Source of the DNA: Kitasatospora cheerisanensis KCTC 2395
GTDB lineage: Bacteria; Actinomycetota; Actinomycetes; Streptomycetales; Streptomycetaceae
Assembly: GCF_000696185.1 (NCBI RefSeq)
Contig: NZ_KK853997.1
Location: 6,207,515-6,271,514 of the forward strand
Direction: 5' to 3'
DNA length: 64,000 bases
This document shows positions 1-64,000 of the stretch, in pieces. The notes beneath the pieces are model-generated. The model saw nothing but the letters and a program-made list of their open reading frames with translations, made no database searches and was not told where the DNA came from. Both the position numbers and the translations under genes were made by a program. The number at the start of each line of letters is the position of its first letter. Positions within the stretch are counted from its first letter, which is position 1.

Positions 1-2498
1 AGGCCGCAGGACGGGGCGGTGGCCAGGCCGTTGGTCAGCGAGGTGCGGTTCGGCAGGGCGGTGAACGGCGTGAAGTCGGGGGTGGCGGTGAACGCCGAGG
101 CCATCGGGGTGGCCGCGGTGTCCTTCTGGTTCATCGGCTTGATCCCGAGGATCTGCTCGATGGTGCGGATCATGTTGATCTGCGAGTAGTACCGGCTGTC
201 GACGGCGCCGCGCTGCGCGTACGGGCTGATGATCTGGATCGGGGCGCGGTGGCCGTCCACGTGGTCCAGGCCGGCCTGCGAGTCGTCCTCGACCACGAAG
301 ATCGCGGAGTCCTGCCAGTACGGGCTGTGGCTGATCTCGTCGACGATCTGCCCGACCGCCAGGTCGTTGTCGGCGACCTGGGCGGCCGCGTTGGCGGGGC
401 CGCCGGTGTGGTCGCTGGACAGCCACAGCATGTTGAGGTTGGCGGGGCCGTTCCGCTCGAAGTCCTGCTTCCAGATCTGCGCCCGGTAGACGTCCGGCAC
501 GCTGGTGTCGAACTTCGGGAAGGCCGGCACCGACACGCTGTTCAGCGAGGGGATCGGCGAGGAGGAGACCAGTTGGTACGCGGAGCCGCTGCCGGTGGCC
601 TGCATGGTCTTGGTGTCGCAGTACAGGTTCTGCCAGGTCGCGCCGGCCGGCTTGGTGAGGAACTGGTGGAACTCGCCGAAGTCCCGCACGGTCTGCCCGG
701 ACGCCTGGGCGCCGCTCCACAGGGTGCCGCTGGCCTGGTGGCCGAGCGCGTCGTCCTCGGTGTCGTAGCTGCGGACGTACTCGCCGGCCGAGGACTCGGT
801 GTACTCCGGATTGTCGGCCTGCATCAGCCAGTTGTGGCCCTCGGCGGAGTTGGTGCCGATGTCGTACGTGTTGTCGTACAGGCCGAACTGCCGGGCCAGC
901 GCGTGCTGGTTGGGCGTCACGTTCTCGCCGAACTGGGCCAGCGCCGGGTTGCCGTTGCCCTGCGGCAGGTCGCCGAAGACCTGGTCGTAGGTGCGGTTCT
1001 CCTTGACGATCAGGAAGACGTGCTTGATCGTCGACGGGTCGCCGATCCTGTTCGGGACGGGCACGGCCTTGTTCTTCTTGCCGGTGGCGGCCTTGGCGGC
1101 GTTGTTGGTCCAGTTGTTCTGCGCGAACACCTTGCCGGTCTGCTGCCGGATCACCTTGTCGCCGGGCAGGGTGAAGCGCACCACGCTGGAGGTGGTGTCG
1201 TGGGTGGCGTGGCCGGCCGCGGAGGTCGGGCGGAGCGCGTCGATGCCGCGGGTGTTGGAGACCAGGACCTGGTCGCCGGAGGAGGAGATCTCCGCCGGGA
1301 AGTAGTCGGTGGGCAGCAGGCCGACGTAGCTCGCCGGCTCCTGCGGGCCCGCGTACCGGTAGACGGCGATCGCGTTGGCCCGGCCGAGGGTGACCAGCAG
1401 GCGGCCGTCGTCGGTGAGGGTCACCGCGTTGGGCTCGTAGCCGATCGACGCCTCGGACCACGGCTGGGTGGCGATGGTCTGGACGACCCGGTCCTTGGCG
1501 GTGTCGATCACCGAGACGCTGTTGGTGGCGGTGTTGGTGACGAACACCGCGCCGTTCTTGGCGTACACGGCGGTCGGGTGCAGGCCGACGTCGATGGTGG
1601 CGGGCGCGGCGGCCGGGTTCGCCGGGTCGATCACGCTGACCGTGCCGGTGGTGGTGGCGCCGGTCTCCGGGTCGGCCGGCACCTGGGTGCCGTACGAGTT
1701 GATGGTGCTCTCGCCGGGCTTCGCCGGGCGGCCGCCCTCGTTGCTGACGTACAGCTTGCCGCCGGCCTGGGCCAGGCCGCGCGGGGCGTTGCCGACCGCC
1801 CAGCTCTGCCGGACCGTCCCGGCGGCGGTGTCGATCGCCACCACGCGGTTCTGGCCGTTGACCGCCGCGTAGGCGGTCGCGCCGTCGGCGGAGAAGACCA
1901 GGCCGGCCACCAGCGCCTGCTGCGAGCCGATCTTGGCGATCTTGACGGTCTTCGGGTTGGCGACGCTGCCGTCCGGGTTCACGTCGAACCGGGTCCAGCC
2001 GTCGGGCTGGCCGAGCCACAGCTGCCGGCCGTCGGGGGAGTACGTCGGGCCTTCCTGGCCCACGCTGTTGCTGCCGATCTTCGGGACGGAGGCGGCGGCG
2101 GTGCCGACGACCTGCTGCACCTTCCAGTTCTTCACGTCCACGATCGCCAGCGCCGCGCCGCCGTCGGTGATCGAGGCCGCCAGGTGGGTGCCGTCCGGGC
2201 TGACCACGGAGGACATGATCTTGCCCTTGTCGATCACCAGCCGCTCGCCGTACGGGGCGATGTACTGGTTGCTGGAGACCAGTTCGCCCCGGTCGTAGAC
2301 CTGGCCGACCAGGTTGGTGCCGAACGGGTCGGTCTGCGCGAAGCCGACGCCCGCGCCGGCCGCCAGGACGACCGCGGTGGCGGCGGCGGTGACCAGGGTC
2401 CGGCGTCGGCTCCGGCGGCGTGCCGTGCCCGCGCCGGGAAGTCCGGCGACACCCTGCCCGTCACCGACACGACGACGTGTGACCTGCATGCTGCTCAT
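1..2498 (-). CDS. Secreted YncE-like beta-propeller/alkaline phosphatase-family phosphoesterase (3' end beyond window)
   Basis: About 832 residues are read in one open frame and the C-terminus is cut by the window edge. An arginine-rich start followed by a hydrophobic segment near residues 25-48 looks like an export signal. The first half is repetitive with SPDG-type turns, as in YVTN/YncE propellers. From about residue 490 comes a phosphoesterase domain opening with KENRTYDQVFGD, then TNSAEGHNW and VVEDDSQ, the metal-binding pattern of bacterial phosphoesterases. The start at 2498 overlaps the permease stop as ATGA. An internal ATG at 2489, nine bases after GAAGGG, is an equally good start. 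It is the last gene of an ABC-transporter operon. The substrate is not evident; a secreted phosphatase or phospholipase C-like role is inferred from the family. Confidence 0.85.
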   Translation of the reverse strand, partial: MSSMQVTRRRVGDGQGVAGLPGAGTARRRSRRRTLVTAAATAVVLAAGAGVGFAQTDPFGTNLVGQVYDRGELVSSNQYIAPYGERLVIDKGKIMSSVVSPDGTHLAASITDGGAALAIVDVKNWKVQQVVGTAAASVPKIGSNSVGQEGPTYSPDGRQLWLGQPDGWTRFDVNPDGSVANPKTVKIAKIGSQQALVAGLVFSADGATAYAAVNGQNRVVAIDTAAGTVRQSWAVGNAPRGLAQAGGKLYVSNEGGRPAKPGESTINSYGTQVPADPETGATTTGTVSVIDPANPAAAPATIDVGLHPTAVYAKNGAVFVTNTATNSVSVIDTAKDRVVQTIATQPWSEASIGYEPNAVTLTDDGRLLVTLGRANAIAVYRYAGPQEPASYVGLLPTDYFPAEISSSGDQVLVSNTRGIDALRPTSAAGHATHDTTSSVVRFTLPGDKVIRQQTGKVFAQNNWTNNAAKAATGKKNKAVPVPNRIGDPSTIKHVFLIVKENRTYDQVFGDLPQGNGNPALAQFGENVTPNQHALARQFGLYDNTYDIGTNSAEGHNWLMQADNPEYTESSAGEYVRSYDTEDDALGHQASGTLWSGAQASGQTVRDFGEFHQFLTKPAGATWQNLYCDTKTMQATGSGSAYQLVSSSPIPSLNSVSVPAFPKFDTSVPDVYRAQIWKQDFERNGPANLNMLWLSSDHTGGPANAAAQVADNDLAVGQIVDEISHSPYWQDSAIFVVEDDSQAGLDHVDGHRAPIQIISPYAQRGAVDSRYYSQINMIRTIEQILGIKPMNQKDTAATPMASAFTATPDFTPFTALPNRTSLTNGLATAPSCG

Positions 2499-3853
2499 CC
2501 CTTCGATGGGTCCGGAAGCAGCCCGACGTTGCCGTCGAACTGCCAGAGCGGGTTCGGCGCGTCGCCGGTGGGGGTGCGCACCAGGAAGTAGCCGTTGACC
2601 TCCTTCGGCCCGTCGCCGTCGGCGACGAACCGCCCGTCGGGGGCGACGTCGAGCTGGTACACGGCCGTCCCGGTGGCGTCGACGCCGGGCAGGTGCCAGG
2701 TCACGACGCAGCGCCAGTCGTTGCCCGGACCCTCCGGCTCGACGCTGCTGCTGCCCTTGTCGCAGGCGGCGGTGGCCCGCAGCTGCTCCTCGGTGACGTC
2801 CGGACGGTTCAGCTCGGCGGTCTGGAGCCGGTACAGGTGGGCGAAGGCCGTGGCGACCGAGCGCTGCACCTTGTCCTGCCCGATGCCGGAGCCCGCGCCC
2901 CCGGCCGCCGGGGCGAGCACCCCGACCGTGACGGCGAGCAGCGCGGCGAGCGGCAGCACCCCGAGGGCGACCGCGCGGCGGCCCGAGCCGTCGTGCGCCG
3001 GGTTGGTGAAGTCGCGCCGCAGGAACAGCAGTCGGGCCAGCAGCGTGGTGGCCGCCGCCCACGCCAGCGCGACCGCGACGCCGATCAGCAGCGGGCCGAG
3101 CTGCGCCGGGCCGGTGAACAGGCCGTTCCAGGAGAGGAACGCGTAGCCGGGCAGGGCGAGCCGGACGCCGACCGGCAGCGGCATCATCTGCGCCAGCTGC
3201 ATGACCAGCGCGACCAGCGCGGGCAGCAGCAGCCCCATCGGGTTGCGGCCCAGCGCGACCGACCCGAGCAGGCCGATCCCGGCCAGCGCCAGGGTCGGCG
3301 CGAGCGCGCACAGCCAGGCCAGCAGCACCCGCAGCGCGGCGTCGCCCGGGGCGAGCAGCCGGCCGTCCAGGCCCACCAGCGGGTGGTTGCCGACCGCCAG
3401 CAGCCCGCCGACCGCGCCGGACACCGCCAGCCCCGCCACCAGCAGCAGCAGGACGGTCAGTCCGGCCAGCGCCTTCGCGGCGAAGATCCGCCGGGGCGAG
3501 CGGGCCGCGACCAGCAGGTGCCGCCAGGTGCCGAGCCGGTCCTCGGCGGCGAACACGTCGCCGGCGACCACCGAGGTCAGCAGCGGCAGCGCCCAGCTGC
3601 CCGCGAAGCCGAGCGTCACCAGCGGACCGGCCCACCCGGTGGCGTGCATCCAGCGGCCGAACAGGGTGTCGGTGGGCAGCGTGCTCTGCCGGCCCACCGC
3701 GGCCACGAACAGCGCCGGGCCCAGCCAGCAGGCGAGCAGCAGCAGCCGGATCCGCCACTGCGAGACCAGCTTGACCAGCTCGAAGCGGTAGACCCGGCGC
3801 ACCGACACCGGGCGGGCGGCCGGGGCGGCGGCGACGGCGGTCGCGGTGGTCAT
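2495..3853 (-). CDS. ABC transporter permease
   Basis: This 452-residue membrane protein has about six hydrophobic segments in its first 330 residues. After the final one (about residue 315) lies a roughly 130-residue soluble tail containing two cysteines. The membrane part resembles ABC-2 type permeases of bacterial exporters. Its ATG overlaps the stop of the upstream ATPase gene as ATGA, and its own TGA overlaps the start of the phosphoesterase gene, so all three are translationally coupled. The long extracytoplasmic tail is unusual for a simple permease and may sense or bind something. No substrate can be assigned from sequence. Confidence 0.85.
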   Translation of the reverse strand: MTTATAVAAAPAARPVSVRRVYRFELVKLVSQWRIRLLLLACWLGPALFVAAVGRQSTLPTDTLFGRWMHATGWAGPLVTLGFAGSWALPLLTSVVAGDVFAAEDRLGTWRHLLVAARSPRRIFAAKALAGLTVLLLLVAGLAVSGAVGGLLAVGNHPLVGLDGRLLAPGDAALRVLLAWLCALAPTLALAGIGLLGSVALGRNPMGLLLPALVALVMQLAQMMPLPVGVRLALPGYAFLSWNGLFTGPAQLGPLLIGVAVALAWAAATTLLARLLFLRRDFTNPAHDGSGRRAVALGVLPLAALLAVTVGVLAPAAGGAGSGIGQDKVQRSVATAFAHLYRLQTAELNRPDVTEEQLRATAACDKGSSSVEPEGPGNDWRCVVTWHLPGVDATGTAVYQLDVAPDGRFVADGDGPKEVNGYFLVRTPTGDAPNPLWQFDGNVGLLPDPSKG

Positions 3854-4779
3854 CGGACGTCCTCCTGCGGCTGGTCGGTGAGCGCGAGGAAGGCGGCTTC
3901 GAGCGGCGACACCACGGGCGCGAGCTCGCGCACCGCGACGCCCGCCCCGACCAGGCGCACCACCAGCTCGTCCAGCGCGGGCACCGGCGCGCGGACCACC
4001 AGCCGTTCGGCGCCGTCGTCGGCGATCCGCACCCCGGGGGTGCCGGCGGCGACCCGGCGGGCCGCGGCCGGGTCGGAGGTGACGATCCGGTAGTCGAGTT
4101 CGCGGTTCTCGGCGGCCAGCTTGCCCAGCGGGCCGGAGAAGACGACCCGCCCGGTGGCGAGGATGGTGACCTCGGAGCAGAGCGCCTCCAGGTCGTCCAT
4201 CCGGTGGCTGGACAGGACGACGGCGGTGCCCTCGGCCGCGAGGCGGTTCAGCACGCCGTGCACGTGCCGCTTGCCGGCCGGGTCCAGCCCGTTGGACGGC
4301 TCGTCGAGGACGAGCAGCCGGGGCCGGGTGAGCAGCGCGGCGGCCAGGCCGAGGCGCTGGCGCATGCCGAGAGAGAAGCCGTTCGCCCGGTCGTCGGCGA
4401 CGTCGGTCAGCCCGACCTGGTCGAGCACCTCGTCGATCCCGGCGGTGCCGGCGCCCGGGCCGCGGAGCGCGGCCAGCGCGGCCAGGTTCTGCCGGGCCGT
4501 CAGCGACGGGTACAGGCCGGGGCCGTCCACGAAGCCGGCCACCCCGTCCGGGGCGGCGAGCGCCCGGCCGACCGGGGTGCGCAGGATCTCCAGGCTGCCG
4601 CGGTCGGCGACGGCCAGACCCAGCAGCAGCCCGAGCAGGGTCGTCTTGCCCGCGCCGTTCGGTCCCACCAGGCCGTGGATCCCGCCCTGCGCCACCTCCA
4701 GGTCGACGCCGTCGAGTGCGACGACGTCACCGAAGCACTTGGTGATCCCGCTGGCCCGGACCGCGAGGAGTGTGTCCAT
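3850..4779 (-). CDS. ABC transporter ATP-binding protein
   Basis: The 309-residue protein has the complete nucleotide-binding set: Walker A GPNGAGKTT near residue 38, a signature loop reading FSLGMRQRLG near 130, Walker B LLVLDEPSNGLDP and a switch histidine in SSH. The C-terminal 90 residues resemble the accessory domain of CcmA/NatA-type exporter ATPases. GGAAGG lies six bases before the ATG, and a good promoter is visible upstream. It is the first gene of the operon with the adjacent permease and very probably powers it. Confidence 0.92.
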   Translation of the reverse strand: MDTLLAVRASGITKCFGDVVALDGVDLEVAQGGIHGLVGPNGAGKTTLLGLLLGLAVADRGSLEILRTPVGRALAAPDGVAGFVDGPGLYPSLTARQNLAALAALRGPGAGTAGIDEVLDQVGLTDVADDRANGFSLGMRQRLGLAAALLTRPRLLVLDEPSNGLDPAGKRHVHGVLNRLAAEGTAVVLSSHRMDDLEALCSEVTILATGRVVFSGPLGKLAAENRELDYRIVTSDPAAARRVAAGTPGVRIADDGAERLVVRAPVPALDELVVRLVGAGVAVRELAPVVSPLEAAFLALTDQPQEDVR

Positions 4780-4806
4780 GAGTACCTTCCGCCGAAACCG
4801 AGGGAG

Positions 4807-4835
4807 ACCCTAGGCAGTTGACACGACGCGGTCAG
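4807..4835 (-). promoter_or_regulatory. Housekeeping-type promoter of the ABC operon
   Basis: On the minus strand CTGACC (4835-4830) and TAGGGT (4812-4807) are separated by exactly 17 bases, a good match to vegetative -35/-10 boxes of streptomycetes. Transcription would begin about 25 bases before the ATG at 4779. The rest of the 299-base gap up to the dehydrogenase fragment at 5079 shows no gene. Confidence 0.55.
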
Positions 4836-5078
4836 GGACCGTGCCCTGAACGTTCGTGGAACGGAAGGCAATGATCGGATGCGAAGTTGACGGCCCGTCA
4901 CCGAAAGCACTCGATGGGGTCGGAGATCCGCCGACCCGCCCCCGGCGGCCCCGAACGGTGCAAGCTGCGCCCGGACACGGCACGCCGCCCCGGCCGCCGG
5001 GCCGGGCGGACGCATACTGGCGGGCGAGCGGCCCGCGGGCCGCCGTCGGACCGTCACCTTCCCCAGGAGCGCCGAGCA

Positions 5079-5385
5079 TTGGGCAGCCACCGCCTCGCGC
5101 AGGCCACTGCCCCGGACAGCCCGCTGGAGCTCGTCGAGCGGCCGGTGCCCGCGCCGGGGCCGGGGCAGGTGAGGATCGCCGTCGAGGCGTGCGGGGTGTG
5201 CCACAGCGACGCGATGTTCGTCGGCGGCGCGCTCCCCGGCGTCTCGTTCCCGGTCGTCCCCGGGTACGAGATCGCCGGCCGGATCGCGGAAACCGGCGAG
5301 GGCGCGGAGGCCTTCGGGTGGCAGGTCGGCGACCGGGTCACGGTCGGCTGGTTCGGCGGCAGTTGTGGCACCCCGGTCGCCGACA
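5079..5385 (+). pseudogene. Truncated zinc-dependent alcohol dehydrogenase (N-terminal GroES-like part only)
   Basis: A TTG start nine bases after AGGAG begins about 100 residues of clear medium-chain zinc alcohol dehydrogenase. ELVERPVPAPGPGQVRIAVE is followed by the catalytic zinc motif CGVCHSD, a PGYEIAGRI segment and GDRVTVGWFGGSCG. Homology then stops abruptly at about 5380, just where the structural-zinc cysteine cluster should begin. The Rossmann domain is absent, and a normal enzyme has about 340 residues. The following 190 bases hold no recognisable remainder. This is a true loss of the 3' two thirds, not a single-base slip. Confidence 0.75.
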
Positions 5386-5573
5386 GCCCGGGCCGCCCTC
5401 CCGCTGACGCGCCAGGCCAGGGTGCGCAGCGCGACGACGGGGGAGAGCGGGCCGCCCGCGGGGGACCGCCGTCCTGCGCCGCACGGCGCTCGCCACGCTC
5501 TACGGCGGAGCCGTTCCCGGCTGACCGGCGGCCCGTGCGGAGCGGGCCGCTCGGCGTACGGCCGGTGGACCGC

Positions 5574-6704
5574 TCAACTGCCGTGCGGGGCGCGGCGGAT
5601 GGCCTCCACGATGCGGGTGGCCCAGTCGACCGGGCGGTCGTGGCCGAGGAGGGTGGAGAGGCGGTCCAGCCGGGCGCGGCGTTCGGCGGGCGTGGTGGCG
5701 AGGGCCTCGGCGAGGCGGGCGGTGAGGTCGGCGGGGGAGTGCGGGTCGGTGAGCAGGGCCGCAGGGCCGAACTGCTCGGCGGCGCCGGTGTGGCGGGAGA
5801 GGACGAGGACGCCGGGCGGGCGGGTGCCGGCGGCGCGGGCGGCGACGAACTCCTTGGCGGTCAGGTTCATCCCGTCCTGGAGCGAGGTCACCCAGAACAC
5901 GTCGGCCGCCAGGTACTGCTCCACCACCTCGGGGAGGGCGAGGCTGACCGGCCGGTACTCGACGGGCTGCCAACTGCCGGCGCTCCAACGGGCGTTCACC
6001 TCGGCGATGCGCCGTTCGAGCAGGGCGCGGGTGGCGTCGTGGGCGGTGATGCCCGGCTCGGGCGGCGGGCAGACCAGCCGGAAGACGAGCTGCCCGCGCA
6101 GCTCGGGGCGGGTGGTGAGCAGCCGGTCCAGGGCGTCGACCTTCTGGACCGGCGCCTTGGCCCAGTCGAGGCGTTCGACGGATAGCACCAGCTGCCCGAC
6201 TGCCGGGCGGGGCGCGGGAGTTCGGGTGCGGGCCAGGGCCTCGACCGCCGGCCGGTCGATGCCGAGCGGGTGGACGCCGACGCGCGGCCGGGCGGGCAGG
6301 CCGGCCAGCGCCCGCCGGAAGCGGTCGGCGAAGGCGGCGGTGTGGAAGCCCGCCCAGTCGAGGCGGGCCAGCGAGGCGCGCAGCTCGGCGGCGACCGGCA
6401 GGGTGGCGAAGACCTCCGGGGCGGGGAACGGCGTGTGGTGGAACAGTCCGATGCGCAGGTCGGGACGGCCGGCGCGGAGCAGCCCGGGGACGAGCCACAG
6501 GTTGTAGTCGTGCAGCCAGACCGTTCCGCCGGGCGCGGCCCGTTCGGCGAGGTGCTCGGCGAAGCGCGCGTTCACGGAACGGTAGGCGGCCCAGGCGGCC
6601 GGGTCGAAGGCCGCGCGGTCCGGCTCGGACATCAGGACCGGCCACAGGGTCTCCTTGCAGGCCCGGTGGAAGTAGCCGCTCCACTCGGCGGCGCCGAGCG
6701 GCAC
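5574..6704 (-). CDS. GT20 family glycosyltransferase, glucosylglycerol-phosphate/trehalose-phosphate synthase-like
   Basis: The 376 residues read from a GTG show the GT20 fold of OtsA/GgpS enzymes: WLHDYNLWLVP, the acceptor-site segment LFHHTPFP, LVLSVERLDWAKAP, and LQDGMNLTAKEFVAA for the donor site. HHTPFP and GVLVLSRHTGAAEQF look more like GgpS than OtsA. Homology continues upstream of the GTG in the same frame (SPNGILPTLTSAF near 6840-6880) but without a start codon. Further upstream the conserved VVAYHRPP lies in the frame of the HAD gene. The natural product is therefore probably one HAD-GT20 fusion broken by one lost base near 6845-6885. Family certain; exact acceptor (glycerol 3-phosphate or glucose 6-phosphate) inferred. 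Confidence 0.75.
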   Translation of the reverse strand: MPLGAAEWSGYFHRACKETLWPVLMSEPDRAAFDPAAWAAYRSVNARFAEHLAERAAPGGTVWLHDYNLWLVPGLLRAGRPDLRIGLFHHTPFPAPEVFATLPVAAELRASLARLDWAGFHTAAFADRFRRALAGLPARPRVGVHPLGIDRPAVEALARTRTPAPRPAVGQLVLSVERLDWAKAPVQKVDALDRLLTTRPELRGQLVFRLVCPPPEPGITAHDATRALLERRIAEVNARWSAGSWQPVEYRPVSLALPEVVEQYLAADVFWVTSLQDGMNLTAKEFVAARAAGTRPPGVLVLSRHTGAAEQFGPAALLTDPHSPADLTARLAEALATTPAERRARLDRLSTLLGHDRPVDWATRIVEAIRRAPHGS

Positions 6705-6823
6705 GTCGTGCCGGTGCGCCCCGGCGGCGGAGCGGTCGTCGCCCGGCCGGTCGTCGCCAGGCCGGTCGTCGCCGGGGCGGGCGGCGACCCAGAGGCCCGG
6801 CAGGCCGTCGTGGAAGGCGCTGG

Positions 6824-7641
6824 TCAGGGTCGGCAGGATGCCGTTCGGGCTGGCCGGCGGCCGGGCCGGGGCGGGCGGTGGTAGGCCACCACGAGGGCGT
6901 GCCGCCGCCGCGGGGTGCGGCCGCCGCGGCCCACCCAGCCCAGGGAGCGGAGCGCCGCCAGGATGCCCGCCGCGCCCGGCCGGTCCGGCCGGTGCACCAG
7001 CGGGTCGTCCCCGACCGCCGCGCCGAGTGCGGGTTCGGCGCCGCCGACGATCACGCCGTGGGCGCCGAGCCGGAACAGCGACAGGTCGTTGAGCGAGTCG
7101 CCGGCCACCAGCACCGTGTCCATCGGCCAGTTGAGCTTCTCGGCCAGTGCCCGCACCGCCGCGCCTTTGGAGGCGCCGGCCGGCAGGACGTCGAAGTAGC
7201 GGTCCCCCGAGTACACCCAGGCCAGGCCCGCCCCGGCCACGGCCGCGGTGAGTTCGCCGGTGAGACCGGCCGGCTCCAGGTAGTACGAGCAGCGGCCGTC
7301 CTGTGGCACGCCGCGCTGGTACTCCAGGGCCGGGAAGCGGTCGAGTGCGGCCCGCACCCGCTCCGATCCGGGCCAGCCGGCGCGCAGTTGGCCCTGCAGC
7401 GGCTCCACGGCGGAGAAGTCGGAGCCGTCGAGCAGGGTGGCGCCGACGTCGGCGACGATCCAGCGCGGGCGGGGACGAGGGGGTCGCGCAGCACCTCCCG
7501 GACCGAGGCCGGTCCGCGGCCGGTGGCGAAGACCACCGTCACCTCGGGGTGCCGGTCCAGTGCCTCCCGCAGCCGGAGCCGGCCGCCGGAGTCGCCGCCG
7601 AGCAAGGTGCCGTCCAGATCCGTGACCAGAACCCTCGACAT
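6824..7641 (-). CDS. HAD-IIB sugar-phosphate phosphatase, frameshifted; probable N-terminal half of a GgpPS-like fusion
   Basis: The ATG at 7641 opens with LVTDLDGTLLGG, the HAD nucleophile motif, and FATGRG. Near 7465-7483, a G-rich run, the frame must shift by one lost base to continue as RWIVADVGATLLDG, SYYLEP and YFDVLPAGASKG, ending with motif IV GDSLNDLSLF. The composite resembles sucrose-phosphate phosphatase-type HAD enzymes. Bacterial bifunctional GgpPS proteins are known to carry such a phosphatase ahead of a GT20 synthase, as would be the case here if both frame breaks are errors. It lies 40 bases after the PfkB gene in the same direction. As written, the gene would not give an active protein. 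Confidence 0.7.
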
Positions 7642-7681
7642 CCGACGGACGCTAACACGCTCCCTCGGCGTGGTGAAGAGT

Positions 7682-8629
7682 TCACCCCGAGTCCGGCCGT
7701 GCGCAAGGGAGTTGTTCCAGCCAGCCGGCGAGCTCCGCGGCGCGCGGGGCCGCGCTGGAGCCGGGGCCGGTGACCGCGGCGGAGCCGCAGGCGGCGGCGA
7801 GGGCCAGGCAGCCGGGCAGGTCGCGGCCGGCCAGCAGGCCGTGGACCAGGCCCGCGTTGAAGCAGTCGCCCGCCGCCGTGGTGTCCACGACCGGCACCGG
7901 CACGGCCGGGACGTCGTACCGCTCGCCGCCTCGGACCGCGAGGGCGCCCCGCGCGCCGCGCGTCACCACCAAGGTCGGTACCAACGCGGCGAGTTCGGCG
8001 ACCGCCCGGTCCAGGTCGGCGGCGCCCGTCAGCCGCAGCGCCTCGGCGGCGTTCGGCGTGAAGACGTCCAATTCGGCGAGGAGTCGACGCACCGCCGGGT
8101 CCGCGACCGAGGCCGGGACGTCGTGGCCGTCCATCAGCACCAGCGTGCCGAGCCGGCGGGCCAGCCGGACGTCCGCCAAGGTCTGCTCGTCCCAACGCAG
8201 TTGAGGGAGCATCAGGACGCGCGGGCGGTGGCGGCGCAGCAGCGGGGCGAGCGGCCGGGCCGGCGCCTCGTCCTGGTAGCTGACCATGGCGCGGTCCTCG
8301 TCCGGTCCGGACAGGGCGACGGTCACGCTCCGCACCGGGAACGGGTGGTGGCGGAACGCCCGCTCGTCCAGGTCCTCCGCCCGGGCGGCCGCCAGCACCT
8401 CGGCGCTGAACAGGTCCGCCCCGAGGTCGACGCTCCACAGGACCTGTCGCCCGAGCCGGCGCAGTGCCATCGCGGGGGTGTACGCGCCGCCCGGCACCAG
8501 GGCGAAGCCGCGGGCGAACACCTCGCCGCCCGGCTCGGCCGGGCGGGGCAGCCCGTGGAACACCAGGTCCGCGAAGTAGGGCCCCGCGACCAGGACTTCG
8601 CACCCGTACTCGGTGCCGCTCGTCTCCAT
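7682..8629 (-). CDS. PfkB/ribokinase-family carbohydrate kinase
   Basis: The 315-residue protein fits the PfkB family: a glycine-rich FALVPGGAYTPAMAL near residue 42 and the C-terminal signature DTTAAGDCFNAG near residue 245, whose aspartate is the catalytic base. Such enzymes phosphorylate sugars or nucleosides with ATP. It is the first gene of a minus-strand set with the HAD phosphatase and GT20 synthase, which suggests it supplies or recycles a phosphorylated sugar for that pathway. The substrate is not readable from sequence. There is no clear ribosome-binding site; a -10 box six bases before the ATG suggests a leaderless transcript. Confidence 0.85.
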   Translation of the reverse strand: METSGTEYGCEVLVAGPYFADLVFHGLPRPAEPGGEVFARGFALVPGGAYTPAMALRRLGRQVLWSVDLGADLFSAEVLAAARAEDLDERAFRHHPFPVRSVTVALSGPDEDRAMVSYQDEAPARPLAPLLRRHRPRVLMLPQLRWDEQTLADVRLARRLGTLVLMDGHDVPASVADPAVRRLLAELDVFTPNAAEALRLTGAADLDRAVAELAALVPTLVVTRGARGALAVRGGERYDVPAVPVPVVDTTAAGDCFNAGLVHGLLAGRDLPGCLALAAACGSAAVTGPGSSAAPRAAELAGWLEQLPCARPDSG

Positions 8630-8635
8630 CCGGGG

Positions 8636-8666
8636 AGCATACGGCGGCCCGGGCGCCCGTGGTCAG
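8636..8666 (-). promoter_or_regulatory. Possible promoter giving a leaderless PfkB transcript
   Basis: On the minus strand TATGCT (8641-8636) lies six bases before the ATG at 8629, with CTGACC (8666-8661) as a possible -35 box 19 bases further up, inside the end of the upstream gene. Transcription would begin at or next to the A of the ATG. The 19-base spacer is on the long side. Confidence 0.35.
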
Positions 8667-9244
8667 GAGTCGGCGAGCGGCCAGGACTCGATGTCGCGGT
8701 AGTGGATCGGGCCCGGGCCGCGGCCGATGTTGCTGCCGACCAGGTGGAGGCGCTCGGTGCGCCAGCTGCGGCCGGTGAAGCCGGCGAGCGCGGCGGCGCA
8801 CTCCGGGACGCCGTCCGGGTCGTCGCGGCGGGCGCGGGCCAGGGTCAGGTGCGGGTGCAGCGGGCGGTCCCGGAACCCGATGCCGTGCGAACGGATCAAC
8901 TCCCGGACGTCGTCGGCCAGCCGGTGCAGTCCTTCGAGGTCCCCGGCGATGCCGCTCCACAGCAGGCGCCCGTCGAAGTGGCCGCCGCCGTGCAGGGCGA
9001 GCCGCAGGGCGGGATGGGAGGCGGCCGCCCCGGCCAGCGTGGACCGGAGCAACGGGACGGTGGTGACGGGCAGTTCACCGAGGAAGGCCAGGGTGATGTG
9101 CCAGTCCTCGATCCGGTTCCAGCGCAGCCGCGGGTAGCCCGCGTAGGCGGGTCGCAGGGCGCGGGCCAGCTCGTCCTTGGCGTCGTCGGGCGGGGCCAGC
9201 GCCACGAAGACGCGCACGGTCGAGGGCTCGGGGTGATCGTCCAC
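8663..9244 (-). CDS. thpR: RNA 2',3'-cyclic phosphodiesterase (2H/LigT family)
   Basis: The 193-residue protein carries the two HxTx motifs of the 2H phosphoesterase superfamily: HITLAFLG near residue 49 and HPHLTLAR near residue 130, here with leucine at the variable position. Family members open 2',3'-cyclic phosphates at RNA ends to 2'-phosphates. Length matches ThpR/LigT. The GTG at 9244 has no convincing ribosome-binding site, so an internal start, such as the GTG before RVFVALAPP, is possible. It is separate in function from the sugar genes that follow on the same strand. Confidence 0.85.
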   Translation of the reverse strand: MDDHPEPSTVRVFVALAPPDDAKDELARALRPAYAGYPRLRWNRIEDWHITLAFLGELPVTTVPLLRSTLAGAAASHPALRLALHGGGHFDGRLLWSGIAGDLEGLHRLADDVRELIRSHGIGFRDRPLHPHLTLARARRDDPDGVPECAAALAGFTGRSWRTERLHLVGSNIGRGPGPIHYRDIESWPLADS

Positions 9245-9286
9245 GAGGGATTTCTAGCACCCCGGCGCCCTCGACAGCGACGCAGG

Positions 9287-9528
9287 TCAGGGCCGGTCGG
9301 GGTCCGCTTCCCGGTGGATGTGCAGGTCGCCCTCCATGACGGTGTACAGGGCGGCGTGCCCGGACGCGGTGTTGTGCTGGGTGCGCCCGGCCGCGGCCTC
9401 CGGGTCGGCCGGGCGGTGGCGGGGGCAGGGGCGGTGGTCTCGACGTGGTTGCCGCGGCCGACGACGACGGGCCCGTGGGCGTCGCCGCCGATGCGGACGG
9501 TGTGGCGGTCGCCGGATTCGGTGGCCAT
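9287..9528 (-). CDS. Small two-motif protein of the cyclase/NTPase island (frameshifted)
   Basis: The ATG at 9528 follows GAGGAG and opens with HTVRIGGDAHGPVVVGRGNHVE. After an alanine/proline stretch, one base appears lost in a G/C run near 9405-9440. The next frame then ends sensibly with TQHNTASGHAALYTVMEGDLHI and a TGA at 9289-9287. The intact product would have about 80 residues. Its first half repeats a GDA-PVVVG motif seen in the next gene's N-terminus. Its tail matches the YAVQ-GDQ tails of the proteins at 14227-15408. No enzyme domain is present; an adaptor role is inferred. The frame break lowers certainty. Confidence 0.55.
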
Positions 9529-9545
9529 GGGGTTCTCCTCGACGG

Positions 9546-9605
9546 GGGCTGACGGGCGGCGGGCTGACGGGCGGCGGGCTGACGGGTGACGGGCTGACGG
9601 GTGGT
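9546..9605. repeat. Four tandem copies of a 15-bp repeat
   Basis: Four consecutive 15-mers begin at 9546, 9561, 9576 and 9591. All share GGGCTGACGGG and differ only in the last four bases. They fill the gap between the small motif gene and the NTPase gene, and the last copy reaches the NTPase stop codon. Confidence 0.9.
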
Positions 9606-12600
9606 CAGTGGGCTGCGGAGCGTTCCTGGCGGACGGTGGCGAGGAGCTGGTCGACCTCGGAGGCGGTGAGCACCAGGGCGACGATGGTGATGTCCTCGGC
9701 GCGGTCCCAGTAGGTGTTGCTGCCGACGGCGTTCGCCCGGCTCTGGCTCTCCGCGGCCACCTGCTGGTACACGGCGGCGCTCGACGGGTCGTCACAGGTG
9801 AGGGTGCCGGTGATGCCGCTGCCGGTGACCGGCAGCGGCTGCGGCCCGCTGGAGCAACTGCCCGCCGGGCGGCCGTCGATGCTGAGCTTGCCGACCGTCA
9901 GCTGGACGTTGACCTGCGAGAGCTTCCGGACCACCGTGTCGCCCTGGAGGATCTTCGCGGTGACGGTCTCCCTGACGTGGCAACCGGCGGCGTCGCAGTT
10001 CACCCCGCTGTCGCCGCTCTTGTCGAAGTCCAGCGAGCCGTAGCGCGCCGTCCTGAGGTCCTTGGCGTACTTCTCCAGGCCGTCGTACATCGCGCCGACC
10101 TCGGCCGGCGCGACCGTCGACAGGTCGACCGAAGAGGTCTCCCACAGCGGGGAGTTGGCCTCCATGGCGCGCGACAGCTGCCCGTCCTTGGGGAGGTGGA
10201 AGTTCATCGCGCTCGGCGGCTCCCAGCGCAGGAAGCGGTACGGCGCGTCCCGGGAGACGTACAGGTAGCCGGAGGTGGTGTCGGCCCGCAGCGCCGGGAC
10301 GCCGTTGACGTCGGTGGTCTCCGGGGCCTTCGCGGACGGCAGCCGCGGCCGGTCGGCGAGGGCCGCCGAGAAGCGCTTGGCCAGGTCGGCCGGCGTCTCG
10401 TACAGCGACATCTCCTGCGTCAGGCGGCTGCCGCCGTCGGCGGTCCGGTCGCCGAGGCCGTCGTACGTCCACAGGCGAAGGTCGAGGTCCGAGGCGTGCC
10501 AGCGCGAGTAGTCCTTGCCGCCGATGCTCAGCAGGTCCTGGGAGTTGGTGTCGGACTCCATGGTGCGGCCGGTGAGGTGGCTGGTGCCGTACTTCTCGCC
10601 GTGCGGGGTGACCGTGACGTCGTTGAGGTACTCCTCGACGTTCCAGTCGCCCTGGTACCGGACGCCCGGCGCGGCGGCCAGCGCCTGCACCGCCTGGTCG
10701 AACGGCTCCCGCAGCGCCTTCCCGCCGCCGACCGCCGTGCCGTTGCTGCCGTCCTTGCCTCCGCCGCCTCCGCCGCCGGACGAGACCGACCAGGTGACCG
10801 CGCCCGCCCCGGCGAGCAGCACGGCCAGCGTGATCAGCAGCGCCTTGCCGCCCAGCAGGCCGGCGGTGGCGGTCGCCCCGACTCCCGCGCCCGCGGCGCC
10901 CGCGGCGGACGTCCCGGCGGCGGCGTGCCCGGCCGCGGCGTGGCCAGCCTGGGCGGTGGCGTGGCCGGTGGTCGCGTGGCCGGCCTGTGCCGTTGTCGCG
11001 TGCTGCGCCGCCGGTGCGGCGGCGTGCGGTGCGGCGGCGTGCGGTGCGGCGGCGTGCGGTGCGGCGGCGTGCGGTGCGGCCGCGGCGGGCTGCGCCGGTG
11101 CGGGCGACAGGTTGGCCATGTGGGAGGTCACCGGGTCGACGTGCGCGGCGCCGGGCGTGGCGGCTCCGTGCGTCGCGGCCCCGGGCGTGGCGGCCCCGGG
11201 CGTGGCGGCGCCGTGGGCCGGTGCCGCGCCGGGCAGGCCCGGGGCGGGGCCTGGGCGGGGAGGAGCGGCCCGGGTGCGGCGTGCTGGGCGTTGAGCGCGG
11301 CCGTCGCGCCGTGCAGGTCGCCGATCGCCTTCCACAGCAGGACGGCCTCGCCGAGCAGCACGGCGGCGATCACCCGACGGCCCGTCAGCAGGCTGCGGAC
11401 GCCCTCCTCGTGGACGAAGAAGGTCTGGGCCGGCCGGTCGCCGGCTTGCCGGGCGGCCTCCCAGCCGCGGCCGAGGATCCGGCCCCAGGCGTCGGGGCGC
11501 AGCGCGCGGGCGAGTGCCGGGGCGGCGGCCCGGCCAGGTCCACCGCGAGCTCGGCCCGGCCGGCCGTCTCGGCGAGTGCGGCGGCGCGGTCCAACGCCCG
11601 GCTGTGACGTGCGACTTCGGCCGGGTCGGTGTCCGGCCGGGCGACCCACGCGGTGAGCTGCGCGCAGAGCCGCTCGAACGGGAACGGGGAGGTCCGGCCG
11701 AGGGCGGCGACGGCGACGTCCGGCGGGCAGCGGTAGCCGTGCTGCTCGGAGCGGAGCAGGCCGACCTCGGTGAGCCGCTCGCACACGGCCGCGGCGTCGG
11801 GCACTTCGACGATCGCGCCGATCCGGTCCGGGGCGAGTTCCGCGCCGTCCAGGGTGGCGAGCAGGCGCAGCACCCCGGCGGCCGGGGCGTCGAGTCCGTG
11901 GAGCAGCAGCGGGACGATCTCGGCGACCTCGCCGGCCCGGGGCAGGGCGCCGTCGGCGGGGAGCGCAGCCGGGCGAGGGCGGCGGCGCGGACCAGGTGCA
12001 GCGGGCGGCCCTGGGCGGCCTGCCACAGCGCGGTCGCCGCGGCCGGTTCGTCCTGGGCGAGCGGGCGGTGCAATTCGCGGGCGAGCAGGTCCAGGCCGGA
12101 GGTCCGGTCCAGTCCGGCGAGTTCGACCAGCGCGCCGTCCTCGGGGAGCAGCGACGCCCGGTGGGAGGCCAGCACGAAGGTCGCCTCCGGAGCGAGCGCG
12201 GCGAGCGCGAGGGCCTGACCGCGGGTCAGGTCGGCGTTGTCGAGGTACACGGTGACCCGCACCCCGGCCAGCAGGCGCCGCAGTTCGGGCTCGGACGGGG
12301 CGTAGCCGACGGCGTCGTAGCAGGCCTCGAAGATCTCCTGCGCCAGGTCGGCGACCTCGCGGCCCAGGGCGTCGAGGTAGACCCTTCCGTCGGGCGCGGC
12401 GGTCGGCCGGTGCGCGGCGTGGCGGAGCAGGGTACTGGTGCCGGTCCCGGGCGGGCCGTACAGCTGCACCAGTCCGCCGGCGCCGATCGCCCGTTCCAGC
12501 TCGGCGAGTTCGGCGGCGCGGCCGAGCGGGGCGGGCCCGCGGCGGGGGAGCAGCGCGACCTGTTCGCGGCGGACCGGGTGCGGCCGGCTGCCGGGCACCA

Positions 12601-12783
12601 GGAGGGTCACCGAGGAGCCGTGCCGGGCGTCCACCACCAGGCTGTGGTCGCCGACCACCACCGGTCGGAGGGCGTCGCCTTCGAGGTCGAGGCGGCGGTC
12701 GTGGCCGACGGCGGGCCCGGCCGGCCTGCTCCGCCGGCGGCGTCCGTCGTGCTCCTGGTGTCGGACTCGCCCGGTTCTTCCAT
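9605..12783 (-). CDS. Membrane-anchored P-loop NTPase with low-complexity linker and extracytoplasmic domain (frameshifted)
   Basis: One long protein is spread over three frames. The ATG at 12783 gives a short N-terminus; after a lost base near 12700-12730 it continues with LDLEGDALRPVVVGDHSLVV. An NTPase domain follows: Walker A-like YGPPGTGTSTLLRH, then VTVYLDNADL. Further single-base losses near 11958, 11525 and 11250 are needed to read the helical second half. Then comes an Ala/Pro/His-rich linker (PHAAA repeats), a transmembrane segment ALLITLAVLLAGAGAVTW near 10850-10800, and a roughly 330-residue outer domain with four cysteines. The Walker lysine is preceded by GT and replaced (GTSTLL), so ATP binding may be altered. 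The architecture resembles STAND-type NTPases of signalling or conflict systems; the function is inferred. Confidence 0.6.
11013..11072. repeat. In-gene 15-bp tandem repeat encoding PHAAA units
   Basis: Four perfect copies of a 15-mer (GGTGCGGCGGCGTGC on the plus strand) start at 11013, 11028, 11043 and 11058, followed by a partial copy. Read on the minus strand they encode repeated PHAAA. A related run of PGAAT-type units lies at about 11147-11218. Together they form the flexible linker before the membrane segment of the NTPase. Confidence 0.9.
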
Positions 12784-12963
12784 CGCGCAGTCTCTCCCGG
12801 CCGTGGATCGCGACCGTTTCCTCGTGGGCGGGCCGCGAGGGCGGCCGGCCGGTACGAAAGGTGCGGGGCCCGCCGGGCTGCGGGCGCGCGGCAGGTTACG
12901 GAACTGCTTGCGGCGTCCCGGTATTGGTCAGGCTAGTGCGGCCGGGGCGACGAGACCCCGTCG

Positions 12964-13365
12964 AACGACGGTTTCCGCCAGGGCTGTTCACTGCACCTCC
13001 CCGAGTGCCGCCGCCGGGCCGGGTGGGCGGTGCGGGGTTCGGGGAAGGCGGGCTGTTCGGGGTGTGTCGTGTTCTCCATTCGGGCGGTGCGTGACCGCTA
13101 ACGGCGGTTTCGGCCATGGCTGATCGCCGCACCTTCCCGAGTGCCGCCGCTGGGCCGGGTGGGCGGTGCGGGGTTCGGGGAAGGCGGGCTGTTCGGGGTG
13201 TGTCGTGTTCTCGACCCGGGTGGTGGTCGCGAACGGCGTTTTCCGCCATGGCTGTTCACTGCATCTTCCCGAGTGCCGCCGGCGGGCCGGGTGGGCGGTG
13301 CCGGGTTCAGGGGAAGGCAAGCCCTTCGAGGAGTGCCATGTTCTCGACCCGGACGGTGCGGTACC
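12964..13365. repeat. Three tandem copies of a 131-136 bp repeat derived from the 3' end of the Crp gene
   Basis: Copies start at 12964, 13100 and 13232, each opening with AACG and sharing GAGTGCCGCC, GGGCCGGGTGGGCGGTG and a GTTCTC-containing end. The third copy includes the last 20 or so codons of the Crp/Fnr gene. The two outer copies have decayed versions of the same segment (GTGTGTCGTGTTCTC against GAGTGCCATGTTCTC). This looks like tandem duplication outward from the gene end. The 12784-12963 stretch before it holds nothing recognisable. Confidence 0.85.
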
Positions 13366-14026
13366 CGGTGGTGACTGCCCCGGCCTCGCGCAGTCGGCGC
13401 AGCGCCTTGTGCACGGTGGGCTCGGCCGCGCCGGACAGCGTCGCCAGCTCCGGCTGGGTGATCGGCCAGTGGATCACCGCGCCCGCGCCGGCGCGTTCCC
13501 CGTAGGTGACGGCGATCTGGTGGATCACCCGGGCCAGCCTGGTCGCCGTGTCGCAGCCGGCGAAGTCGATCCGGCGGTCGTTGGCGACCCGCAGCTTGGT
13601 CACGATGGATTCGTTGACGGCCTGCGCGATCCGCGGCTCGCGCCGCAGGCAGTCGAGGAACTCCGCGCGGCCCACCACCCGGGCGGTGACCTGCCCGCAG
13701 GTGGTGACCGTCGCCGACCGCGGCCGGCCGTCCAGCGCGGCGAACTCGCCGACCAGGTCGCCGCCCATCCGGACGGCCAGCAGGGCGTCCCGGTGGTCGT
13801 GGGTGCGGCCGGTCGCCTTGACCACGCCCGCCAGCAGCACCAGCAGGAAGTCCGTCCGGTCCGACTCCCGCAGCAGCACCCGGTCTGCCGGGTAGCGGAC
13901 TTCGGTGCCGAGCGCCAGCAGCCGGTCCCGCTCGGCCGGCGGCAGCCCGCCGAGCAGACTCGCCGCGGGCCACGTCCGGGCGCCCCCGCCGCCGCCCCGG
14001 CGGTCACGGTCGCTGGCTGCCACCAC
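13307..14026 (-). CDS. Crp/Fnr-family transcriptional regulator
   Basis: The 239-residue protein has an N-terminal cyclic-nucleotide-binding fold (LLRESDRTDFLLVLLAG, then GGDLVGEFAALDGRPRSATV, the phosphate-binding-cassette region) and a C-terminal winged helix with TQPELATLSGAAEPTVHKAL as the HTH. The cassette keeps GE and the RSATV arginine typical of cNMP binders. It is transcribed divergently from a class III cyclase-like gene 200 bases away, suggesting that both belong to one signalling unit. Its 3' end is embedded in the tandem repeat described separately. Target genes are unknown. Confidence 0.9.
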   Translation of the reverse strand: MVAASDRDRRGGGGGARTWPAASLLGGLPPAERDRLLALGTEVRYPADRVLLRESDRTDFLLVLLAGVVKATGRTHDHRDALLAVRMGGDLVGEFAALDGRPRSATVTTCGQVTARVVGRAEFLDCLRREPRIAQAVNESIVTKLRVANDRRIDFAGCDTATRLARVIHQIAVTYGERAGAGAVIHWPITQPELATLSGAAEPTVHKALRRLREAGAVTTGYRTVRVENMALLEGLAFP

Positions 14027-14226
14027 TCTCCTGCCCCGTGCTGCTCCGGGCGCGACCGCCCCGTGGGCCGCGCCGGTGGGACCAGTATGCGTCCGGCGGT
14101 GTCCGGGCCCGGCCCGAAATCCCGTATTCCGACGGGGTGTCGGGCCGGTCGGTCCGGCACGATGGGAACGGGGGCGGCGTGGTCCGCGGGGACGGGCAAG
14201 CGGCGACAGATCATCAGGAGGTCCGG

Positions 14227-14973
14227 ATGGAATGGGAGTTGGGGTACCGGGCGGTGCTCGCGGTGGACATCGAGCGCTCCGCCGGGCGCGGCGACCCGGC
14301 GCTGCTGGCGATCCGTGAGGCGCTGCGCGCGATGTTGCGCGAGGCCGTCGAGCGGAGCCGGATCGACTGGGAGGCCTGCCGGGTCGACGACCTGGGCGAC
14401 GGGCTGCGGGTCACCGCCCCGCCCGGGGTGCGGAAGACGGCACTGGTCCACCCGCTGTTCGACGAACTCGCGGCCCGGCTGCGCGCGCACAACCGGCTGG
14501 CCGGGCCGCTCACCTCGATCCGGGTCCGGACGGCCCTGCATGCCGGCGACGTCCGGCTCGGCCCGGACGGGGAGACCGCCGGCCGCCCGCTGGAGGTGCT
14601 GGCCCGGCTGCTCGACGCGCCCGCGGTCCGCTCCGCGCTGGCCGAGGCGCCGGAGAGCGTCGCGGTGCTGGCCCTCTCGGAGCACTTCCACGAGGAGACG
14701 GTGCAGCCCGGCCACCCCGGGATCGAACCCGAGGACTACCGCCGCGTGGCGGTCCGCAACAAGGAGTTCACCTCCTCGGCGTGGATCCGGACGGCCGCAC
14801 CGGCCGCACAGGACGCCCCTGGCACCGACCCGGCCACCGCCACCGCCACTGCCGCCGCGCCCGCCGTCGCGCCGCCCGCCGGGCCGTCGCGGATGACGAA
14901 CCGGGCGACCGGACACGGCGTCGTCTACGCCGTCCAGAACGGCGTCCAGCACATCACCACCACCCGACCCTGA
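14227..14973 (+). CDS. Class III nucleotide cyclase-like protein with YAVQ tail
   Basis: AGGAGG five bases before the ATG at 14227 fixes the start of a 248-residue protein. The first 190 residues follow the class III cyclase pattern: AVDIERS with Asp14, DDLGDGLRV with Asp58, and VRTALHAGDV. Both metal aspartates are present. The helix reading AGRPLEVLARLLDA has glutamate where active cyclases have asparagine, so catalysis is uncertain. A proline/alanine linker leads to the tail GHGVVYAVQNGVQHI, shared with its neighbours. Fifteen bases separate it from the next gene. A divergent Crp regulator makes cNMP signalling plausible, but activity is inferred. Confidence 0.7.
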   Translation: MEWELGYRAVLAVDIERSAGRGDPALLAIREALRAMLREAVERSRIDWEACRVDDLGDGLRVTAPPGVRKTALVHPLFDELAARLRAHNRLAGPLTSIRVRTALHAGDVRLGPDGETAGRPLEVLARLLDAPAVRSALAEAPESVAVLALSEHFHEETVQPGHPGIEPEDYRRVAVRNKEFTSSAWIRTAAPAAQDAPGTDPATATATAAAPAVAPPAGPSRMTNRATGHGVVYAVQNGVQHITTTRP

Positions 14974-14988
14974 AGGAGAAGCCGCTCC

Positions 14989-15408
14989 ATGGACCAAGAA
15001 CTCGTCACCCTCGCGGAGTCCGGCGCCGCGGTGCTGGTCGGCGCGATGGCCACCGACCTGTGGCGATCCGTCAAGGACGGCACGCTCGCGGTCTTCCGCC
15101 GGCTCGGCCCGGACCGGCGGCGCGCCGTCGCGGAGCAGCTCGACCGCAACGCCGAACTGGTCCGCGGCGCGGACCGCCCCGAGGACGCCCGGCAGGCCCT
15201 GTTCGCCTTCTGGGCCCTGGAGTTGGCGGCCCTGCTGCACCAGGACCCGGACACCGCCCCGGACCTCGCCCGCCTGGTCGCCGCCCACCGGGGCGAACAG
15301 CAGCGCCTCTCCTACAGCCAGCACAACACCGCCCACGACCGCGGCGCCGTCTACGCCGTCCAGCACGGCGACCAGCGCGTGGTCCGGGCCGCCGACGAAC
15401 AGCCCTGA
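14989..15408 (+). CDS. Small helical partner protein with YAVQHGDQ tail
   Basis: The 139-residue protein starts at an ATG nine bases after AAGGAGAA, which overlaps the stop of the cyclase-like gene, so the two are co-transcribed. Residues 1-105 are predicted helical with no recognised enzyme motif and resemble small proteins often found beside NTPase or cyclase genes in streptomycetes. The end, SQHNTAHDRGAVYAVQHGDQ, matches tails in the cyclase-like protein and the small protein at 9287-9528. A docking or adaptor role is inferred from the shared motif alone. Confidence 0.7.
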   Translation: MDQELVTLAESGAAVLVGAMATDLWRSVKDGTLAVFRRLGPDRRRAVAEQLDRNAELVRGADRPEDARQALFAFWALELAALLHQDPDTAPDLARLVAAHRGEQQRLSYSQHNTAHDRGAVYAVQHGDQRVVRAADEQP

Positions 15409-15459
15409 GCCGACAGGGCTGCTGACGCCCCGTCCGAGCGACCCTCCGGAGCACCTGCC

Positions 15460-15890
15460 GTGCACGGCACCGCACGACGCGCCCCGGTCCTCGCCACCGG
15501 CCGACCCCAAGGCATCGGCTCCCCGCCCGCCGAGGCCGAGCGGGCGCTTCGGAGCACCTGGATCGAGGACCTCGACGCGGCGGGCCGGCCGCGGCGGCGG
15601 GACGACGCCCTGGTCGAGCTGTTCTTCGACGGCCCGGCTCGGCCCGGTCCGAACAGTGGCGGAAGGAGGAGGGCGCCGAGTGCCTCGCCCGGAGCGAGGT
15701 GGCGGCCGCCCTCGCACAGCTTCCCGTCGCTCCCGGCTCGGCCGTCGGGCACCAGGGCGGTGACGTCGAGTACCGGGCGCGGGCCGTGCAGGTCCCGGTG
15801 CTCGTCATCGACAGCGGCGAGCAGCGCGACGCCCCGCCGGGTCCCACACTCGCGGCGCACCGTGCGGCACCATCGGGCCATGGGCTGACG
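15460..15890 (+). pseudogene. Possible decayed alpha/beta-hydrolase remnant
   Basis: This stretch has scattered resemblance to the C-terminal half of alpha/beta hydrolases: DDALVELFFDGP in one frame, then ARSEVAAALAQLPVAP and VQVPVLVIDSGEQ in another. No nucleophile elbow or intact frame is seen. It could be coincidence of GC-rich coding-like sequence. The rest of the 15409-15920 gap holds only the ribosome-binding site of the next gene. Confidence 0.3.
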
Positions 15891-15920
15891 CTCCGTCAGC
15901 TGGTCGGAGGAGGAGCAGCG

Positions 15921-16652
15921 ATGACAGGGTGCACGGCGCTGGTGCTCGGGTCGTCCCGGGGGATCGGGGCGGCGACGGCGCGGGCGCTGGGCGCGCAGGG
16001 GCACCGGGTGGTGCTGCACGGCCGGGCGCCGGGCGAGGAACTCGCGGCGCTGGGGCGCGAACTCGCGGCGCCGACCGTCGCGTTCGACCTGGCGGACGAG
16101 GCGGCGGCGCGCCGGGGTGTGGCGGACGCCGCGGCCGCGCACGGCCTGCCCCGGGTGGTGGTGTACAGCGCGGGCGTGAACCGGGTGGTGCCGTTCGAGG
16201 ACGCGTCCGGGCAGGACCTCGCGGGCGCGTTCGGCGTGAACGTGGGCGGTGCGGTGTGGGTGCTCCAGCACCTGCTGCCGAAGATGGCCGCGCAGGGCGG
16301 CGGCGCGGTGGTGCTGGTGTCCTCGATCCGCGGCGTGGACGCGACGGCCAGCGACCGGACGGCCCTCTACTCGATGGCCAAGGCGGCGCTGGGCAACCTG
16401 ACCGTCTCGCTGGCCAAGCGCTACGCGCCGACCGTGCGGGTCAACGCGGTCGCCCCGGGGTTCACCCGCACCGACATGGTGGCGACCTGGGACGAGGGCG
16501 CGTGGCGGCAGGCCCGCAGCAACCTGCTGGGCCGGCCGGCCGAGCCCCGGGAGATCGCGTCCGCCGTGGCGTTCCTGGCTTCGGACGCCGCGGCGCACAT
16601 CACCGGCCAGACCCTGGTGGTCGACGGGGGCTACGGCCTGTCCGGCAAGTAG
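15921..16652 (+). CDS. Short-chain dehydrogenase/reductase
   Basis: The ATG at 15921 follows GGAGGAGGAG and gives 243 residues of classical SDR. The cofactor motif GSSRGIG lies near residue 10, SAGVN replaces NAG near 85, and the catalytic YSMAK places Tyr150 and Lys154. The C-terminus (ITGQTLVVDGGYGLSGK) is typical of FabG-like enzymes. It lies 260 bases upstream of a UDP-sugar cassette on the same strand and may belong to it, but the gap argues for a separate transcript. Substrate unknown. Confidence 0.88.
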   Translation: MTGCTALVLGSSRGIGAATARALGAQGHRVVLHGRAPGEELAALGRELAAPTVAFDLADEAAARRGVADAAAAHGLPRVVVYSAGVNRVVPFEDASGQDLAGAFGVNVGGAVWVLQHLLPKMAAQGGGAVVLVSSIRGVDATASDRTALYSMAKAALGNLTVSLAKRYAPTVRVNAVAPGFTRTDMVATWDEGAWRQARSNLLGRPAEPREIASAVAFLASDAAAHITGQTLVVDGGYGLSGK

Positions 16653-16914
16653 GCGCGGCCCGAAGTCCCCCGGACGAGTGAGCGGCCCCGTTCCGCGCGC
16701 TTGCGGCCGGGCCGCCCGGGGCAGGGCCGCGGGGCAGGTGCCGCACGGGGCCGGACGGCCCGCACCGGCCGCGGCGACGCCGCGCCGGGTCGTCACAACG
16801 GCCCCGGGCCGGTCGGCGCAATCACCGGAGCCCGGCCGGAGCGGGGCCGACCTACGCTCCTGGGTGGCGCGGCAGATCGCTGTGCGACACCGGCGCGGGA
16901 AGGTCGTGAGACGC

Positions 16915-18054
16915 ATGGACACCGGAGCGACAGTCACCGTGTACCTGGGCGCCCGCCCCAACACGCCCAAGGTCTGGACGCTGCAGCGGGCGGTCGGCAA
17001 GCTGCGCACGCCGGGCCCGGCCTGGTCGTACGTGCACACCGGCCAGCACTACGACCCCCGCCTGGGAGCGGGGCTCTGCGAGGAACTGGAGCTGCGGGTG
17101 GACCGGTGGCTGCGCTGCGGCGAGGCCGCCACCGACGCCGAGCAGCTCGGCCGGCTCTGCACGCTCGTCGAGCAGGACCTCGACCGGCACCCGGCGGGAG
17201 CGGTGGTGGTGGTCGGCGACGTCAACACCACGGTCGCCGCCGCACTGGTCGCGGCCCGCCGGGGCACCCCGGTGATCCACCTGGAGGCGGGGCTGCGCTC
17301 GCCCGACCGCACCCCCGAGGAGGCGAACCGCCGCATCGTCACCGCCTGCGCCGACCACCACCTGGCGACCACCGCGGAGGCCGTGGCCGCGCTGCGCGCG
17401 GAGGGCGTGCCCGACGCGCAGGTGCACTGGGTCGGCAACCCGATGGCCGAGTGCCACCTCGCCCACGACGACCCCGCCGCGGACGCCGCCGTGCTCGACC
17501 GGCTCGGCCTCACCGCGGGCCGGTACGTGCTGGCGACGCTGCACAAGCCGGCCGCGCTCAGCCACCCCAAACCGGTGCTGGACGTGCTGCGCGACCTGGC
17601 CGCGGCGGGCCTGCCGCCCGTCCTGCCGCTGCACCCGCGGGCCGCGGCGCACCTGGTCGACCGCGGCCTGCTCGACCCGGGCCTCGCCGAGCGGGTGCTG
17701 CCGCCGCAGCCGTACCGGGCGTTCGGCGCGCTGCTGCGCCACTGCGCGTTCGTGGTGACCGACTCCGACGGCGTCCAGGAGGAGGCCGCCGCCGCCCGGG
17801 TCAGTTGCCTGGCGACCGTGCCCGGCAGCGCCCGGGAGGTCACCCGGGACTGCGGCAGCACCCACTTCGCCGACACCTGGCTGGAGTTGCCGACCCGCCG
17901 GATCGTCGAGCTGGCCGCCACCCGGCCCGCCCGCCGGCCCGCGCGCTGGGACTCCCGGGTCAGCGACCGGATCGCCGCCGCCCTCGACGACATCCTGCCC
18001 GCGCTGCCGCAGCGCGGCGTCCACCCCCGCGCGGAGCGCCTCGCGTACCGCTGA
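16915..18054 (+). CDS. UDP-N-acetylglucosamine 2-epimerase-like enzyme
   Basis: The 379-residue protein follows the non-hydrolysing WecB/MnaA fold: VYLGARPNTPKVW at the start (usual form GTRPE-IK), YVHTGQHYD, VVVVGDVNTTVAAAL, HLEAGLRSPDRTPEEANR and, near the C-terminus, VVTDSDGVQEEA in place of the usual SGG-QEE. The E-AGLRS and EE-NR motifs bind the UDP-sugar. TPKVW and DSDG are deviations, so a modified UDP-amino-sugar could be the substrate. It begins an apparent operon with the aminotransferase and Gfo/Idh oxidoreductase. Confidence 0.83.
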   Translation: MDTGATVTVYLGARPNTPKVWTLQRAVGKLRTPGPAWSYVHTGQHYDPRLGAGLCEELELRVDRWLRCGEAATDAEQLGRLCTLVEQDLDRHPAGAVVVVGDVNTTVAAALVAARRGTPVIHLEAGLRSPDRTPEEANRRIVTACADHHLATTAEAVAALRAEGVPDAQVHWVGNPMAECHLAHDDPAADAAVLDRLGLTAGRYVLATLHKPAALSHPKPVLDVLRDLAAAGLPPVLPLHPRAAAHLVDRGLLDPGLAERVLPPQPYRAFGALLRHCAFVVTDSDGVQEEAAAARVSCLATVPGSAREVTRDCGSTHFADTWLELPTRRIVELAATRPARRPARWDSRVSDRIAAALDDILPALPQRGVHPRAERLAYR

Positions 18055-18112
18055 CACCCCGGCGGAGCGACTGGCGCACCGCTGGCACCCCCTCAGGACG
18101 GAGGGCCGACCC

Positions 18113-19234
18113 ATGAGCAGAACCCTGCACGTCCCCTTCACCGGGCACGACCGCGAATTCGCCGACATCGGACCGGAGTTGATGGCGGCCGTCGAGCAGG
18201 TCCTGCGCTCCGGGCAGGTGATGAACGGGGAATCCGTGCCGCGCCTGGAACGGTCACTGGCGGAACTCAGCGGCCGCAGCCACGCGCGGGTGGTCAACTC
18301 CGGCACCGACGCGGTGTACTTCGCCCTGGTGGCGGCCGGCGTCGGACCGGGCGACGAGGTGATCGTCGGCGACATCTCCTTCGTCGCCACCCTGCACGCG
18401 ATCCTCCGGACCGGGGCGACGGCGGTGTTCGTCGACATCGACGAGGACGGCGCCGTCGACCTCGGCCTGGCCGCCGAGGCCGTCGGGCCGCGGACCAGGG
18501 CGCTGGTGGTGGTCCAGCTGTACGGGCGGATGGCCGCGCCCGGCCCGGCCGAGGAGTTCGCCCGGCAGCACGGCCTGGTGCTGGTCGAGGACGCGGCGCA
18601 GTCGCTGGGCGCCGAGGTGGCAGGCCGGCGCTCCGGCACGGTCGGCACGGCCAGCAGCCACAGCTTCGACGCGATGAAGGTCATCCCGGCGCCCGGGACG
18701 GGCGGGGTGGTCCTCACCGACGACCCGGCCGTGGCCGAGAGCGTCGAGCAGCTCAGGCGCTGGGGCTTCTCGCGGGCCGGCGCCGTCGTGCGGCTGGGCC
18801 ACAACTCGCAGATGTCCTCGCTGACCGCCGCCGTGCTGGAGGTGAAACTCGCCCAGGAGGAACGGTGGTTGAAGCAGCGCCGGGCGACCGCCGCGACCTA
18901 CTCGGCGGCGTTCGCCGGCTCCCGCTGCGTCCTCCCGGAGCACGGCGAGTTCCGGGAGAACGTGTTCCACAAGTACGTGCTGCGCACGCCCCGGCGGGAC
19001 GCCGTGGCGGACGCCCTGCGCGAGGCCGGCGTGGAGACGCTGGTGCACTACCCGTACGCGCTGCACGAACTGCCGTTCGTCGCGCAGCACCCGCACCGGG
19101 TGGTCAGCCGCGGCCGCGCGAAGAAGCTCGCCGCCGAGGTGGTCTCGCTGCCGATCCACCCCTACCTGACCGACGAAGAGATCGACCACGTCGTGACGGC
19201 CACCCGCGCAGCGCTGGCGGCGGACGCGCGATGA
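18113..19234 (+). CDS. DegT/DnrJ/EryC1/StrS-family PLP-dependent sugar aminotransferase
   Basis: This 373-residue enzyme shows the family pattern: SGTDAVYFAL for phosphate binding, GDEVIVGDISFVAT, VEDAAQSLGA with the PLP-pairing aspartate, and HSFDAMKVIPAPGTGGVV, where Lys189 would form the internal aldimine. Such enzymes transfer an amino group to a keto-sugar nucleotide. Its stop overlaps the start of the oxidoreductase as ATGA, so the pair is translationally coupled. In the Wbp pathway the equivalent pair oxidises and then aminates C3 of a UDP-sugar; that role here is inference. Confidence 0.9.
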   Translation: MSRTLHVPFTGHDREFADIGPELMAAVEQVLRSGQVMNGESVPRLERSLAELSGRSHARVVNSGTDAVYFALVAAGVGPGDEVIVGDISFVATLHAILRTGATAVFVDIDEDGAVDLGLAAEAVGPRTRALVVVQLYGRMAAPGPAEEFARQHGLVLVEDAAQSLGAEVAGRRSGTVGTASSHSFDAMKVIPAPGTGGVVLTDDPAVAESVEQLRRWGFSRAGAVVRLGHNSQMSSLTAAVLEVKLAQEERWLKQRRATAATYSAAFAGSRCVLPEHGEFRENVFHKYVLRTPRRDAVADALREAGVETLVHYPYALHELPFVAQHPHRVVSRGRAKKLAAEVVSLPIHPYLTDEEIDHVVTATRAALAADAR

Positions 19235-20352
19235 CACGGGCGGAGGACACCATGGGCACCAACGGCACCAACGGGAACGTCGTCTACCAGTTCGAGTACG
19301 AGCAGCGGATCCGCAGCGCCTTCATCGGGGCGGGCGGCCACTCGTACCGGAACATCTACCCGGCGTTCCAGTACGCCCCGGTCGACCTGCGGGCGGTCTG
19401 CGACCTCGACGGCGAGCGGGCGGCCACGTACGCGCGGATGTTCGGCGCCGGGCGCGCCTACACCGACCACCGGGAGATGCTCGAACGGGAGCGGCCGACG
19501 GCGGTGTTCGTCGTGACCTCGTACGACCCGGACGGGCACCTGCAGGCGGTCGACCTGGCGCTGGACTGCCTGGCGGCCGGGGCACACGTGTGGATGGAGA
19601 AGCCCACCGCCACCTCCAGCGAGGAGGTGGCGCGGCTCCAGGAGGCGGCCCGGGACGCCGGGAAGGTCGTGGTGACGGGCATGAAGACGATGTTCGCGCC
19701 GGCCATGACCAGGGTGAAGGAGCTGGTCTCCGCGCCGGAGTTCGGCGGACCCTCGTCGATCTCGGTCCGCTACCCGCTGTCGATGCCGGCGTTCGAGCGG
19801 CGCGGCAGCCTGGTGGAGATGAACTGGTTCCTGGACTGCATCTTCCATCCGGCCGCGGTGCTGCTGCACCTGATGGGCCCGCTGGACCGGATCAGCCACG
19901 AGTGGGAGGAGCGGACCGGCGCCAGCGTCACCGTGATGCGCTTCGAGTCGGGCGCGATCGGCACCCTGCACCTGACCGCTGGGGAGTCCCCGAGCAGCCC
20001 GTCGAGCCGGGTGGAGGTGATCGGCGACAACGCCAACATCGTTGTGGAGAACGGCAATTCGGTCACCTACTACCGTCCGACGCCGCCCCGCGCCTACGGC
20101 CGCACCGGCTCGTTCCTGGTGCCGACGGAGAGCGCGCCGCTGCACTGGGAGCCCGAGTACACCTACGGGCAGCTCTACGGCAAGAACATCTTCTACCTGG
20201 GCTACGTCGACGAGATCGGGTACTTCTGCGACTGCGTCACCAACGGGACGTCACCCGAACTCGGTTCGCTGGACCAGGCGTTCCACATCCTCCAGCTCTT
20301 CGAGGCCTACCGCCGCGCCGAGCCGGGGACGTGGACGACCGTCAAGGTGTAG
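19231..20352 (+). CDS. Gfo/Idh/MocA-family NAD(P)-dependent oxidoreductase
   Basis: The coupled ATG at 19231 gives 373 residues; an ATG at 19252 is an alternative. A Rossmann start FIGAGGHSYRNIYPAF, DLRAVCDLDGERA and HVWMEKPTATSSEE (the EKP motif with catalytic lysine) define the family. The C-terminal half has the GFO/IDH substrate fold, with histidines in CIFHPAAVLLHL. It is longer than WbpB-type enzymes of about 315 residues. It would oxidise a sugar or sugar nucleotide to a keto form for the aminotransferase next door. A strong terminator follows directly. Confidence 0.88.
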   Translation: MTRAEDTMGTNGTNGNVVYQFEYEQRIRSAFIGAGGHSYRNIYPAFQYAPVDLRAVCDLDGERAATYARMFGAGRAYTDHREMLERERPTAVFVVTSYDPDGHLQAVDLALDCLAAGAHVWMEKPTATSSEEVARLQEAARDAGKVVVTGMKTMFAPAMTRVKELVSAPEFGGPSSISVRYPLSMPAFERRGSLVEMNWFLDCIFHPAAVLLHLMGPLDRISHEWEERTGASVTVMRFESGAIGTLHLTAGESPSSPSSRVEVIGDNANIVVENGNSVTYYRPTPPRAYGRTGSFLVPTESAPLHWEPEYTYGQLYGKNIFYLGYVDEIGYFCDCVTNGTSPELGSLDQAFHILQLFEAYRRAEPGTWTTVKV

Positions 20353-20358
20353 CGCCGC

Positions 20359-20391
20359 CCGGGCCCCGCCACCGTCCGTGGCGGGGCCCGG
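20359..20391 (+). terminator. Hairpin terminator of the UDP-sugar operon
   Basis: Seven bases after the TAG, CCGGGCCCCGCCAC and GTGGCGGGGCCCGG form a perfect 14-bp stem around a five-base loop. No U tract follows, as is usual in streptomycetes. Confidence 0.75.
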
Positions 20392-20491
20392 ACCTGGGGG
20401 TGGGTCAGCGCGGTACTGCCAGTCGCTGTTGACGGAGTGTTTAGTCGCGCTTGGCACGCTCGATACCGCAACGACAACCAGGGGGGTCGAG

Positions 20492-22207
20492 TTGTCCACA
20501 CATTCCTTCTTTCCCGGGGCCGGCCGGGCGGCGGCGGTGCTGCTGACCGGGGTGGCCGCCGTGGCGTCCGTGCTGGTGGTGCCGGGGCGGGCGCAGGCGT
20601 CGCCGTTCTGCGACCAGCCGGATCCGCCGCCGATCTGCTTCGAGGACCCGGAACCGCCGGAGCCGGACCGGGCCGCGCAGGGCTGGTTCGACGCGATGTA
20701 CGGGGCCAACGGCCGTGTGGTGGTGTCGGGTTGGGCGACCGACCCGGACACGGCCGGCGCGGTGACGGTCCGGGTCCGCCGCAACGGCGCGCCGGTGCAG
20801 CAGATCACCGCGAACGCCTACCGGTCGGACGTCGGCTACCACGGCTTCTCGCAGGCGCTGGCGTCCGTCCCGGCGGGCCCGCAGACGATCTGCCTGGCGG
20901 CCGTGAACGTCTACGGCGGTTTGCCGCGCCGGGCCGCCGAGACCGACCTCGGGTGCCGCACCTTCACCGGCGGCCTGCAGACGGTCGGCACGGACCCGTA
21001 CACCAACGCCGACACCCAGCACTCGGCGGCCGTCGAGTCGGACACCTTCGCCTGGGGCAGCACCGTGGTCGGCGCCTACCAGGTGGGCCGGGGCTACAGC
21101 AGCGGCTCCACCAACACCGGCTTCACGGTCTCCCGGGACGCCGGCCTGACCTGGACCTCCGGCGTGCTCCCGGGCCTGACCGTCGCGGCCGGCGGCAGCC
21201 ACGAGCGGGCCAGCGACCCGGTGGTGGCGTACAGCGCCAAGCACGGCGCGTGGATCGTCGGCAGCCTGGTCATCGACGCCGGCGACGGCAAGGGCATCAT
21301 GGTCAACCGCTCCACCGACGGCGCCGCCACCTGGTCCGCCCCGACCTGGGCGATCGGCAACGACGGCACCGCGTGGGACAAGGAGTGGATCGCCTGCGAC
21401 AACTGGACGTCCAGCCCGTACTGGGGCACCTGCTACCTGACCGTCACCAAGCTCGACGGCTACGCGGTCGAGCTGGCCAGGTCCACCGACGGCGGCCTGA
21501 GCTGGTCGCTCCTCAACGGCCCCCGGCCGGCCGCCAACGGGGCCTACCCGGTGGTCCGGCCCGACGGCACCGTGGTCGTCCTGTACGGCCTCACCGGCCG
21601 GGTCGGCTCGTTCACCCTCACCGGCGGCGGCACCGGCTGGACCACCCCGGTGACGGTCAACAACGGCAGCCAGTACGACGTTCCGGGCCTGCGCGACGTC
21701 TCCACCGTCTCCGCGGACGTGGACGGTACCGGCCGCATCAACGCCGTCTGGCACGGCTGCCGGGCGGCGACCGGCTGCGCCTGGAACAACCTCGTCCAGG
21801 CCAGCTCGACGGACGGGCAGAACTGGACGGTGTCGGAGATCGACACCTGCGCGGACACCGCACTGTGCGCGGCCGCCAACCAGTTCGCCCCGTCGATCAC
21901 CGCCGACCCGCAGAACCCGGGGCGCTTCGCGATCGTCTTCAACGAGCTGTGGAACGGCGCCGTCTCGGTGCGGTACACCTCCTCCGCCGACGGCGGCCGG
22001 ACCTGGCGGAAGCCGCCGTCCTCGCTGGTCGAGGGCATGCCGCTGACCCGGATGCCGGACACCGGCCAGGGCCGGATGCTCGGCGAGTACCTGGGCATCT
22101 CGGCGGCCAACGGCAGCGTGGTGACGCTCTTCCCGGTCGCCGCCGCACCGGCCGACGGCAAGGCGTTCGCGCAGACCATGTCCACCTACACGCCGCTCGC
22201 CTTCTGA
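20492..22207 (+). CDS. Secreted exo-alpha-sialidase/BNR-repeat protein
   Basis: A TTG start at 20492 after a G-rich ribosome-binding site yields 571 residues with a Sec signal ending near QAS-PF. At least five Asp-box motifs (SRDAGLTW, STDGAATW, STDGGLSW, STDGQNW, SADGGRTW) mark a sialidase-type six-bladed propeller between residues about 200 and 560. An immunoglobulin-like segment precedes it. Catalytic residues of true neuraminidases (arginine triad, Tyr/Glu) could not be assigned, so it may bind or cleave another glycan. It directly follows an amino-sugar cassette, but the terminator between them implies separate transcription. Confidence 0.78.
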   Translation: MSTHSFFPGAGRAAAVLLTGVAAVASVLVVPGRAQASPFCDQPDPPPICFEDPEPPEPDRAAQGWFDAMYGANGRVVVSGWATDPDTAGAVTVRVRRNGAPVQQITANAYRSDVGYHGFSQALASVPAGPQTICLAAVNVYGGLPRRAAETDLGCRTFTGGLQTVGTDPYTNADTQHSAAVESDTFAWGSTVVGAYQVGRGYSSGSTNTGFTVSRDAGLTWTSGVLPGLTVAAGGSHERASDPVVAYSAKHGAWIVGSLVIDAGDGKGIMVNRSTDGAATWSAPTWAIGNDGTAWDKEWIACDNWTSSPYWGTCYLTVTKLDGYAVELARSTDGGLSWSLLNGPRPAANGAYPVVRPDGTVVVLYGLTGRVGSFTLTGGGTGWTTPVTVNNGSQYDVPGLRDVSTVSADVDGTGRINAVWHGCRAATGCAWNNLVQASSTDGQNWTVSEIDTCADTALCAAANQFAPSITADPQNPGRFAIVFNELWNGAVSVRYTSSADGGRTWRKPPSSLVEGMPLTRMPDTGQGRMLGEYLGISAANGSVVTLFPVAAAPADGKAFAQTMSTYTPLAF

Positions 22208-22224
22208 CACCGGCCCCGCGCCGC

Positions 22225-22245
22225 CCGCCCGGTCAGTCCGGGCGG
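22225..22245 (+). terminator. Short hairpin after the sialidase-like gene
   Basis: CCGCCCGG and CCGGGCGG form an 8-bp stem with a five-base loop, 17 bases past the stop codon and before the convergent GntR gene. The remaining sequence to 22480 shows nothing recognisable. Confidence 0.5.
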
Positions 22246-22480
22246 CCGGCGCGGACCGTCGTGCCGGGGGCGCGGCGCCGGGGCGAGCCGGCGGAGGATC
22301 CCGGCGGAGCAGCACCCGAGCGCGTCCGACCGGAACCGGAGCGGCCGGGTCGGGAGACAGCGTCCGGGGCAGTCGCCACCGGTGGGCGGCGCACCGCCCG
22401 TCCTGGCGGCGCTGTCGGCGCCCGAGCGGGCCTGCTCGGCGTCGAGACGGGGGCATGTCGCCCGTGGGCCCGGCGGGAGT

Positions 22481-23215
22481 TCATGCCCCGGCGGGCTCCT
22501 GGACGAAGGGCAGGCACAGGTCCGCGGTGGCCTCGGCGTGGACGGCGAACTGTGCGCGGGCCCGGACCGGGTCGCGGTCCTCGATCGCCGAGGCGAGCGC
22601 GCGGTGCCGCTGGTCGGGCGTGCTGCGGGACCCGGTGCCGCCGGGGTGTCCGGCGAGCAGCCGGGTCAGCTCGTGCTGGATGCCCTGCTCGGCCTCCAAC
22701 AGCCGCCGGGAGCCGGAGAGTTCGGCGATGTGCAGGTGGAGGCCGGCGTCCGCGGTGCGGTAGGCCTCCGGGTCGGCGAGCGCGGCGTCGGCGGCCAGTT
22801 CGAGTTCCCGCATCCGGGCCAGTCCGGCGTCCGAGGCCAGCCGGGCGGCCCGCGCGGAGGCCTCGCCGGACACCGCGATCCGCCAGGCCGTCAACTCCTC
22901 GATCTCGGCCCGGGTGTACGGGTGGAGGGCGGTCAGCTCGCCGATCCGGGTGAGGATGTCGGGGACCACGAAGGTGCCGGCGCCGCGGCCGCGGCGGGTC
23001 TCGATCAGGCCGTCCTCGCGCAGCACCGCCATCGAGTGGCGGACGGTCATCACGGCGACCCCGAACAGCTCGGCGAGGGTCTTCTCCGGGGGCAGCCGGT
23101 CGCCGGCCACCAGGATCCGCGCGCCGATCAGCTCACTGAGCCGCCGGGCGATGGCTTCGGCCGCGCCGGCGGCACGCACCGGCTCGACGTGTTGAGTCCA
23201 CCCCTTGCCATCCAT
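22481..23215 (-). CDS. GntR (FadR/FCD)-family transcriptional regulator
   Basis: The 244-residue protein has an N-terminal winged helix (GDRLPPEKTLAELFGVAVMTVRHSMAVL, then GLIETRRGRGAGTFV) and a C-terminal all-helical FCD ligand domain with HLHIAELSGSRRLLE and a late HAEATAD, whose histidines and aspartate normally hold a metal or carboxylate ligand. It is divergent from the PuuD/APC operon. A perfect palindrome touches its start codon, which strongly suggests autoregulation and control of that operon. No ribosome-binding site precedes the ATG, so translation may be leaderless. Confidence 0.9.
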   Translation of the reverse strand: MDGKGWTQHVEPVRAAGAAEAIARRLSELIGARILVAGDRLPPEKTLAELFGVAVMTVRHSMAVLREDGLIETRRGRGAGTFVVPDILTRIGELTALHPYTRAEIEELTAWRIAVSGEASARAARLASDAGLARMRELELAADAALADPEAYRTADAGLHLHIAELSGSRRLLEAEQGIQHELTRLLAGHPGGTGSRSTPDQRHRALASAIEDRDPVRARAQFAVHAEATADLCLPFVQEPAGA

Positions 23216-23234
23216 GAAATCTATCTTCTAGATT
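23205..23234 (+). promoter_or_regulatory. Probable promoter of the puuD-APC operon
   Basis: TTGCCA (23205-23210) and TAGATT (23229-23234) are spaced by 18 bases. The GntR-type palindrome covers the spacer and the -10 box, so a bound repressor would exclude polymerase. Confidence 0.5.
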
Positions 23235-23236
23235 TC
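23216..23236. promoter_or_regulatory. Palindromic operator for the divergent GntR regulator
   Basis: GAAATCTA and TAGATTTC form perfect 8-bp inverted arms around TCTTC. It is AT-rich in otherwise GC-rich DNA, lies between divergent gntR and puuD, and abuts the gntR ATG at 23215. Position and symmetry fit a dimeric GntR site. Confidence 0.75.
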
Positions 23237-23269
23237 GCATCTCATCCGCAAGCGGTTCCTGGAGAGTTT

Positions 23270-24046
23270 ATGAGCGTCACCGACCATTCGGCACCCCTGA
23301 TCGGGATACCCGTCCGACTCAGCGACGGCGACGCTCCCGGCGCCGACGTCCGGATCGGCGAGGCGAACCGGATCTTCGAGGAGGTCGTGGGCCTGGTCCG
23401 GGCCGCCGGCGCCGAGCCCGTGCTGCTGGAGCCGGACGCCGACGGCAACCCGCAGGCCGAGCGGCTGGCCGCCTGCGCCGGCTTCGTGGTGCCCGGCGGC
23501 GGCGACGTCGACCCGGCCCGGTACGGTGAGGACACGAACCACCCCTCGCTGTACGACGTCAACCCGGTGCAGGACCGGCTCGACGAGGCCGTGCTCCGGT
23601 ATGCCCTCGACCACGGCCGCCCGATGCTCGGCATCTGCCGCGGCATGCAGATGCTCAACATCCTGCGCGGCGGCACGCTGCACGTGGACATGGCGCCGAC
23701 CGACGTCCCGCACAACCCGGAGCCCGGCATCGAGTGGGCCACCCACGAGGTGGCGCTGGCCACGGGCAGCGCGGTGGCCGAGGCCTTCGGCCGCGACCGG
23801 ATCGCGGTGGCCTCCGGTCACCACCAGGCCGTGGACCGGGTCGGCGAGGGCCTGGTGGTCACCGCCCGCGCCGACGACGGCTGCGTGGAGGCCGTCGAAC
23901 TGGCGGGCGAGCCGGACGCGGCCTGGACGGTCGGCGTCCAGTGGCACCCCGAGGCGCTGGAGCCGGTGGCGGAACTGCGCCTGCCGCTGTTCCGCGCCCT
24001 GCTGAACCAGGTGGACGTACGACAGGGAGCGGGGCTGCGGTCGTGA
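23270..24046 (+). CDS. Gamma-glutamyl-gamma-aminobutyrate hydrolase family protein (PuuD-like)
   Basis: The 258-residue class I glutamine-amidotransferase-like hydrolase has PGGGDVDPARYGE, the nucleophile elbow GICRGMQMLN (cysteine near residue 123) and the catalytic VQWHPE (histidine near 226). PuuD enzymes remove glutamate from gamma-glutamylated amines. The ATG at 23270 follows GGAGAG by three to four bases. The stop overlaps the GTG of the permease gene, so both form one operon under the neighbouring GntR. A polyamine or amino-acid catabolic role is inferred from family and context. Confidence 0.85.
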   Translation: MSVTDHSAPLIGIPVRLSDGDAPGADVRIGEANRIFEEVVGLVRAAGAEPVLLEPDADGNPQAERLAACAGFVVPGGGDVDPARYGEDTNHPSLYDVNPVQDRLDEAVLRYALDHGRPMLGICRGMQMLNILRGGTLHVDMAPTDVPHNPEPGIEWATHEVALATGSAVAEAFGRDRIAVASGHHQAVDRVGEGLVVTARADDGCVEAVELAGEPDAAWTVGVQWHPEALEPVAELRLPLFRALLNQVDVRQGAGLRS

Positions 24047-25476
24047 GCGATGCAAGAGGAACCGCCGAGCTGCTGGAGGACGGCGCCCAGGCGCCCGCGG
24101 CGGCCGGCACGGCCGGCGGGGCGCAGTTGAGCCGGAGCCTGCTGAGCCGCCACATGACCATGATCAGCATCGGCGGCGCGGTCGGCGCCGGGCTGTTCGT
24201 CGGGTCGGGCGTGAGCATCCAGCAGGCCGGCCCGGGCGTCCTGGTCGCCTACGCGCTGACCGCCGCCATCGTCGTCGTGGTGATGCGGATGCTCGCCGAG
24301 ATGTCGGTGACCCGCCCCGACACCGGCGCGTTCGCCGTGTACGGCCGGCTGGCGTTCGGCCGCTGGGCCGGGTTCGCCAGCGGCTGGATCTACTGGGTCG
24401 GCTGGCCGCTCGGCATGTGCATCGAGTCGATCGCCGCCGGGAAGATCGTGCACGGCTGGCTGCCGGCGCTGCCGGTCTGGCTGATCGCCGTGCTGATGCT
24501 CGCGGTGGTGACCGCCGTCAACCTCGGCTCCGTGCGCGCCTACGGCGAGATGGAGTTCTGGGTGGTCTGGGTGAAGGTCGCCGTGATCGCCCTGTTCATC
24601 GGCGTCGGCCTGGTCGCCGTGGCCGGTCTGCTGCCCGGCACGCCCGCGCCCGGCACCGAGAACCTGCTCGGCCGGGGCGGCTTCCTCCCGATGGGCTTCA
24701 GCGGGGTCGTCATCGCCACCTCCGGCGCGATGTTCTCCTTCTCCGGCACCGAGATCGTGACGATCGCCGCCGGCGAGGCCGAGGACGCCGCCGCCGCGAT
24801 CCGCAAGAGCACCCGCACCATCCTGTGGCGGGTCACCGTGTTCTACCTCGGCTCGCTGTCCGTCGTGGTGCTGCTGCTCCCGTGGAACAGCGCCGCCGTC
24901 GGCGACAGCCCGTTCGCCGCCACCCTCGACCACCTCGGCATGCCGGGCGCGTCCACCGTGCTGAACATTGTGCTGTTCGCGGCGATGCTCTCCACCATGA
25001 ACTCGCAGGTGTACGCCAGCTCCCGGATGCTGTTCGCGCTGGCCCGCGACCGCGACGCGCCCTCGCTGTTCGCCCGGATCTCCCGGCGCGGCGCCCCGTA
25101 CACCGCGATCCTGTTCACCTCCGCGCTGGCCGTGCTGTGCCTGGTGCTCCAGGTGACCCACCCGACGGAGGCGTTCAGCCGGCTCGTCGACATCACCGGC
25201 GACACCGTCTACGTCACCTGGATCGGCATCGCCGCCGCGCACCTGGTGCTCGGCCGGCAGGACCGCGGCGACGGCCGCCGCCCCGCCGACGGCACCGCCG
25301 TCTGGCTGTTCCCCGGCCTCACCTGGGCCGTGCTGCTGGCCCTGCTCGGCCTGTACGCCGTGATGATCGTGCTCGCCGACTCGCGCGTCGACGCCCTGCT
25401 GGCGCTGGCCCTCACCGTGGCCGTGTCGCTCGCCGGCCTGTGGCTGCAGCGCCGGCAGCAGGCCCCGCCGGCCTGA
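24043..25476 (+). CDS. APC-superfamily amino acid permease
   Basis: The GTG at 24043 overlaps the previous stop (GTGA) and yields 477 residues with about twelve hydrophobic segments. The N-terminal SLLSRHMTMISIGGAVGAGL and VGSGVSIQQAGPG are hallmark APC helix-1 motifs that hold the amino acid backbone. FSGTEIVTIAAGEAED also matches GABA/amino-acid permeases (AnsP/GabP group). It probably imports the substrate that the coupled PuuD-like hydrolase processes. Confidence 0.9.
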   Translation: MSDARGTAELLEDGAQAPAAAGTAGGAQLSRSLLSRHMTMISIGGAVGAGLFVGSGVSIQQAGPGVLVAYALTAAIVVVVMRMLAEMSVTRPDTGAFAVYGRLAFGRWAGFASGWIYWVGWPLGMCIESIAAGKIVHGWLPALPVWLIAVLMLAVVTAVNLGSVRAYGEMEFWVVWVKVAVIALFIGVGLVAVAGLLPGTPAPGTENLLGRGGFLPMGFSGVVIATSGAMFSFSGTEIVTIAAGEAEDAAAAIRKSTRTILWRVTVFYLGSLSVVVLLLPWNSAAVGDSPFAATLDHLGMPGASTVLNIVLFAAMLSTMNSQVYASSRMLFALARDRDAPSLFARISRRGAPYTAILFTSALAVLCLVLQVTHPTEAFSRLVDITGDTVYVTWIGIAAAHLVLGRQDRGDGRRPADGTAVWLFPGLTWAVLLALLGLYAVMIVLADSRVDALLALALTVAVSLAGLWLQRRQQAPPA

Positions 25477-25508
25477 GCGCACCGCGCGCCGGCGCCACGA
25501 AAACCCGC

Positions 25509-25546
25509 GGGCCCGCCCGCCCGGACCGTCCGGGGCGGGCGGGCCC
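25509..25546 (+). terminator. Very strong hairpin terminator after the permease gene
   Basis: GGGCCCGCCCGCC pairs perfectly with GGCGGGCGGGCCC (13 bp), and the 12 bases between are themselves partly self-complementary. It lies about 30 bases past the stop. Confidence 0.8.
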
Positions 25547-25703
25547 GGCCGCTGTCCGGGCCCGGATCCCCGGACGGTTCCCGTGCGGATGCGAACGAAG
25601 CGGCCCGGTGGGACGGTGTCCCAGAGGCGTGGTCACGCCGGGTCACCGCATGGGCGCAAGCGGTGTCCGGGAGCCGCGCGGTTCGCGCACCGAAGGGGTT
25701 CCG

Positions 25704-27236
25704 ATGTTCGATGCCAGTTTTGCGTTCCCGCGGGCCCTGCTGGAGCCGGTGGCCGGCCCGGGCGGCCGGGTGGTCGTGATCGGCGCGGGCCTCGCGGGGC
25801 TGGTGTGCGCGTACGAGCTGCAGCGGCGCGGCTTCGACGTGGTGGTGTACGAGCGCGGCAGCCGGCCGGGCGGACGGATCCGCACCCACCGGTTCTGGGA
25901 CGGCACGCACGCCGACTTCGGCGCGATGCGGATCCCCGCCAACCACCACTGCGTGCTGCACTACGTCGACCGGTTCCGGCTGGCCACCCGCCCGTTCGTC
26001 AACGCCAACCCGCAGGCCTACTACCACCTGCGCGGCAACCGGGTCCGGGTCCGCGAGGTCTCCGCGCTGTTCCCCGCGTTCGCGCTCCGGCCCGACGAGT
26101 GCCACCCGCCGTCCGCGCTGCTGGACCGGATCCTCGCCCCCGTCTGGCAGGCCCTCACCGTCGAGCAGCAGCGCCGCGCCCTGGACGGCCGGTGGGACGA
26201 CCCGGCGCTGGAGCGGGCCGCCTCGGTGTCGCTCTGGCAGTTCGTCCACGAGCACCTCTCGCAGGACGCCTGGGACCTGTTCGGCCACGCCAGCGGCCTC
26301 GCCCACTACGAGCAGTCCTCGCTGCTGGAGGTGCTGGTCGACTACTTCGGGCTGTTCCACCGCGGCCAGGTCGAACTCGCCGACGGCATGGACGCCCTGG
26401 TGCACGCCTTCGTCCGGGCGCTGCGCCCCGGCACCCTGCGGCTGTCCACCCGGATCGACGAGCTCGCCGTCGGCAGCGACGGCGTCCGGGTGGCCGGCCG
26501 GCGGATCGGCGCGCGGCTCGACGACACCGCGGACTTCGTGGTCTGCTGCATCCCCGCCCCGGCCCTCGACCAGATCACCGTCACCCCCGGCCTGCCGCAC
26601 GCCCAGCGCCACGCGGTGCGCGGCATCAGCTACGCGTCCAGCGCCAAGACCGTGCTGCACGTCACCCACCGGCGCTGGGAGAGCGAGGACGGCATCTTCG
26701 GCGGCGGCAGCTTCACCGACCTGCCGATCCAGCAGTGCTGGTACCCGTCCGACAACGCGGTGCGCACCGACGGCGGCGTCAACGGCTCCGGCACGCCCCG
26801 CTGGGAGGCCCGCGACCCGCTGCGCTCGGCCGAGCCCGCCGCGCTGCTCGGCGCGTACCTGTGGGGCGCCAACGCGCGGCGGTTCGCCGCGCTCGACCAG
26901 GCCGACCGGGAGGCCCTGGTGCTGGAGTGCCTGGAGCGGCTGCACCCCGGCATCACCGGCGACGTCGACGACATCGTGCACTGCAACTGGGACGTGCAGA
27001 CCGGCATGGGCGGCGGCGCGTTCGCCCACCTCACCCCCGGCGAGCACACCCGGTACCTGTCGGTGCTCGGCGCGCCGCACCCGGTGCAGCGGCCCCGGGT
27101 GTTCTTCGCCGGCGAGCACCTGTCCGGCGCGCACGCCTGGTGCCAGGGCGCGGCGCAGTCCGCGCTGCGGGTGGTCGGCGACCTGCTCGACCTCGCCCGG
27201 GAAGCCCGCCCGGCCGCCCCGGTGAGCGCCCCGTGA
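25704..27236 (+). CDS. FAD-dependent amine oxidase (flavin monoamine oxidase family)
   Basis: The 510-residue protein has the dinucleotide-binding motif VVVIGAGLAGLVCAYEL near residue 23, the ERGSRPGGRIRTH segment and a GAMRIPANHH region typical of L-amino acid/monoamine oxidases. At the C-terminus, FFAGEHLSGAHAWCQGAAQSAL binds the flavin. Such enzymes deaminate amines or amino acids with release of ammonia and peroxide. The ATG at 25704 follows GAAGGGG. Its stop overlaps the start of the GCS2 ligase (TGATG), so the two are coupled. The substrate cannot be read. Confidence 0.88.
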   Translation: MFDASFAFPRALLEPVAGPGGRVVVIGAGLAGLVCAYELQRRGFDVVVYERGSRPGGRIRTHRFWDGTHADFGAMRIPANHHCVLHYVDRFRLATRPFVNANPQAYYHLRGNRVRVREVSALFPAFALRPDECHPPSALLDRILAPVWQALTVEQQRRALDGRWDDPALERAASVSLWQFVHEHLSQDAWDLFGHASGLAHYEQSSLLEVLVDYFGLFHRGQVELADGMDALVHAFVRALRPGTLRLSTRIDELAVGSDGVRVAGRRIGARLDDTADFVVCCIPAPALDQITVTPGLPHAQRHAVRGISYASSAKTVLHVTHRRWESEDGIFGGGSFTDLPIQQCWYPSDNAVRTDGGVNGSGTPRWEARDPLRSAEPAALLGAYLWGANARRFAALDQADREALVLECLERLHPGITGDVDDIVHCNWDVQTGMGGGAFAHLTPGEHTRYLSVLGAPHPVQRPRVFFAGEHLSGAHAWCQGAAQSALRVVGDLLDLAREARPAAPVSAP

Positions 27237-28570
27237 TGGACCGCGCCGAACTGCTGGCCGCGCTGACGCCCGGCCCGGACCGCACCGAGCAGGTCGGGGT
27301 GGAGGTCGAGTGCGGCCTGCTCGACCCCGCCACCGGCATCGGCGCCCGCTACTCGGGCCCGCGCGGGGTGCGCGCCGTGCTGGAGGCCGTGCTGCGGCAC
27401 TGGGGCGGCGAACCCGAGACGGACGCCGGCCGGCTGACCGGCGTCCGGCTGCCCGACGGCAGCACCGTCACGCTGGAGCACGGCGGCCAGATCGAGTACT
27501 CCTCCACGCCCGGGCCGGGCCTCGGCAAGACCATGGACGAGGTCCGGGCCGCGCTGGCCCGGCTCGCCGACCTGGCCGCCGGGTTCGGCCTCGCGCTCGT
27601 CCCCGGCGGCAACCTGCCGTTCGGGCGGCTCGCCGACGTCGAGTGGGTGCCGATGTCCCGCGGCGCCATCATGCGCCAGTACTTCGCCGACCTCGGCCCC
27701 GACGGGGCCCGCGCCCCGCACGTGATGGCGCTGTCGCTGTCCACCCAGGTCACCCTGGACTTCCTCGGCCCCGAGGACCTCACCCGGAAGCTGCGGATGC
27801 AGACCGCCGCCGCCCCCGTGGTCTCCGCGCTGCTGGTCAACTCGCCACTGCACGAGGGCCGCCCGTGCGGCCTGCTGTCGCACCGCTCCTGGGCCTGGCT
27901 GCGGATGGACCCGCGCCGGGCCGGCCTGCTGCCGCCCGCGCTGCGGCCCGACGTCGGCGCCGAGGACGTCGTCGACTGGGCGCTCGGCATTCCGCTCATC
28001 CACTACCGCACGGCGGACGGCCGCTACCACCGCGCCCCCGAGGGCAGCTTCGCCGACCTGCTCCGGCACGGCCTCGCCGACGGCTCCCCGCCCACCCCGG
28101 CGCACTGGGCCTCCCACCTGTCCCAGCTGTGGACCGACACCCGGGTCCGCCGGACGCTGGAGCTGCGCGGCGCCGACGGCCCGCCGCACCCGCACCTGGC
28201 CGCGCTGCCCGCGCTCTGGACCGGCCTCACCTACCACCGCGCCTCCTGCGACGCCGCCTGGGAACTGACCGGTGGGCACACCGCCGCCGAGCACCGTGCC
28301 GCCCGCGCCGAACTCCCGGTCCGGGGCCTGGACACCCGGCTCGGCGGCACCCCCGTCCGCCCGCTCGCCGCCGAACTGCTGCGCCTCGCCCGGGCCGGCC
28401 TGGACGCCCGGGTGGCCGCCGGCCTGGAGCCGCCGCACGTGCCCGGCCACCTCGACCCGCTGGACGAGATCGTCGCCACCGGCCGCACCTTCGCCGAACA
28501 GGGCCTGGCCCGCTGGGACGGCGAACTGCGCCGCGACCCGGCCCGCTGGGTCGCCGCGCACCGGATCTGA
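27236..28570 (+). CDS. Glutamate-cysteine ligase-type (GCS2) amide ligase
   Basis: The 444-residue protein resembles plant/actinobacterial GCS2 enzymes such as EgtA: VGVEVECGLLD near residue 22, LEHGGQIEYSSTP near 80, a PGGNLPFG loop, and LLVNSPLHEGRP. Family members join the gamma-carboxyl of glutamate to an amine using ATP. No other ergothioneine genes are nearby, so EgtA function is doubtful. With PuuD upstream and a coupled amine oxidase, a gamma-glutamylamine or gamma-glutamyl peptide product is possible. It converges on an ATP-grasp ligase only 12 bases away. Confidence 0.82.
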   Translation: MDRAELLAALTPGPDRTEQVGVEVECGLLDPATGIGARYSGPRGVRAVLEAVLRHWGGEPETDAGRLTGVRLPDGSTVTLEHGGQIEYSSTPGPGLGKTMDEVRAALARLADLAAGFGLALVPGGNLPFGRLADVEWVPMSRGAIMRQYFADLGPDGARAPHVMALSLSTQVTLDFLGPEDLTRKLRMQTAAAPVVSALLVNSPLHEGRPCGLLSHRSWAWLRMDPRRAGLLPPALRPDVGAEDVVDWALGIPLIHYRTADGRYHRAPEGSFADLLRHGLADGSPPTPAHWASHLSQLWTDTRVRRTLELRGADGPPHPHLAALPALWTGLTYHRASCDAAWELTGGHTAAEHRAARAELPVRGLDTRLGGTPVRPLAAELLRLARAGLDARVAAGLEPPHVPGHLDPLDEIVATGRTFAEQGLARWDGELRRDPARWVAAHRI

Positions 28571-28582
28571 CGGGCCGTCGCC

Positions 28583-29488
28583 CTACCCGAGCCGGGCCGC
28601 GCAGGCGGCCACCAGGGCCGGCACCACCTCCGGCATCGCCGGGCCCCAGGAGACGTTGGCGTTCACCTCGCAGACGGTGAAGGTGCCGTCCTCCTCGAAC
28701 AGCAGGTCCACGCCGCAGACCACCAGGCCGATCTCCTTGGCGGCCCGCACCGCGAGCTGCTCGGCCGCCGGGTAGCGGCCCGGACAGGGCACGTTGGTGC
28801 CGCCGGCCGCCACGTTCGACTTCAACCGGCCGTTGGCGGAGGTGCGCACCCCGGCCGTCACCACCCGGCCGTCGACCACGATCACCCGCAGGTCCCGCCC
28901 GTGCGAGTGCCGGACGTAGCGCTGGAACAGGAACGGCACGTCGGGGCGCAGGCAGCCCTGGATGTCGGCGACGGTCTCGGCGTCCGGCGCCAGGAAGACC
29001 CGGCGGCCGCCGCTGCCGCGCACCGCCTTCACCACGCAGGGCTCGGGGACGCCGGCGGCGACCGCCAGGTCCGGGCGGGTGTCGGTGTAGGTGCGGGTGT
29101 CGGGGACGGGCAGGCCGGCCTCGGCGAGGCGCTGCAGCTGCCAGAACTTGTTGACGCAGGTCAGGATCGCGTCGACCGGGTTGAGCAGTTCGGTGCCGAG
29201 CGCCTGGAGGTGGCGCAGCAGGGTGACCTCGCGGTCGATGCTCAGCGAGGTGGTGGCGTGCCGGACCAGGGCCACCTTGGGCGGCCGGACCGGACGGCCC
29301 GTCAGGTCGTGCAGGGTCAGCCGGCCGTCGCTGATGCCCAGCAGCAGCCGGTCGGTGGGCACGGCCAGGAACCGTTCGCCGAACGCGTCGGCGAACGCCG
29401 CGCCCAGCCGGTGGGACACCGGGGTGTCGCGGGCGTAGGGGCCGAGCAGCAGCCACAGGTCGGCATCGGTGCGGGGCGCCGGCTCCAC
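28583..29488 (-). CDS. ATP-grasp (RimK-like) ligase
   Basis: Starting from a GTG six bases after AGGAGA the product has 301 residues; ATG codons at 29530 and 29533 would extend it. ATP-grasp features are VNKFWQLQRLAEAGLPVPDT, PCVVKAVRGSGGRRVFLA, QRYVRHSHGRDLRVIVVDG and the metal-binding EVNANVSWG. These belong to the RimK/GshB side of the superfamily, which forms peptide bonds through acyl-phosphates. It faces the GCS2 ligase head to head with a 12-base gap. Together they resemble a GshA/GshB pair, which is unexpected in mycothiol-using actinobacteria. Confidence 0.85.
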   Translation of the reverse strand: MEPAPRTDADLWLLLGPYARDTPVSHRLGAAFADAFGERFLAVPTDRLLLGISDGRLTLHDLTGRPVRPPKVALVRHATTSLSIDREVTLLRHLQALGTELLNPVDAILTCVNKFWQLQRLAEAGLPVPDTRTYTDTRPDLAVAAGVPEPCVVKAVRGSGGRRVFLAPDAETVADIQGCLRPDVPFLFQRYVRHSHGRDLRVIVVDGRVVTAGVRTSANGRLKSNVAAGGTNVPCPGRYPAAEQLAVRAAKEIGLVVCGVDLLFEEDGTFTVCEVNANVSWGPAMPEVVPALVAACAARLG

Positions 29489-29727
29489 CAACGGTCTCCT
29501 CGGGCTGGGCGATTGCGGGGCGGCCACCATCATCCGTGCCGGGCCCGGCCCGGTACAGGCACCGCGCCGCCCCGGCGGAGGTCCGCGCGCGCCCCGAGGG
29601 CGCGCGCCGGTGTCGGAGTGCGCGGCCCGCGCCCCCCAGCGCCCCCGTGTCCCGCGCCCGGTTGACGGGCCGCCGGTCCGGTCGCGGCACACGATGGCCC
29701 CCCGCCCAGAGGAAGGAGCCACCTGCC

Positions 29728-30299
29728 GTGGCCGTCCCCACCACGCTCGACCACGCCGTGAAGACCTACAGCCTCCCGCAGGCGTACTGGCTGGCGAAGG
29801 CCGCCGACCTGGCCTACAAGGACGAGGCCACGATCGAACAGCAGGCCCACGACTGGGGCTTCCCGACGGTCCGTCACCACCACACCGCCTTCACCCCGCC
29901 GTTCCCGCTCCAGGACACCCAGGCCTACACGGCGGCCAGCGACCGGATGATCATCACGGCGTTCCGCGGCACCGAGGGGTGGTGACCTTCGGCCAGCCCC
30001 GGACCTGCGACCGGCTGCTCGCCGCCGCCTACAACAAGGGCTTCAAGGACCGCACCCACCGCTTCGTCAACAACAACGACGTCGTCCCGCAGCTGCCGCC
30101 GGAGCCGGCCTTCACGCACGTGGACGCGGTGCGCCACATCGACTCCTCGGGCCGGATCCGGGAGAGCGTCGGGATGCTCGGCGGGCTGGCCGACCGGGCG
30201 AAGGGGCTGACCGCCGACGCGTTCGCGCCGGCCAGTGACGGCATCCGCGACCACCTGATGCGGAACTACCTCGCGGCGATCGAGAAGAACCTGGCCTGA
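29728..30299 (+). pseudogene. Class 3 lipase with the catalytic core deleted
   Basis: A GTG nine bases after GGAAGGAG opens a clear lipase N-terminus (AYWLAKAADLAYKDEA and MIITAFRGTEGW), which meets a stop at 29983. Another frame resumes immediately with VTFGQPRTCDRLLAAAYNKG and NNNDVVPQLPP, the normal C-terminal part. Between RGTEG and VTFGQPR roughly 70-90 residues, including the GHSLGG nucleophile elbow, are missing. This cannot be explained by one lost base. It is an inactive remnant. Confidence 0.8.
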
Positions 30300-30523
30300 C
30301 GCCGCGTCAATGACCCTTCCTTTGCCGGGAGAAGACGAAATGGAGGGAATTTTCGGGCAGTTCATGACAGGCCGGGCGGGCGGATCGTGCGGGGTCTATT
30401 CGCGTAGACGCCTGATGCCCCACCATGGAGCCGCTCCTGAACCAACACGCCGGACCCGCCCCGGGTTCGGCGCCCGATGGCCTGCCCGGAACCGGGCGGC
30501 CACCCCAGGTGGAGGCTCCCCAC

Positions 30524-31660
30524 ATGTTCTCCCTGCACTCCGCGCGGCTGCGCACGGTGCTGACCGGTCTCGCGCTGACCGGTCTCGCCGTGACCACCGC
30601 CCAGGGCTTCGCGTCCGCGGCGCCCGCCCCCGTCCACGAGCGCGGCGCGGCCCGCGCCTCGGTGGTCGACACGATCGAGGACGGCGCCGCTCGCTCGCTC
30701 GCCCTCTCGCTCGCCGACCGGGCCTGGCAGCGCCAGGTCTCCGGAGCCCTCGCCCAGGGCAAGGCGGTCGGCCTGCGGGGCCTCACCGCCGGGTCCGCGA
30801 CCCGGGGCGCCAACGGCCTCGGCGCGCACATCGCGCAGGCGGACCGCCAGGTCGCCGACGCCAAGGGCCTCGGCGCGGACGCCGGTTCGCTGCTCCAGGT
30901 CCGGCTGGTCGGCGCGGCCGCCGAGGGCGTGGAGCCGCTGGTGGCCTCCTCGCCGTCGGACGACAACGCCACCGTCGTGGTCGCCTACGACAGCGCCGGC
31001 AAGGCCTACGAGCTGGCCGCCGACCACGCCCCCGACCGGCCGGTCTACCTGGTCGACGTCGACACCGACAAGGCCACCGAGGCCGGCCTGAAGGTGCTGC
31101 GCGACGAGCTGGCCGCGGCCGGCCTGCAGGCCCCGGCGGCAGCCCCGGTCAACACCGCGGCCGCCGCGACCGGCTACTGGACCACCCGCGTCACCGCCGT
31201 CACCGTCTCCGACGTCAAGGAGCCCTGGTTCAAGGGCGCCGCGGAGATCTTCGACCTGGTCACCGGCTTCGGCCTGGACGGCAAGGTCCGGGTCGACACC
31301 GTGACCATGCCGTACCTGGACGACGAGAACAAGACGTACTACCCGAACCAGATCCTGGTGAACTGGTCGCTGTACAAGTACAACCTGGCCGACGTCGTGA
31401 TGATGGAGGACGACGGCGACACCAACTACTCGGCGCTGGCCAAGGCCATCGCGGCGGTGCTGCTGACCATCACCGACCAGGGCGCGTACATCCCGCTGGC
31501 GAACGCGGTCATCGACGCGATGCCCGCCTCCTGGTGGACCGACGACCCGGACTACGTCGACTCCTGGTACACCCTGGCCACCACCACGACCGGCACCCGC
31601 ACCGGCGCCGCCGGCAACGGGAAGATGACCTTCGACCGGTACTACGTGTCCGCGCTCTGA
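30524..31660 (+). CDS. Secreted protein of unknown function
   Basis: The ATG at 30524, nine bases after GGAGG, gives 378 residues with a Sec signal ending ASA-AP near residue 32. A central YWTTRVTAVTVSD and the acidic segment MMEDDGDTNYSALAKAIAA stand out, along with many tryptophan/tyrosine residues toward the end and no cysteines. The pattern VDTVTMPYLDDENKTYYPNQ recalls DUF3103-like proteins, but this is only a resemblance. It is flanked by a lipase remnant and a strong terminator, so it is probably transcribed alone. Confidence 0.75.
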   Translation: MFSLHSARLRTVLTGLALTGLAVTTAQGFASAAPAPVHERGAARASVVDTIEDGAARSLALSLADRAWQRQVSGALAQGKAVGLRGLTAGSATRGANGLGAHIAQADRQVADAKGLGADAGSLLQVRLVGAAAEGVEPLVASSPSDDNATVVVAYDSAGKAYELAADHAPDRPVYLVDVDTDKATEAGLKVLRDELAAAGLQAPAAAPVNTAAAATGYWTTRVTAVTVSDVKEPWFKGAAEIFDLVTGFGLDGKVRVDTVTMPYLDDENKTYYPNQILVNWSLYKYNLADVVMMEDDGDTNYSALAKAIAAVLLTITDQGAYIPLANAVIDAMPASWWTDDPDYVDSWYTLATTTTGTRTGAAGNGKMTFDRYYVSAL

Positions 31661-31677
31661 CGGACCCGTACCGCGCA

Positions 31678-31716
31678 CCGGGCGCCGGCGGGGGCGAGTG
31701 CCCCGCCGGCGCCCGG
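31678..31716 (+). terminator. Perfect 16-bp hairpin terminator
   Basis: The arms 31678-31693 and 31701-31716, with core GGGCGCCGGCGGGG and its complement, enclose a seven-base loop. It lies 17 bases past the stop of the secreted-protein gene. Confidence 0.8.
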
Positions 31717-31804
31717 CACCCCGGGTGGGGGACGGCGCTCCCGGGATGGTGTGATTTACGCCGGAAATCCGAACGGCCGGGGGTCGAGCAGAGAGGGGTG
31801 CGCC

Positions 31805-32761
31805 GTGTCCGTCGCGCTCAGCACCGCGCCGCTGTCCGCCACCGACCGGGCGGAGAGCTGGCACGAGGCGGTGACCCACGCCTTCGTGCCGATGGCGGTG
31901 GAGTTCCTGGAGGAGCGGCCCTCCCCGGGGACCATCGTCAGCCACCGGCTCGGACCGATGCTGATCTCCACCGTGCAGGCCGGGCCGCAGATGGTCACCC
32001 GCGGCCGGCGCATGATCGCCCGCGACGACTCCGCCTCGCTGATCCTGACGCTCCAGCAGCACGGCACCGCCGTCAAGGAGCAGGACGGGCGGGAGACGCC
32101 GATCCGGCCCGGCGAGTTCTCCTTCACCGACGCCTCCCGGATCTTCCGCAAGCGGATCGGCGAGGACTTCGCCTTCACCTCCTTCCACTTCCCGCGCGCC
32201 GAACTGGACGTCCAGGAACGGGACCTGCGGGCGCTCACCGCGACCGCGTTCCGGTCCGACGAGGGCAGCGCCGCCCTGGTCTCGACCTACCTGGCGGGCG
32301 TGGCGCGCGAGGCGGCCGCCTTGGACGAGGCGGTCGGGCGGCGGGCCGCCGCGACGGCGCTCGACCTGCTGGCGCTGCTGATCGACGACCGCTGCGGGCG
32401 CGGCCGGCCGCAGGGCCCGCAGAACGCCGCCTCGCTGGAGCGGATCAAGGACCACATCCGGCGGCGGCTCCGCGACCCCGAGCTGACGCCGTCCGGCATC
32501 GCGGAGGCCAACTTCGTCTCGGTCCGCTTCCTGCACAAGCTGTTCCAGCAGGAGGGGACCACCGTCGGCGGGTGGATCCGCGCCCAGCGCCTGGAGCGGT
32601 GCAGCCGCGACCTGCGCGGGCCGCTGGGCCGGCAGCTCGGGGTGGCCGGGATCGCCCGGAGCTGGGGCTTCGTCAACTCCAGCCACTTCAGCCGGGCGTT
32701 CCGCGAGGCGTACGGCATGACGCCGCGCGACTGGCAGGTGCAGGGCCGCGCCGGGGAGTGA
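31805..32761 (+). CDS. AraC-family transcriptional regulator (ligand-binding AraC type)
   Basis: From the GTG at 31805 the product has 318 residues. The N-terminal half (ADRAESWHEAVTHAFVP, AGPQMVTRG) is the AraC-like ligand-binding domain of the FeaR/TetR-independent type. The C-terminus has both HTH motifs, SGIAEANFVSVRFLHKLF and IARSWGFVNSSHFSRAFR with YGMTPRDW. It is a clear paralogue of the gene at 49983. No target is evident; the next gene on the plus strand is 860 bases away and an SsgA-like gene converges. Confidence 0.9.
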   Translation: MSVALSTAPLSATDRAESWHEAVTHAFVPMAVEFLEERPSPGTIVSHRLGPMLISTVQAGPQMVTRGRRMIARDDSASLILTLQQHGTAVKEQDGRETPIRPGEFSFTDASRIFRKRIGEDFAFTSFHFPRAELDVQERDLRALTATAFRSDEGSAALVSTYLAGVAREAAALDEAVGRRAAATALDLLALLIDDRCGRGRPQGPQNAASLERIKDHIRRRLRDPELTPSGIAEANFVSVRFLHKLFQQEGTTVGGWIRAQRLERCSRDLRGPLGRQLGVAGIARSWGFVNSSHFSRAFREAYGMTPRDWQVQGRAGE

Positions 32762-32771
32762 CCCCGCGGGG

Positions 32772-33215
32772 TCAGCCGGTCAGGCTGTGCAGTTCGCCGT
32801 CCCAGTCGACCAGGCCGCTCTCGTGGCCGCGCGGGACGAGCACGAAGGCCTCCCGGCGCAGCCAGCGGCGCACCTGACGGGCCGGCAGGTCCAGCAGCAC
32901 GCTGCCGTCGCCGCCCTGCAGGTGGATCCGCAGCGAACTGCGGCCGTGGCACGGGCAGGGCGGCCAGATGCGGACGTCGCCGAGGCCGGCGGGCCGCTGC
33001 AGGCCCTCCCACAGCAGCTCGCGGGAGAACAGCCAGACCCCCGCCTCCGACGCCTGGCCGAGGAACTCCAGGGCGACGGCGAACGGGTCGTCGGCGCAGT
33101 AGCCGAGCCGCACCGGGATGTCGACGTGCTCGGTCTCGCCGAGGACGATCCGGGCGTCGAGGTCGAGAGCGGTGCTGGCGGCCTGCGGGTCGGACAGCGG
33201 GTGCGGGGCGGACAT
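32772..33215 (-). CDS. SsgA-like sporulation/cell division protein (SALP)
   Basis: The ATG at 33215 after GGAGAA gives 147 residues. The family pattern includes VPVRLGYCADDPFAV (here IPVRLGYCADDP), WLFSRELLWEGL and VRRWLRREAFVLVPRGHES. SsgA-like proteins occur in sporulating actinomycetes and direct septum placement or spore wall maturation. SWPPCPC-HG in the middle is a usual variable loop. A longer start at 33275 exists but lacks a ribosome-binding site. This gene is the best taxonomic marker in the window. Confidence 0.9.
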   Translation of the reverse strand: MSAPHPLSDPQAASTALDLDARIVLGETEHVDIPVRLGYCADDPFAVALEFLGQASEAGVWLFSRELLWEGLQRPAGLGDVRIWPPCPCHGRSSLRIHLQGGDGSVLLDLPARQVRRWLRREAFVLVPRGHESGLVDWDGELHSLTG

Positions 33216-33573
33216 GGCTTCTCCATGGAGTGGGGGGACGGCCCGGGGGCCTTGGCCTCCGGGGTGCACGGGCACGGGCCGACACGGCGGTGCGGTGCGC
33301 TCGCCTCGGGCCCTGGGAGCTGCCGGCGGACAGGGGAGGCGGAATCTCCCCGCAGGTTACGCGGCGCCCGCCGGGGGCGATGTTCCGGCGGTGCACCGCG
33401 ATCTGACGTTCCGTGCACCGTTCGCCCGCCCGCGGGCCGGCCGCCGGCCACCCGCCCCGCCGGCCGGACCGCGCCTGCCGCGCTCAACCCCCTTTGCTGT
33501 TACAGGAGTTGGGGTGGTGCGACGGAGTCGTTCGGGCCCGGACGGGTGGCGTTTTCCTCGATCTGTCGAAGGT

Positions 33574-33603
33574 TTGGCGACCGCGTTTCGCTTCTTGTAT
33601 GAA
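33574..33603 (+). promoter_or_regulatory. Possible promoter of the PucR-type regulator gene
   Basis: TTGGCG (33574-33579) and TATGAA (33598-33603) are spaced by 18 bases in a locally AT-richer stretch, 22 bases before the ATG at 33625. Confidence 0.35.
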
Positions 33604-33624
33604 TGCGCCGGGAGGCGGTTGAAC

Positions 33625-34884
33625 ATGACGAGGTTGATCCAGCGCGCACGTCCGGGCGGCGAGGCGCTCCAGGCGTTGGTGGACGGGCTGGCGGAGGAGC
33701 TCGGCCGCTCCGTCGTCCTGGACGACCCGCTGGTGCGGATGATCTGCACCAGCCGGCACTTCGGCGACGAGGACGGCGTGCGGGTGCGCACCCTGCTCCA
33801 GGGCATCGCCGACGACGAGACCATCCGCTACGTGCTGTCGCAGGGCGTCGCCCAGTGGACCCGCCCCGCGGTGCTGCCCGGCCGGGACGACCTGGGCCTG
33901 CGGCCGCGCTACTGCGTGCCGATCCGCGAACGCGGCTACCTGCTGGGCATCCTGATGGTCGTCTCGGCCGGCGACCCGCTGACGGACGCCCAGACCGCCG
34001 CCATCGACCGGACCGCCCGCGCGCTCGCCGCCGAGATGTACGCCGACCGGCTGGCCTCCGACGTCGCCGAGGAGGACAGCCGCCGGCTGGTCGGCCAACT
34101 GGTCGGCTCCGACTCGGCGTTGCGCTGCGAGGCGCACCAGCGGCTGGTCGACGACGGGCTGCTCCCGGCGACCGGCCACGTGGTGGCGACGGCGGTCGCC
34201 GTCACCGGGCAGCGCGGCGGCTCCGGCCAGGCCGCGGTGGCGCTGCGCGCCGCACTCGACCCGTTCCGGCAGACCCGGGCGGCGCTCGGCCTGCTCGCCG
34301 TCGAACAGGACCGGGCGGTGCTGGTGCAGGTCTTCGACCGCGAACCGGCCGAGGACGACCTGGAGTTGCAGTCCCGCACGGTGGCCCGCTCGCTGACCAC
34401 CTTCCTGGACCCGGAGGCCACCGCGCTGATCGGCGCGGGCGGGCGCCGCACCGAACTCGCCGAGGCGTGGATCTCCTACGACCAGGCCCGGGTGGCGCTG
34501 CGCGCGGCCCGCCGGCTGCCCGCGCTGACCGGCGTCGCCGACTGGGAACGGCTCGGCGAGTACGCCGTGCTGCTGCAACTGCCGGACAGCGCACTGAACG
34601 AGACGCTGGTGCCGAAGCCGCTGCGGCGGCTGCTGGAGGCCGGCCCGGGCGCCAAGCTGGAGGAGACGCTGCGCTGCTTCCTGGAGAACGCCGGCTCGGT
34701 GCCCCGGACCGCGGAGGCCCTGGAGGTCCACCGCACCTCGCTGTACTACCGCCTGCGACAGATCCAGGAGATCACGGGCCTGGACCTGGACAACGGCGCG
34801 CACCGGCTGGTGCTGCACACGGGGCTGCGGGTGACCGACCTGCTGCCGGACCGGTCCCGGCCGGCCCTTGCTACAGAGCGATGA
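33625..34884 (+). CDS. PucR/CdaR-type helix-turn-helix regulator
   Basis: The 419-residue protein ends with the PucR-type HTH: LRCFLENAGSVPRTAEALEVHRTSLYYRLRQIQEITGLDL. A GAF-like region (residues 15-130) and a GGDEF-like middle domain precede it. GGGAGG lies before the ATG at 33625. Such regulators respond to metabolites and often control catabolic genes. Nothing in the immediate neighbourhood identifies the regulon; the following hydrolase gene starts about 180 bases downstream on the same strand. Confidence 0.88.
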   Translation: MTRLIQRARPGGEALQALVDGLAEELGRSVVLDDPLVRMICTSRHFGDEDGVRVRTLLQGIADDETIRYVLSQGVAQWTRPAVLPGRDDLGLRPRYCVPIRERGYLLGILMVVSAGDPLTDAQTAAIDRTARALAAEMYADRLASDVAEEDSRRLVGQLVGSDSALRCEAHQRLVDDGLLPATGHVVATAVAVTGQRGGSGQAAVALRAALDPFRQTRAALGLLAVEQDRAVLVQVFDREPAEDDLELQSRTVARSLTTFLDPEATALIGAGGRRTELAEAWISYDQARVALRAARRLPALTGVADWERLGEYAVLLQLPDSALNETLVPKPLRRLLEAGPGAKLEETLRCFLENAGSVPRTAEALEVHRTSLYYRLRQIQEITGLDLDNGAHRLVLHTGLRVTDLLPDRSRPALATER

Positions 34885-35062
34885 CGCACCGCTGCTACAG
34901 AGGGAGGAAGCTCCGCCGGGCAATTCCTGCGCCGGTCGGTGGCCGAGCGCTTGCGGGTCCGGCGAGAATCGTCACCGCGAGCTGCCGCTCGTCCGCCGGC
35001 GACCTGCCGGACCTGGACGTTCTTCCGCCACAGCCGACCCGAACGGACCGGATACCAGCGCG

Positions 35063-35893
35063 ATGCACGAAATGATCACCGACGACGGGGTGCGCCTGAC
35101 CTACCGCGACAGCGGCGGCGACGGCGTCCCCCTGGTCATGCTCCACGGCTGGGGGCAGACCGCGGCGATGTTCCGCCACCAGGTCGAGGCACTGGCCCCG
35201 GGCCGGCGCGTCGTCACGGTGGACTTCCGCGGCCACGGCCGCTCGGAGAAGCCGCGGCACGGCTACCGGATCGCCCGGCTGGCCCGCGACGTCCTCGAAC
35301 TGGCCGACCACCTCGGCCTGGAGAGCTTCGACGCGCTCGGCTGGTCGATGGGCGCCTCGGTGTGGTGGAGCTTCGTCGACCAGTACGGCACCGGCCGGCT
35401 CCGCCGCCTGGTGCTGGTCGACCAGCCCGCCGCCGTCGCCGCCGTGCCGTGGACGACCGGGGCCGAACAGCGCCAGTGCGGCGCCATCTTCGACGTCGCG
35501 GGCCTGCTGGAGCTGGGCGCCGCGCTGGCCGGGCCGGACGGCGAGCGGGTCCGCGAAGACTTCGTCCGCTCGATGTTCGGCGGCGACCCCGACCCCGGCG
35601 TGCTGGCCTTCGTGCTCGACGAGATCCGCGCCACCCCGGCGTACGCGGGCGTCCCGCTGCTGTTCGACCACTGCGCCCAGGACTGGCGCGACGTGCTCGA
35701 CCGGATCGACGTGCCGACCCTGGTGATCGGTTGCGAGGGCAGCCACGTCGACCCCGACTCGCAGCGGTTCGTGGCGGAGCGGATCCCCGGCGCCCGCCTG
35801 CACGTGTTCCCGGCGGACGTGGCGCGCTCGCACTTCCCGTTCCTGGAGAACCCCGGCGCGTTCAACGCCGTCGTGGAGAAGTTCCTCTCCTGA
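35063..35893 (+). CDS. Alpha/beta hydrolase
   Basis: The 276-residue protein has the oxyanion HGWGQ loop, DFRGHGRSEKP and the nucleophile elbow GWSMGAS (serine near residue 97), with a late SHFPFLENP supplying the histidine. It fits the broad non-heme haloperoxidase/esterase group. No clear ribosome-binding site precedes the ATG at 35063. It lies just upstream of an AraC regulator and a second hydrolase, all on the plus strand. Confidence 0.87.
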   Translation: MHEMITDDGVRLTYRDSGGDGVPLVMLHGWGQTAAMFRHQVEALAPGRRVVTVDFRGHGRSEKPRHGYRIARLARDVLELADHLGLESFDALGWSMGASVWWSFVDQYGTGRLRRLVLVDQPAAVAAVPWTTGAEQRQCGAIFDVAGLLELGAALAGPDGERVREDFVRSMFGGDPDPGVLAFVLDEIRATPAYAGVPLLFDHCAQDWRDVLDRIDVPTLVIGCEGSHVDPDSQRFVAERIPGARLHVFPADVARSHFPFLENPGAFNAVVEKFLS

Positions 35894-35958
35894 GCGCCGC
35901 GCCGCCCCGGCGCCCGCCCCCCAGTCTTCGCACAGCCCTCAACCGGTCGGAGCCTCCC

Positions 35959-36825
35959 GTGAACCCGTCGGGTCCCTCGCCCATGCCCGAAAACACCTGC
36001 TCGCTGCTCGACCAGAGCAGCTACGACGGCGTCATCGACGTCCTCGCCCCGCCGCCCGGCAGCGCCCCCGACGACTGCCTGTACCTCGCCCTGCCCGTCC
36101 GCGGCACCGCCTCGGTGCGGCGGGGCGGCGCCAGCACCGTGCTGGCGCCCGGCGACCTGCTGATCGGCACCACCCCGCACCCGGCGGGCCTGCTGCGGGA
36201 CGCCGAGTGCCGGATGATCAGGTTCCGCGTCCCGTGCTTCTTCCTGGGCGTCCGGCAGGCCGACGTGCGGCGGGCCGGCGGCCTGCTGGCCCGCGGCGGC
36301 GAGGGCGTCGGCGCGCTCGCCTCGCAGTTCCTGAGCACCCTGGCCGGCCAGGCGCGGGCCCACCGGGCCCGCCCCGGCAACCACTTGGCGCGCAGCGTCT
36401 CCGACATCGTGGCGATCCTGGTCACCGAACTGCTGGAGCGGGAGGCCCCCGAGTACCCGACCGGCTCCGCCGAGATCCTGGCCCGGCTGCGCGCGCACAT
36501 CGAGGAGAACCTCGCCGACCCGGACCTGTCGCCGGAGTCGATCGCCCGCTCGCAGCACATCTCGGTGCGCTACCTGCACAAGCTGTTCCAGCAGGACGGC
36601 ACCACCGTCGGCCAGTGGGTCCGGCAGCGCCGACTGGACGCCTGCCGCCGCGAGTTGGAGCGGCCCACCCGCCGGCAGGTCAGCGTGTCCGCGGTCGCGC
36701 ACCGCTGGGGCTTCGTCAGCCACTCGCACTTCAGCCGGGCCTTCCGCGAGACGTACGGCGTCTCGCCGCGGCAGTGGCAGGCGTACGCCGCGGCCCGTGC
36801 CGACGGCGACCGCCCCGCCTCCTGA
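35959..36825 (+). CDS. AraC-family transcriptional regulator
   Basis: The GTG at 35959, six bases after GGAG, yields 288 residues; an ATG at 35983 is an alternative. The N-terminal part is a cupin-like sensor (LVLAPGDLLIGTTPHP). The C-terminus has SIARSQHISVRYLHKLF and VAHRWGFVSHSHFSRAFR with YGVSPRQW. It sits between two alpha/beta hydrolase genes and may regulate them. It is nearly identical in HTH layout to the AraC genes at 31805, 48932 and 49983. Confidence 0.9.
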   Translation: MNPSGPSPMPENTCSLLDQSSYDGVIDVLAPPPGSAPDDCLYLALPVRGTASVRRGGASTVLAPGDLLIGTTPHPAGLLRDAECRMIRFRVPCFFLGVRQADVRRAGGLLARGGEGVGALASQFLSTLAGQARAHRARPGNHLARSVSDIVAILVTELLEREAPEYPTGSAEILARLRAHIEENLADPDLSPESIARSQHISVRYLHKLFQQDGTTVGQWVRQRRLDACRRELERPTRRQVSVSAVAHRWGFVSHSHFSRAFRETYGVSPRQWQAYAAARADGDRPAS

Positions 36826-36856
36826 ACCGCCGGGCCCCACCATCCGAAAGGCCGTC

Positions 36857-37573
36857 ATGTCCTCCACCCGGCCCACCGTCGTGCTCGTCCACGACGGCTG
36901 CTCCGACACCACCACCTGGTTCGGCGTGGTCGCCGAACTCCACCGGCGCGGGCTGACCGTGCTGGCCGCCGCCAACCCGCTGCGCGGGCTCGACCACGAC
37001 GCCCGCTACCTGTCCTCGCTGGTCGCGGGCATCGACGGGCCGGTGGTGCTGGTCGGCCACTCCTACGGCGGGGCGGTGATCACCGAGGCCGGGACCGCGC
37101 CGAACGTGGTCGCGCTGGTCTACGTCGCCGCCTACCTGCCGGACGTGGGGGAGAGCCACGACGCGCTGACCGCCCGCTTCGCGCCCGCGCCGGCCCGGGC
37201 GCGGCTGCGGCGCACCGCCGTCGACACGCCCGGCACCGGGCCGGCCACCGAGCTGACGGTGCCCCGGGAGGCGTTCCGGCCGCTGGTCGCCGCCGACCTG
37301 GACGCGGAGGTGGCGCACGTCCTCGCCGCGCTCCAACGGCCGGTGGTGGAGAGGGTGTTCACCGACACCCCGACCGTCGCGGCGTGGCGCGGGAAGCCCT
37401 CGTGGGCGCTGGTGGCGGGCGCGGACCGGGCGCTGCCGCCGGACGTCCAGCGCTTCACCGCGGAGCGGGCCGGGGCCCGGGTGGTGGAGCTGGCCGAGGC
37501 CTCGCACGCGGTGGCGGTCTCGCAGCCGACGGCGGTCGCGGAGCTGATCCGCGATGCGGCGCTGGGCCGCTGA
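36857..37573 (+). CDS. Alpha/beta hydrolase (EstA/salicylate-esterase-like)
   Basis: The 238-residue protein opens with VVLVHDGCSDTTTW and has the elbow GHSYGGAV (serine near residue 75), with SHAVAVSQP giving the histidine. It closely parallels the gene at 54518, which has the same GHSYGGAVIT and C-terminal layout. Plant-type methylesterases share this pattern. The ATG at 36857 follows GAAAGG, 31 bases after the AraC stop, so both are probably co-transcribed. Confidence 0.88.
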   Translation: MSSTRPTVVLVHDGCSDTTTWFGVVAELHRRGLTVLAAANPLRGLDHDARYLSSLVAGIDGPVVLVGHSYGGAVITEAGTAPNVVALVYVAAYLPDVGESHDALTARFAPAPARARLRRTAVDTPGTGPATELTVPREAFRPLVAADLDAEVAHVLAALQRPVVERVFTDTPTVAAWRGKPSWALVAGADRALPPDVQRFTAERAGARVVELAEASHAVAVSQPTAVAELIRDAALGR

Positions 37574-37592
37574 CGGCCCGCCGGACATGGTT

Positions 37593-37629
37593 CGCGCCCG
37601 GCGTCCGCAGGTGCGGGACGCCGGGCGCG
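37593..37629. terminator. Bidirectional hairpin between convergent hydrolase genes
   Basis: CGCGCCCGGCGTCC and GGACGCCGGGCGCG form a perfect 14-bp stem around a nine-base loop, placed centrally in the 78-base gap between convergent genes. Confidence 0.75.
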
Positions 37630-37651
37630 GGTCTGTCGCGGCCGGGCCGGA

Positions 37652-38533
<882 letters not shown>

Positions 38534-38714
38534 CTAGGAGCGGCCGGGGCGGGCGGCTCGTCCCGGAGAGCACACCCCTTCGTCCGAGAGCGTCGTGACG
38601 ACCCGTCGACCGCCGTGCGCCCAGCGGCCGCAGCCGGTGCGCGGAGGGGACAGCCGGCGGGTGCGCGGGTTCCTACGCTGGGCCGGTCCTGATCCACACC
38701 CCCTCGGGAGAACC

Positions 38715-39263
38715 ATGTCCAGCCAGCCTCGCCTGCACCAGCGCGGGCCCGCCGCCCAGGAGTTCGGCACCGTCACGCAGCTGCCGATCGCGCTGTCGCA
38801 CGACGCCCGCCGGTACTCGGCGCAGCGCCTCAACCGCGTCCTCGCGGACACCCAGTTCCTGTACGGGCTCTACAAGAAGTACCACTGGGGCATGCGCGGC
38901 CCGACGGCCTACCAGCTGCACCTGCTGTTCGACAAGCACGCCCAGGAGCAGCTGGAGCTGGTCGACGCGCTCGCCGAGCGGGTGCAGATGCTCGGCGGCG
39001 TCGCGGTCGGCGACCTGCGGCACGCGGCCGAGATCACCGGCGTGCCGCGCCCGCCGGACGGCATCGACGACGTCCGCTCCATGCTGTCGCGGCTGCTGGA
39101 CGCGCACGAGCGCATCCTCACCGACGTCCGGGACGCCGCCGCGCGCACCGCGGAGCTCGGCGACGACGGCACCCAGGACCTGCTGGTGTCGCAGATCGTC
39201 CGCACCGGCGAGGCCCAGGTGTGGTTCCTGGCCGAGCACCTGGTGGACACGCCGGAGCTGTAA
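38715..39263 (+). CDS. dps: Dps-family ferritin-like DNA-protection protein
   Basis: The 182-residue protein carries the Dps ferroxidase pattern KYHWGMRGP followed by LHLLFDKHAQEQLELVDALAERVQMLGG. Assembled Dps shells store iron and shield DNA against peroxide. Both N- and C-terminal extensions are modest. GGGAGAA precedes the ATG at 38715. A perfect 48-base palindrome follows the stop and also ends the convergent transporter gene. It is divergent from the chloroperoxidase-like gene. Confidence 0.9.
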   Translation: MSSQPRLHQRGPAAQEFGTVTQLPIALSHDARRYSAQRLNRVLADTQFLYGLYKKYHWGMRGPTAYQLHLLFDKHAQEQLELVDALAERVQMLGGVAVGDLRHAAEITGVPRPPDGIDDVRSMLSRLLDAHERILTDVRDAAARTAELGDDGTQDLLVSQIVRTGEAQVWFLAEHLVDTPEL

Positions 39264-39270
39264 CGGCGCC

Positions 39271-39318
39271 CACGCGAAGGAGGGCCGTCCCCCCGGGGGG
39301 ACGGCCCTCCTTCGCGTG
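39271..39318. terminator. Perfect 48-bp palindrome, bidirectional terminator
   Basis: Positions 39271-39294 and 39295-39318 are exact reverse complements (CACGCGAAGGAGGGCCGTCC then CCCC, and its mirror). No loop base is unpaired in sequence. It lies eight bases after the dps stop and four before the end of the convergent transporter gene. Confidence 0.9.
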
Positions 39319-39322
39319 CGGC

Positions 39323-40033
39323 TCAGAGCGTGCGGCGCACGCCCGCCTGGTGCTCCAGCGCGCCGAACTGCTCCGCCAGCTGGGCGTGCATGGCGTGCTC
39401 GGCGGGGCCGCTGCGGCCGATCGGCAGCACGTCACGGCCGCGCAGCTCCTCGACCATCAGCGCGTACGCCGCGTACGCCGCCACCAGGGCGAGCAGCAGG
39501 CCGAGCGCGCCGGCGGTGCGGCCCAGCCACTCGACGCCGGTGACGCCGGCCAGGCCCGCCACCAGGTAGCGCGGGGTGGCGACCAGCAGGACCAGCCAGA
39601 GGGCCTTCTTCGGCCGGGCCACCGAGGCCATCAGGGCGGCGAAGACGGTGAAGGTCAGGTTCAGCACGCCCAGCACCTTCGCGCCGCCGGGCGCGTCCGT
39701 CGCGGTGACCAGGCCGAAGGACAGCCAGGCCCCGGCGAAGCCCGCCATCAGGGTCGCCGCGACCACGTCGCGGGCGCCGAACGCCAGGATGCCGACCAGC
39801 AGTTGGAGGGCGAAGGCGGAGAACACGGTGAGCGCCACGGCCTGCCGGTACGCGCCGTCGATCAGGCCGAGCTGGAGGCTGCTGGTCAGCGCGGAGGAGA
39901 TCGCCACCGCGAAGAAGCCGAGCGGCATCGGCGAGGCGATCGGCCGCAGGCTGATCCGGGTCATGGTGTGCAGCCCGGGAGTGGCCGGGACGTCCTGCGC
40001 CCGGGGGTCTTCGATGGTCGTCGCTGCCGTCAT
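39323..40033 (-). CDS. GPR1/FUN34/YaaH (SatP)-type acetate/succinate transporter
   Basis: The 236-residue protein has six hydrophobic segments and, before the first, SPMPLGFFAVA, a variant of the family signature NPAPLGL. SatP proteins carry acetate and succinate with protons. The ATG at 40033 follows AAGGAAC. Its upstream leader carries a 17-bp tandem repeat. It is not obviously linked to neighbours in function. Confidence 0.85.
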   Translation of the reverse strand: MTAATTIEDPRAQDVPATPGLHTMTRISLRPIASPMPLGFFAVAISSALTSSLQLGLIDGAYRQAVALTVFSAFALQLLVGILAFGARDVVAATLMAGFAGAWLSFGLVTATDAPGGAKVLGVLNLTFTVFAALMASVARPKKALWLVLLVATPRYLVAGLAGVTGVEWLGRTAGALGLLLALVAAYAAYALMVEELRGRDVLPIGRSGPAEHAMHAQLAEQFGALEHQAGVRRTL

Positions 40034-40051
40034 GCGTCTGTTCCTTCGTGC

Positions 40052-40094
40052 GGAGGGGGAGTTCACGGGGAGGGGGAGTTCACGGGGAGGGGGA
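40052..40094. repeat. 17-bp tandem repeat in the transporter leader
   Basis: Two full copies (40052 and 40069) of GGAGGGGGAGTTCACGG plus nine bases of a third lie 19 bases upstream of the transporter ATG (minus strand). Confidence 0.85.
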
Positions 40095-40140
40095 AACGGG
40101 CTCGGGCCCCCGGGCGATCGCTCGCTCAGGGGCCCGAGCC
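40095..40140 (-). terminator. Hairpin terminator of the isochorismatase-DoxX operon
   Basis: CGGGCTCGGGCCCC and GGGGCCCGAGCCCG form a perfect 14-bp stem with an 18-base loop, just past the DoxX stop on the minus strand. Confidence 0.75.
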
Positions 40141-40161
40141 CGTACTGCGGTGCTGCTGCCC

Positions 40162-40644
40162 TCACTTGCGGTGGAGGGCGAACCGGGTGGCCAGACCGCC
40201 ACCGACACCGGCGACCAGCGCCGGCGCGAGGCACCACAGGGGCCAGTCGGCCAGGCCGAGCGCGCCGTCCACCGACCACCGGCCCGGACCGGTCGCGGTG
40301 AGTGCGGCGGCTATGGTGATCAGGACGAACGGGAACTCGTACCCGTCGTGCTGGACCCACAGGCCGTGCGGCCACTTGACCGTCAGGGCGACGGTCATGA
40401 CGCCCATGACGCCCGCGCCCGCCAGCGGGGTGAGCAGGCCGGCGGCGAGCATCAGCCCGGCGCCGATCTGGGTGCCGCCGGCGGCCAGGGCGGTCAGCAT
40501 CCCGCCCCGGAAGCCGTCACCCCGGAACTCGGCGGTACCGCCTGCCAGCCCGCCGCCGCCCAGGTGGTGGCTGACCTTCTGGACGCCGTGCCCGGCGATC
40601 AGCAGGCCGGTGACCAGGCGGAGCAGGAGAAGACCGGTGTTCAT
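40162..40644 (-). CDS. DoxX-family membrane protein
   Basis: The 160-residue protein has four hydrophobic helices, with the first carrying LLLLRLVTGLLIAGHGVQK, typical of DoxX. MNTG starts at 40644, five bases after the upstream gene's stop, so the two are co-transcribed. DoxX proteins are linked to thiosulfate oxidation or redox and membrane stress; the specific role here is unknown. Confidence 0.85.
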   Translation of the reverse strand: MNTGLLLLRLVTGLLIAGHGVQKVSHHLGGGGLAGGTAEFRGDGFRGGMLTALAAGGTQIGAGLMLAAGLLTPLAGAGVMGVMTVALTVKWPHGLWVQHDGYEFPFVLITIAAALTATGPGRWSVDGALGLADWPLWCLAPALVAGVGGGLATRFALHRK

Positions 40645-40649
40645 CGCGG

Positions 40650-41312
40650 TCAGCCCGCGGCGTGCGGGTTGATCATCGACTGGGCGTAGAACACGCCCAT
40701 GCCGTAGGCGCCGCCGTGCTCCTTGACCAGGTCGGTGACGGCGACGTAGGTCTCCGAGCGGGCCCAGTCGCGCTGGAGCTCCAGCAGGACCTGCACCCAG
40801 GTGACGGGCACGGCGCCGGCGGCGGTCATCCGCTGCAGGGCGTGCTCGTGGGCCAGCGGGCTGACACCGCCGGAGGCGTCCGCGACGACGTACACCTCGT
40901 AGCCCTGGCCGAGCGCGGAGAGCGCCGGCAGGACCAGGCAGACCTCGGTCCACAGGCCCGACAGGATGATCTTCTTGCGGCCGGTGGCCTTGACGGCCGC
41001 GACCAGCGCCTCGTCCTCCCAGGCGTTCATGCTGGTGCGGTCGATGACCTCGTGGTCGGGGAAGACCGCCTTCAGCTGCGGCAGGATCGGGCCGGAGAAG
41101 GACTCGGCGGCGACGGTCGACAGGACCACCGGCACGTCGAAGATCTTCGCGGCCTTGGCCAGGCCCACGGTCGAGTTGATGATCGAGGTGCGGTCGCCGG
41201 AGCCGGTGCCGAAGAACATCTGCGGCTGGTGGTCGACGAACAGCATCATCGAGTTCTCGGGGGTCAGCAGGTCCGGGCTCGGGGCGGCCTTGACGTTGGC
41301 GAAGTCGACCAT
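40650..41312 (-). CDS. Isochorismatase-family cysteine hydrolase (YcaC-like)
   Basis: The 220-residue protein has MLFVDHQPQMF with the catalytic aspartate, RTSMNAWEDEAL with the region that normally includes lysine, and LSGLWTEVCLVLPALSA, whose cysteine is the nucleophile. It resembles YcaC-type hydrolases of unknown substrate more than true isochorismatases. AAGGAC precedes the ATG at 41312. It is the first gene of a two-gene operon with DoxX and divergent from the luciferase-like operon. Confidence 0.88.
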   Translation of the reverse strand: MVDFANVKAAPSPDLLTPENSMMLFVDHQPQMFFGTGSGDRTSIINSTVGLAKAAKIFDVPVVLSTVAAESFSGPILPQLKAVFPDHEVIDRTSMNAWEDEALVAAVKATGRKKIILSGLWTEVCLVLPALSALGQGYEVYVVADASGGVSPLAHEHALQRMTAAGAVPVTWVQVLLELQRDWARSETYVAVTDLVKEHGGAYGMGVFYAQSMINPHAAG

Positions 41313-41601
41313 GACGGGTCCTTCTCTCGTGGGAATACGGGGATGTGAGGGGGCGTCAGGCACTCGTCCGGTGCGTTCCGGGGTTGCCGACGACCACCAA
41401 GCTAAGCCCCGCCCGGGGCCCGTTCCTGCCCGCTGCGCGCCCGGCGCTGTTCCCACAACGCACACCGCGGGCGGCTGCAACTGCTGTGCACTCCAAGGCA
41501 ATTGGCCATGCGCTGGGGAGGCCCTCGACGGCCCGCGCGCTGCCTACGGTCGCAGGGCGGCCCGGCCGGGTCGTGCACAGTCAGCGGAAAGGCGGCACCC
41601 C

Positions 41602-42678
41602 GTGCAGTTCGGGATATTCAGCGTCGGCGACGTGACGGTCGATCCGACCACCGGGCGGGCGCCCACCGAGGGGGAGCGGATCAAGGCGATCCTGGCGATC
41701 GCCCTCAAGGCCGAGGAGGTCGGCCTCGACGTGTTCGCCACCGGCGAGCACCACAACCCGCCGTTCGTGCCGTCCTCCCCGACCACCATGCTCGGCTGGA
41801 TCGCGGCGAAGACCGAGCGGATCGTGCTGTCCACCGCGACCACGCTGATCACCACCAACGACCCGGTGAAGATCGCCGAGGACTACGCGATGCTCCAGCA
41901 CGTCGCGGACGGCCGGGTCGACCTGATGATGGGCCGCGGCAACACCGGCCCCGTGTACCCGTGGTTCGGCCAGGACATCCGCCAGGGCATCCCGCTCGCC
42001 ACCGAGAACTACGCGCTGCTGCGCCGGCTCTGGCGCGAGGACGTGGTCGACTGGGAGGGCCGCTTCCGCACCCCCTTGCAGGGCTTCACCTCCACCCCGC
42101 GCCCGCTGGACGACACCCCGCCGTTCGTCTGGCACGGCTCGATCCGCAGCCCCGAGATCGCCGAGCAGGCCGCGTACTACGGCGACGGCTTCTTCCACAA
42201 CAACATCTTCTGGCCGCAGGAACACACCCGCCGGATGGTCGAGCTGTACCGCACCCGGTTCGCCCACCACGGGCACGGCAGCCCCGAGCAGGCCATCGTC
42301 GGACTCGGCGGCCAGGTGTTCATGCGCAAGAACTCCCAGGACGCCGTACGGGAGTTCCGCCCCTACTTCGACAACGCCCCGGTCTACGGCCACGGGCCGT
42401 CGCTGGAGGAGTTCACCTCGCAGACGCCGCTGACCGTCGGCAGCCCGCAGGAGGTCATCGAGCGCACCCTCGGCTTCCGGGACGTGGTCGGCGACTACCA
42501 GCGGCAGCTGTTCCTGATGGACCACGCCGGACTGCCGCTGAAGACCGTCCTCGAACAGCTCGACATCCTCGGCGAGGAGGTCGTCCCGGTGCTGCGCGAG
42601 GAGTTCGCCAAGAACCGCCCCGCCGGCGTGCCGGACGCGCCGACCCACGCCTCGCTGAAGGCGGTGGCCGCCAAGTGA
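41602..42678 (+). CDS. LLM-class flavin-dependent monooxygenase (CE1758-like)
   Basis: The 358-residue protein follows the bacterial luciferase-like fold: FATGEHHNPPFVPSSP, RIVLSTATTLITTNDPVKIAEDYAML and GRVDLMMGRGNTGPVYPWFG. These fit FMN-dependent monooxygenases of the CE1758 group, which pair with a CE1759-type reductase. The GTG at 41602 follows GGAAAGG. Its stop overlaps the reductase start as GTGA, so reduced flavin supply and use are translationally linked. The substrate is unknown. Confidence 0.9.
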   Translation: MQFGIFSVGDVTVDPTTGRAPTEGERIKAILAIALKAEEVGLDVFATGEHHNPPFVPSSPTTMLGWIAAKTERIVLSTATTLITTNDPVKIAEDYAMLQHVADGRVDLMMGRGNTGPVYPWFGQDIRQGIPLATENYALLRRLWREDVVDWEGRFRTPLQGFTSTPRPLDDTPPFVWHGSIRSPEIAEQAAYYGDGFFHNNIFWPQEHTRRMVELYRTRFAHHGHGSPEQAIVGLGGQVFMRKNSQDAVREFRPYFDNAPVYGHGPSLEEFTSQTPLTVGSPQEVIERTLGFRDVVGDYQRQLFLMDHAGLPLKTVLEQLDILGEEVVPVLREEFAKNRPAGVPDAPTHASLKAVAAK

Positions 42679-43286
42679 GCGCGCTCACCCTGGCCGTGGT
42701 CTCCGGCGGGCTCTCCGTCCCGTCCTCCACCCGGCTGCTTGCCGACCGGCTCGCCGGGTCCGCGACCGCCGCGCTCGCCGCCGCCGGACGCGAAGCCACC
42801 GTCCGGCTGCACGAGTTGCGGCCGCTGGCCACGCCGATCTCGAACCACCTGGTGACCGGCTGGCCCTCGCCCGCGCTGGCCACCGCGCTGGACGAGGTGA
42901 GCACCGCCGACGCCCTGATCGCCGTCTCGCCGATCTTCTCGGCCTCCTACAGCGGCCTGTTCAAGTCCTTCTTCGACCTGCTCGACCCCGGCGCGCTCGC
43001 CGGCAAGCCGGTGCTGATCGGCGCGACCGGCGGCACCGCCCGGCACTCGCTCGCCCTCGAGCACGCGCTGCGCCCGCTGTTCGCCTACCAGCGCGCCCTG
43101 GCCGCCCCCACCGCCGTGTTCGCGGCCTCCGAGGACTGGGGCGGCACCGGCGACTCCCGCACCGACACCCTGCCCGCCCGGATCGACCGGGCCGGGCAGG
43201 AACTCGCCGCGCTCGTCCTGGCGGCGGCCGCCACCGCCGCGCCCGGGCCGGCCGGCCCGACCGCGCCCGCGCTCGGCTTCCACTGA
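42675..43286 (+). CDS. NADPH-dependent FMN reductase (CE1759-like)
   Basis: The 203-residue flavodoxin-like protein has VSGGLSVPSSTRLLADRL for FMN phosphate binding and VSPIFSASYSGLFKSFFDLLD. It matches reductases coupled to LLM monooxygenases and would hand FMNH2 to the upstream partner. Stop and start overlap with the monooxygenase. The amidohydrolase follows 32 bases later and is probably co-transcribed. Confidence 0.88.
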   Translation: MSALTLAVVSGGLSVPSSTRLLADRLAGSATAALAAAGREATVRLHELRPLATPISNHLVTGWPSPALATALDEVSTADALIAVSPIFSASYSGLFKSFFDLLDPGALAGKPVLIGATGGTARHSLALEHALRPLFAYQRALAAPTAVFAASEDWGGTGDSRTDTLPARIDRAGQELAALVLAAAATAAPGPAGPTAPALGFH

Positions 43287-43318
43287 CCTCACCCGAACCC
43301 GCCCGAAGGGGACCAGCC

Positions 43319-45205
43319 TTGTCCACCATGCCCGTCGCCGGAGTCCGCCCCGGCACCCCCGAACAGCCCGCCGACCTGGTCGTCCGCAACGCCAAGGTGT
43401 TCACCAACGACCCGCGCCGCCCGCAGGCCACCGCCGTCGCCGTCCGCGACGGCGTGATCCGGGCCGTCGGCGAGGACGCCGACATCGTCCCGCTGGTCGG
43501 CCCGGACACCCGGGTCGTCGACGCGCTCGGCCGCCGCGTCGTCCCCGGCCTCAACGACGCCCACCTGCACGTGATCCGCGGCGGCCTCAACTACGTGATG
43601 GAGCTGCGCTGGGACGGCGTCCGCTCGCTCCGCCGGGCCCTCGCGATGCTCCGCGAGCAGGCCGAGCGGACCCCGCCCGGCCAGTGGGTGCGGGTGGTCG
43701 GCGGCTGGTCCGCCGACCAGTTCGCCGAGCGCCGCCTGCCCACCCTCGCCGAGCTGAACGCCGCCGCCCCCGACACCCCCGTCTTCGTGCTGCACCTGTA
43801 CCAGTCGGCGCTGCTCAACAAGGCCGCGCTGCGCGCCGCCGGCTTCACCCGGGACAGCGCCGACCCGGCGGGCGGCCAGATCGTCCGCGGCCACGACGGC
43901 GAGCCCACCGGCCTGCTGATCGCCGCCCCCGGCGCGCTGCTGCTGTACTCCACCCTCGCCAAGGCCCCGATGCTGGACGAGGCCGACAAGGTCGACTCCA
44001 CCCGGCACTTCCTGCGCGAGCTGAACCGCTTCGGCCTGACCTCCGCGATCGACGCCGCCGGCGGCTTCCAGAGCTTCCCGGAGAACTACGGCACCGTCAT
44101 GGAACTCGCCCGCCGCGGCGAGCTGACGCTCCGCATCGCCTACCACCTGTTCCCGCAGACCGCCGGACAGGAACTCGACGACCTCAAGCGCTGGATCGAC
44201 ACCGTCCGCCCCGGCGAGGGCGACGAGTGGCTGCGCCTCAACGGCGCCGGCGAGAACCTCACCTGGGCCGCCGCCGACTTCGAGAACTTCACCGAACCGC
44301 GCCCGCAACTCGGCCCGTACGAGAGCGAGTTCGAGAAGGCCGTGCGGATGCTGATGGAGCACGGCTGGGGCTTCCGGCTGCATGCCACCTACGACGAGAC
44401 GATCCGCCGCGACCTCGCCGTGTTCGAGAAGCTCGCCGCCGAGGGCCTGTTCCCGCAGGGCAACCGCTGGCTGTTCGACCACGCCGAGACCGTCAGCACC
44501 GACAGCCTGGACCGGATCGCCGCGCTCGGCGGCGCCGTCTCCGTGCAGAACCGGCTCTCCTTCCAGGGCGAGGCCTTCGTCAACCGCTACGGCGCGCCCG
44601 CCGCCGCCGAGGCCCCGCCGCTGCGCGCCATGCTCGACCGCGGCCTGACCGTGGCCGGCGGCACCGACGCCACCCGGGTGTCCTCCTACAACCCGTGGGT
44701 CGCCCTGCACTGGCTGGTCTCCGGCCGCGCCGTCAGCGGCCGCCGGCTCGCCGCCGAGCACAACCGGCTCGACCGCGCCCAGGCACTGGAGGTGTTCACC
44801 CTCGGCGGCGCCCGCCTCACCGGCGAGGAGGAGGTCAAGGGCCGCCTCACCGTGGGCAGTTACGCCGACCTGGCGGTGCTCAGCGCCGACTACTTCACCG
44901 TCGAGGAGGACGACATTGCGCACATCGAGTCCGTGCTCACCGTGGTCGGCGGCCGGATCGTGCACGCCGTCGCCGAACACGAGGGCCTGGCCGCCGAACT
45001 GCCCGCGATCAGCCCCGCCTGGAGCCCCGTCGCCCGCTTCGGCGGCTACCAGGCCACCCCCGCGCCCGGCCTGGCCGGCGCCCGGCAGGCCGACCGGGTG
45101 CGGGAGGCCGCCGCCGCCTCCGAGGAGCAGTTCGCCTGGCGCCTCGCCCGCGGCCGCGCCGTCCCCGGGCAGCACGACGCCCCGCAGGACCCCTGCTTCT
45201 TCTGA
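43319..45205 (+). CDS. YtcJ-like metal-dependent amidohydrolase
   Basis: The TTG at 43319, seven bases after GAAGGGG, gives 628 residues; ATG 43328 is an alternative. VPGLNDAHLHV supplies the HxH metal site, and WGFRLHATYDETIR, LFDHAETV and GGTDATRVSSYNPW give the further histidines and the catalytic aspartate of the TIM-barrel amidohydrolase 3 group. It likely hydrolyses an amide, formamide or lactam produced or used by the upstream monooxygenase. The final 60 residues are unusually charged. Operon context suggests a small catabolic unit. Confidence 0.88.
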   Translation: MSTMPVAGVRPGTPEQPADLVVRNAKVFTNDPRRPQATAVAVRDGVIRAVGEDADIVPLVGPDTRVVDALGRRVVPGLNDAHLHVIRGGLNYVMELRWDGVRSLRRALAMLREQAERTPPGQWVRVVGGWSADQFAERRLPTLAELNAAAPDTPVFVLHLYQSALLNKAALRAAGFTRDSADPAGGQIVRGHDGEPTGLLIAAPGALLLYSTLAKAPMLDEADKVDSTRHFLRELNRFGLTSAIDAAGGFQSFPENYGTVMELARRGELTLRIAYHLFPQTAGQELDDLKRWIDTVRPGEGDEWLRLNGAGENLTWAAADFENFTEPRPQLGPYESEFEKAVRMLMEHGWGFRLHATYDETIRRDLAVFEKLAAEGLFPQGNRWLFDHAETVSTDSLDRIAALGGAVSVQNRLSFQGEAFVNRYGAPAAAEAPPLRAMLDRGLTVAGGTDATRVSSYNPWVALHWLVSGRAVSGRRLAAEHNRLDRAQALEVFTLGGARLTGEEEVKGRLTVGSYADLAVLSADYFTVEEDDIAHIESVLTVVGGRIVHAVAEHEGLAAELPAISPAWSPVARFGGYQATPAPGLAGARQADRVREAAAASEEQFAWRLARGRAVPGQHDAPQDPCFF

Positions 45206-45231
45206 CCCCGCGTCACCACCGCGTCACCACC

Positions 45232-45264
45232 GGGGCGCCGCCGCCCGCACCGCGGCGGCGCCCC
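45232..45264 (+). terminator. 13-bp hairpin terminator after the amidohydrolase
   Basis: GGGGCGCCGCCGC and GCGGCGGCGCCCC pair perfectly around a seven-base loop. It directly follows a GCGTCACCACC doublet (about 45210-45231). Confidence 0.75.
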
Positions 45265-45303
45265 GTCCGTCCCACCCCGCCCGCCCCATCTCCAGGAGGC
45301 ACC

Positions 45304-45977
45304 GTGCCCGCCCCCGGCACCCCGGCCCCGCCGCCCGGGCCGCAGATCACCGACCGCCACCCGCTGGCCCTGGCCCTGTTCGGGCTCACCCTGGCCAGCG
45401 GACTGATCGACGCCGTCAGCTACCTCGGCCTCGGCCACGTCTTCACCGCCAACATGACCGGCAACGTGGTCGTCATCGCGTTCGCACTGGCCGGCGCGCC
45501 CGGCTTCTCCGTCGCCGGCTCGGTCACCTCGCTCGGCGCGTTCCTGGCCGGCGCGGCCGTGGCCGGCCGCTACACCACCGGAGGCGCGGCCGGCTGCGCA
45601 CCGCGCTCGCCCTGGAGGCCGTCCTGCACACCGCGGCCGCCGCCGTGGTGTTCGCCTGGAGCGCCGACGGGCCCGCCCGGTACGCGGTGATCACCCTCGG
45701 CGCACTGGCGATGGGCATCCGCAACGCCACCGTCCGCGGCCTCGGCGTCCCCGACCTCACCACCACCGTGCTCACCCTCACCCTGACCGGCCTGGCCGCC
45801 GACTCCCGGCTGGCCGGCGGCGCCGCACCCCGGCAGCGGCGGCGGATCCTGGCCGTCGCCACCATGCTGGCCGGCGCCCTGCCGGGCGCCGTCCTGGTGC
45901 TGCACGGACAGCTCGCCTGGGCGCTGCTCGCCGGCGCCGCGCTGGCCGCCGCCACCGCCCTGCTCCACCGGGAGTGA
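45304..45977 (+). CDS. YoaK/DUF1275-family membrane protein (frameshifted)
   Basis: The GTG at 45304 after AGGAGG opens a membrane protein with FGLTLASGLIDAVSYLGLGHVFTANMTGNVV, the YoaK family signature. Near 45575-45600 one base appears lost, since the following helices (RLRTALALEAVLHTAAA, then VRGLGVPDLTTTVLTLTLTGLAADS) read in another frame to 45977. The composite of about 225 residues has the usual length and six helices. Function of the family is unknown; some members are annotated as transporters. Confidence 0.8.
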
Positions 45978-46086
45978 GCCGCAGGTCAGGGCCGCAATTC
46001 CGGTCCGCGGCGGCGGGGGATAACCTGGGCGGCCGGGACCCGGGCGGGCCGGCGCCCGAGGGAGCACTCCCGGAGAACGAGGAACG

Positions 46087-48804
46087 GTGGACGGCGGGCG
46101 GACACCCGGCCTGGTCGGGCGGCAGCGCGAGACCGAACTGCTGACCGCGGCGCTGGTCCAGGCCGAGGACGGCGGCAGCGGCTCCACCGTGCTGCTCCGC
46201 GGCGAGGCCGGCGTCGGCAAGAGCACCCTGCTGGACTGGGTCGAGCACCGGGCCCGCGAACGCGGGTTCACCGTGCTGCGCGCCGTCGGCGCCGAGGCCG
46301 AGACCGACTTCGCGTTCGGCGCCCTGCACCAGGTGTTCTGGCCGCTGCTGCAACGCTCCGAGGCGCTGACGGCGCATCAGCGCGAAGCGCTGGAGAGCGC
46401 GTTCGGCGTCCGCTCCGGCACCCCCAGCGGCTTCGCCGTCGGCGCCGCCGCCCTGGCCTGCTCGCCGAGGCCGCCGGCGCCGCCCCGTCCTGCTGCTCCT
46501 CGACGACCTGCACTGGCTCGACTCGTCCAGCGCCACGGTGTTCGCGTTCCTGCACCGCCGCTCCACCCGGCTGCCGGTGGTGATGGTCACCGCCAGCCGG
46601 CCCGGCGGGCGGTCCGCGCAGATCTGGTCGGCCGAGGCCGTCGACGTCGGCGCACTGCCGCAGGCCGACGCCGCCGCGCTGCTCGACAGCTGCCGGCCCG
46701 AACTCGCCGCCACCACCCGGGACCGGGTGCTCGCCGAGGCGGCCGGCAACCCGCTCGCCCTGGTCGAACTGCCCGGGCAGCTCGCCGCCGCCCAGCAGCG
46801 CGGCCTCGCCCCGCTGCCCGAACGGCTGCCGCTCGGCCGCACCCTGGAACGGGTCTTCGCCGAACGCCTCGGCGAACTCCCGCCCGACGTCGGCCGGCTG
46901 CTGCTGCTCGCCGCGCTCGCCACCGGCCCCGAGTTCAGCCGCGGCGGCTGGCTGCGGGTCGGCGGCGAGGCCCTCGGCGAGGCCCTGACCCGGCTCGACG
47001 CGGACGGCGTCGCCCGGCTCGACGAATCCGGGCAGCTGGTGTTCCGTCACCCGCTGGCCCGCACCGCCGTGGTGTCCGCCGCCTCCGACGCCGACCGCCG
47101 GCGCGCCCACCGCGACCTCGCCGAGGCCCTCGCCCGGACGACCCGCGCCGGCTCGCCCACGAGGCCGCCGCCGCGCTGCTGCCCGACGACGCCCTCGCCC
47201 ACCGCCTGATGGAGGCCGGCCAGGACCTCGCCGCCCGCGGCGGCGACGCCGAGGGCGCCCTGCTGCTGGAACGCGCCGCCGTCCTCAGCACCGACTCCTG
47301 CGACCGCGCCCGCCGGCTCACCTGGGCCGCCGTGATGGCCGCCCGCGGCGGACAGCTCCGGCACGCCGCCGCACTCGTCGACGAGCTGACGGCCTGCCAG
47401 GTACCGGAGGACATCGCCCCGCTGCTCGCCTACGCCGTGGTGTACGCCGACCAGAGCCACCACGTCGACTTCGAGTCCTCCGCCGCGCTGCTGCCCGGCG
47501 CCCTCGACGCGCTCGCCGCACCCGGCGCCGACACCTTCGGCGGCCTGGTCGAACAGGCCTTCTTCAAGCTGCTGCTGGCCGCCGCCTACACCGACGACCC
47601 GTGGGCCTGGCGGGCCCTGCACGGGCACCGCGACCAGGTCTCCGAGGCCGGCCGGCTCTGCCTCCAGGCCTGGACCGACCCCCGCCCCGGCACCGCCGAC
47701 GCGCTGCTCGCCCTGGCCCGCGACCTGCCGGCCGATCAGGAGGCGGGCGTGGCCTGGCTGCTGCTCTGGACGGCCTCCGCGCTCGACTCCGCCGAGGGCG
47801 AGGTCTGGCAGCGCCCCGCCGGGCAGCACGGCTACGCCACCCAGGGCTCGGTCGCCAAGGCCAAGGCCCACCAGGACTTCCTGCTCGGCCGCTGGGACCA
47901 GGCACAGGTCTGCCTGCGCGAGGCCGAGATCGCCGAGGAACTCGGCTACCGCACCAACGCCCTGCTCTTCCGGCTGGCCCACGCCCACTTCCTGGCCGGC
48001 CGCGGCGACGAGGCCGGGCTGCGCGAGGCCGACGAGGCGATCCGGCCGACCGCCGCCCGGGCCCGGATGCGGTACACCCTCGACCGGCTGACCCACCTGC
48101 GCGCCCTGGCCGCGCTCGCCCACCGCCGCCACGACGAGGCGTACGCGCACCTGCGCGAACTCGCCCCGCCCGGGCAGCCGGTGGGCGGCCCGCCGTGGCG
48201 GCACGCGCTGGTCTTCGACCTGGTCGCCGCCGCCGTGCTGACCGGCCGCCGCGGCGAGGCGCAGGCCCGGCTCGACGCGGCCCGGGCCGCCGGCTCCGCC
48301 GCGATCTCCGACCGGCACGCCTTCCTGGTCGCCGCCGCGGCCGCCCTGGCCGCCGACGACGAGCACGCCGAGGACGCCTACCGGACGGCGCTCGCCGTTC
48401 CCGGCGCCGAGCAGTGGACCTTCGACCTGGCGCGGCTGCAACTCGCCCACGGCTCCTGGCTGCGCCGCCGCCACCGGCCCGGCGCCCGGACGGTGCTGCG
48501 CGCCGCGCACCACGTGTTCGACCGGCTGCAGGCGCGGCCCTGGGCGCGGTGGTGCGAGGAGGAACTCCGGGCCGCCGGCGACCCGGTGGCCGCACCCGCG
48601 GCCGGGCCGTCCACCGAGCCGACCGAACTGACCGGGCAGGAGCTGCGGATCGCCCGGCTGGCCGCCACCGGCCTCACCAACAAGGAGATCGGGCGGCGGC
48701 TGCAACTGTCGCCGCGCACCGTCGGCGCGCACCTCTACAAGATCTTCCCGAAGCTCGGCATCACCTCCCGGGCCGCCCTGGCCCACGCCCTCGACCAGCT
48801 CTGA
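46087..48804 (+). CDS. LAL-type LuxR-family transcriptional regulator (frameshifted)
   Basis: The GTG at 46087 opens with LVGRQRETELL and Walker A RGEAGVGKSTLLD. Single lost bases near 46460 and 46490 shift the Walker B region (LLLLDDLHWLDSSSA) into a second frame. A third near 47145 (reading LARTDDPRRLAHEAA when restored) returns to the first frame. The protein ends with a LuxR HTH: LTGQELRIARLAATGLTNKEIGRRLQLSPRTVGAHLYKIF. The restored length is about 906 residues, normal for large ATP-binding LuxR regulators. Such proteins often control secondary metabolism; no target is evident. Two AraC genes follow. Confidence 0.85.
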   Translation: MDGGRTPGLVGRQRETELLTAALVQAEDGGSGSTVLLRGEAGVGKSTLLDWVEHRARERGFTVLRAVGAEAETDFAFGALHQVFWPLLQRSEALTAHQREALESAFGVRSGTPSGFAVGAAALACSPRPPAPPRPAAPRRPALARLVQRHGVRVPAPPLHPAAGGDGHRQPARRAVRADLVGRGRRRRRTAAGRRRRAARQLPARTRRHHPGPGARRGGRQPARPGRTARAARRRPAARPRPAARTAAARPHPGTGLRRTPRRTPARRRPAAAARRARHRPRVQPRRLAAGRRRGPRRGPDPARRGRRRPARRIRAAGVPSPAGPHRRGVRRLRRRPPARPPRPRRGPRPDDPRRLAHEAAAALLPDDALAHRLMEAGQDLAARGGDAEGALLLERAAVLSTDSCDRARRLTWAAVMAARGGQLRHAAALVDELTACQVPEDIAPLLAYAVVYADQSHHVDFESSAALLPGALDALAAPGADTFGGLVEQAFFKLLLAAAYTDDPWAWRALHGHRDQVSEAGRLCLQAWTDPRPGTADALLALARDLPADQEAGVAWLLLWTASALDSAEGEVWQRPAGQHGYATQGSVAKAKAHQDFLLGRWDQAQVCLREAEIAEELGYRTNALLFRLAHAHFLAGRGDEAGLREADEAIRPTAARARMRYTLDRLTHLRALAALAHRRHDEAYAHLRELAPPGQPVGGPPWRHALVFDLVAAAVLTGRRGEAQARLDAARAAGSAAISDRHAFLVAAAAALAADDEHAEDAYRTALAVPGAEQWTFDLARLQLAHGSWLRRRHRPGARTVLRAAHHVFDRLQARPWARWCEEELRAAGDPVAAPAAGPSTEPTELTGQELRIARLAATGLTNKEIGRRLQLSPRTVGAHLYKIFPKLGITSRAALAHALDQL

Positions 48805-48931
48805 CCCGCCCGCCGGGCCCGGCCCGACCGTGCCGTCCGCGCACCGCCGCAACACGGCAGTCAAATGACCTAACCCGCCGCCGGGTCCGCGGCGCAGTCT
48901 CGTACCAGGACCTCGGTGGAAAGGCGGTCGG

Positions 48932-49858
48932 ATGAGCGGGTGGATGGCGAACGGGTGCGTGCCCGGTGCGGTGTGGCCGTGGCCGCCCGCCGCGACGGAC
49001 CCGGCGCACGCCGGGGCGTCGCCCGGCGAACGGGCGGTGCTGTCCCGGCTCGGCCACCTGCGGGTCGCCACGCTGGAGACCGCGGTGCCGCTGCCGCCCC
49101 GCCTCGCGGGCCGGTTCGCCTGGGCCCGGCAGGAGCCGATGGTCGGCATCGGCCTCCAGTTGACCGGCGAGTGCATGATCACCCAGGACGGGCAGCAGAC
49201 GATGCTCGGCGAGGGCGAGTTCGTGCTGTACGACACCGCCCGGGCGTACGTCATCGAGTACCCGAAGCCGTCCCGCGCGCACCTGTTCCACCTGCCGCGC
49301 CGGCTGCTCGCCGTGCCGGACGGCGAACTGCGGCGGGTCACGGGCACACCGGTGACCTCGGCCGACGGGTTCGGGTCGGTGCTGCTGCCGTTCCTGCGGA
49401 CCCTGGCCGACTCGGCGGCGTCGTACCAGACCCCGGTGGCCGACCGGCTGGCCGGCAGCGTCGCCGACCTGGTCGGCACGATGATCACCCAACTGGGCAC
49501 GGCCCGGGCGGCGGAGGACGCCGACACCCCGAACGGCCGGCTGCTGCGACAGGTCCGCGCGTACATCGAACGCCGGCTCGGCGACCCGGAGCTGTCGCCG
49601 GAGACCGTCGCCCGGGCCCACCACATCTCGGTGCGCTACCTGCACCGCCTGTTCGAGGGCGAGGGGGTGACGGTGAGCCGGCTCATCCTCCGCTCCCGGC
49701 TGGACGCCTGCGCCCGGGAACTCGCCCGGCCCGGCCTGTCGGTGGCCGAGATCGCGCACCGCTGGGGGTTCGGCAGCCCGGCGCACTTCAGCCGGGCGTT
49801 CCGCACCGCCTACGGCGTCCCGCCGCGGGAGTGGCGGGCCCGGCGCACCGCCGGCTGA
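48932..49858 (+). CDS. AraC-family transcriptional regulator
   Basis: The 308-residue protein ends with TVARAHHISVRYLHRLF and IAHRWGFGSPAHFSRAFR plus YGVPPREW, the double AraC HTH. The N-terminal half (GECMITQDGQQTMLGEGEFVLYD) is the ligand-sensing domain. GGAAAGG precedes the ATG. It sits 125 bases upstream of a second AraC gene on the same strand. A small GGAGGA/TCCTCC hairpin with a U-rich tail (49865-49890) could end its transcript. Confidence 0.9.
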   Translation: MSGWMANGCVPGAVWPWPPAATDPAHAGASPGERAVLSRLGHLRVATLETAVPLPPRLAGRFAWARQEPMVGIGLQLTGECMITQDGQQTMLGEGEFVLYDTARAYVIEYPKPSRAHLFHLPRRLLAVPDGELRRVTGTPVTSADGFGSVLLPFLRTLADSAASYQTPVADRLAGSVADLVGTMITQLGTARAAEDADTPNGRLLRQVRAYIERRLGDPELSPETVARAHHISVRYLHRLFEGEGVTVSRLILRSRLDACARELARPGLSVAEIAHRWGFGSPAHFSRAFRTAYGVPPREWRARRTAG

Positions 49859-49982
49859 CCTTCCGGAGGAGATTTCCTCCTGTGGTTCTTCCTGGTCGGG
49901 GCCGGCCCGGGGCGGTGGGATGGGGTGACAGCCGCGGGACACCGCCCGCGGCGGTGCCCGACCGCCACCCGGAGGAGCGCAG

Positions 49983-50948
49983 TTGCCCGTCGTCCTCGAC
50001 ACCGCCGCCGTACCGCGGGCCGACCGCGCCGAGTTCTGGCACGAGGCGGTCTCCCGCACCTTCATCCCGCTGGACGTGCGCCTCCGCGAGGAGGCGCCCG
50101 GCCCGGCCGCCATCACCAGCGACCGGATGGGCGAGCTCCAGGTCTCGCTGGTGCAGGCCGGTCCGCAGCGGGTGGTCCGCAGCGCGGCGCTGATCGCCCG
50201 CGGCGGCGAGGACCACCTCACCCTGGCCCTCCAGCACCGGGGCACCGCCCGGCTGGCCCAGGACGGCCACCGCGTCCTGCTGCGGCCCGGCGCCTTCGCG
50301 ATCTCGGACGCCGGACGGCCGTTCGCCAAGGAGCTGGACGAGCCGTTCGCGTTCACCGCGTTCCACTGGCCGCGCACGGCGGGCGGCCTCACCGAGGACG
50401 ACCTGCGGGTGCTCACCGCGACCGCCTTCGACCCGGACGCCGGCACCGCCCGGCTGGTGGCCTGCTACCTGGAGCGGCTCGGCCGGGCCGCCGGCCAGTT
50501 GGAGCCGGCCGCCGCCCGGCTGGCCGCCACCGCGCTGGACCTGCTCGTCACCCTCGCCCACGAGCGGCGCGGCCGCCCCGGCCCGGACGGGCCCGGGCCG
50601 GCCCTGGCCACGCTGGCCCGGGTGAAGGACCACATCCTGAACCACCTCGGCGACCCCGGCCTCACCCCCGAACGGATCGCCGCCGCCCACCACATGTCGG
50701 TGCGTCACCTGCACAAGCTGTTCCGGTACGAGGGCGTCACGGTGATGCGCTGGATCCAGCAGCGGCGGCTGGAGGGCTGCCGCCGGGCGCTGGCCCGCCC
50801 CGGCGGCGACCGGACCACCGTGGCGGCGGTGGCGAACCGCTGGGGGTTCGTCAGCGCCAGCCACTTCAGCCGCTCCTTCCGGGCCGCCTACGGCGTCTCG
50901 CCGCGCGAGTGGCAGGCCGCGCCCGTCCGCACGGCGGTGCCGGGCTGA
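49983..50948 (+). CDS. AraC-family transcriptional regulator
   Basis: A TTG at 49983 after GGAGGAG yields 321 residues. N-terminal RADRAEFWHEAVSRTFIPLDV and VSLVQAGPQRVVRS closely match the AraC protein at 31805, so the two are paralogues. The C-terminus has RIAAAHHMSVRHLHKLF and VANRWGFVSASHFSRSFR with YGVSPREW. It converges on the XRE/NB-ARC gene. The ligand and target are unknown. Confidence 0.9.
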   Translation: MPVVLDTAAVPRADRAEFWHEAVSRTFIPLDVRLREEAPGPAAITSDRMGELQVSLVQAGPQRVVRSAALIARGGEDHLTLALQHRGTARLAQDGHRVLLRPGAFAISDAGRPFAKELDEPFAFTAFHWPRTAGGLTEDDLRVLTATAFDPDAGTARLVACYLERLGRAAGQLEPAAARLAATALDLLVTLAHERRGRPGPDGPGPALATLARVKDHILNHLGDPGLTPERIAAAHHMSVRHLHKLFRYEGVTVMRWIQQRRLEGCRRALARPGGDRTTVAAVANRWGFVSASHFSRSFRAAYGVSPREWQAAPVRTAVPG

Positions 50949-50996
50949 CGGGCTGTCGGCCGCTGCGCCACGACGGGACGGTCGGGCCGTCGGCTG

Positions 50997-53285
50997 CTAC
51001 TCGAACACCGTCGGCGGAGCCGGCGAATCGGCGGCCAGCGCCGCCCGGGCCTCCGCGACCAGTTCGTCGGCGACACGGCCCGCGAACGCCAGGACGGCGC
51101 GGTACTCGGCCTCGGCCTCGGCCCGGCGGCCGAGGTGGGTCAGGGCGTGGCCCAGGTGGAGGTGGACCTTGGCGGCGGGCCGGTGGTGCCCGTGCGTCTC
51201 CAGTGCGCCGCGGATCGGGAGCAGGACGTCGACGGCCTCCGCCCAGCGGCCGAGGTTCAGGGGGACCAGCGAGACGTGGTAGGTGGCGATCAGCGCGGTC
51301 AGGACGCGGGTGGTCTCCGGGATCCGCGCGGCGTTGCGCGGGTCGCCGAGGACGTCCATCACCTCGCGGTGGGTGGCCATCGCGTCGTCGACCCGGCCGG
51401 CCCGGCGCAGCAGGTGGATGCTGACGTTGCAGGCCGGCAGGTAGCCGTTGATCTCGTCGGCCGCGATGAACAGGTCCAGCGCCTTGCGGCAGTGCTCGGC
51501 GGCCGACGCGGCGTCACCGTCGGCGTCCCGCAGCACGCTGAACCGCAGGTGGGCCCGGGCCTGCTGGACCTCCGCGCCGGTGGCGCGGGCGAGTTCGAGG
51601 GCGGCGCCGGCCGCCTCGGCCGCCGCCGGGAGGTCCGACTCGCAGACCCAGTGCGCCCAGGACAGGTCGTTCAGGTGGGCGGTCCGCGCGGCGGTGTCGC
51701 CGAGCGCGGCCGCGGCGCGGGCGGCGGCGTCGAACAGCTCCACCCAGTGGCCGGCCGTCACCCAGTGGTCGGACACCGGGCTCATCGCCGCCCCCACCGC
51801 CCCCACCTCGGCGTGCTCGCCCAGCGCGGCGGCCTCGCGGAACGCGGCCAGCCAGTTGGCGTGTTCGGCCTTCAGCCAGTGCATCGCCTGCTCCCGGCCG
51901 CCCGGCCCGAGCAGCGGGTCGCCGGCCGGCGCCGCCTCGTGGTCGGGCGCGTGGCGGCGGCCCGCCAGCACGGCCGCGGCCAGCAGTCCGCCGCGCAGCC
52001 GGGCCCGGTGGGCGGCCCGGCCGGCTCGCCGTCCTCCTCGCGGAGCCGGGAGCGGGCGTACAGGCGCAGCAGGTCGTGCAGGCGGTAGCGGTCCTCGCGG
52101 CGGGTGGTCAGCAGGCCCGCCTCCAGGAGTTCCTCCAGCAGGTCCTCGGCGTCGAGCAGCGGGAGGCGGGCCAGCAGGGCGGCCAGTGGGGCGCTGAAGT
52201 CGGGCCCGGGGATCAGCGACAGCAGGCGGAACATCCGGGCGGTCTCCGGGGCGAGCCGCGAGTAGGACAGCGAGAAGGCCGAGTTGACCCGCAGGTCGCC
52301 GGCGCTCAGCGAGTCCAGCCGGCGGTCCTCGTCGGCGAGCCGGGACGCCAGCCGGCCGAGGCTCCAACTGGTGCGGGTGGCCGCCCAGTTGGCGGCGACC
52401 CGGAGGGCGAGCGGGAGGTGCCCGCAGAGCTCGGTGATCTGCTCGACGGCCGCCGGCTCGGCGTCCACCCGGGCCGCGCCGACCACGGCGCGCAGCAGCG
52501 CGGCGGACTCCTCCGGGGCGAGCGCGGTCAGCTCCACCCGGTGCACGCCCTCCAGGCCGGCCAGGGTGTGCCGGCTGGTCACCACCACCAGCAGCCGGCC
52601 CGCCACCGGCAGCAGCGGCCGGACCTGGGCCTCGTCGGCGGCGTTGTCCAGCACCAGCACGCCGCGCCGGCCGGCCGCCGCCTCGCGGTAACGGGCCAGC
52701 CGCTCCTGCGGGTTCAGCCGGACCAGGTCCAGTTCGCCCGCTCCCCAGCCGGCCAGCAGCCGGCCGGCCGCCTCCTGCGGGGTCAGTGGGCGGGCGTCCA
52801 GTCCTTGCAGGTCGAGCAGGAACGGAGGGTCCGCCGGTTCGCCGGCCAACTGCTCGGCCAGCCGCACCGCCAGGGTGGTCTTGCCGCTGCCGGGGGTGCC
52901 GAACACCACCGCCACCGGCGGGGCCGCGGCCGGTCCGGCGGGCGGGTGGGCGAGCCCGCGCAGCAGGGCCAGTTCGGGCCGCCGGCCGACGAAGTCCCGC
53001 ACGCCCCGGGGCAGCAGGGGCCCGACGGCCGGGGCGGGCCGGCGCCTCGCGGCCGGCCCGGGCCTGCGCGAGCAGTGCGGCGCGGGCCGGCTCGTCGAGG
53101 CCGAGGCCCTGGGCGATCGCGGTGAGGGTGCCGCGCTGCGGGCGGCGGCTGCGGCCGCGCTCCAGGTCGCCGATGGCCCGGTCGGAGACCCCGGAGGCCT
53201 CGGCGAGCTCCTCGATGGTCAGGCCGCGCGCCCGGCGCAGTTCCCGGAGGGTCCGCCCGAAGCCGGTCCCGCTGCTGTCGTCCAT
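50997..53285 (-). CDS. XRE-NB-ARC-TPR regulator (frameshifted)
   Basis: The ATG at 53285 gives an XRE helix-turn-helix (RRARGLTIEELAEASGVSDRAIGDLERG). The frame then changes between about 53020 and 53065 into an NB-ARC domain: RDFVGRRPELALL, Walker A GTPGSGKTTLA, VLVLDNAADEAQVRPLL and HLPLALRVAAN. Near 52015 one lost base leads into a TPR-like helical C-terminus (MHWLKAEHANWLAAFREA to the end). The first change equals two lost bases or one gained. The layout is that of SARP-like STAND regulators that use an XRE domain. It diverges from two hydrolase genes. Confidence 0.8.
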   Translation of the reverse strand: MDDSSGTGFGRTLRELRRARGLTIEELAEASGVSDRAIGDLERGRSRRPQRGTLTAIAQGLGLDEPARAALLAQARAGREAPARPGRRAPAAPGRAGLRRPAARTGPAARARPPARRTGRGPAGGGGVRHPRQRQDHPGGAAGRAVGRRTGGPSVPARPARTGRPPTDPAGGGRPAAGRLGSGRTGPGPAEPAGAAGPLPRGGGRPARRAGAGQRRRRGPGPAAAAGGGPAAGGGDQPAHPGRPGGRAPGGADRARPGGVRRAAARRGRRGPGGRRAGGRRADHRALRAPPARPPGRRQLGGHPHQLEPRPAGVPARRRGPPAGLAERRRPAGQLGLLAVLLAARPGDRPDVPPAVADPRARLQRPTGRPAGPPPAARRRGPAGGTPGGGPADHPPRGPLPPARPAAPVRPLPAPRGGRRAGRAAHRARLRGGLLAAAVLAGRRHAPDHEAAPAGDPLLGPGGREQAMHWLKAEHANWLAAFREAAALGEHAEVGAVGAAMSPVSDHWVTAGHWVELFDAAARAAAALGDTAARTAHLNDLSWAHWVCESDLPAAAEAAGAALELARATGAEVQQARAHLRFSVLRDADGDAASAAEHCRKALDLFIAADEINGYLPACNVSIHLLRRAGRVDDAMATHREVMDVLGDPRNAARIPETTRVLTALIATYHVSLVPLNLGRWAEAVDVLLPIRGALETHGHHRPAAKVHLHLGHALTHLGRRAEAEAEYRAVLAFAGRVADELVAEARAALAADSPAPPTVFE

Positions 53286-53517
53286 CCCGCTGTTCCGTCC
53301 GTTCGCCCCCCGGCAGAGTCCGTCACCCCCCTTCCTACTGGGTGCGGGCGTCGAACCGGAAGCCGGTTCCGGTCGGTGGACGGCGGTCCGGGCCGCCCGC
53401 GGGCAAGGGGTGCGCGGACCGGCCGGGCGGAGTGCGCTGCGGGGAAAGGCGGGGCGGGCGCGGCTTCCTAGCCTGGGGCCTCGCCGTCCCCACCGTCTCC
53501 GAGAGGCTTCCTCCACC

Positions 53518-54489
53518 ATGTCCGATTCGCACACCGCCGCCGGCCCGCTGCTGGAGCCGGAGGCGCGGGCCTTCGCCGACGCCACCGCCGACCCGCCGTA
53601 CCTGTTCGACCTGGGCCCGGCCGCCGGCCGGGAGGCCGTCGACCAGGTGCAGTCCGGGGAGACCGCCCTCCCGGCGATCGACGAGGAGTGGATCGAGGTG
53701 GCCGGGGGTCCGGCCGGACCGGTCCGGGCCCGCATCGTCCGGCCCGCCGGCGCCACCGGCACGCTGCCCGTCGTGCTGTACATCCACGGCGCGGGCTGGG
53801 TGTTCGGCAACGCGCACACCCACGACCGGCTGGTCCGCGAACTCGCCGTCGGCGCGGGCGCGGCCGTGGTGTTCCCCGAGTACGACCTGTCGCCCGAGGC
53901 GCGCTACCCCGTGGCCGTCGAGCAGAACTACGCCGTCGCCCGCTGGGTGGTGACGGAGGGTCGGACCAAGGGCCTGGACGCCGCCCGGCTCGCCGTCGCC
54001 GGCGACTCCGTCGGCGGCAACATGGCCGCCGCGCTCACCCTGATGGCCAAGGCCCGCGGCGACGTGGCTCTCGTCCAGCAGGTGCTGTTCTACCCCGTCA
54101 CCGACGCGGCCTTCGACACCGACTCCTACCGGGAGTTCGCCACCGGCTACTTCCTGCGCCGCGACGCCATGCAGTGGTTCTGGGACCAGTACACCACCGA
54201 CCCCGCGCAGCGCGCCGAGATCACCGCCTCCCCGCTGCGCGCCACCGTCGAGCAGCTCACCGGCCTGCCGCCGGCACTGGTCGTCACCGGTGAGGCCGAC
54301 GTGCTGCGCGACGAGGGCGAGGCCTACGCGGTGAAGCTCCGCCGGGCCGGCGTCCCCGTCACCGCGGTGCGCTTCCTCGGCACCATCCACGACTTCGTGA
54401 TGCTGAACGCGCTGCGCCCCTCGCAGTCCGCTCAGGGCGCCGTCGCGCTCGCCGTCCAGACCCTCCGCCAGGCCCTGCACCAGGCCTGA
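53518..54489 (+). CDS. Alpha/beta hydrolase, hormone-sensitive lipase family
   Basis: The 323-residue protein has LYIHGAGWVFGN (the HGGG oxyanion motif with alanine replacing one glycine) and the elbow AGDSVGGNMAAAL (serine near residue 163). VTGEADVLRDEG gives the acid and IHDFVMLNA the histidine. This matches bacterial HSL-family esterases. It is the first gene of a pair with the hydrolase at 54518 and is divergent from the NB-ARC regulator, which may control it. Confidence 0.9.
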   Translation: MSDSHTAAGPLLEPEARAFADATADPPYLFDLGPAAGREAVDQVQSGETALPAIDEEWIEVAGGPAGPVRARIVRPAGATGTLPVVLYIHGAGWVFGNAHTHDRLVRELAVGAGAAVVFPEYDLSPEARYPVAVEQNYAVARWVVTEGRTKGLDAARLAVAGDSVGGNMAAALTLMAKARGDVALVQQVLFYPVTDAAFDTDSYREFATGYFLRRDAMQWFWDQYTTDPAQRAEITASPLRATVEQLTGLPPALVVTGEADVLRDEGEAYAVKLRRAGVPVTAVRFLGTIHDFVMLNALRPSQSAQGAVALAVQTLRQALHQA

Positions 54490-54517
54490 ACCCGCACACC
54501 GGACACAGGAGTCGACA

Positions 54518-55234
54518 ATGACCGACAAGCCCACCGTCGTGCTGGTGCACGGCGCCTTCGCGGACGCCTCCAGCTTCGCCCGCCTGATCCCCGAACTGCT
54601 CGCCGACGGCCTGCGCGTGGTCGCCCCGGCCGGGCCCAACCGCAGCCTGACCGGCGACGCGGCCTACCTCGCCTCCGTGGTCCGGCAGATCCCCGGCCCC
54701 GTGGTGCTGGTCGGGCACTCCTACGGCGGCGCGGTGATCACCGTCGCCGGGGCCGAGGAGAACGTCAAGGCGCTGGTGTACCTGGCGGGTTACGCACTGG
54801 AGGAGGGCGAGAGCCTGGGCGAGCTGCAGGGCCGGTTCCCGGCCTCCGAGCTGGCCGAGGCGCTGGTGTACACGCCGTTCCCGCTGGACGGCGGCGGCGA
54901 GGGCACCGACGTCTCCGTGCAGGTCGACCGCCTGCCGGAGATCTTCGCCGCCGACGTCGACCCGGCCCTCGCCGAGGTCCTCGCCGTCACCCAGCGCCCG
55001 CTGGCCGCCGCCGCGTTCGGCGAGGCCGCGCCGACCGCCGCGTGGCGGACCAAGCCGTCCTGGGGCGTCGTCGCCACCGCCGACCGCACCATCAACCCGG
55101 AGGTCGAGCGCTTCGGCTACCGCCGCGCCGGGATGACCGTGGTCGAACTCGACACCTCGCACCTGATGATGCTCTCGCAGCCCGCCCGGGTCGCCGAGGT
55201 GATCCGCGAGGCCGTCCGCGCCGTCCGGGCCTGA
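54518..55234 (+). CDS. Alpha/beta hydrolase (EstA-like)
   Basis: The 238-residue protein begins VVLVHGAFADASSF, with the elbow GHSYGGAVITVAG (serine near residue 69) and a late DTSHLMMLSQP histidine. It is a paralogue of the gene at 36857. CAGGAG precedes its ATG, 28 bases after the HSL-type hydrolase, so both are one operon. A hairpin with one mismatch closes the transcript against the convergent MFS gene. Confidence 0.9.
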   Translation: MTDKPTVVLVHGAFADASSFARLIPELLADGLRVVAPAGPNRSLTGDAAYLASVVRQIPGPVVLVGHSYGGAVITVAGAEENVKALVYLAGYALEEGESLGELQGRFPASELAEALVYTPFPLDGGGEGTDVSVQVDRLPEIFAADVDPALAEVLAVTQRPLAAAAFGEAAPTAAWRTKPSWGVVATADRTINPEVERFGYRRAGMTVVELDTSHLMMLSQPARVAEVIREAVRAVRA

Positions 55235-55243
55235 CCCGGCCCC

Positions 55244-55280
55244 GCCCGGACCGCGGGGACCGTCACCCCGCGGACCGGGC
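55244..55280. terminator. Hairpin between the hydrolase and MFS genes
   Basis: GCCCGG-A-CCGCGGGG and CCCCGCGG-A-CCGGGC form an 8-bp plus 6-bp stem with one A/A mismatch and a seven-base loop; it overlaps the MFS stop codon. Confidence 0.6.
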
Positions 55281-56849
55281 GGCCACCGCGTGCGTCACCA
55301 CCGGCTCCCCGTCCGTCAACGCCCGGGCGGTGCGCTCGAAGGCGTGGTCGACGCCCGTCCAGCGCTCGTGGTGCTGCGCCCGGTGCTCCGCCCAGGACGC
55401 CACCGTGAACACCTCCACGAACCGGCCCGGCCGGGCCGCGTCCCGGTACAGGCCCCAACCGACCGCGCCGGTGCGCCGCCTGGACGCCTCCACCTCGTCC
55501 ATCGCCGCCACGAACGCGCCCGCGTCGCCGTCCGCCACCCGGTACTCGACGGTGACCAGCACCGGACCGTCGGCCGCGGCCGGCTCGACCGTCAGCCGCG
55601 GCTCCGGCCAGCTGTCCGACAGCGACGGGTCCGCCCGGCCGTCCGGCAGCGGCAGCCGGCGCAGCGACAGCACACCCGGCAGCAGCAGCCCGGCCGGCAC
55701 CGCCAGCGCCACGAACAGCCCGGCGTACTGCGCCAGTTGACCCCACACCAGGGCGCCCAGCGCGTTGCCGCCCTGGAACACCAGCAGGTAGAAGGCGACC
55801 GCGCGGGCCCGCACCCAGTTCGGCAGCCCCAGTTGCAGCGCGGCGTTCAGCGTGGACAGGCCCCAGATCCAGGCCGCGCCCGCGAACGCCAGGGCCGCGC
55901 CCGTCACCCAGGCGCTCCCGGTCAGCGCCGTCACCAGCAGCGCGCCCGCCGTCAGCAGGCCCGCCAGCGCCAGCACGCCGTCGCCGCGCAGCCGGGCGCT
56001 CAGCCGCGGCAGCGTCCCCGCGCCCGCCACCGCACCCACCCCGACGGCGCCCAGCAGCAGGCCGTACCCGGACGAGCCCAGCCCCAGCCGCTGCACCGCC
56101 ACCACCGGCAGCAGCGCCCACAGCGCCGCCGCACCCGGCACGAACAGCGCGCAGCGCAGCAGGATCCGCCGCACCTCCGGCGCGCGGCGGACGTACCGCC
56201 CGCCGGCCCGCAGCGCCGCCAGCACCTGCTCGCGCTCCCGCTCCCGGACCGGTGACGACTCGTCGGGGAAGCGGCGCAGCAGGACCAGCAGAATGCCCAC
56301 GAAGGACAGCGCGTTGAGCGCGAACGTCCAGCCCACGCCGGCGGCGGCGACCAGCAGTCCGCCCAGCGCGGGGCCGACCGCGCGGGCCACGTTCATGTTC
56401 ACCGCGCCCAGCGCCGAGGCCTGCCGCAACTGCTCGCGCGGCACCAGGCTCGGCTGCACGGCCTGCCAGGCCGGGCCGTTCAGCGCCGTCAGACAGCCCA
56501 GCAGGAAGGTCAGCAGCAGCAACAGCCACGGCCCGAGCACCCCGAGCAGCGCCAGCACCGCGAGCACGGTGGCGACCGCCGCCATCGCCGCCTGCATCAC
56601 CAGCAGCAGCCGCCGCCGGTCCACCAGGTCCGCGAGCGCCCCGGCCGGCAGCGCCAGCAGCAGCACCGGCAGCCCGGCCGCGACCTGCACCAGCGACACC
56701 AGCCCCGCCCCGTGCCCGACCAGCAGCCACTGCGCGCCGACGGTCTGCATCCAGCCGCCCACGTTCGACACGAACTGGGCCACCCACAGCGCCCGGAACA
56801 CCTTCTCGCCGAGCGGCGCCCAGGCGGACCCCGTCGTGCTGCCTCTCAT
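55263..56849 (-). CDS. MFS transporter with C-terminal ABM-like domain (MFS_3 type)
   Basis: The 528-residue protein starts FRALWVAQFVSNVGGWMQTVGAQWLL, a typical EntS/MFS_3 first helix, and has about eleven further hydrophobic segments to residue 410. The last 100 residues (VLVTVEYRVADGDAGAFVAAM, VEVFTVASWAEH, QHHERWT) resemble an antibiotic-biosynthesis-monooxygenase fold, as in some members of this family. It follows lanC on the same strand after 141 bases. Since no ABC exporter is present, it is the best candidate to export the lanthipeptide, or to give self-protection. Confidence 0.85.
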   Translation of the reverse strand: MRGSTTGSAWAPLGEKVFRALWVAQFVSNVGGWMQTVGAQWLLVGHGAGLVSLVQVAAGLPVLLLALPAGALADLVDRRRLLLVMQAAMAAVATVLAVLALLGVLGPWLLLLLTFLLGCLTALNGPAWQAVQPSLVPREQLRQASALGAVNMNVARAVGPALGGLLVAAAGVGWTFALNALSFVGILLVLLRRFPDESSPVREREREQVLAALRAGGRYVRRAPEVRRILLRCALFVPGAAALWALLPVVAVQRLGLGSSGYGLLLGAVGVGAVAGAGTLPRLSARLRGDGVLALAGLLTAGALLVTALTGSAWVTGAALAFAGAAWIWGLSTLNAALQLGLPNWVRARAVAFYLLVFQGGNALGALVWGQLAQYAGLFVALAVPAGLLLPGVLSLRRLPLPDGRADPSLSDSWPEPRLTVEPAAADGPVLVTVEYRVADGDAGAFVAAMDEVEASRRRTGAVGWGLYRDAARPGRFVEVFTVASWAEHRAQHHERWTGVDHAFERTARALTDGEPVVTHAVAARSAG

Positions 56850-56990
56850 CGTTCTCTCCGCCTCTCTCCGTCGAGCCGCCGAGGCTAGTGCGGAGTCCGC
56901 GGGCCGAATGTGCGCTCCGCGCCCGGACGGTGGCCCGGGCGGGCACGGTTGCGGCGGCGCTCGCCGGCGGGGAGGGCGGCCGACAGCCGG

Positions 56991-58310
56991 TCAGGCGAGC
57001 AGCAGGGCGCGGTCCCAGGTGGTGAACGGGACGCGGTCGGTGGCGACGGTGTGCAGGGCGAGGGCGACGCCCGCCGCGCCGGTGAGGAAGCCGGCCGGGT
57101 CGTCGGTCCAGCCGTTGCGGGGCAGCGGCGGGCGGAAGCCGAACGGGGCAGGGGTGGCGAGGTCGAGCAGCCGCTCCGTCAACCGGGGCAGCAGGGCGGT
57201 GAGTTCGTTCTCCGGCTGCTCGCTGTCGCGGCCGGTCCGCCAGGTGCACTGGAGCAGTCCGGCCCAGCCGTGGCAGAGGCCGGCGTCGGTGAGGGCGGCG
57301 GGGCCGGTGGCGGTGTCGAGGGCGCGGTGGACGGCCGCGGCGGCGGCCTGTTCGGCGCACTCGCGCCAGTCGGGCTGGTCGAGGGCCAGGCCGGCGAGTT
57401 GCAGGGCGCGGGCGATCCCGGGGGAGCCGTAGCACCAGGACGGCCGCCCGGGCCGCTCGCAGTCGCCGGGCGGCTGCGGGTGGTCCGGGAGCTGGTCGAT
57501 GGTGGTGAGGTCGACGGACTGCGGCCACCACGGGCCGTACCGGTCCTGGCGGGCCTGGCCGAGCAGCCAGTCCGCCCACAGGCTGAGCGCGGTGCGCTGG
57601 CCGGGGACGCGCAGGCCCTGCCGCCAGCAGAGGGCGAGCAGGGCGAGCGGCCCCGGCAGGCCGTGCGCGAGGCCGAGGTTGGCGTGGCCGCGTTCGGCGC
57701 TGGTCGGCGCGCAGTCGTCGGGGCTCTGCGCGACCCACCAGCCCGGCAGTTCGGCGATCGGCTCGGAGAGCCGGACCAGGGCGCGCAGCACCAGGTGCAG
57801 CGCGGAGTCGGCGGTCCCGGCCCGCGGGTGGTGGTCGAGCAGGACGGCGCCGAGGCCGGCCAGCCCGGAGACCAGGTCGTAGCGTTCCACCGCGGTGTGC
57901 TCGACGCCCGCCGCGGCGCGCTGCTGCTCGCGCCGGGCGAGGCGTTCGGCGAGGACGGTGGTCTGGTGGTGCAGGTGCGCGCGGGCGGTGCGGTAGTCGG
58001 CGGGCGTGGCGGCGGCCCGGGGCAGGGCGAAGGCGAGCGCGGGGACGGCGTCGTACAGGCCGGTGCCGGGGGCCGCGCCGGCGGCGGAGCGGGCCGCGAC
58101 GCCCAGCCAGGCGTGCGCGGTCGCCCGGTGGGCCGGGTCCTGCCGGGACAGTTCCGCGAACAGCAGCGCGATGCCGGGCGCCCCGTCGGCGAGCCCGGCG
58201 GGGGCCCACGGCCGGTCGGCGTCGGCGAGCGCGCCCGCCACCCGGTCCGGTTCGGCGAGGAGTTCGGCCGTGGCCGCGACCGCGGCCCGGGCGTGGTCGG
58301 ACAGGTTCAC
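56991..58310 (-). CDS. Class I lanthipeptide cyclase LanC
   Basis: The GTG at 58310 overlaps the LanB stop (GTGA). The 439-residue protein has the LanC toroid repeats (GLADGAPGIALLF, LVSGLAGLGAVLL, NLGLAHGLPGPLALLAL, GFLTGAAGVALALH) and the zinc ligands Cys293 (SWCYGSPG), Cys346 and His347 (GLCHGWAG). LanC adds cysteine thiols onto the dehydro residues made by LanB. All catalytic residues are present and the frame is intact. Coupling to LanB ensures joint production. Confidence 0.93.
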   Translation of the reverse strand: MNLSDHARAAVAATAELLAEPDRVAGALADADRPWAPAGLADGAPGIALLFAELSRQDPAHRATAHAWLGVAARSAAGAAPGTGLYDAVPALAFALPRAAATPADYRTARAHLHHQTTVLAERLARREQQRAAAGVEHTAVERYDLVSGLAGLGAVLLDHHPRAGTADSALHLVLRALVRLSEPIAELPGWWVAQSPDDCAPTSAERGHANLGLAHGLPGPLALLALCWRQGLRVPGQRTALSLWADWLLGQARQDRYGPWWPQSVDLTTIDQLPDHPQPPGDCERPGRPSWCYGSPGIARALQLAGLALDQPDWRECAEQAAAAAVHRALDTATGPAALTDAGLCHGWAGLLQCTWRTGRDSEQPENELTALLPRLTERLLDLATPAPFGFRPPLPRNGWTDDPAGFLTGAAGVALALHTVATDRVPFTTWDRALLLA

Positions 58311-61300
58311 AGGGCGGCTCCGGGGAGGATCGTCGGGTGGCGGTCGGTTGACGGCACGTCAGGACTCCGTGGGGTTCCGGCGGCGCTGCGGGCGGCCTCG
58401 CGGGACCAGTACGCGCGGACGGTGCGGCGGGCCGGCGCGAGGGAGCGCTCCTCGGCGGTCCGGTCGGCGCCGAGCAGGCGGTTGTGGTGCAGGTGCAGCA
58501 GCGCGGACAGCGCGGTGTCCGGGGTGCTCCAGCGGGGGTCGAGCCGGGCGCGGTAGCGGGCGAGCGCGGCGGCGCGCTCCTGCCAGGCGGCGAGGAGTTC
58601 GTCCGCGCCGGGCAGCTCGGCGAGGCGCTCCCACCGGCCGCGCGGGTCGATCAGCGCCCGGGCCTGCGCGCGGTCGGCGGCCGGCAGGGCGTGCCGTTCG
58701 GTGGTGAGGCAGCGGCGCCGGAGGTGCTGCGGGTCGCCGAAGTGCTGCGCCAGGTCGACGTAGTTGGCGGCGGCGAGCACCGGCGCGGAGACGTCGAGGC
58801 GGCGTTCGCGCAGCAGCCGGAGCTGGAGCAGGCAGCAGCGGCTGTCGGCGGCGAACACCCGCTCGGCCGCCTCGATCGCGGCCGGCCCGCCGTGGCGCTC
58901 GGGCTCGGGCCGGTAGCCGTCCAGGACGAGCGGACCGGCCAGCCCGGCGGCGGCTCGCCCGTCGGCCCAGCGGGCGAGGACGGGCAGCAGGCGGGCCGCG
59001 AGCCCGCCCGGGTCGCCGTGGAAGCGCAGCCGCAGGTGCGGCTCCGGGTACGGGTGGCGCAGGTAGAACCAGCGGTCGACGCCCTCGGGCAACCCGGCCA
59101 GCAGCTCCGGCAGGTGATGGACCAGCAGCTCGTCGTGGCGGTCGGGCGCGCAGGGCAGCCGGGCGCACAGCCACTCCGAGCCCGGGCCGTGACTCTCCCG
59201 GACGGCGCGGCCGCGGGGCGGGGCGACCCGCGGGGCGCGCGCGGCGCCGGGGCGCGGCGCAGCAGCGGGAAGGCGAGTTCGTTGGCGTGGCCGCCGAGCC
59301 AGCCGGCGTCCCCCTCGGGGGCCTCCTGCACGGACGCCTCGCCGCCGCGCAGCCACGCGTGGTGCAGCAGGGCGCGCTGGTGAGGGTCCGTCAGGTCGAG
59401 GGTGAGCCGCCGGCCGTCGCTGACGCTGCGCACCGTGTCCGGCACCCGCCAGCGGCGGCGCCAGGCGTCCAGCAGGTCGGTCCAGCGGTCGGGGTCGGTC
59501 TCCGTGCGCAGCGCGGGTTCGTCGGGAGCCAGCGGGCGGGGCTGAGCACGGTGCGGCCGGAGCGGACCCGCGGCAGGTAGGGGAGCGCCTCGGCCGCGCC
59601 CCAGCGCCAGCGGAGCCGGCCGCCCGCGCCGCCGCGGGACAGCGCGTCCAGCAGGCGGGCCGCGTCGGGGGCGTCGGTGGCGAGCAGGTGCGGGACGGTG
59701 GGCACCACTTCGCGGCCGAGCCGGCGGGAGACCACGGCCAGCCGGTCCCGGTCGGCGACGACCTCCAGGTCCGCGACGGTGAGGGTGCCCGGGCGGGAGT
59801 GGTCGGCGAACTCGGCGAGGGCGACGACGTGCGGGAGCAGCCGCGGCACCCGGGCCGTGCTGCCGGTGTGCGGGCGCGGCGCGCGGAACGACAGCTGGGC
59901 GCGGACGGCCTCCGGGTTGTCGGTGGGCGCGTCCCGGACGGTCTCGGCGAGCGCCCGGCCCGCCCGGCCGAGCAGCGGGGCGTACCGGCCCGCCAGCGCC
60001 CCCGCGCCGGGGGACACGCTGTCGACCAGCAGGGTGAACTCGCCCGCCGCCAGCGCCTCCGGGGACGCGGACCGCAGCTGGAGCAGCAGGTCCAGCGAGG
60101 CGGGCGGGACGGCGGACGGGCCGCCCGCCGCGGCGCCGGTGCCGGCCAGGCGGGCCAACAGGGCGCCGTCGAGCAGCAGTTCGCGCTCGCCCGCGGCGGC
60201 GGCGCGCTGGGCCAGGGACAGCAGCAGCCCGTCCCGCGCGTCGGCCGGCCCGCCGCCGGGCAGGGCGCGGGCGCCGCGCGGCAGCAGGGGCCGGCGGGCG
60301 CGCCGAGGCCGCGCTCCGGGTCGAGCAGCTCCAGCAGCGGGACGGCCCGGCCCAGCCCGTACCGGGCGACGAACTCCTCGTGGTACTGCCGCAGGTACGC
60401 AGGTCCCGGCCGGCCGGAGGCGACCGCCCACAGGACGTCCGCGGCCCGCTCCACCTCGGTGCGCAGGCCGGCGGGCAGCCGGACCGTCACGTCCAGCCCG
60501 AGGTCCACCCGCACCGGCCGGCCGGTGTCGTGCAGGCGGCGCATCCCCTCGGTCAGCGCCCGCCACTGCGGCAGGCCCGTCCCCGGCGCCGTCCGCCGGT
60601 ACGCCGCGAACCCGGCCTGCACGGCGCGCAGTTCGGCCGCCACCGCGCTGTCGGCGGCCAGCCGGGCGAGCAGGTGGCCGAGCGGGTCGGGCTCGGTGGA
60701 CGGCGGCAGCAGATCGGTCAGCAGCAGCCGGCTGCGCACCAGTTCGCCGAGCAGCCAGTCGACCGCGGTGCCGTCCACCCCGGGGTGCGCGGCGAGCAGC
60801 GCCCGGTGCAGCTCCGTCCACGGCAGCGGGTCGGCGGCCTCGGCCAGCACGGTGCGGATCGCCGCCGTGCAGCGGACCGAGACCTCCCGCCCGGCCGGCC
60901 GCCCGTCCTCGCCCGCCGCCGACAGGTGGCCGAGCACCAGCCGGTCGCCGCGCAGCCGGCACAGGCCGTTGACGACCACCCGCAGCCCGCGCAGCACCGC
61001 CGGATCCCGCTCCAGCCGCTCCACCAGCCCCGCCACCCACTCCGCGTCCGGCCGGGCGAGCTTGCGCGGCCGCCCGCCCCAGCGCACCTCCGCCCGCTCG
61101 CCGAACCCGGCCGTCGCCACGCCCGCCAGCAGCCCGGACGGGGCGGCCCGGTCCGCCATCAGCAGCCGATAGCGCGTCACCGCCCGCGCGCCGCGCCGCA
61201 GTTGCTTCGGCCGCAGGCGCTCGCCGCGCTCCACCCGGTCCAGCAGCAGGCTCAGCGACGGGCTGGACACCGCGACGGCCTCCCGCAGCAGCGGATCGGC

Positions 61301-61450
61301 GAGCGCCGCCCGCAGCCGGTCCAGGTCGGCGGCGGGCGACGCGTCGGCGGTGGGCGCCCCGGCGGAGGCTTCGCGCGGCGAGGGGGCCGGCCGGACGGCG
61401 GCCCGCAGCAGGGCGAGCTCGCCGCAGGCGAAGATCGGCGCATCCGACAT
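58307..61450 (-). CDS. Class I lanthipeptide dehydratase LanB, full length (frameshifted)
   Basis: AAGGAGAG precedes the ATG at 61450. The N-terminal glutamylation domain reads from SPSLSLLLDRVERGERL through LYGLGRAVPLLELLDPE. Three single-base losses (about 60295, 59530 and 59240) then shift the frame three times and restore it. The C-terminal SpaB_C elimination domain shows WFYLRHPYPEPHLRLRFHGD and ends APARRTVRAYWSREAARS. The composite of 1,048 residues is the normal LanB size. LanB uses glutamyl-tRNA to dehydrate Ser/Thr of the precursor. It overlaps lanC and follows the precursor gene by 95 bases. Confidence 0.88.
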   Translation of the reverse strand: MSDAPIFACGELALLRAAVRPAPSPREASAGAPTADASPAADLDRLRAALADPLLREAVAVSSPSLSLLLDRVERGERLRPKQLRRGARAVTRYRLLMADRAAPSGLLAGVATAGFGERAEVRWGGRPRKLARPDAEWVAGLVERLERDPAVLRGLRVVVNGLCRLRGDRLVLGHLSAAGEDGRPAGREVSVRCTAAIRTVLAEAADPLPWTELHRALLAAHPGVDGTAVDWLLGELVRSRLLLTDLLPPSTEPDPLGHLLARLAADSAVAAELRAVQAGFAAYRRTAPGTGLPQWRALTEGMRRLHDTGRPVRVDLGLDVTVRLPAGLRTEVERAADVLWAVASGRPGPAYLRQYHEEFVARYGLGRAVPLLELLDPERGLGAPAGPCCRAAPAPCPAAGRPTRGTGCCCPWPSAPPPRASANCCSTAPCWPAWPAPAPRRAARPPSRPPRWTCCSSCGPRPRRRWRRASSPCWSTACPPARGRWRAGTPRCSAGRAGRSPRPSGTRPPTTRRPSAPSCRSARRARTPAARPGCRGCSRTSSPSPSSPTTPARAPSPSRTWRSSPTGTGWPWSPAGSAAKWCPPSRTCSPPTPPTRPACWTRCPAAARAAGSAGAGARPRRSPTCRGSAPAAPCSAPPAGSRRTRAAHGDRPRPLDRPAGRLAPPLAGAGHGAQRQRRPAAHPRPDGPSPARPAAPRVAARRRGVRAGGPRGGRRLARRPRQRTRLPAAAPRPGAARAPRVAPPRGRAVRESHGPGSEWLCARLPCAPDRHDELLVHHLPELLAGLPEGVDRWFYLRHPYPEPHLRLRFHGDPGGLAARLLPVLARWADGRAAAGLAGPLVLDGYRPEPERHGGPAAIEAAERVFAADSRCCLLQLRLLRERRLDVSAPVLAAANYVDLAQHFGDPQHLRRRCLTTERHALPAADRAQARALIDPRGRWERLAELPGADELLAAWQERAAALARYRARLDPRWSTPDTALSALLHLHHNRLLGADRTAEERSLAPARRTVRAYWSREAARSAAGTPRSPDVPSTDRHPTILPGAAL

Positions 61451-61493
61451 GCAGGCTCTCCTTCGGAGCACGGGGGGATCGACGGGCCCGGCG

Positions 61494-61535
61494 GGAGCGG
61501 CCCGGTGCGCCGGGCCGGGCGCACCGGGCCGCTCC
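61494..61535 (-). terminator. 17-bp attenuator hairpin between the precursor gene and lanB
   Basis: GGAGCGGCCCGGTGCGC and GCGCACCGGGCCGCTCC pair perfectly around eight bases, starting 11 bases past the precursor stop. Similar hairpins after RiPP precursor genes allow partial read-through, giving more precursor than enzyme transcript. Confidence 0.8.
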
Positions 61536-61545
61536 GGCGGGGCGC

Positions 61546-61680
61546 TCAGCGGCAGCGCGAGTTGCGGGCCGAGCCGCAGGAGTACGGCCACGAGGCGTTC
61601 GCCGCGGCGCTCTGCTCCTCGGTCTCCTCCTGGGACGGGGCGATGATCTCCAGGACGTCGAGCTCCAGGATGTCGTGCAC
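61546..61680 (-). CDS. Class I lanthipeptide precursor LanA (44 residues)
   Basis: The GTG at 61680 lies about eight bases after AAAGGCGG and gives a 44-residue peptide. The leader contains [14 protein letters not shown], an acidic/hydrophobic LanB-recognition stretch, followed by [11 protein letters not shown]. The likely core is [16 protein letters not shown], with four serines, two cysteines and no threonine. Ser2 or Ser6 with Cys7, and Ser9 or Ser13 with Cys15, could form up to two lanthionine rings, leaving dehydroalanines. The leader-core junction lacks a GG or NP site, so cleavage position is uncertain. No dedicated protease gene is visible. Confidence 0.85.
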
Positions 61681-61895
61681 GGGAAACCGCCTTTCGTGGC
61701 TCGATCCGCCGGCCGGTCCGGGCCGTCCCCGGTACCCGTTCCGCTCCGACACCGCGAACCCTAGGGACCCGCCGTCGACAGCCGATCCGCCCCCGATCGG
61801 CAAGTGATCGACGCCCCGTCAGCGACCACCCCGCCGAGCGGGGTCTGCCGCCCGGTGCGCCGCTCTGCATACCCTGTGCCGACGCACGGGGCACG

Positions 61896-61924
61896 CACGA
61901 AGAACCACGGACCACGTACGAAGA
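61896..61924. promoter_or_regulatory. ACGAAGA direct repeats in the precursor/SARP intergenic region
   Basis: The divergent gap 61681-61995 holds CACGAAGA (61896) and TACGAAGA (61917), spaced 21 bp or two helical turns, and a looser third copy near 61935. SARP regulators bind direct repeats on one face of the helix, so these may be its sites. The remainder of the gap contains possible -10 boxes (TAGGGT on the minus strand near 61760) but no clear -35 box. Confidence 0.35.
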
Positions 61925-61995
61925 GTCACCGACAGCGAAGCACGGACGACGAACGACCGACGGCACGGCGACGGGGCCGGCCACAGGGGGTGCAG

Positions 61996-64000
61996 ATGGT
62001 GAACAGCCGACCGGCGGAGCTGGACTTCGCGGTGCTCGGACCGGTGCGCGCCCGGCGCGGCGACACCCAGCTCCGGCTCGGCGGACCGCAGCAGCAGGCC
62101 ATGCTGGCGGTCCTGCTGCTGCGCCCCGGCGGCACCGCCACCGCCGCCGACCTGATCGACGCCCTCTGGGGCGAGCAGCCCCCGAACTCGGCGATGACCA
62201 CCATGCGTACCTACGCCTGGCGGCTGCGCAAGCAACTGGAGCAGGACGGCGGCGACCCCGCCGTCCTGCTCTCGCTCGGCGACGGCTACCGGCTGGCCGT
62301 CCCGCCCGACGCGGTCGACGCCCGCCGCGCCGAGCAGTTCGCCGCCCGCGCCGAGGCCCGGCCGTCGCCGGCCACCCCGAGCACGCCCGCGAACTCCTCG
62401 ACGAAGCACTCCGGTTGTGGCAGGGCGAGCCCCTGGCCGGCGTCCCCGGACCGTACGCGGAACGCCAGCGCAACCGCCTCGGCGAGCTGCGCCTGACCCT
62501 GCTGGAGGAACGGCTCGCCCTCGACGTGGCACTCGGCCGGGCCGCCCGCAGCATCCCCGAACTCACCGACCTGACGGACGAACACCCGCTGCGCGAACGC
62601 CCGCACGGCCTGCTGATGCGCGCCCTGTGCCGCAGCGGACGGCAGGCCGAGGCACTGGCCGCGTTCCGCCGGGTCCGGGACGCCCTGGTCGACGAACTCG
62701 GCGTGGAACCCGGGCCCGAACTCGCCGAACTGCACCGGCGGATCCTCAACGGCGAGGAGAGCGCGGCGGGGCCCGCCGCCCCGGCCGAGCCGGCTCCGGC
62801 CGCGCCCGCGGCCCCGCCCGCCGCCGTGCCGACCGTCGACGCCCCGCTCAGGCCCGCCCAACTGCCGCCCCGGCCCGGTGACTTCATCGGCCGGGAGGCG
62901 CAGGCCGAGGAGATCCGGGCCGCGCTCACCGCGCCGTCCCGGGCCTCGCTGCCGGTGGTGGCGGTGGTCGGCATGGGAGGCGTCGGCAAGACCGCGCTCG
63001 CCCTGCACGCCGCCTGGCACTGCCGGGACGCCTTCCCCGACGGGGAGCTCTACGCCGACCTGCGCGGCGCCGACCGGCTGCCCGCCACCGCCGACGACGT
63101 GCTCGCCGGCTTCCTGTCCGCGCTCGGCGTCCGCCCCGAAACGGTGCCGGAATCCACCGCCGCCCGCTCGGCGCTGTTCCGCTCGCTCACCGACACCCGG
63201 CGCCTGCTGGTGGTCCTCGACAACGCCCGCGACACCTCGCAGATCCGCCCGCTGCTGCCCGGCTCCGCCAACTGCGCCGTCCTGGTGACCAGCCGCACCC
63301 GGCCCACCAGCCTGCAGGCCGACGTCCAGCTCGACCTGGACGTCTTCACACCCGCCGAGGCGCTCGACCTGCTCGGCCGGGTGATCGGCCCGCTCCGGCT
63401 GGCCGCCGAGGCCGGCCCCGCGCTCGACCTGGTCGCGGCCTGCGGCTACCTCCCGCTCGCGGTACGGATCGTGGCCGCCCGGCTCGCCTCCCGCCCCCGC
63501 TGGACGATCGCCAGCCTCAGCGAACGCCTCGCCGACGAGCAGCGCCGGATCGACGAGCTGCGGATGGGCGACCTCGCCGTCGACGTGGCCTTCGAGCTGG
63601 GCTACCGGCAGTTGACGCCCGATCAGTCCCGGGCGTTCCGGCTGGCCGCCTGGGCGGAGGCCCCGCACTTCGGACTCGACACCGCCGCCGCCCTGCTCGA
63701 CCTCGGCCCCGACGACGCCGAGGAACTGCTGGAGGCACTGGTGGACGCCGCGATGCTCGACTCGGTCGGCGCGGGCCGCTACCGGTACCACGACCTGCTG
63801 CGCGGCTTCGCCCGCCGCACCTCCGGCGCGCACGACCCCGAGGAGGGCGCCGCCGCCCGCGCCCGCCTGCTCGGCCTGCTGCTCGACCGGGCCCGCGCCG
63901 CCTTCCAACTCGCCGTCCCCGGCGACCCGGTGGCCCACGACCTGGGCGCCGACTGGCCGCCCCACCCCGGCGGCCCCGCCCTGCCCGACCTCGCCGCCGC
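61996..64000 (+). CDS. SARP/AfsR-family regulator: BTAD plus NB-ARC (frameshifted, runs off window)
   Basis: The ATG at 61996 opens with [20 protein letters not shown], the SARP winged helix, followed by the bacterial transcriptional activation domain. One base is lost near 62355-62380; the continued frame gives [16 protein letters not shown], then an NB-ARC domain with [12 protein letters not shown], Walker [30 protein letters not shown] and [16 protein letters not shown]. The C-terminal part is beyond the window. SARPs with NB-ARC domains activate antibiotic clusters. Its divergent position from lanA makes it the likely activator of the lanthipeptide genes. Confidence 0.85.

What the first reader, a model, noticed from the sequence alone, without database searches (positions are those of the whole stretch)
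9287..15408. Candidate undescribed signalling/conflict island sharing two short motifs
Five adjacent genes combine a small protein, a membrane NTPase with an external domain, a Crp/Fnr cNMP sensor, a class III cyclase-like protein and a small helical protein. A GDA-PVVVG motif occurs in the N-termini of the small protein and the NTPase. A QHN-G-YAVQ-GDQ tail occurs in the small protein, the cyclase-like protein and the last protein. Shared short tails across unrelated architectures suggest docking into one complex, with a cyclic nucleotide as the possible signal to Crp. Related NTP-dependent conflict systems are known in multicellular actinobacteria; this exact set is not one I recognise.
Basis: partly seen in the sequence, partly recalled or inferred. 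Interest (0 to 1): 0.75.

Follow-up and report, generated by a model that had tools for sequence, protein, structure and literature searches.

The report
Two-motif adaptor in bacterial signalling module
A five-gene module of soil bacteria appears to wire a membrane receptor to a cyclic-nucleotide enzyme and a membrane-active protein through a tiny adaptor that carries a different sticky tag at each end; it looks like an elaborated relative of known bacterial amyloid-type immune signalling, and nothing in it has been tested at the bench.

Summary
In this Kitasatospora genome, and intact in K. griseola and many Streptomyces, a five-gene module recurs: two-motif adaptor (SML), membrane STAND-type NTPase (NTP), Crp/Fnr regulator, class III cyclase-fold protein (CYC), small helical-bundle protein (HEL). 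The adaptor's motif A matches the NTPase N-terminus; its motif B matches the CYC and HEL tails. Genome-wide, the adaptor profile has four significant hits, all in this locus. In the window SML and NTP are frameshifted. Motif A co-varies between adaptor and cognate NTPase beyond phylogeny (39 loci, 0 of 20000 permutations); motif B shows no such pairing. Relatives fuse motif A to CYC, fuse CYC to HEL, or swap HEL for a two-TM protein. Motif A resembles the RHIM/BASS3 amyloid core but lacks its Gln. A palindrome sits where a class II Crp activator would bind upstream of CYC-HEL. Best reading: receptor-nucleated, amyloid-like relay through a bispecific adaptor to a cyclase (signal to Crp, positive feedback) and a BELL-like membrane effector. 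Known paradigm (NLR/BELL amyloid signalling), new variant. Amyloid formation, cyclase activity and biological role are inferred.

The parts
9287..9528 (-). SML: two-motif adaptor gene, frameshifted in the window (ATG 9528-9526, stop 9289-9287)
   Evidence: intact 78-aa orthologue in L061
9433..9498 (-). motif A of SML: VRIGGDAHGPVVVGRGNHVETT
9314..9379 (-). motif B of SML, in the other frame: QHNTASGHAALYTVMEGDLHIH
9605..12783 (-). NTP: STAND-type NTPase with one predicted TM segment and external C-terminal domain; broken over several frames in the window
   Evidence: TM from orthologues
12626..12691 (-). motif A at the N-terminus of NTP: LDLEGDALRPVVVGDHSLVVDA
13307..14023 (-). CRP: Crp/Fnr regulator with cNMP-binding domain and HTH_Crp_2
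14119..14138 (.). candidate CRP operator ATCCCGTATTCCGACGGGGT; its 16-bp core CCCGTATTCCGACGGG is the only exact copy in the genome
14158..14163 (+). -10-like hexamer CACGAT, first base 29 nt downstream of the first base right of the operator centre (centre falls at -41.5 by convention)
14227..14973 (+). CYC: class III nucleotidyl cyclase fold (about residues 1-193) with disordered linker and motif B tail
14893..14958 (+). motif B tail of CYC: MTNRATGHGVVYAVQNGVQHIT
14989..15408 (+). HEL: five-helix bundle with hydrophobic N-terminal helix and motif B tail (BELL-like)
15319..15384 (+). motif B tail of HEL: QHNTAHDRGAVYAVQHGDQRVV

Best explanation
This is a receptor-to-second-messenger signalling module wired by short assembly motifs. 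NTP is a membrane-anchored STAND-type NTPase whose C-terminal domain lies outside the cell (one TM segment: predicted). When it senses its signal it oligomerises and presents a cluster of motif A (inferred). SML is a bispecific adaptor: its motif A is recruited and templated by the NTPase, which brings its motif B together; that in turn recruits the motif B tails of CYC and HEL (inferred from motif matching, motif-A co-variation and fusions). Clustering lets the class III cyclase domains pair and make a cyclic nucleotide, which binds CRP; CRP, at the palindrome centred at -41.5, switches on CYC-HEL, a positive feedback loop. HEL, with its hydrophobic N-terminal helix, acts on the membrane like BELL domains. 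The motifs most likely work as RHIM/BASS3-like amyloid cores. Shown by sequence: the module, the motif sharing, the motif-A co-variation, the fusions, the predicted fold of CYC, the palindrome and its spacing. Inferred: amyloid, cyclase product, CRP ligand and binding, HEL activity, stimulus.
For: Whole-genome confinement of the motifs. Recurrence: of 24 genomes with the adaptor (23 full-length plus one broken copy) among 150 sampled from the family, CYC was found beside it in 23, NTP in 23 (one a fragment), CRP in 22, HEL in 22 (one a fragment). Motif A co-variation: partial Mantel r=0.521 (n=36 loci with CRP, 0 of 5000), 0.595 in the GPVV class (n=22, 0 of 5000); a control segment gives -0.151 (3962 of 5000). 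Class swap: the Catenulispora SML carries a different N-motif that matches a nearby NACHT protein. Fusions: motif A-CYC, with no SML or HEL found, in Nocardia and Actinomadura; CYC-HEL in L103 and, by eye, L074; the HEL slot taken by a two-TM protein with motif B in Streptomonospora. RHIM-like core in 16 of 24 SML and 17 of 24 NTP windows against 4 hits in 189,021 background residues; the BASS3 peptide of PMC8086366 scores in the top 0.085% of random 24-mers on the 12-residue core of the motif A matrix (top 0.8% on 17 residues). CYC model matches class III cyclases, best Z 17.6; metal Asp and transition-state Arg in 55 of 55. Palindrome and spacing. A HEL paralogue in the same genome sits in the standard two-gene arrangement with an NB-ARC protein bearing a matching N-terminal motif.
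Against: No bench data. Motif A lacks the Gln of the RHIM core G-(I,V)-Q-(I,V)-G (PMC7885112, passages), and an archaeal BASS3-like peptide does not stand out on the motif A matrix (7.7% of random 24-mers score as high). Motif B shows no locus-specific co-variation beyond relatedness, so pairing at that end rests on similarity and fusions. In the DVSGT class the motif-A signal is weak (partial r=0.283, 173 of 5000), and single sites mismatch in some pairs (L100, L104, L106). CYC lacks the catalytic Asn (N in 1 of 55) and the purine-specifying positions vary, so activity is uncertain. The Walker A Lys is Thr in the Kitasatospora NTPs (window GPPGTGTS). HEL has no significant fold match. The palindrome was not found in L092, L096, L097 or in the other two module types, and in L100, L103 and L104 its match to the consensus does not exceed the best of 100 shuffles. 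L062, L097, L106 and L157 have no HEL beside CYC though the other four genes are there.
Confidence: 0.58

Rival explanations
1. Non-amyloid docking: motifs A and B are ordinary beta-strand docking tags that hold a soluble complex of NTPase, adaptor, cyclase and HEL; no templated polymer forms.
For: Motif A lacks the RHIM Gln, and motif B was not matched to any described amyloid motif here; the co-variation is equally expected of plain docking.
Against: RHIM/BASS3-like core; HEL paralogue in a standard BELL/NLR-type pair; the motifs are short, terminal and on flexible linkers, as in known amyloid-signalling proteins.
Confidence: 0.22
2. SML is a brake, not a bridge: a two-ended decoy that caps motif A polymers on one side and motif B polymers on the other.
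For: It is small, has no other domain that Pfam recognises, and is encoded with the receptor rather than with the effectors.
Against: In Nocardia and Actinomadura, where no SML was found, motif A is fused to CYC itself, which argues that SML serves to bring motif A to CYC.
Confidence: 0.13
3. CYC is a pseudo-cyclase that binds a nucleotide or scaffolds HEL; CRP responds to another ligand or to none.
For: Catalytic Asn replaced by Glu in 47 of 55; purine-specifying positions variable.
Against: Both metal Asp and the Arg are invariant in 55 of 55; Asn is missing in some established cyclases (PMC4886424, passages); CRP keeps the GE...PR cassette.
Confidence: 0.25
4. The same wiring serves envelope stress or development rather than immunity.
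For: Membrane NTPase with external domain; the window neighbours look, by eye, like housekeeping and biosynthetic genes; some module types lie beside kinase-, phosphatase- and vWA-like genes (by eye).
Against: Patchy presence (23 of 150 genomes) and the likeness to NLR/BELL systems fit an accessory defence.
Confidence: 0.4

Closest known systems
Bacterial amyloid signalling (BASS) NLR/BELL two-gene systems (Dyrka 2020, not held; known here through passages of PMC7889193 and PMC8086366)
   Same: STAND/NLR-type NTPase with a short N-terminal motif; small helical protein with hydrophobic helix and C-terminal motif in a neighbouring gene; RHIM/BASS3-like core; filamentous actinobacteria.
   Different: NTPase and HEL carry different motifs here, joined by a separate two-motif adaptor; a class III cyclase is a motif-bearing partner; a Crp regulator with its own candidate operator; the NTPase is membrane-bound with an external domain.
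RHIM-based necrosome and fly Imd signalling (PMC7885112 and PMC7889193, passages)
   Same: Receptor to adaptor to effector relay by short amyloid motifs.
   Different: Bacterial; two distinct motifs on one protein of about 75-115 aa; second messenger output.
Pycsar (recalled; PADLOC models)
   Same: Class III cyclase fold next to a cNMP-binding protein.
   Different: The cNMP-binding domain is fused to a Crp HTH, not to TIR or TM effectors.
VMAP and related conflict systems of Kaur 2020 (PMC7159879, passages and section 24)
   Same: NTPases, cNMP cyclases and occasional CRP-like regulators in multicellular actinobacteria.
   Different: No vWA-MoxR-VMAP core seen among the genes called at 2-20 kb of the window; no two-motif adaptor in the passages read.

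Membership tests
BASS NLR/BELL amyloid signalling | NLR/STAND NTPase with short N-terminal motif | tested here: met
   Motif A at NTP N-termini; AAA_16 above cut-off in the L062 orthologue, below it in the window, L061, L085 and L068 copies
BASS NLR/BELL amyloid signalling | The same motif at the C-terminus of the small helical effector next door | tested here: not met
   HEL carries motif B, not the NTPase's motif A; the link runs through SML. Met for the paralogous pair P0001/P0002 elsewhere in this genome
BASS NLR/BELL amyloid signalling | Motif belongs to BASS1-10 profiles | not testable with these tools
   Profiles not held; one BASS3 peptide resembles motif A, an archaeal BASS3-like one does not
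BASS NLR/BELL amyloid signalling | Effector belongs to the BELL domain family by profile | not testable with these tools
   No BELL profile held; Pfam and NCBIfam give no family above cut-off for HEL; helical bundle with hydrophobic N-terminal helix
BASS NLR/BELL amyloid signalling | Motif forms amyloid and templates | not testable with these tools
   Needs bench work
Class III nucleotidyl cyclase | Class III catalytic-domain fold | tested here: met
   Foldseek and VIA-align: all 50 rows shown in each are nucleotidyl cyclases, best Z 17.6 over 165 residues at 2.8 A; by sequence profile only weak, E 0.094 and 0.62, and no Pfam family
Class III nucleotidyl cyclase | Two metal-binding Asp and transition-state Arg | tested here: met
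   D14, D58, R127 in 55 of 55
Class III nucleotidyl cyclase | Transition-state Asn | tested here: not met
   Glu in 47, Asn in 1 of 55; Asn is not universal among active cyclases
Class III nucleotidyl cyclase | Makes a cyclic nucleotide | not testable with these tools
   Needs assay
Crp/Fnr regulators | cNMP_binding plus HTH_Crp_2 | tested here: met
   55.5 and 44.9 bits, above cut-offs
Crp/Fnr regulators | Responds to a cyclic nucleotide | not testable with these tools
   Cassette residues retained
Pycsar | Effector with cNMP-binding domain fused to TIR or TM domain | tested here: not met
   PADLOC PycTIR/PycC matches to CRP lie within residues 34-183; CRP ends in a Crp HTH
Pycsar | Cyclase matches the PycC model | tested here: not met
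   CYC: no PADLOC family up to E=1

The most novel reading that the evidence does not exclude
A bacterial three-tier signalosome in which a dedicated small bispecific adaptor converts one amyloid signal (nucleated by a transmembrane STAND receptor) into a second, different one that switches on a class III cyclase by clustering and a membrane effector at the same time, with Crp closing a positive feedback loop: amyloid-gated second-messenger production.
Probability: 0.45. Interest if true: 0.88.

Novelty: new variant of a known kind. Interest (0 to 1): 0.74.

Why it matters
If true, bacteria use the same logic as animal signalosomes (receptor, two-ended adaptor, effector) with two distinct self-assembling motifs on one tiny protein, and amyloid-type assembly would drive a second messenger and not only cell killing. 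It makes directly testable, in cultured Streptomyces and Kitasatospora, how specificity between such motifs is encoded: nature has supplied 39 motif pairs that co-vary as a set, and several fusions.

Tried and rejected
Rejected: Pycsar membership (see membership test). Mobile element: CYC gave no phage match and only weak matches (29-37% identity, at most 76% of the query) in 8 of 72,556 plasmid records. A wider CRP regulon: one exact core site in the genome, three with two mismatches, and in total about as many sites with up to three mismatches as the reversed control (83 against 77). E. coli-type TGTGA-N6-TCACA sites: best 8 of 10 in one region, 5-7 in the others. HEL fold: no Foldseek match with E<=0.001, best E 0.18; PDB sequence search gave nothing below E 0.1. 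Locus-specific pairing at motif B: SML-HEL similarity beats all 20000 permutations but the partial correlation is -0.03 once relatedness is controlled; SML-CYC 0.11 (334 of 5000); CYC-HEL -0.08. The first anchoring of motif A misplaced L141 (partial r there 0.469 for all, 0.648 GPVV, 0.330 DVSGT, 0.201 replication); one search repeats it corrected. An orphan HEL paralogue in the genome (L114/L159) has no NLR gene called beside it.

Rows dropped. Co-variation set: L081 (same genome as L061), L147 (same as L082), L083/L158 and L154 (broken copies), L101/L105 (same contigs as L065/L067), L065/L067 (partner is a NACHT protein outside the NTP family), and loci without both SML and NTP. Near-identical loci (L085, L088, L094; L061, L082) were kept in the 39; with L082, L088 and L094 removed from the first set the partial r is 0.571 (n=14, 2 of 5000). 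The partial Mantel drops 3 of 39 loci for which the script found no CRP within 5 kb of the NTP start; its control used a slightly different NTP body segment as covariate. Operator alignment: 17 regions chosen by hand out of 29 (28 loci plus the window); left out were L086, L088, L094 (near-copies of L085), L068, L072, L069-L071, L073 (other types), L092, L096, L097 (no palindrome). Genes in fetched loci were called by a script of mine, so an absence there means 'not called'.
Full report
What is in the window. The window is part of an 8.17 Mb, 5-contig genome of the same genus as G035, which is Kitasatospora griseola (same 433,406-base contig). Between an RNA 2',3'-cyclic phosphodiesterase gene (8663-9244) and unrelated genes from 15.9 kb lie five genes: SML, NTP and CRP on the minus strand, CYC and HEL on the plus strand. 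SML is frameshifted and NTP is split over five successive frames in the window, but identity to K. griseola stays at 67-82% along both, and K. griseola has both intact in the same order. A neighbouring alcohol dehydrogenase homologue matches over only 97 of 341 residues. I read the breaks as likely assembly indels; recent decay is not excluded.

The motifs are real and local. SML has motif A near its start and motif B near its end. A 10-sequence SML profile found, in the whole genome, four hits below E=0.01: the two pieces of SML, the HEL tail and the CYC tail; a fifth has E=0.99. The CYC profile found only CYC at E<=1. The HEL profile found HEL, two paralogues elsewhere (1.3e-22, 2.7e-17), the motif B tails of SML and CYC (1.4e-4, 1.5e-4) and two hits at 0.06 and 0.35.

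The module recurs. One scan of 84,980 species genomes with two conserved CYC stretches returned 26 loci. Counting by hand: SML in 20 of 26 (one, L083, a broken copy without motif A), NTP in 22 of 26, CRP in 22 of 26, HEL domain in 20 of 26. Of the six without SML, three (L084, L086, L103) have their NTP gene cut by the contig end, two (L099 Nocardia, L102 Actinomadura) carry motif A at the N-terminus of CYC, and one (L096 Kutzneria) has neither SML nor NTP. From the other side, an SML profile search of 150 genomes of the family found 21 full-length single hits plus two in adjacent pieces (G000, G074), 23 of 150, none with two copies, and one partial hit (G097) that is a broken copy; six further genomes had weaker partial hits. 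In those 24 genomes CYC was found beside SML in 23, NTP in 23 (one a fragment), CRP in 22 and HEL in 22 (one a fragment); L154 (G089) and L158 (G097) are broken copies, and L062 and L157 have no HEL.

Motif A co-varies with the partner. Across 39 loci SML motif A is more like its own NTPase's motif A than like others' (BLOSUM62 54.4 against 36.7; 0 of 20000 permutations reach it). Controlling for distance of the NTPase body and of CRP, partial Mantel r is 0.521 (n=36, 0 of 5000). Within the largest class (GPVV, n=22) it is 0.595 (0 of 5000), and the 20 residues just after motif A in the NTPase give -0.151 (3962 of 5000). In the DVSGT class it is weaker (0.283, n=14, 173 of 5000), and in the replication set alone 0.285 (n=15, 46 of 5000). 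The first set alone (24 loci) gave the same picture. In L093 the usual Asn is Ile on both proteins; in L104 only SML has the Ile, and L100 and L106 mismatch at the V/A site. Between classes the match is complete by eye: GPVV-like with GPVV-like, NG..VVA with NG..VVA, DVSGT-like with DVSGT-like. In Catenulispora the SML N-motif VSNTVSGGNQYAPVVQSGEITNLTF faces VRNEAGGTSYGPLVQAGKIESIIF on a nearby NACHT protein (38 bits, cut-off 26.7). Motif B does not do this: SML-HEL and SML-CYC similarity is explained by relatedness (partial r -0.03 and 0.11). So motif A carries receptor specificity and motif B looks like a common bus.

Fusions and swaps. Motif A fused to CYC, with no SML and no HEL found (L099, L102). 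CYC fused to HEL with one motif B tail (L103; L074 by eye). HEL replaced by a 115-aa protein with two predicted TM segments and motif B (L092). HEL alone beside a large protein with weak STAND-type matches whose N-terminus, by eye, resembles motif B (L078-L080). These are what a bridge from SML to CYC and HEL predicts.

The parts. NTP: weak but consistent AAA_16/STAND-type matches, above the Pfam cut-off in one orthologue of four scanned; Walker A GxxGxGKS in 23 of 29 rows, GTGTS in the Kitasatospora copies; a TM segment at about residue 580-760 with a domain beyond it in all 26 copies not cut short, some with a second, weaker candidate (hydropathy only). CYC: AlphaFold pLDDT 86-97 by tens over residues 1-190, tail below 50; every PDB hit shown is a nucleotidyl cyclase. 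D14, D58 and R127 are invariant in 55 sequences; the catalytic Asn is Glu in 47. PMC4886424 (abstract and passages) notes that several established cyclases lack the Asn. HEL: five helices, tail disordered, hydrophobic N-terminal segment in 31 of 37 rows (the two-TM protein of L092 set aside). CRP: solved relatives are Crp/Fnr-family proteins; the cassette GE...PR is invariant in the 11 aligned copies and the following Ser present in 10 of 11.

Link to amyloid signalling. PMC7889193 (passages) describes BASS motifs: short motifs at NLR N-termini and at C-termini of a small helical BELL domain with a hydrophobic helix, also on CHAT and TIR proteins. PMC8086366 (passages) gives a BASS3 peptide shown to aggregate, VDLRDAKGVQVGDGNVQINRF. 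On the 12-residue core of a motif A matrix it is reached by 0.085% of 19,959 random 24-mers (0.8% on 17 residues); an archaeal BASS3-like peptide (7.7%) and a fungal sigma peptide (27%) are not remarkable. The pattern [VI].[VIAL]G..N.[VLIMT] occurs in 16 of 24 SML and 17 of 24 NTP windows and 4 times in 189,021 background residues. PMC7885112 (passages) gives the RHIM core as G-(I,V)-Q-(I,V)-G; motif A has no Gln there. In this same genome a HEL paralogue (P0001) overlaps the start of an NB-ARC protein (P0002, 26.3 bits, cut-off 23.5) and the two share ...GNARIYQAGSSLHV / ...GQGRVYQALGDLHIV: the standard two-gene arrangement. HEL is therefore very likely of the BELL kind, although no BELL profile was available.

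Operator. In 17 hand-picked CRP-CYC intergenic regions aligned on a palindrome (consensus ATCCCGTATTCCGACGGGAT), two positions outside it stand out: A at +30 and T at +34 from the centre, in 17 of 17 (2.3 and 2.4 bits). They fit a -10 hexamer NAnnnT (C first in 15 of 17) starting at +29, which puts the palindrome centre at -41.5, the place of a class II Crp activator site (geometry recalled, not from a call). The palindrome match itself beats the best of 100 shuffles in 14 of the 17 (not L100, L103, L104); the sequences are related, so these are not independent counts. Five new loci of the same type: four have the hexamer at +29, one at +28. The DVSGT type has a different conserved element (GTATTAGTAG and variants), about 30 nt before TACGAT as measured by eye in one copy. 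The 16-bp core occurs once exactly in the genome.

What is not shown. Amyloid formation, the cyclase product, CRP ligand and binding, the action of HEL, the stimulus and the biological role. I searched the paper library with nine queries and, in the listings and in passages of seven papers, saw no description of a two-motif adaptor or of a class III cyclase in an amyloid-signalling module; the founding BASS paper is not held, so I cannot say it is absent from print.

Verdict. A real, conserved, modular system; a new variant of bacterial NLR/BELL amyloid signalling rather than a member by the letter, because the receptor and the helical effector carry different motifs joined by SML.

Noticed in passing
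L113:1498-1914 and 1911 onward (own genome C1 near 7605151): HEL paralogue overlapping an NB-ARC protein with a matching short motif: a standard two-gene BASS-like pair in the same genome.
   Followed up: partly
L159:7148-7534 (own genome C1 near 141234): Orphan HEL paralogue with a tail VALQIGRADTSHV that fits the RHIM core better than motif A does; no NLR gene called beside it.
   Followed up: partly
window 5079-5369 and 6824-7641: Further broken reading frames (alcohol dehydrogenase homologue; by eye, HAD-like phosphatase ORFs in two frames), suggesting indel errors in this assembly.
   Followed up: partly
L068-L073: In these two module types the module genes sit beside phosphatase-like, kinase-like and vWA-like genes; FHA- and Ser/Thr-kinase-like genes flank some (names by eye).
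   Followed up: no
L063:10479-11060, L064:10607-11128, L066:5793-6314, L065:9744-10301: A 170-190 aa protein next to CYC whose end resembles, by eye, the end of the cyclase domain; possibly a degenerate second cyclase subunit.
   Followed up: no
L061 and L082 NTP; window NTP N-terminal ORF (9605-12661): Walker A Lys replaced by Thr (GTGTS) in Kitasatospora, also GTS in L091 and L102, while 23 of 29 rows keep GKS.
   Followed up: no
L141-L151 CRP-CYC intergenic regions: A different conserved element, GTATTAGTAG and variants, about 30 nt before TACGAT, in the DVSGT-type modules.
   Followed up: partly
window 41326-41341: Two-mismatch copy of the operator core just upstream of an isochorismatase-like ORF.
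   Followed up: partly
L092:2685-4634, L095, L075-L077: A second, more distant Crp-cyclase pair with different GD-rich tails, sometimes in the same locus as the main module.
   Followed up: no
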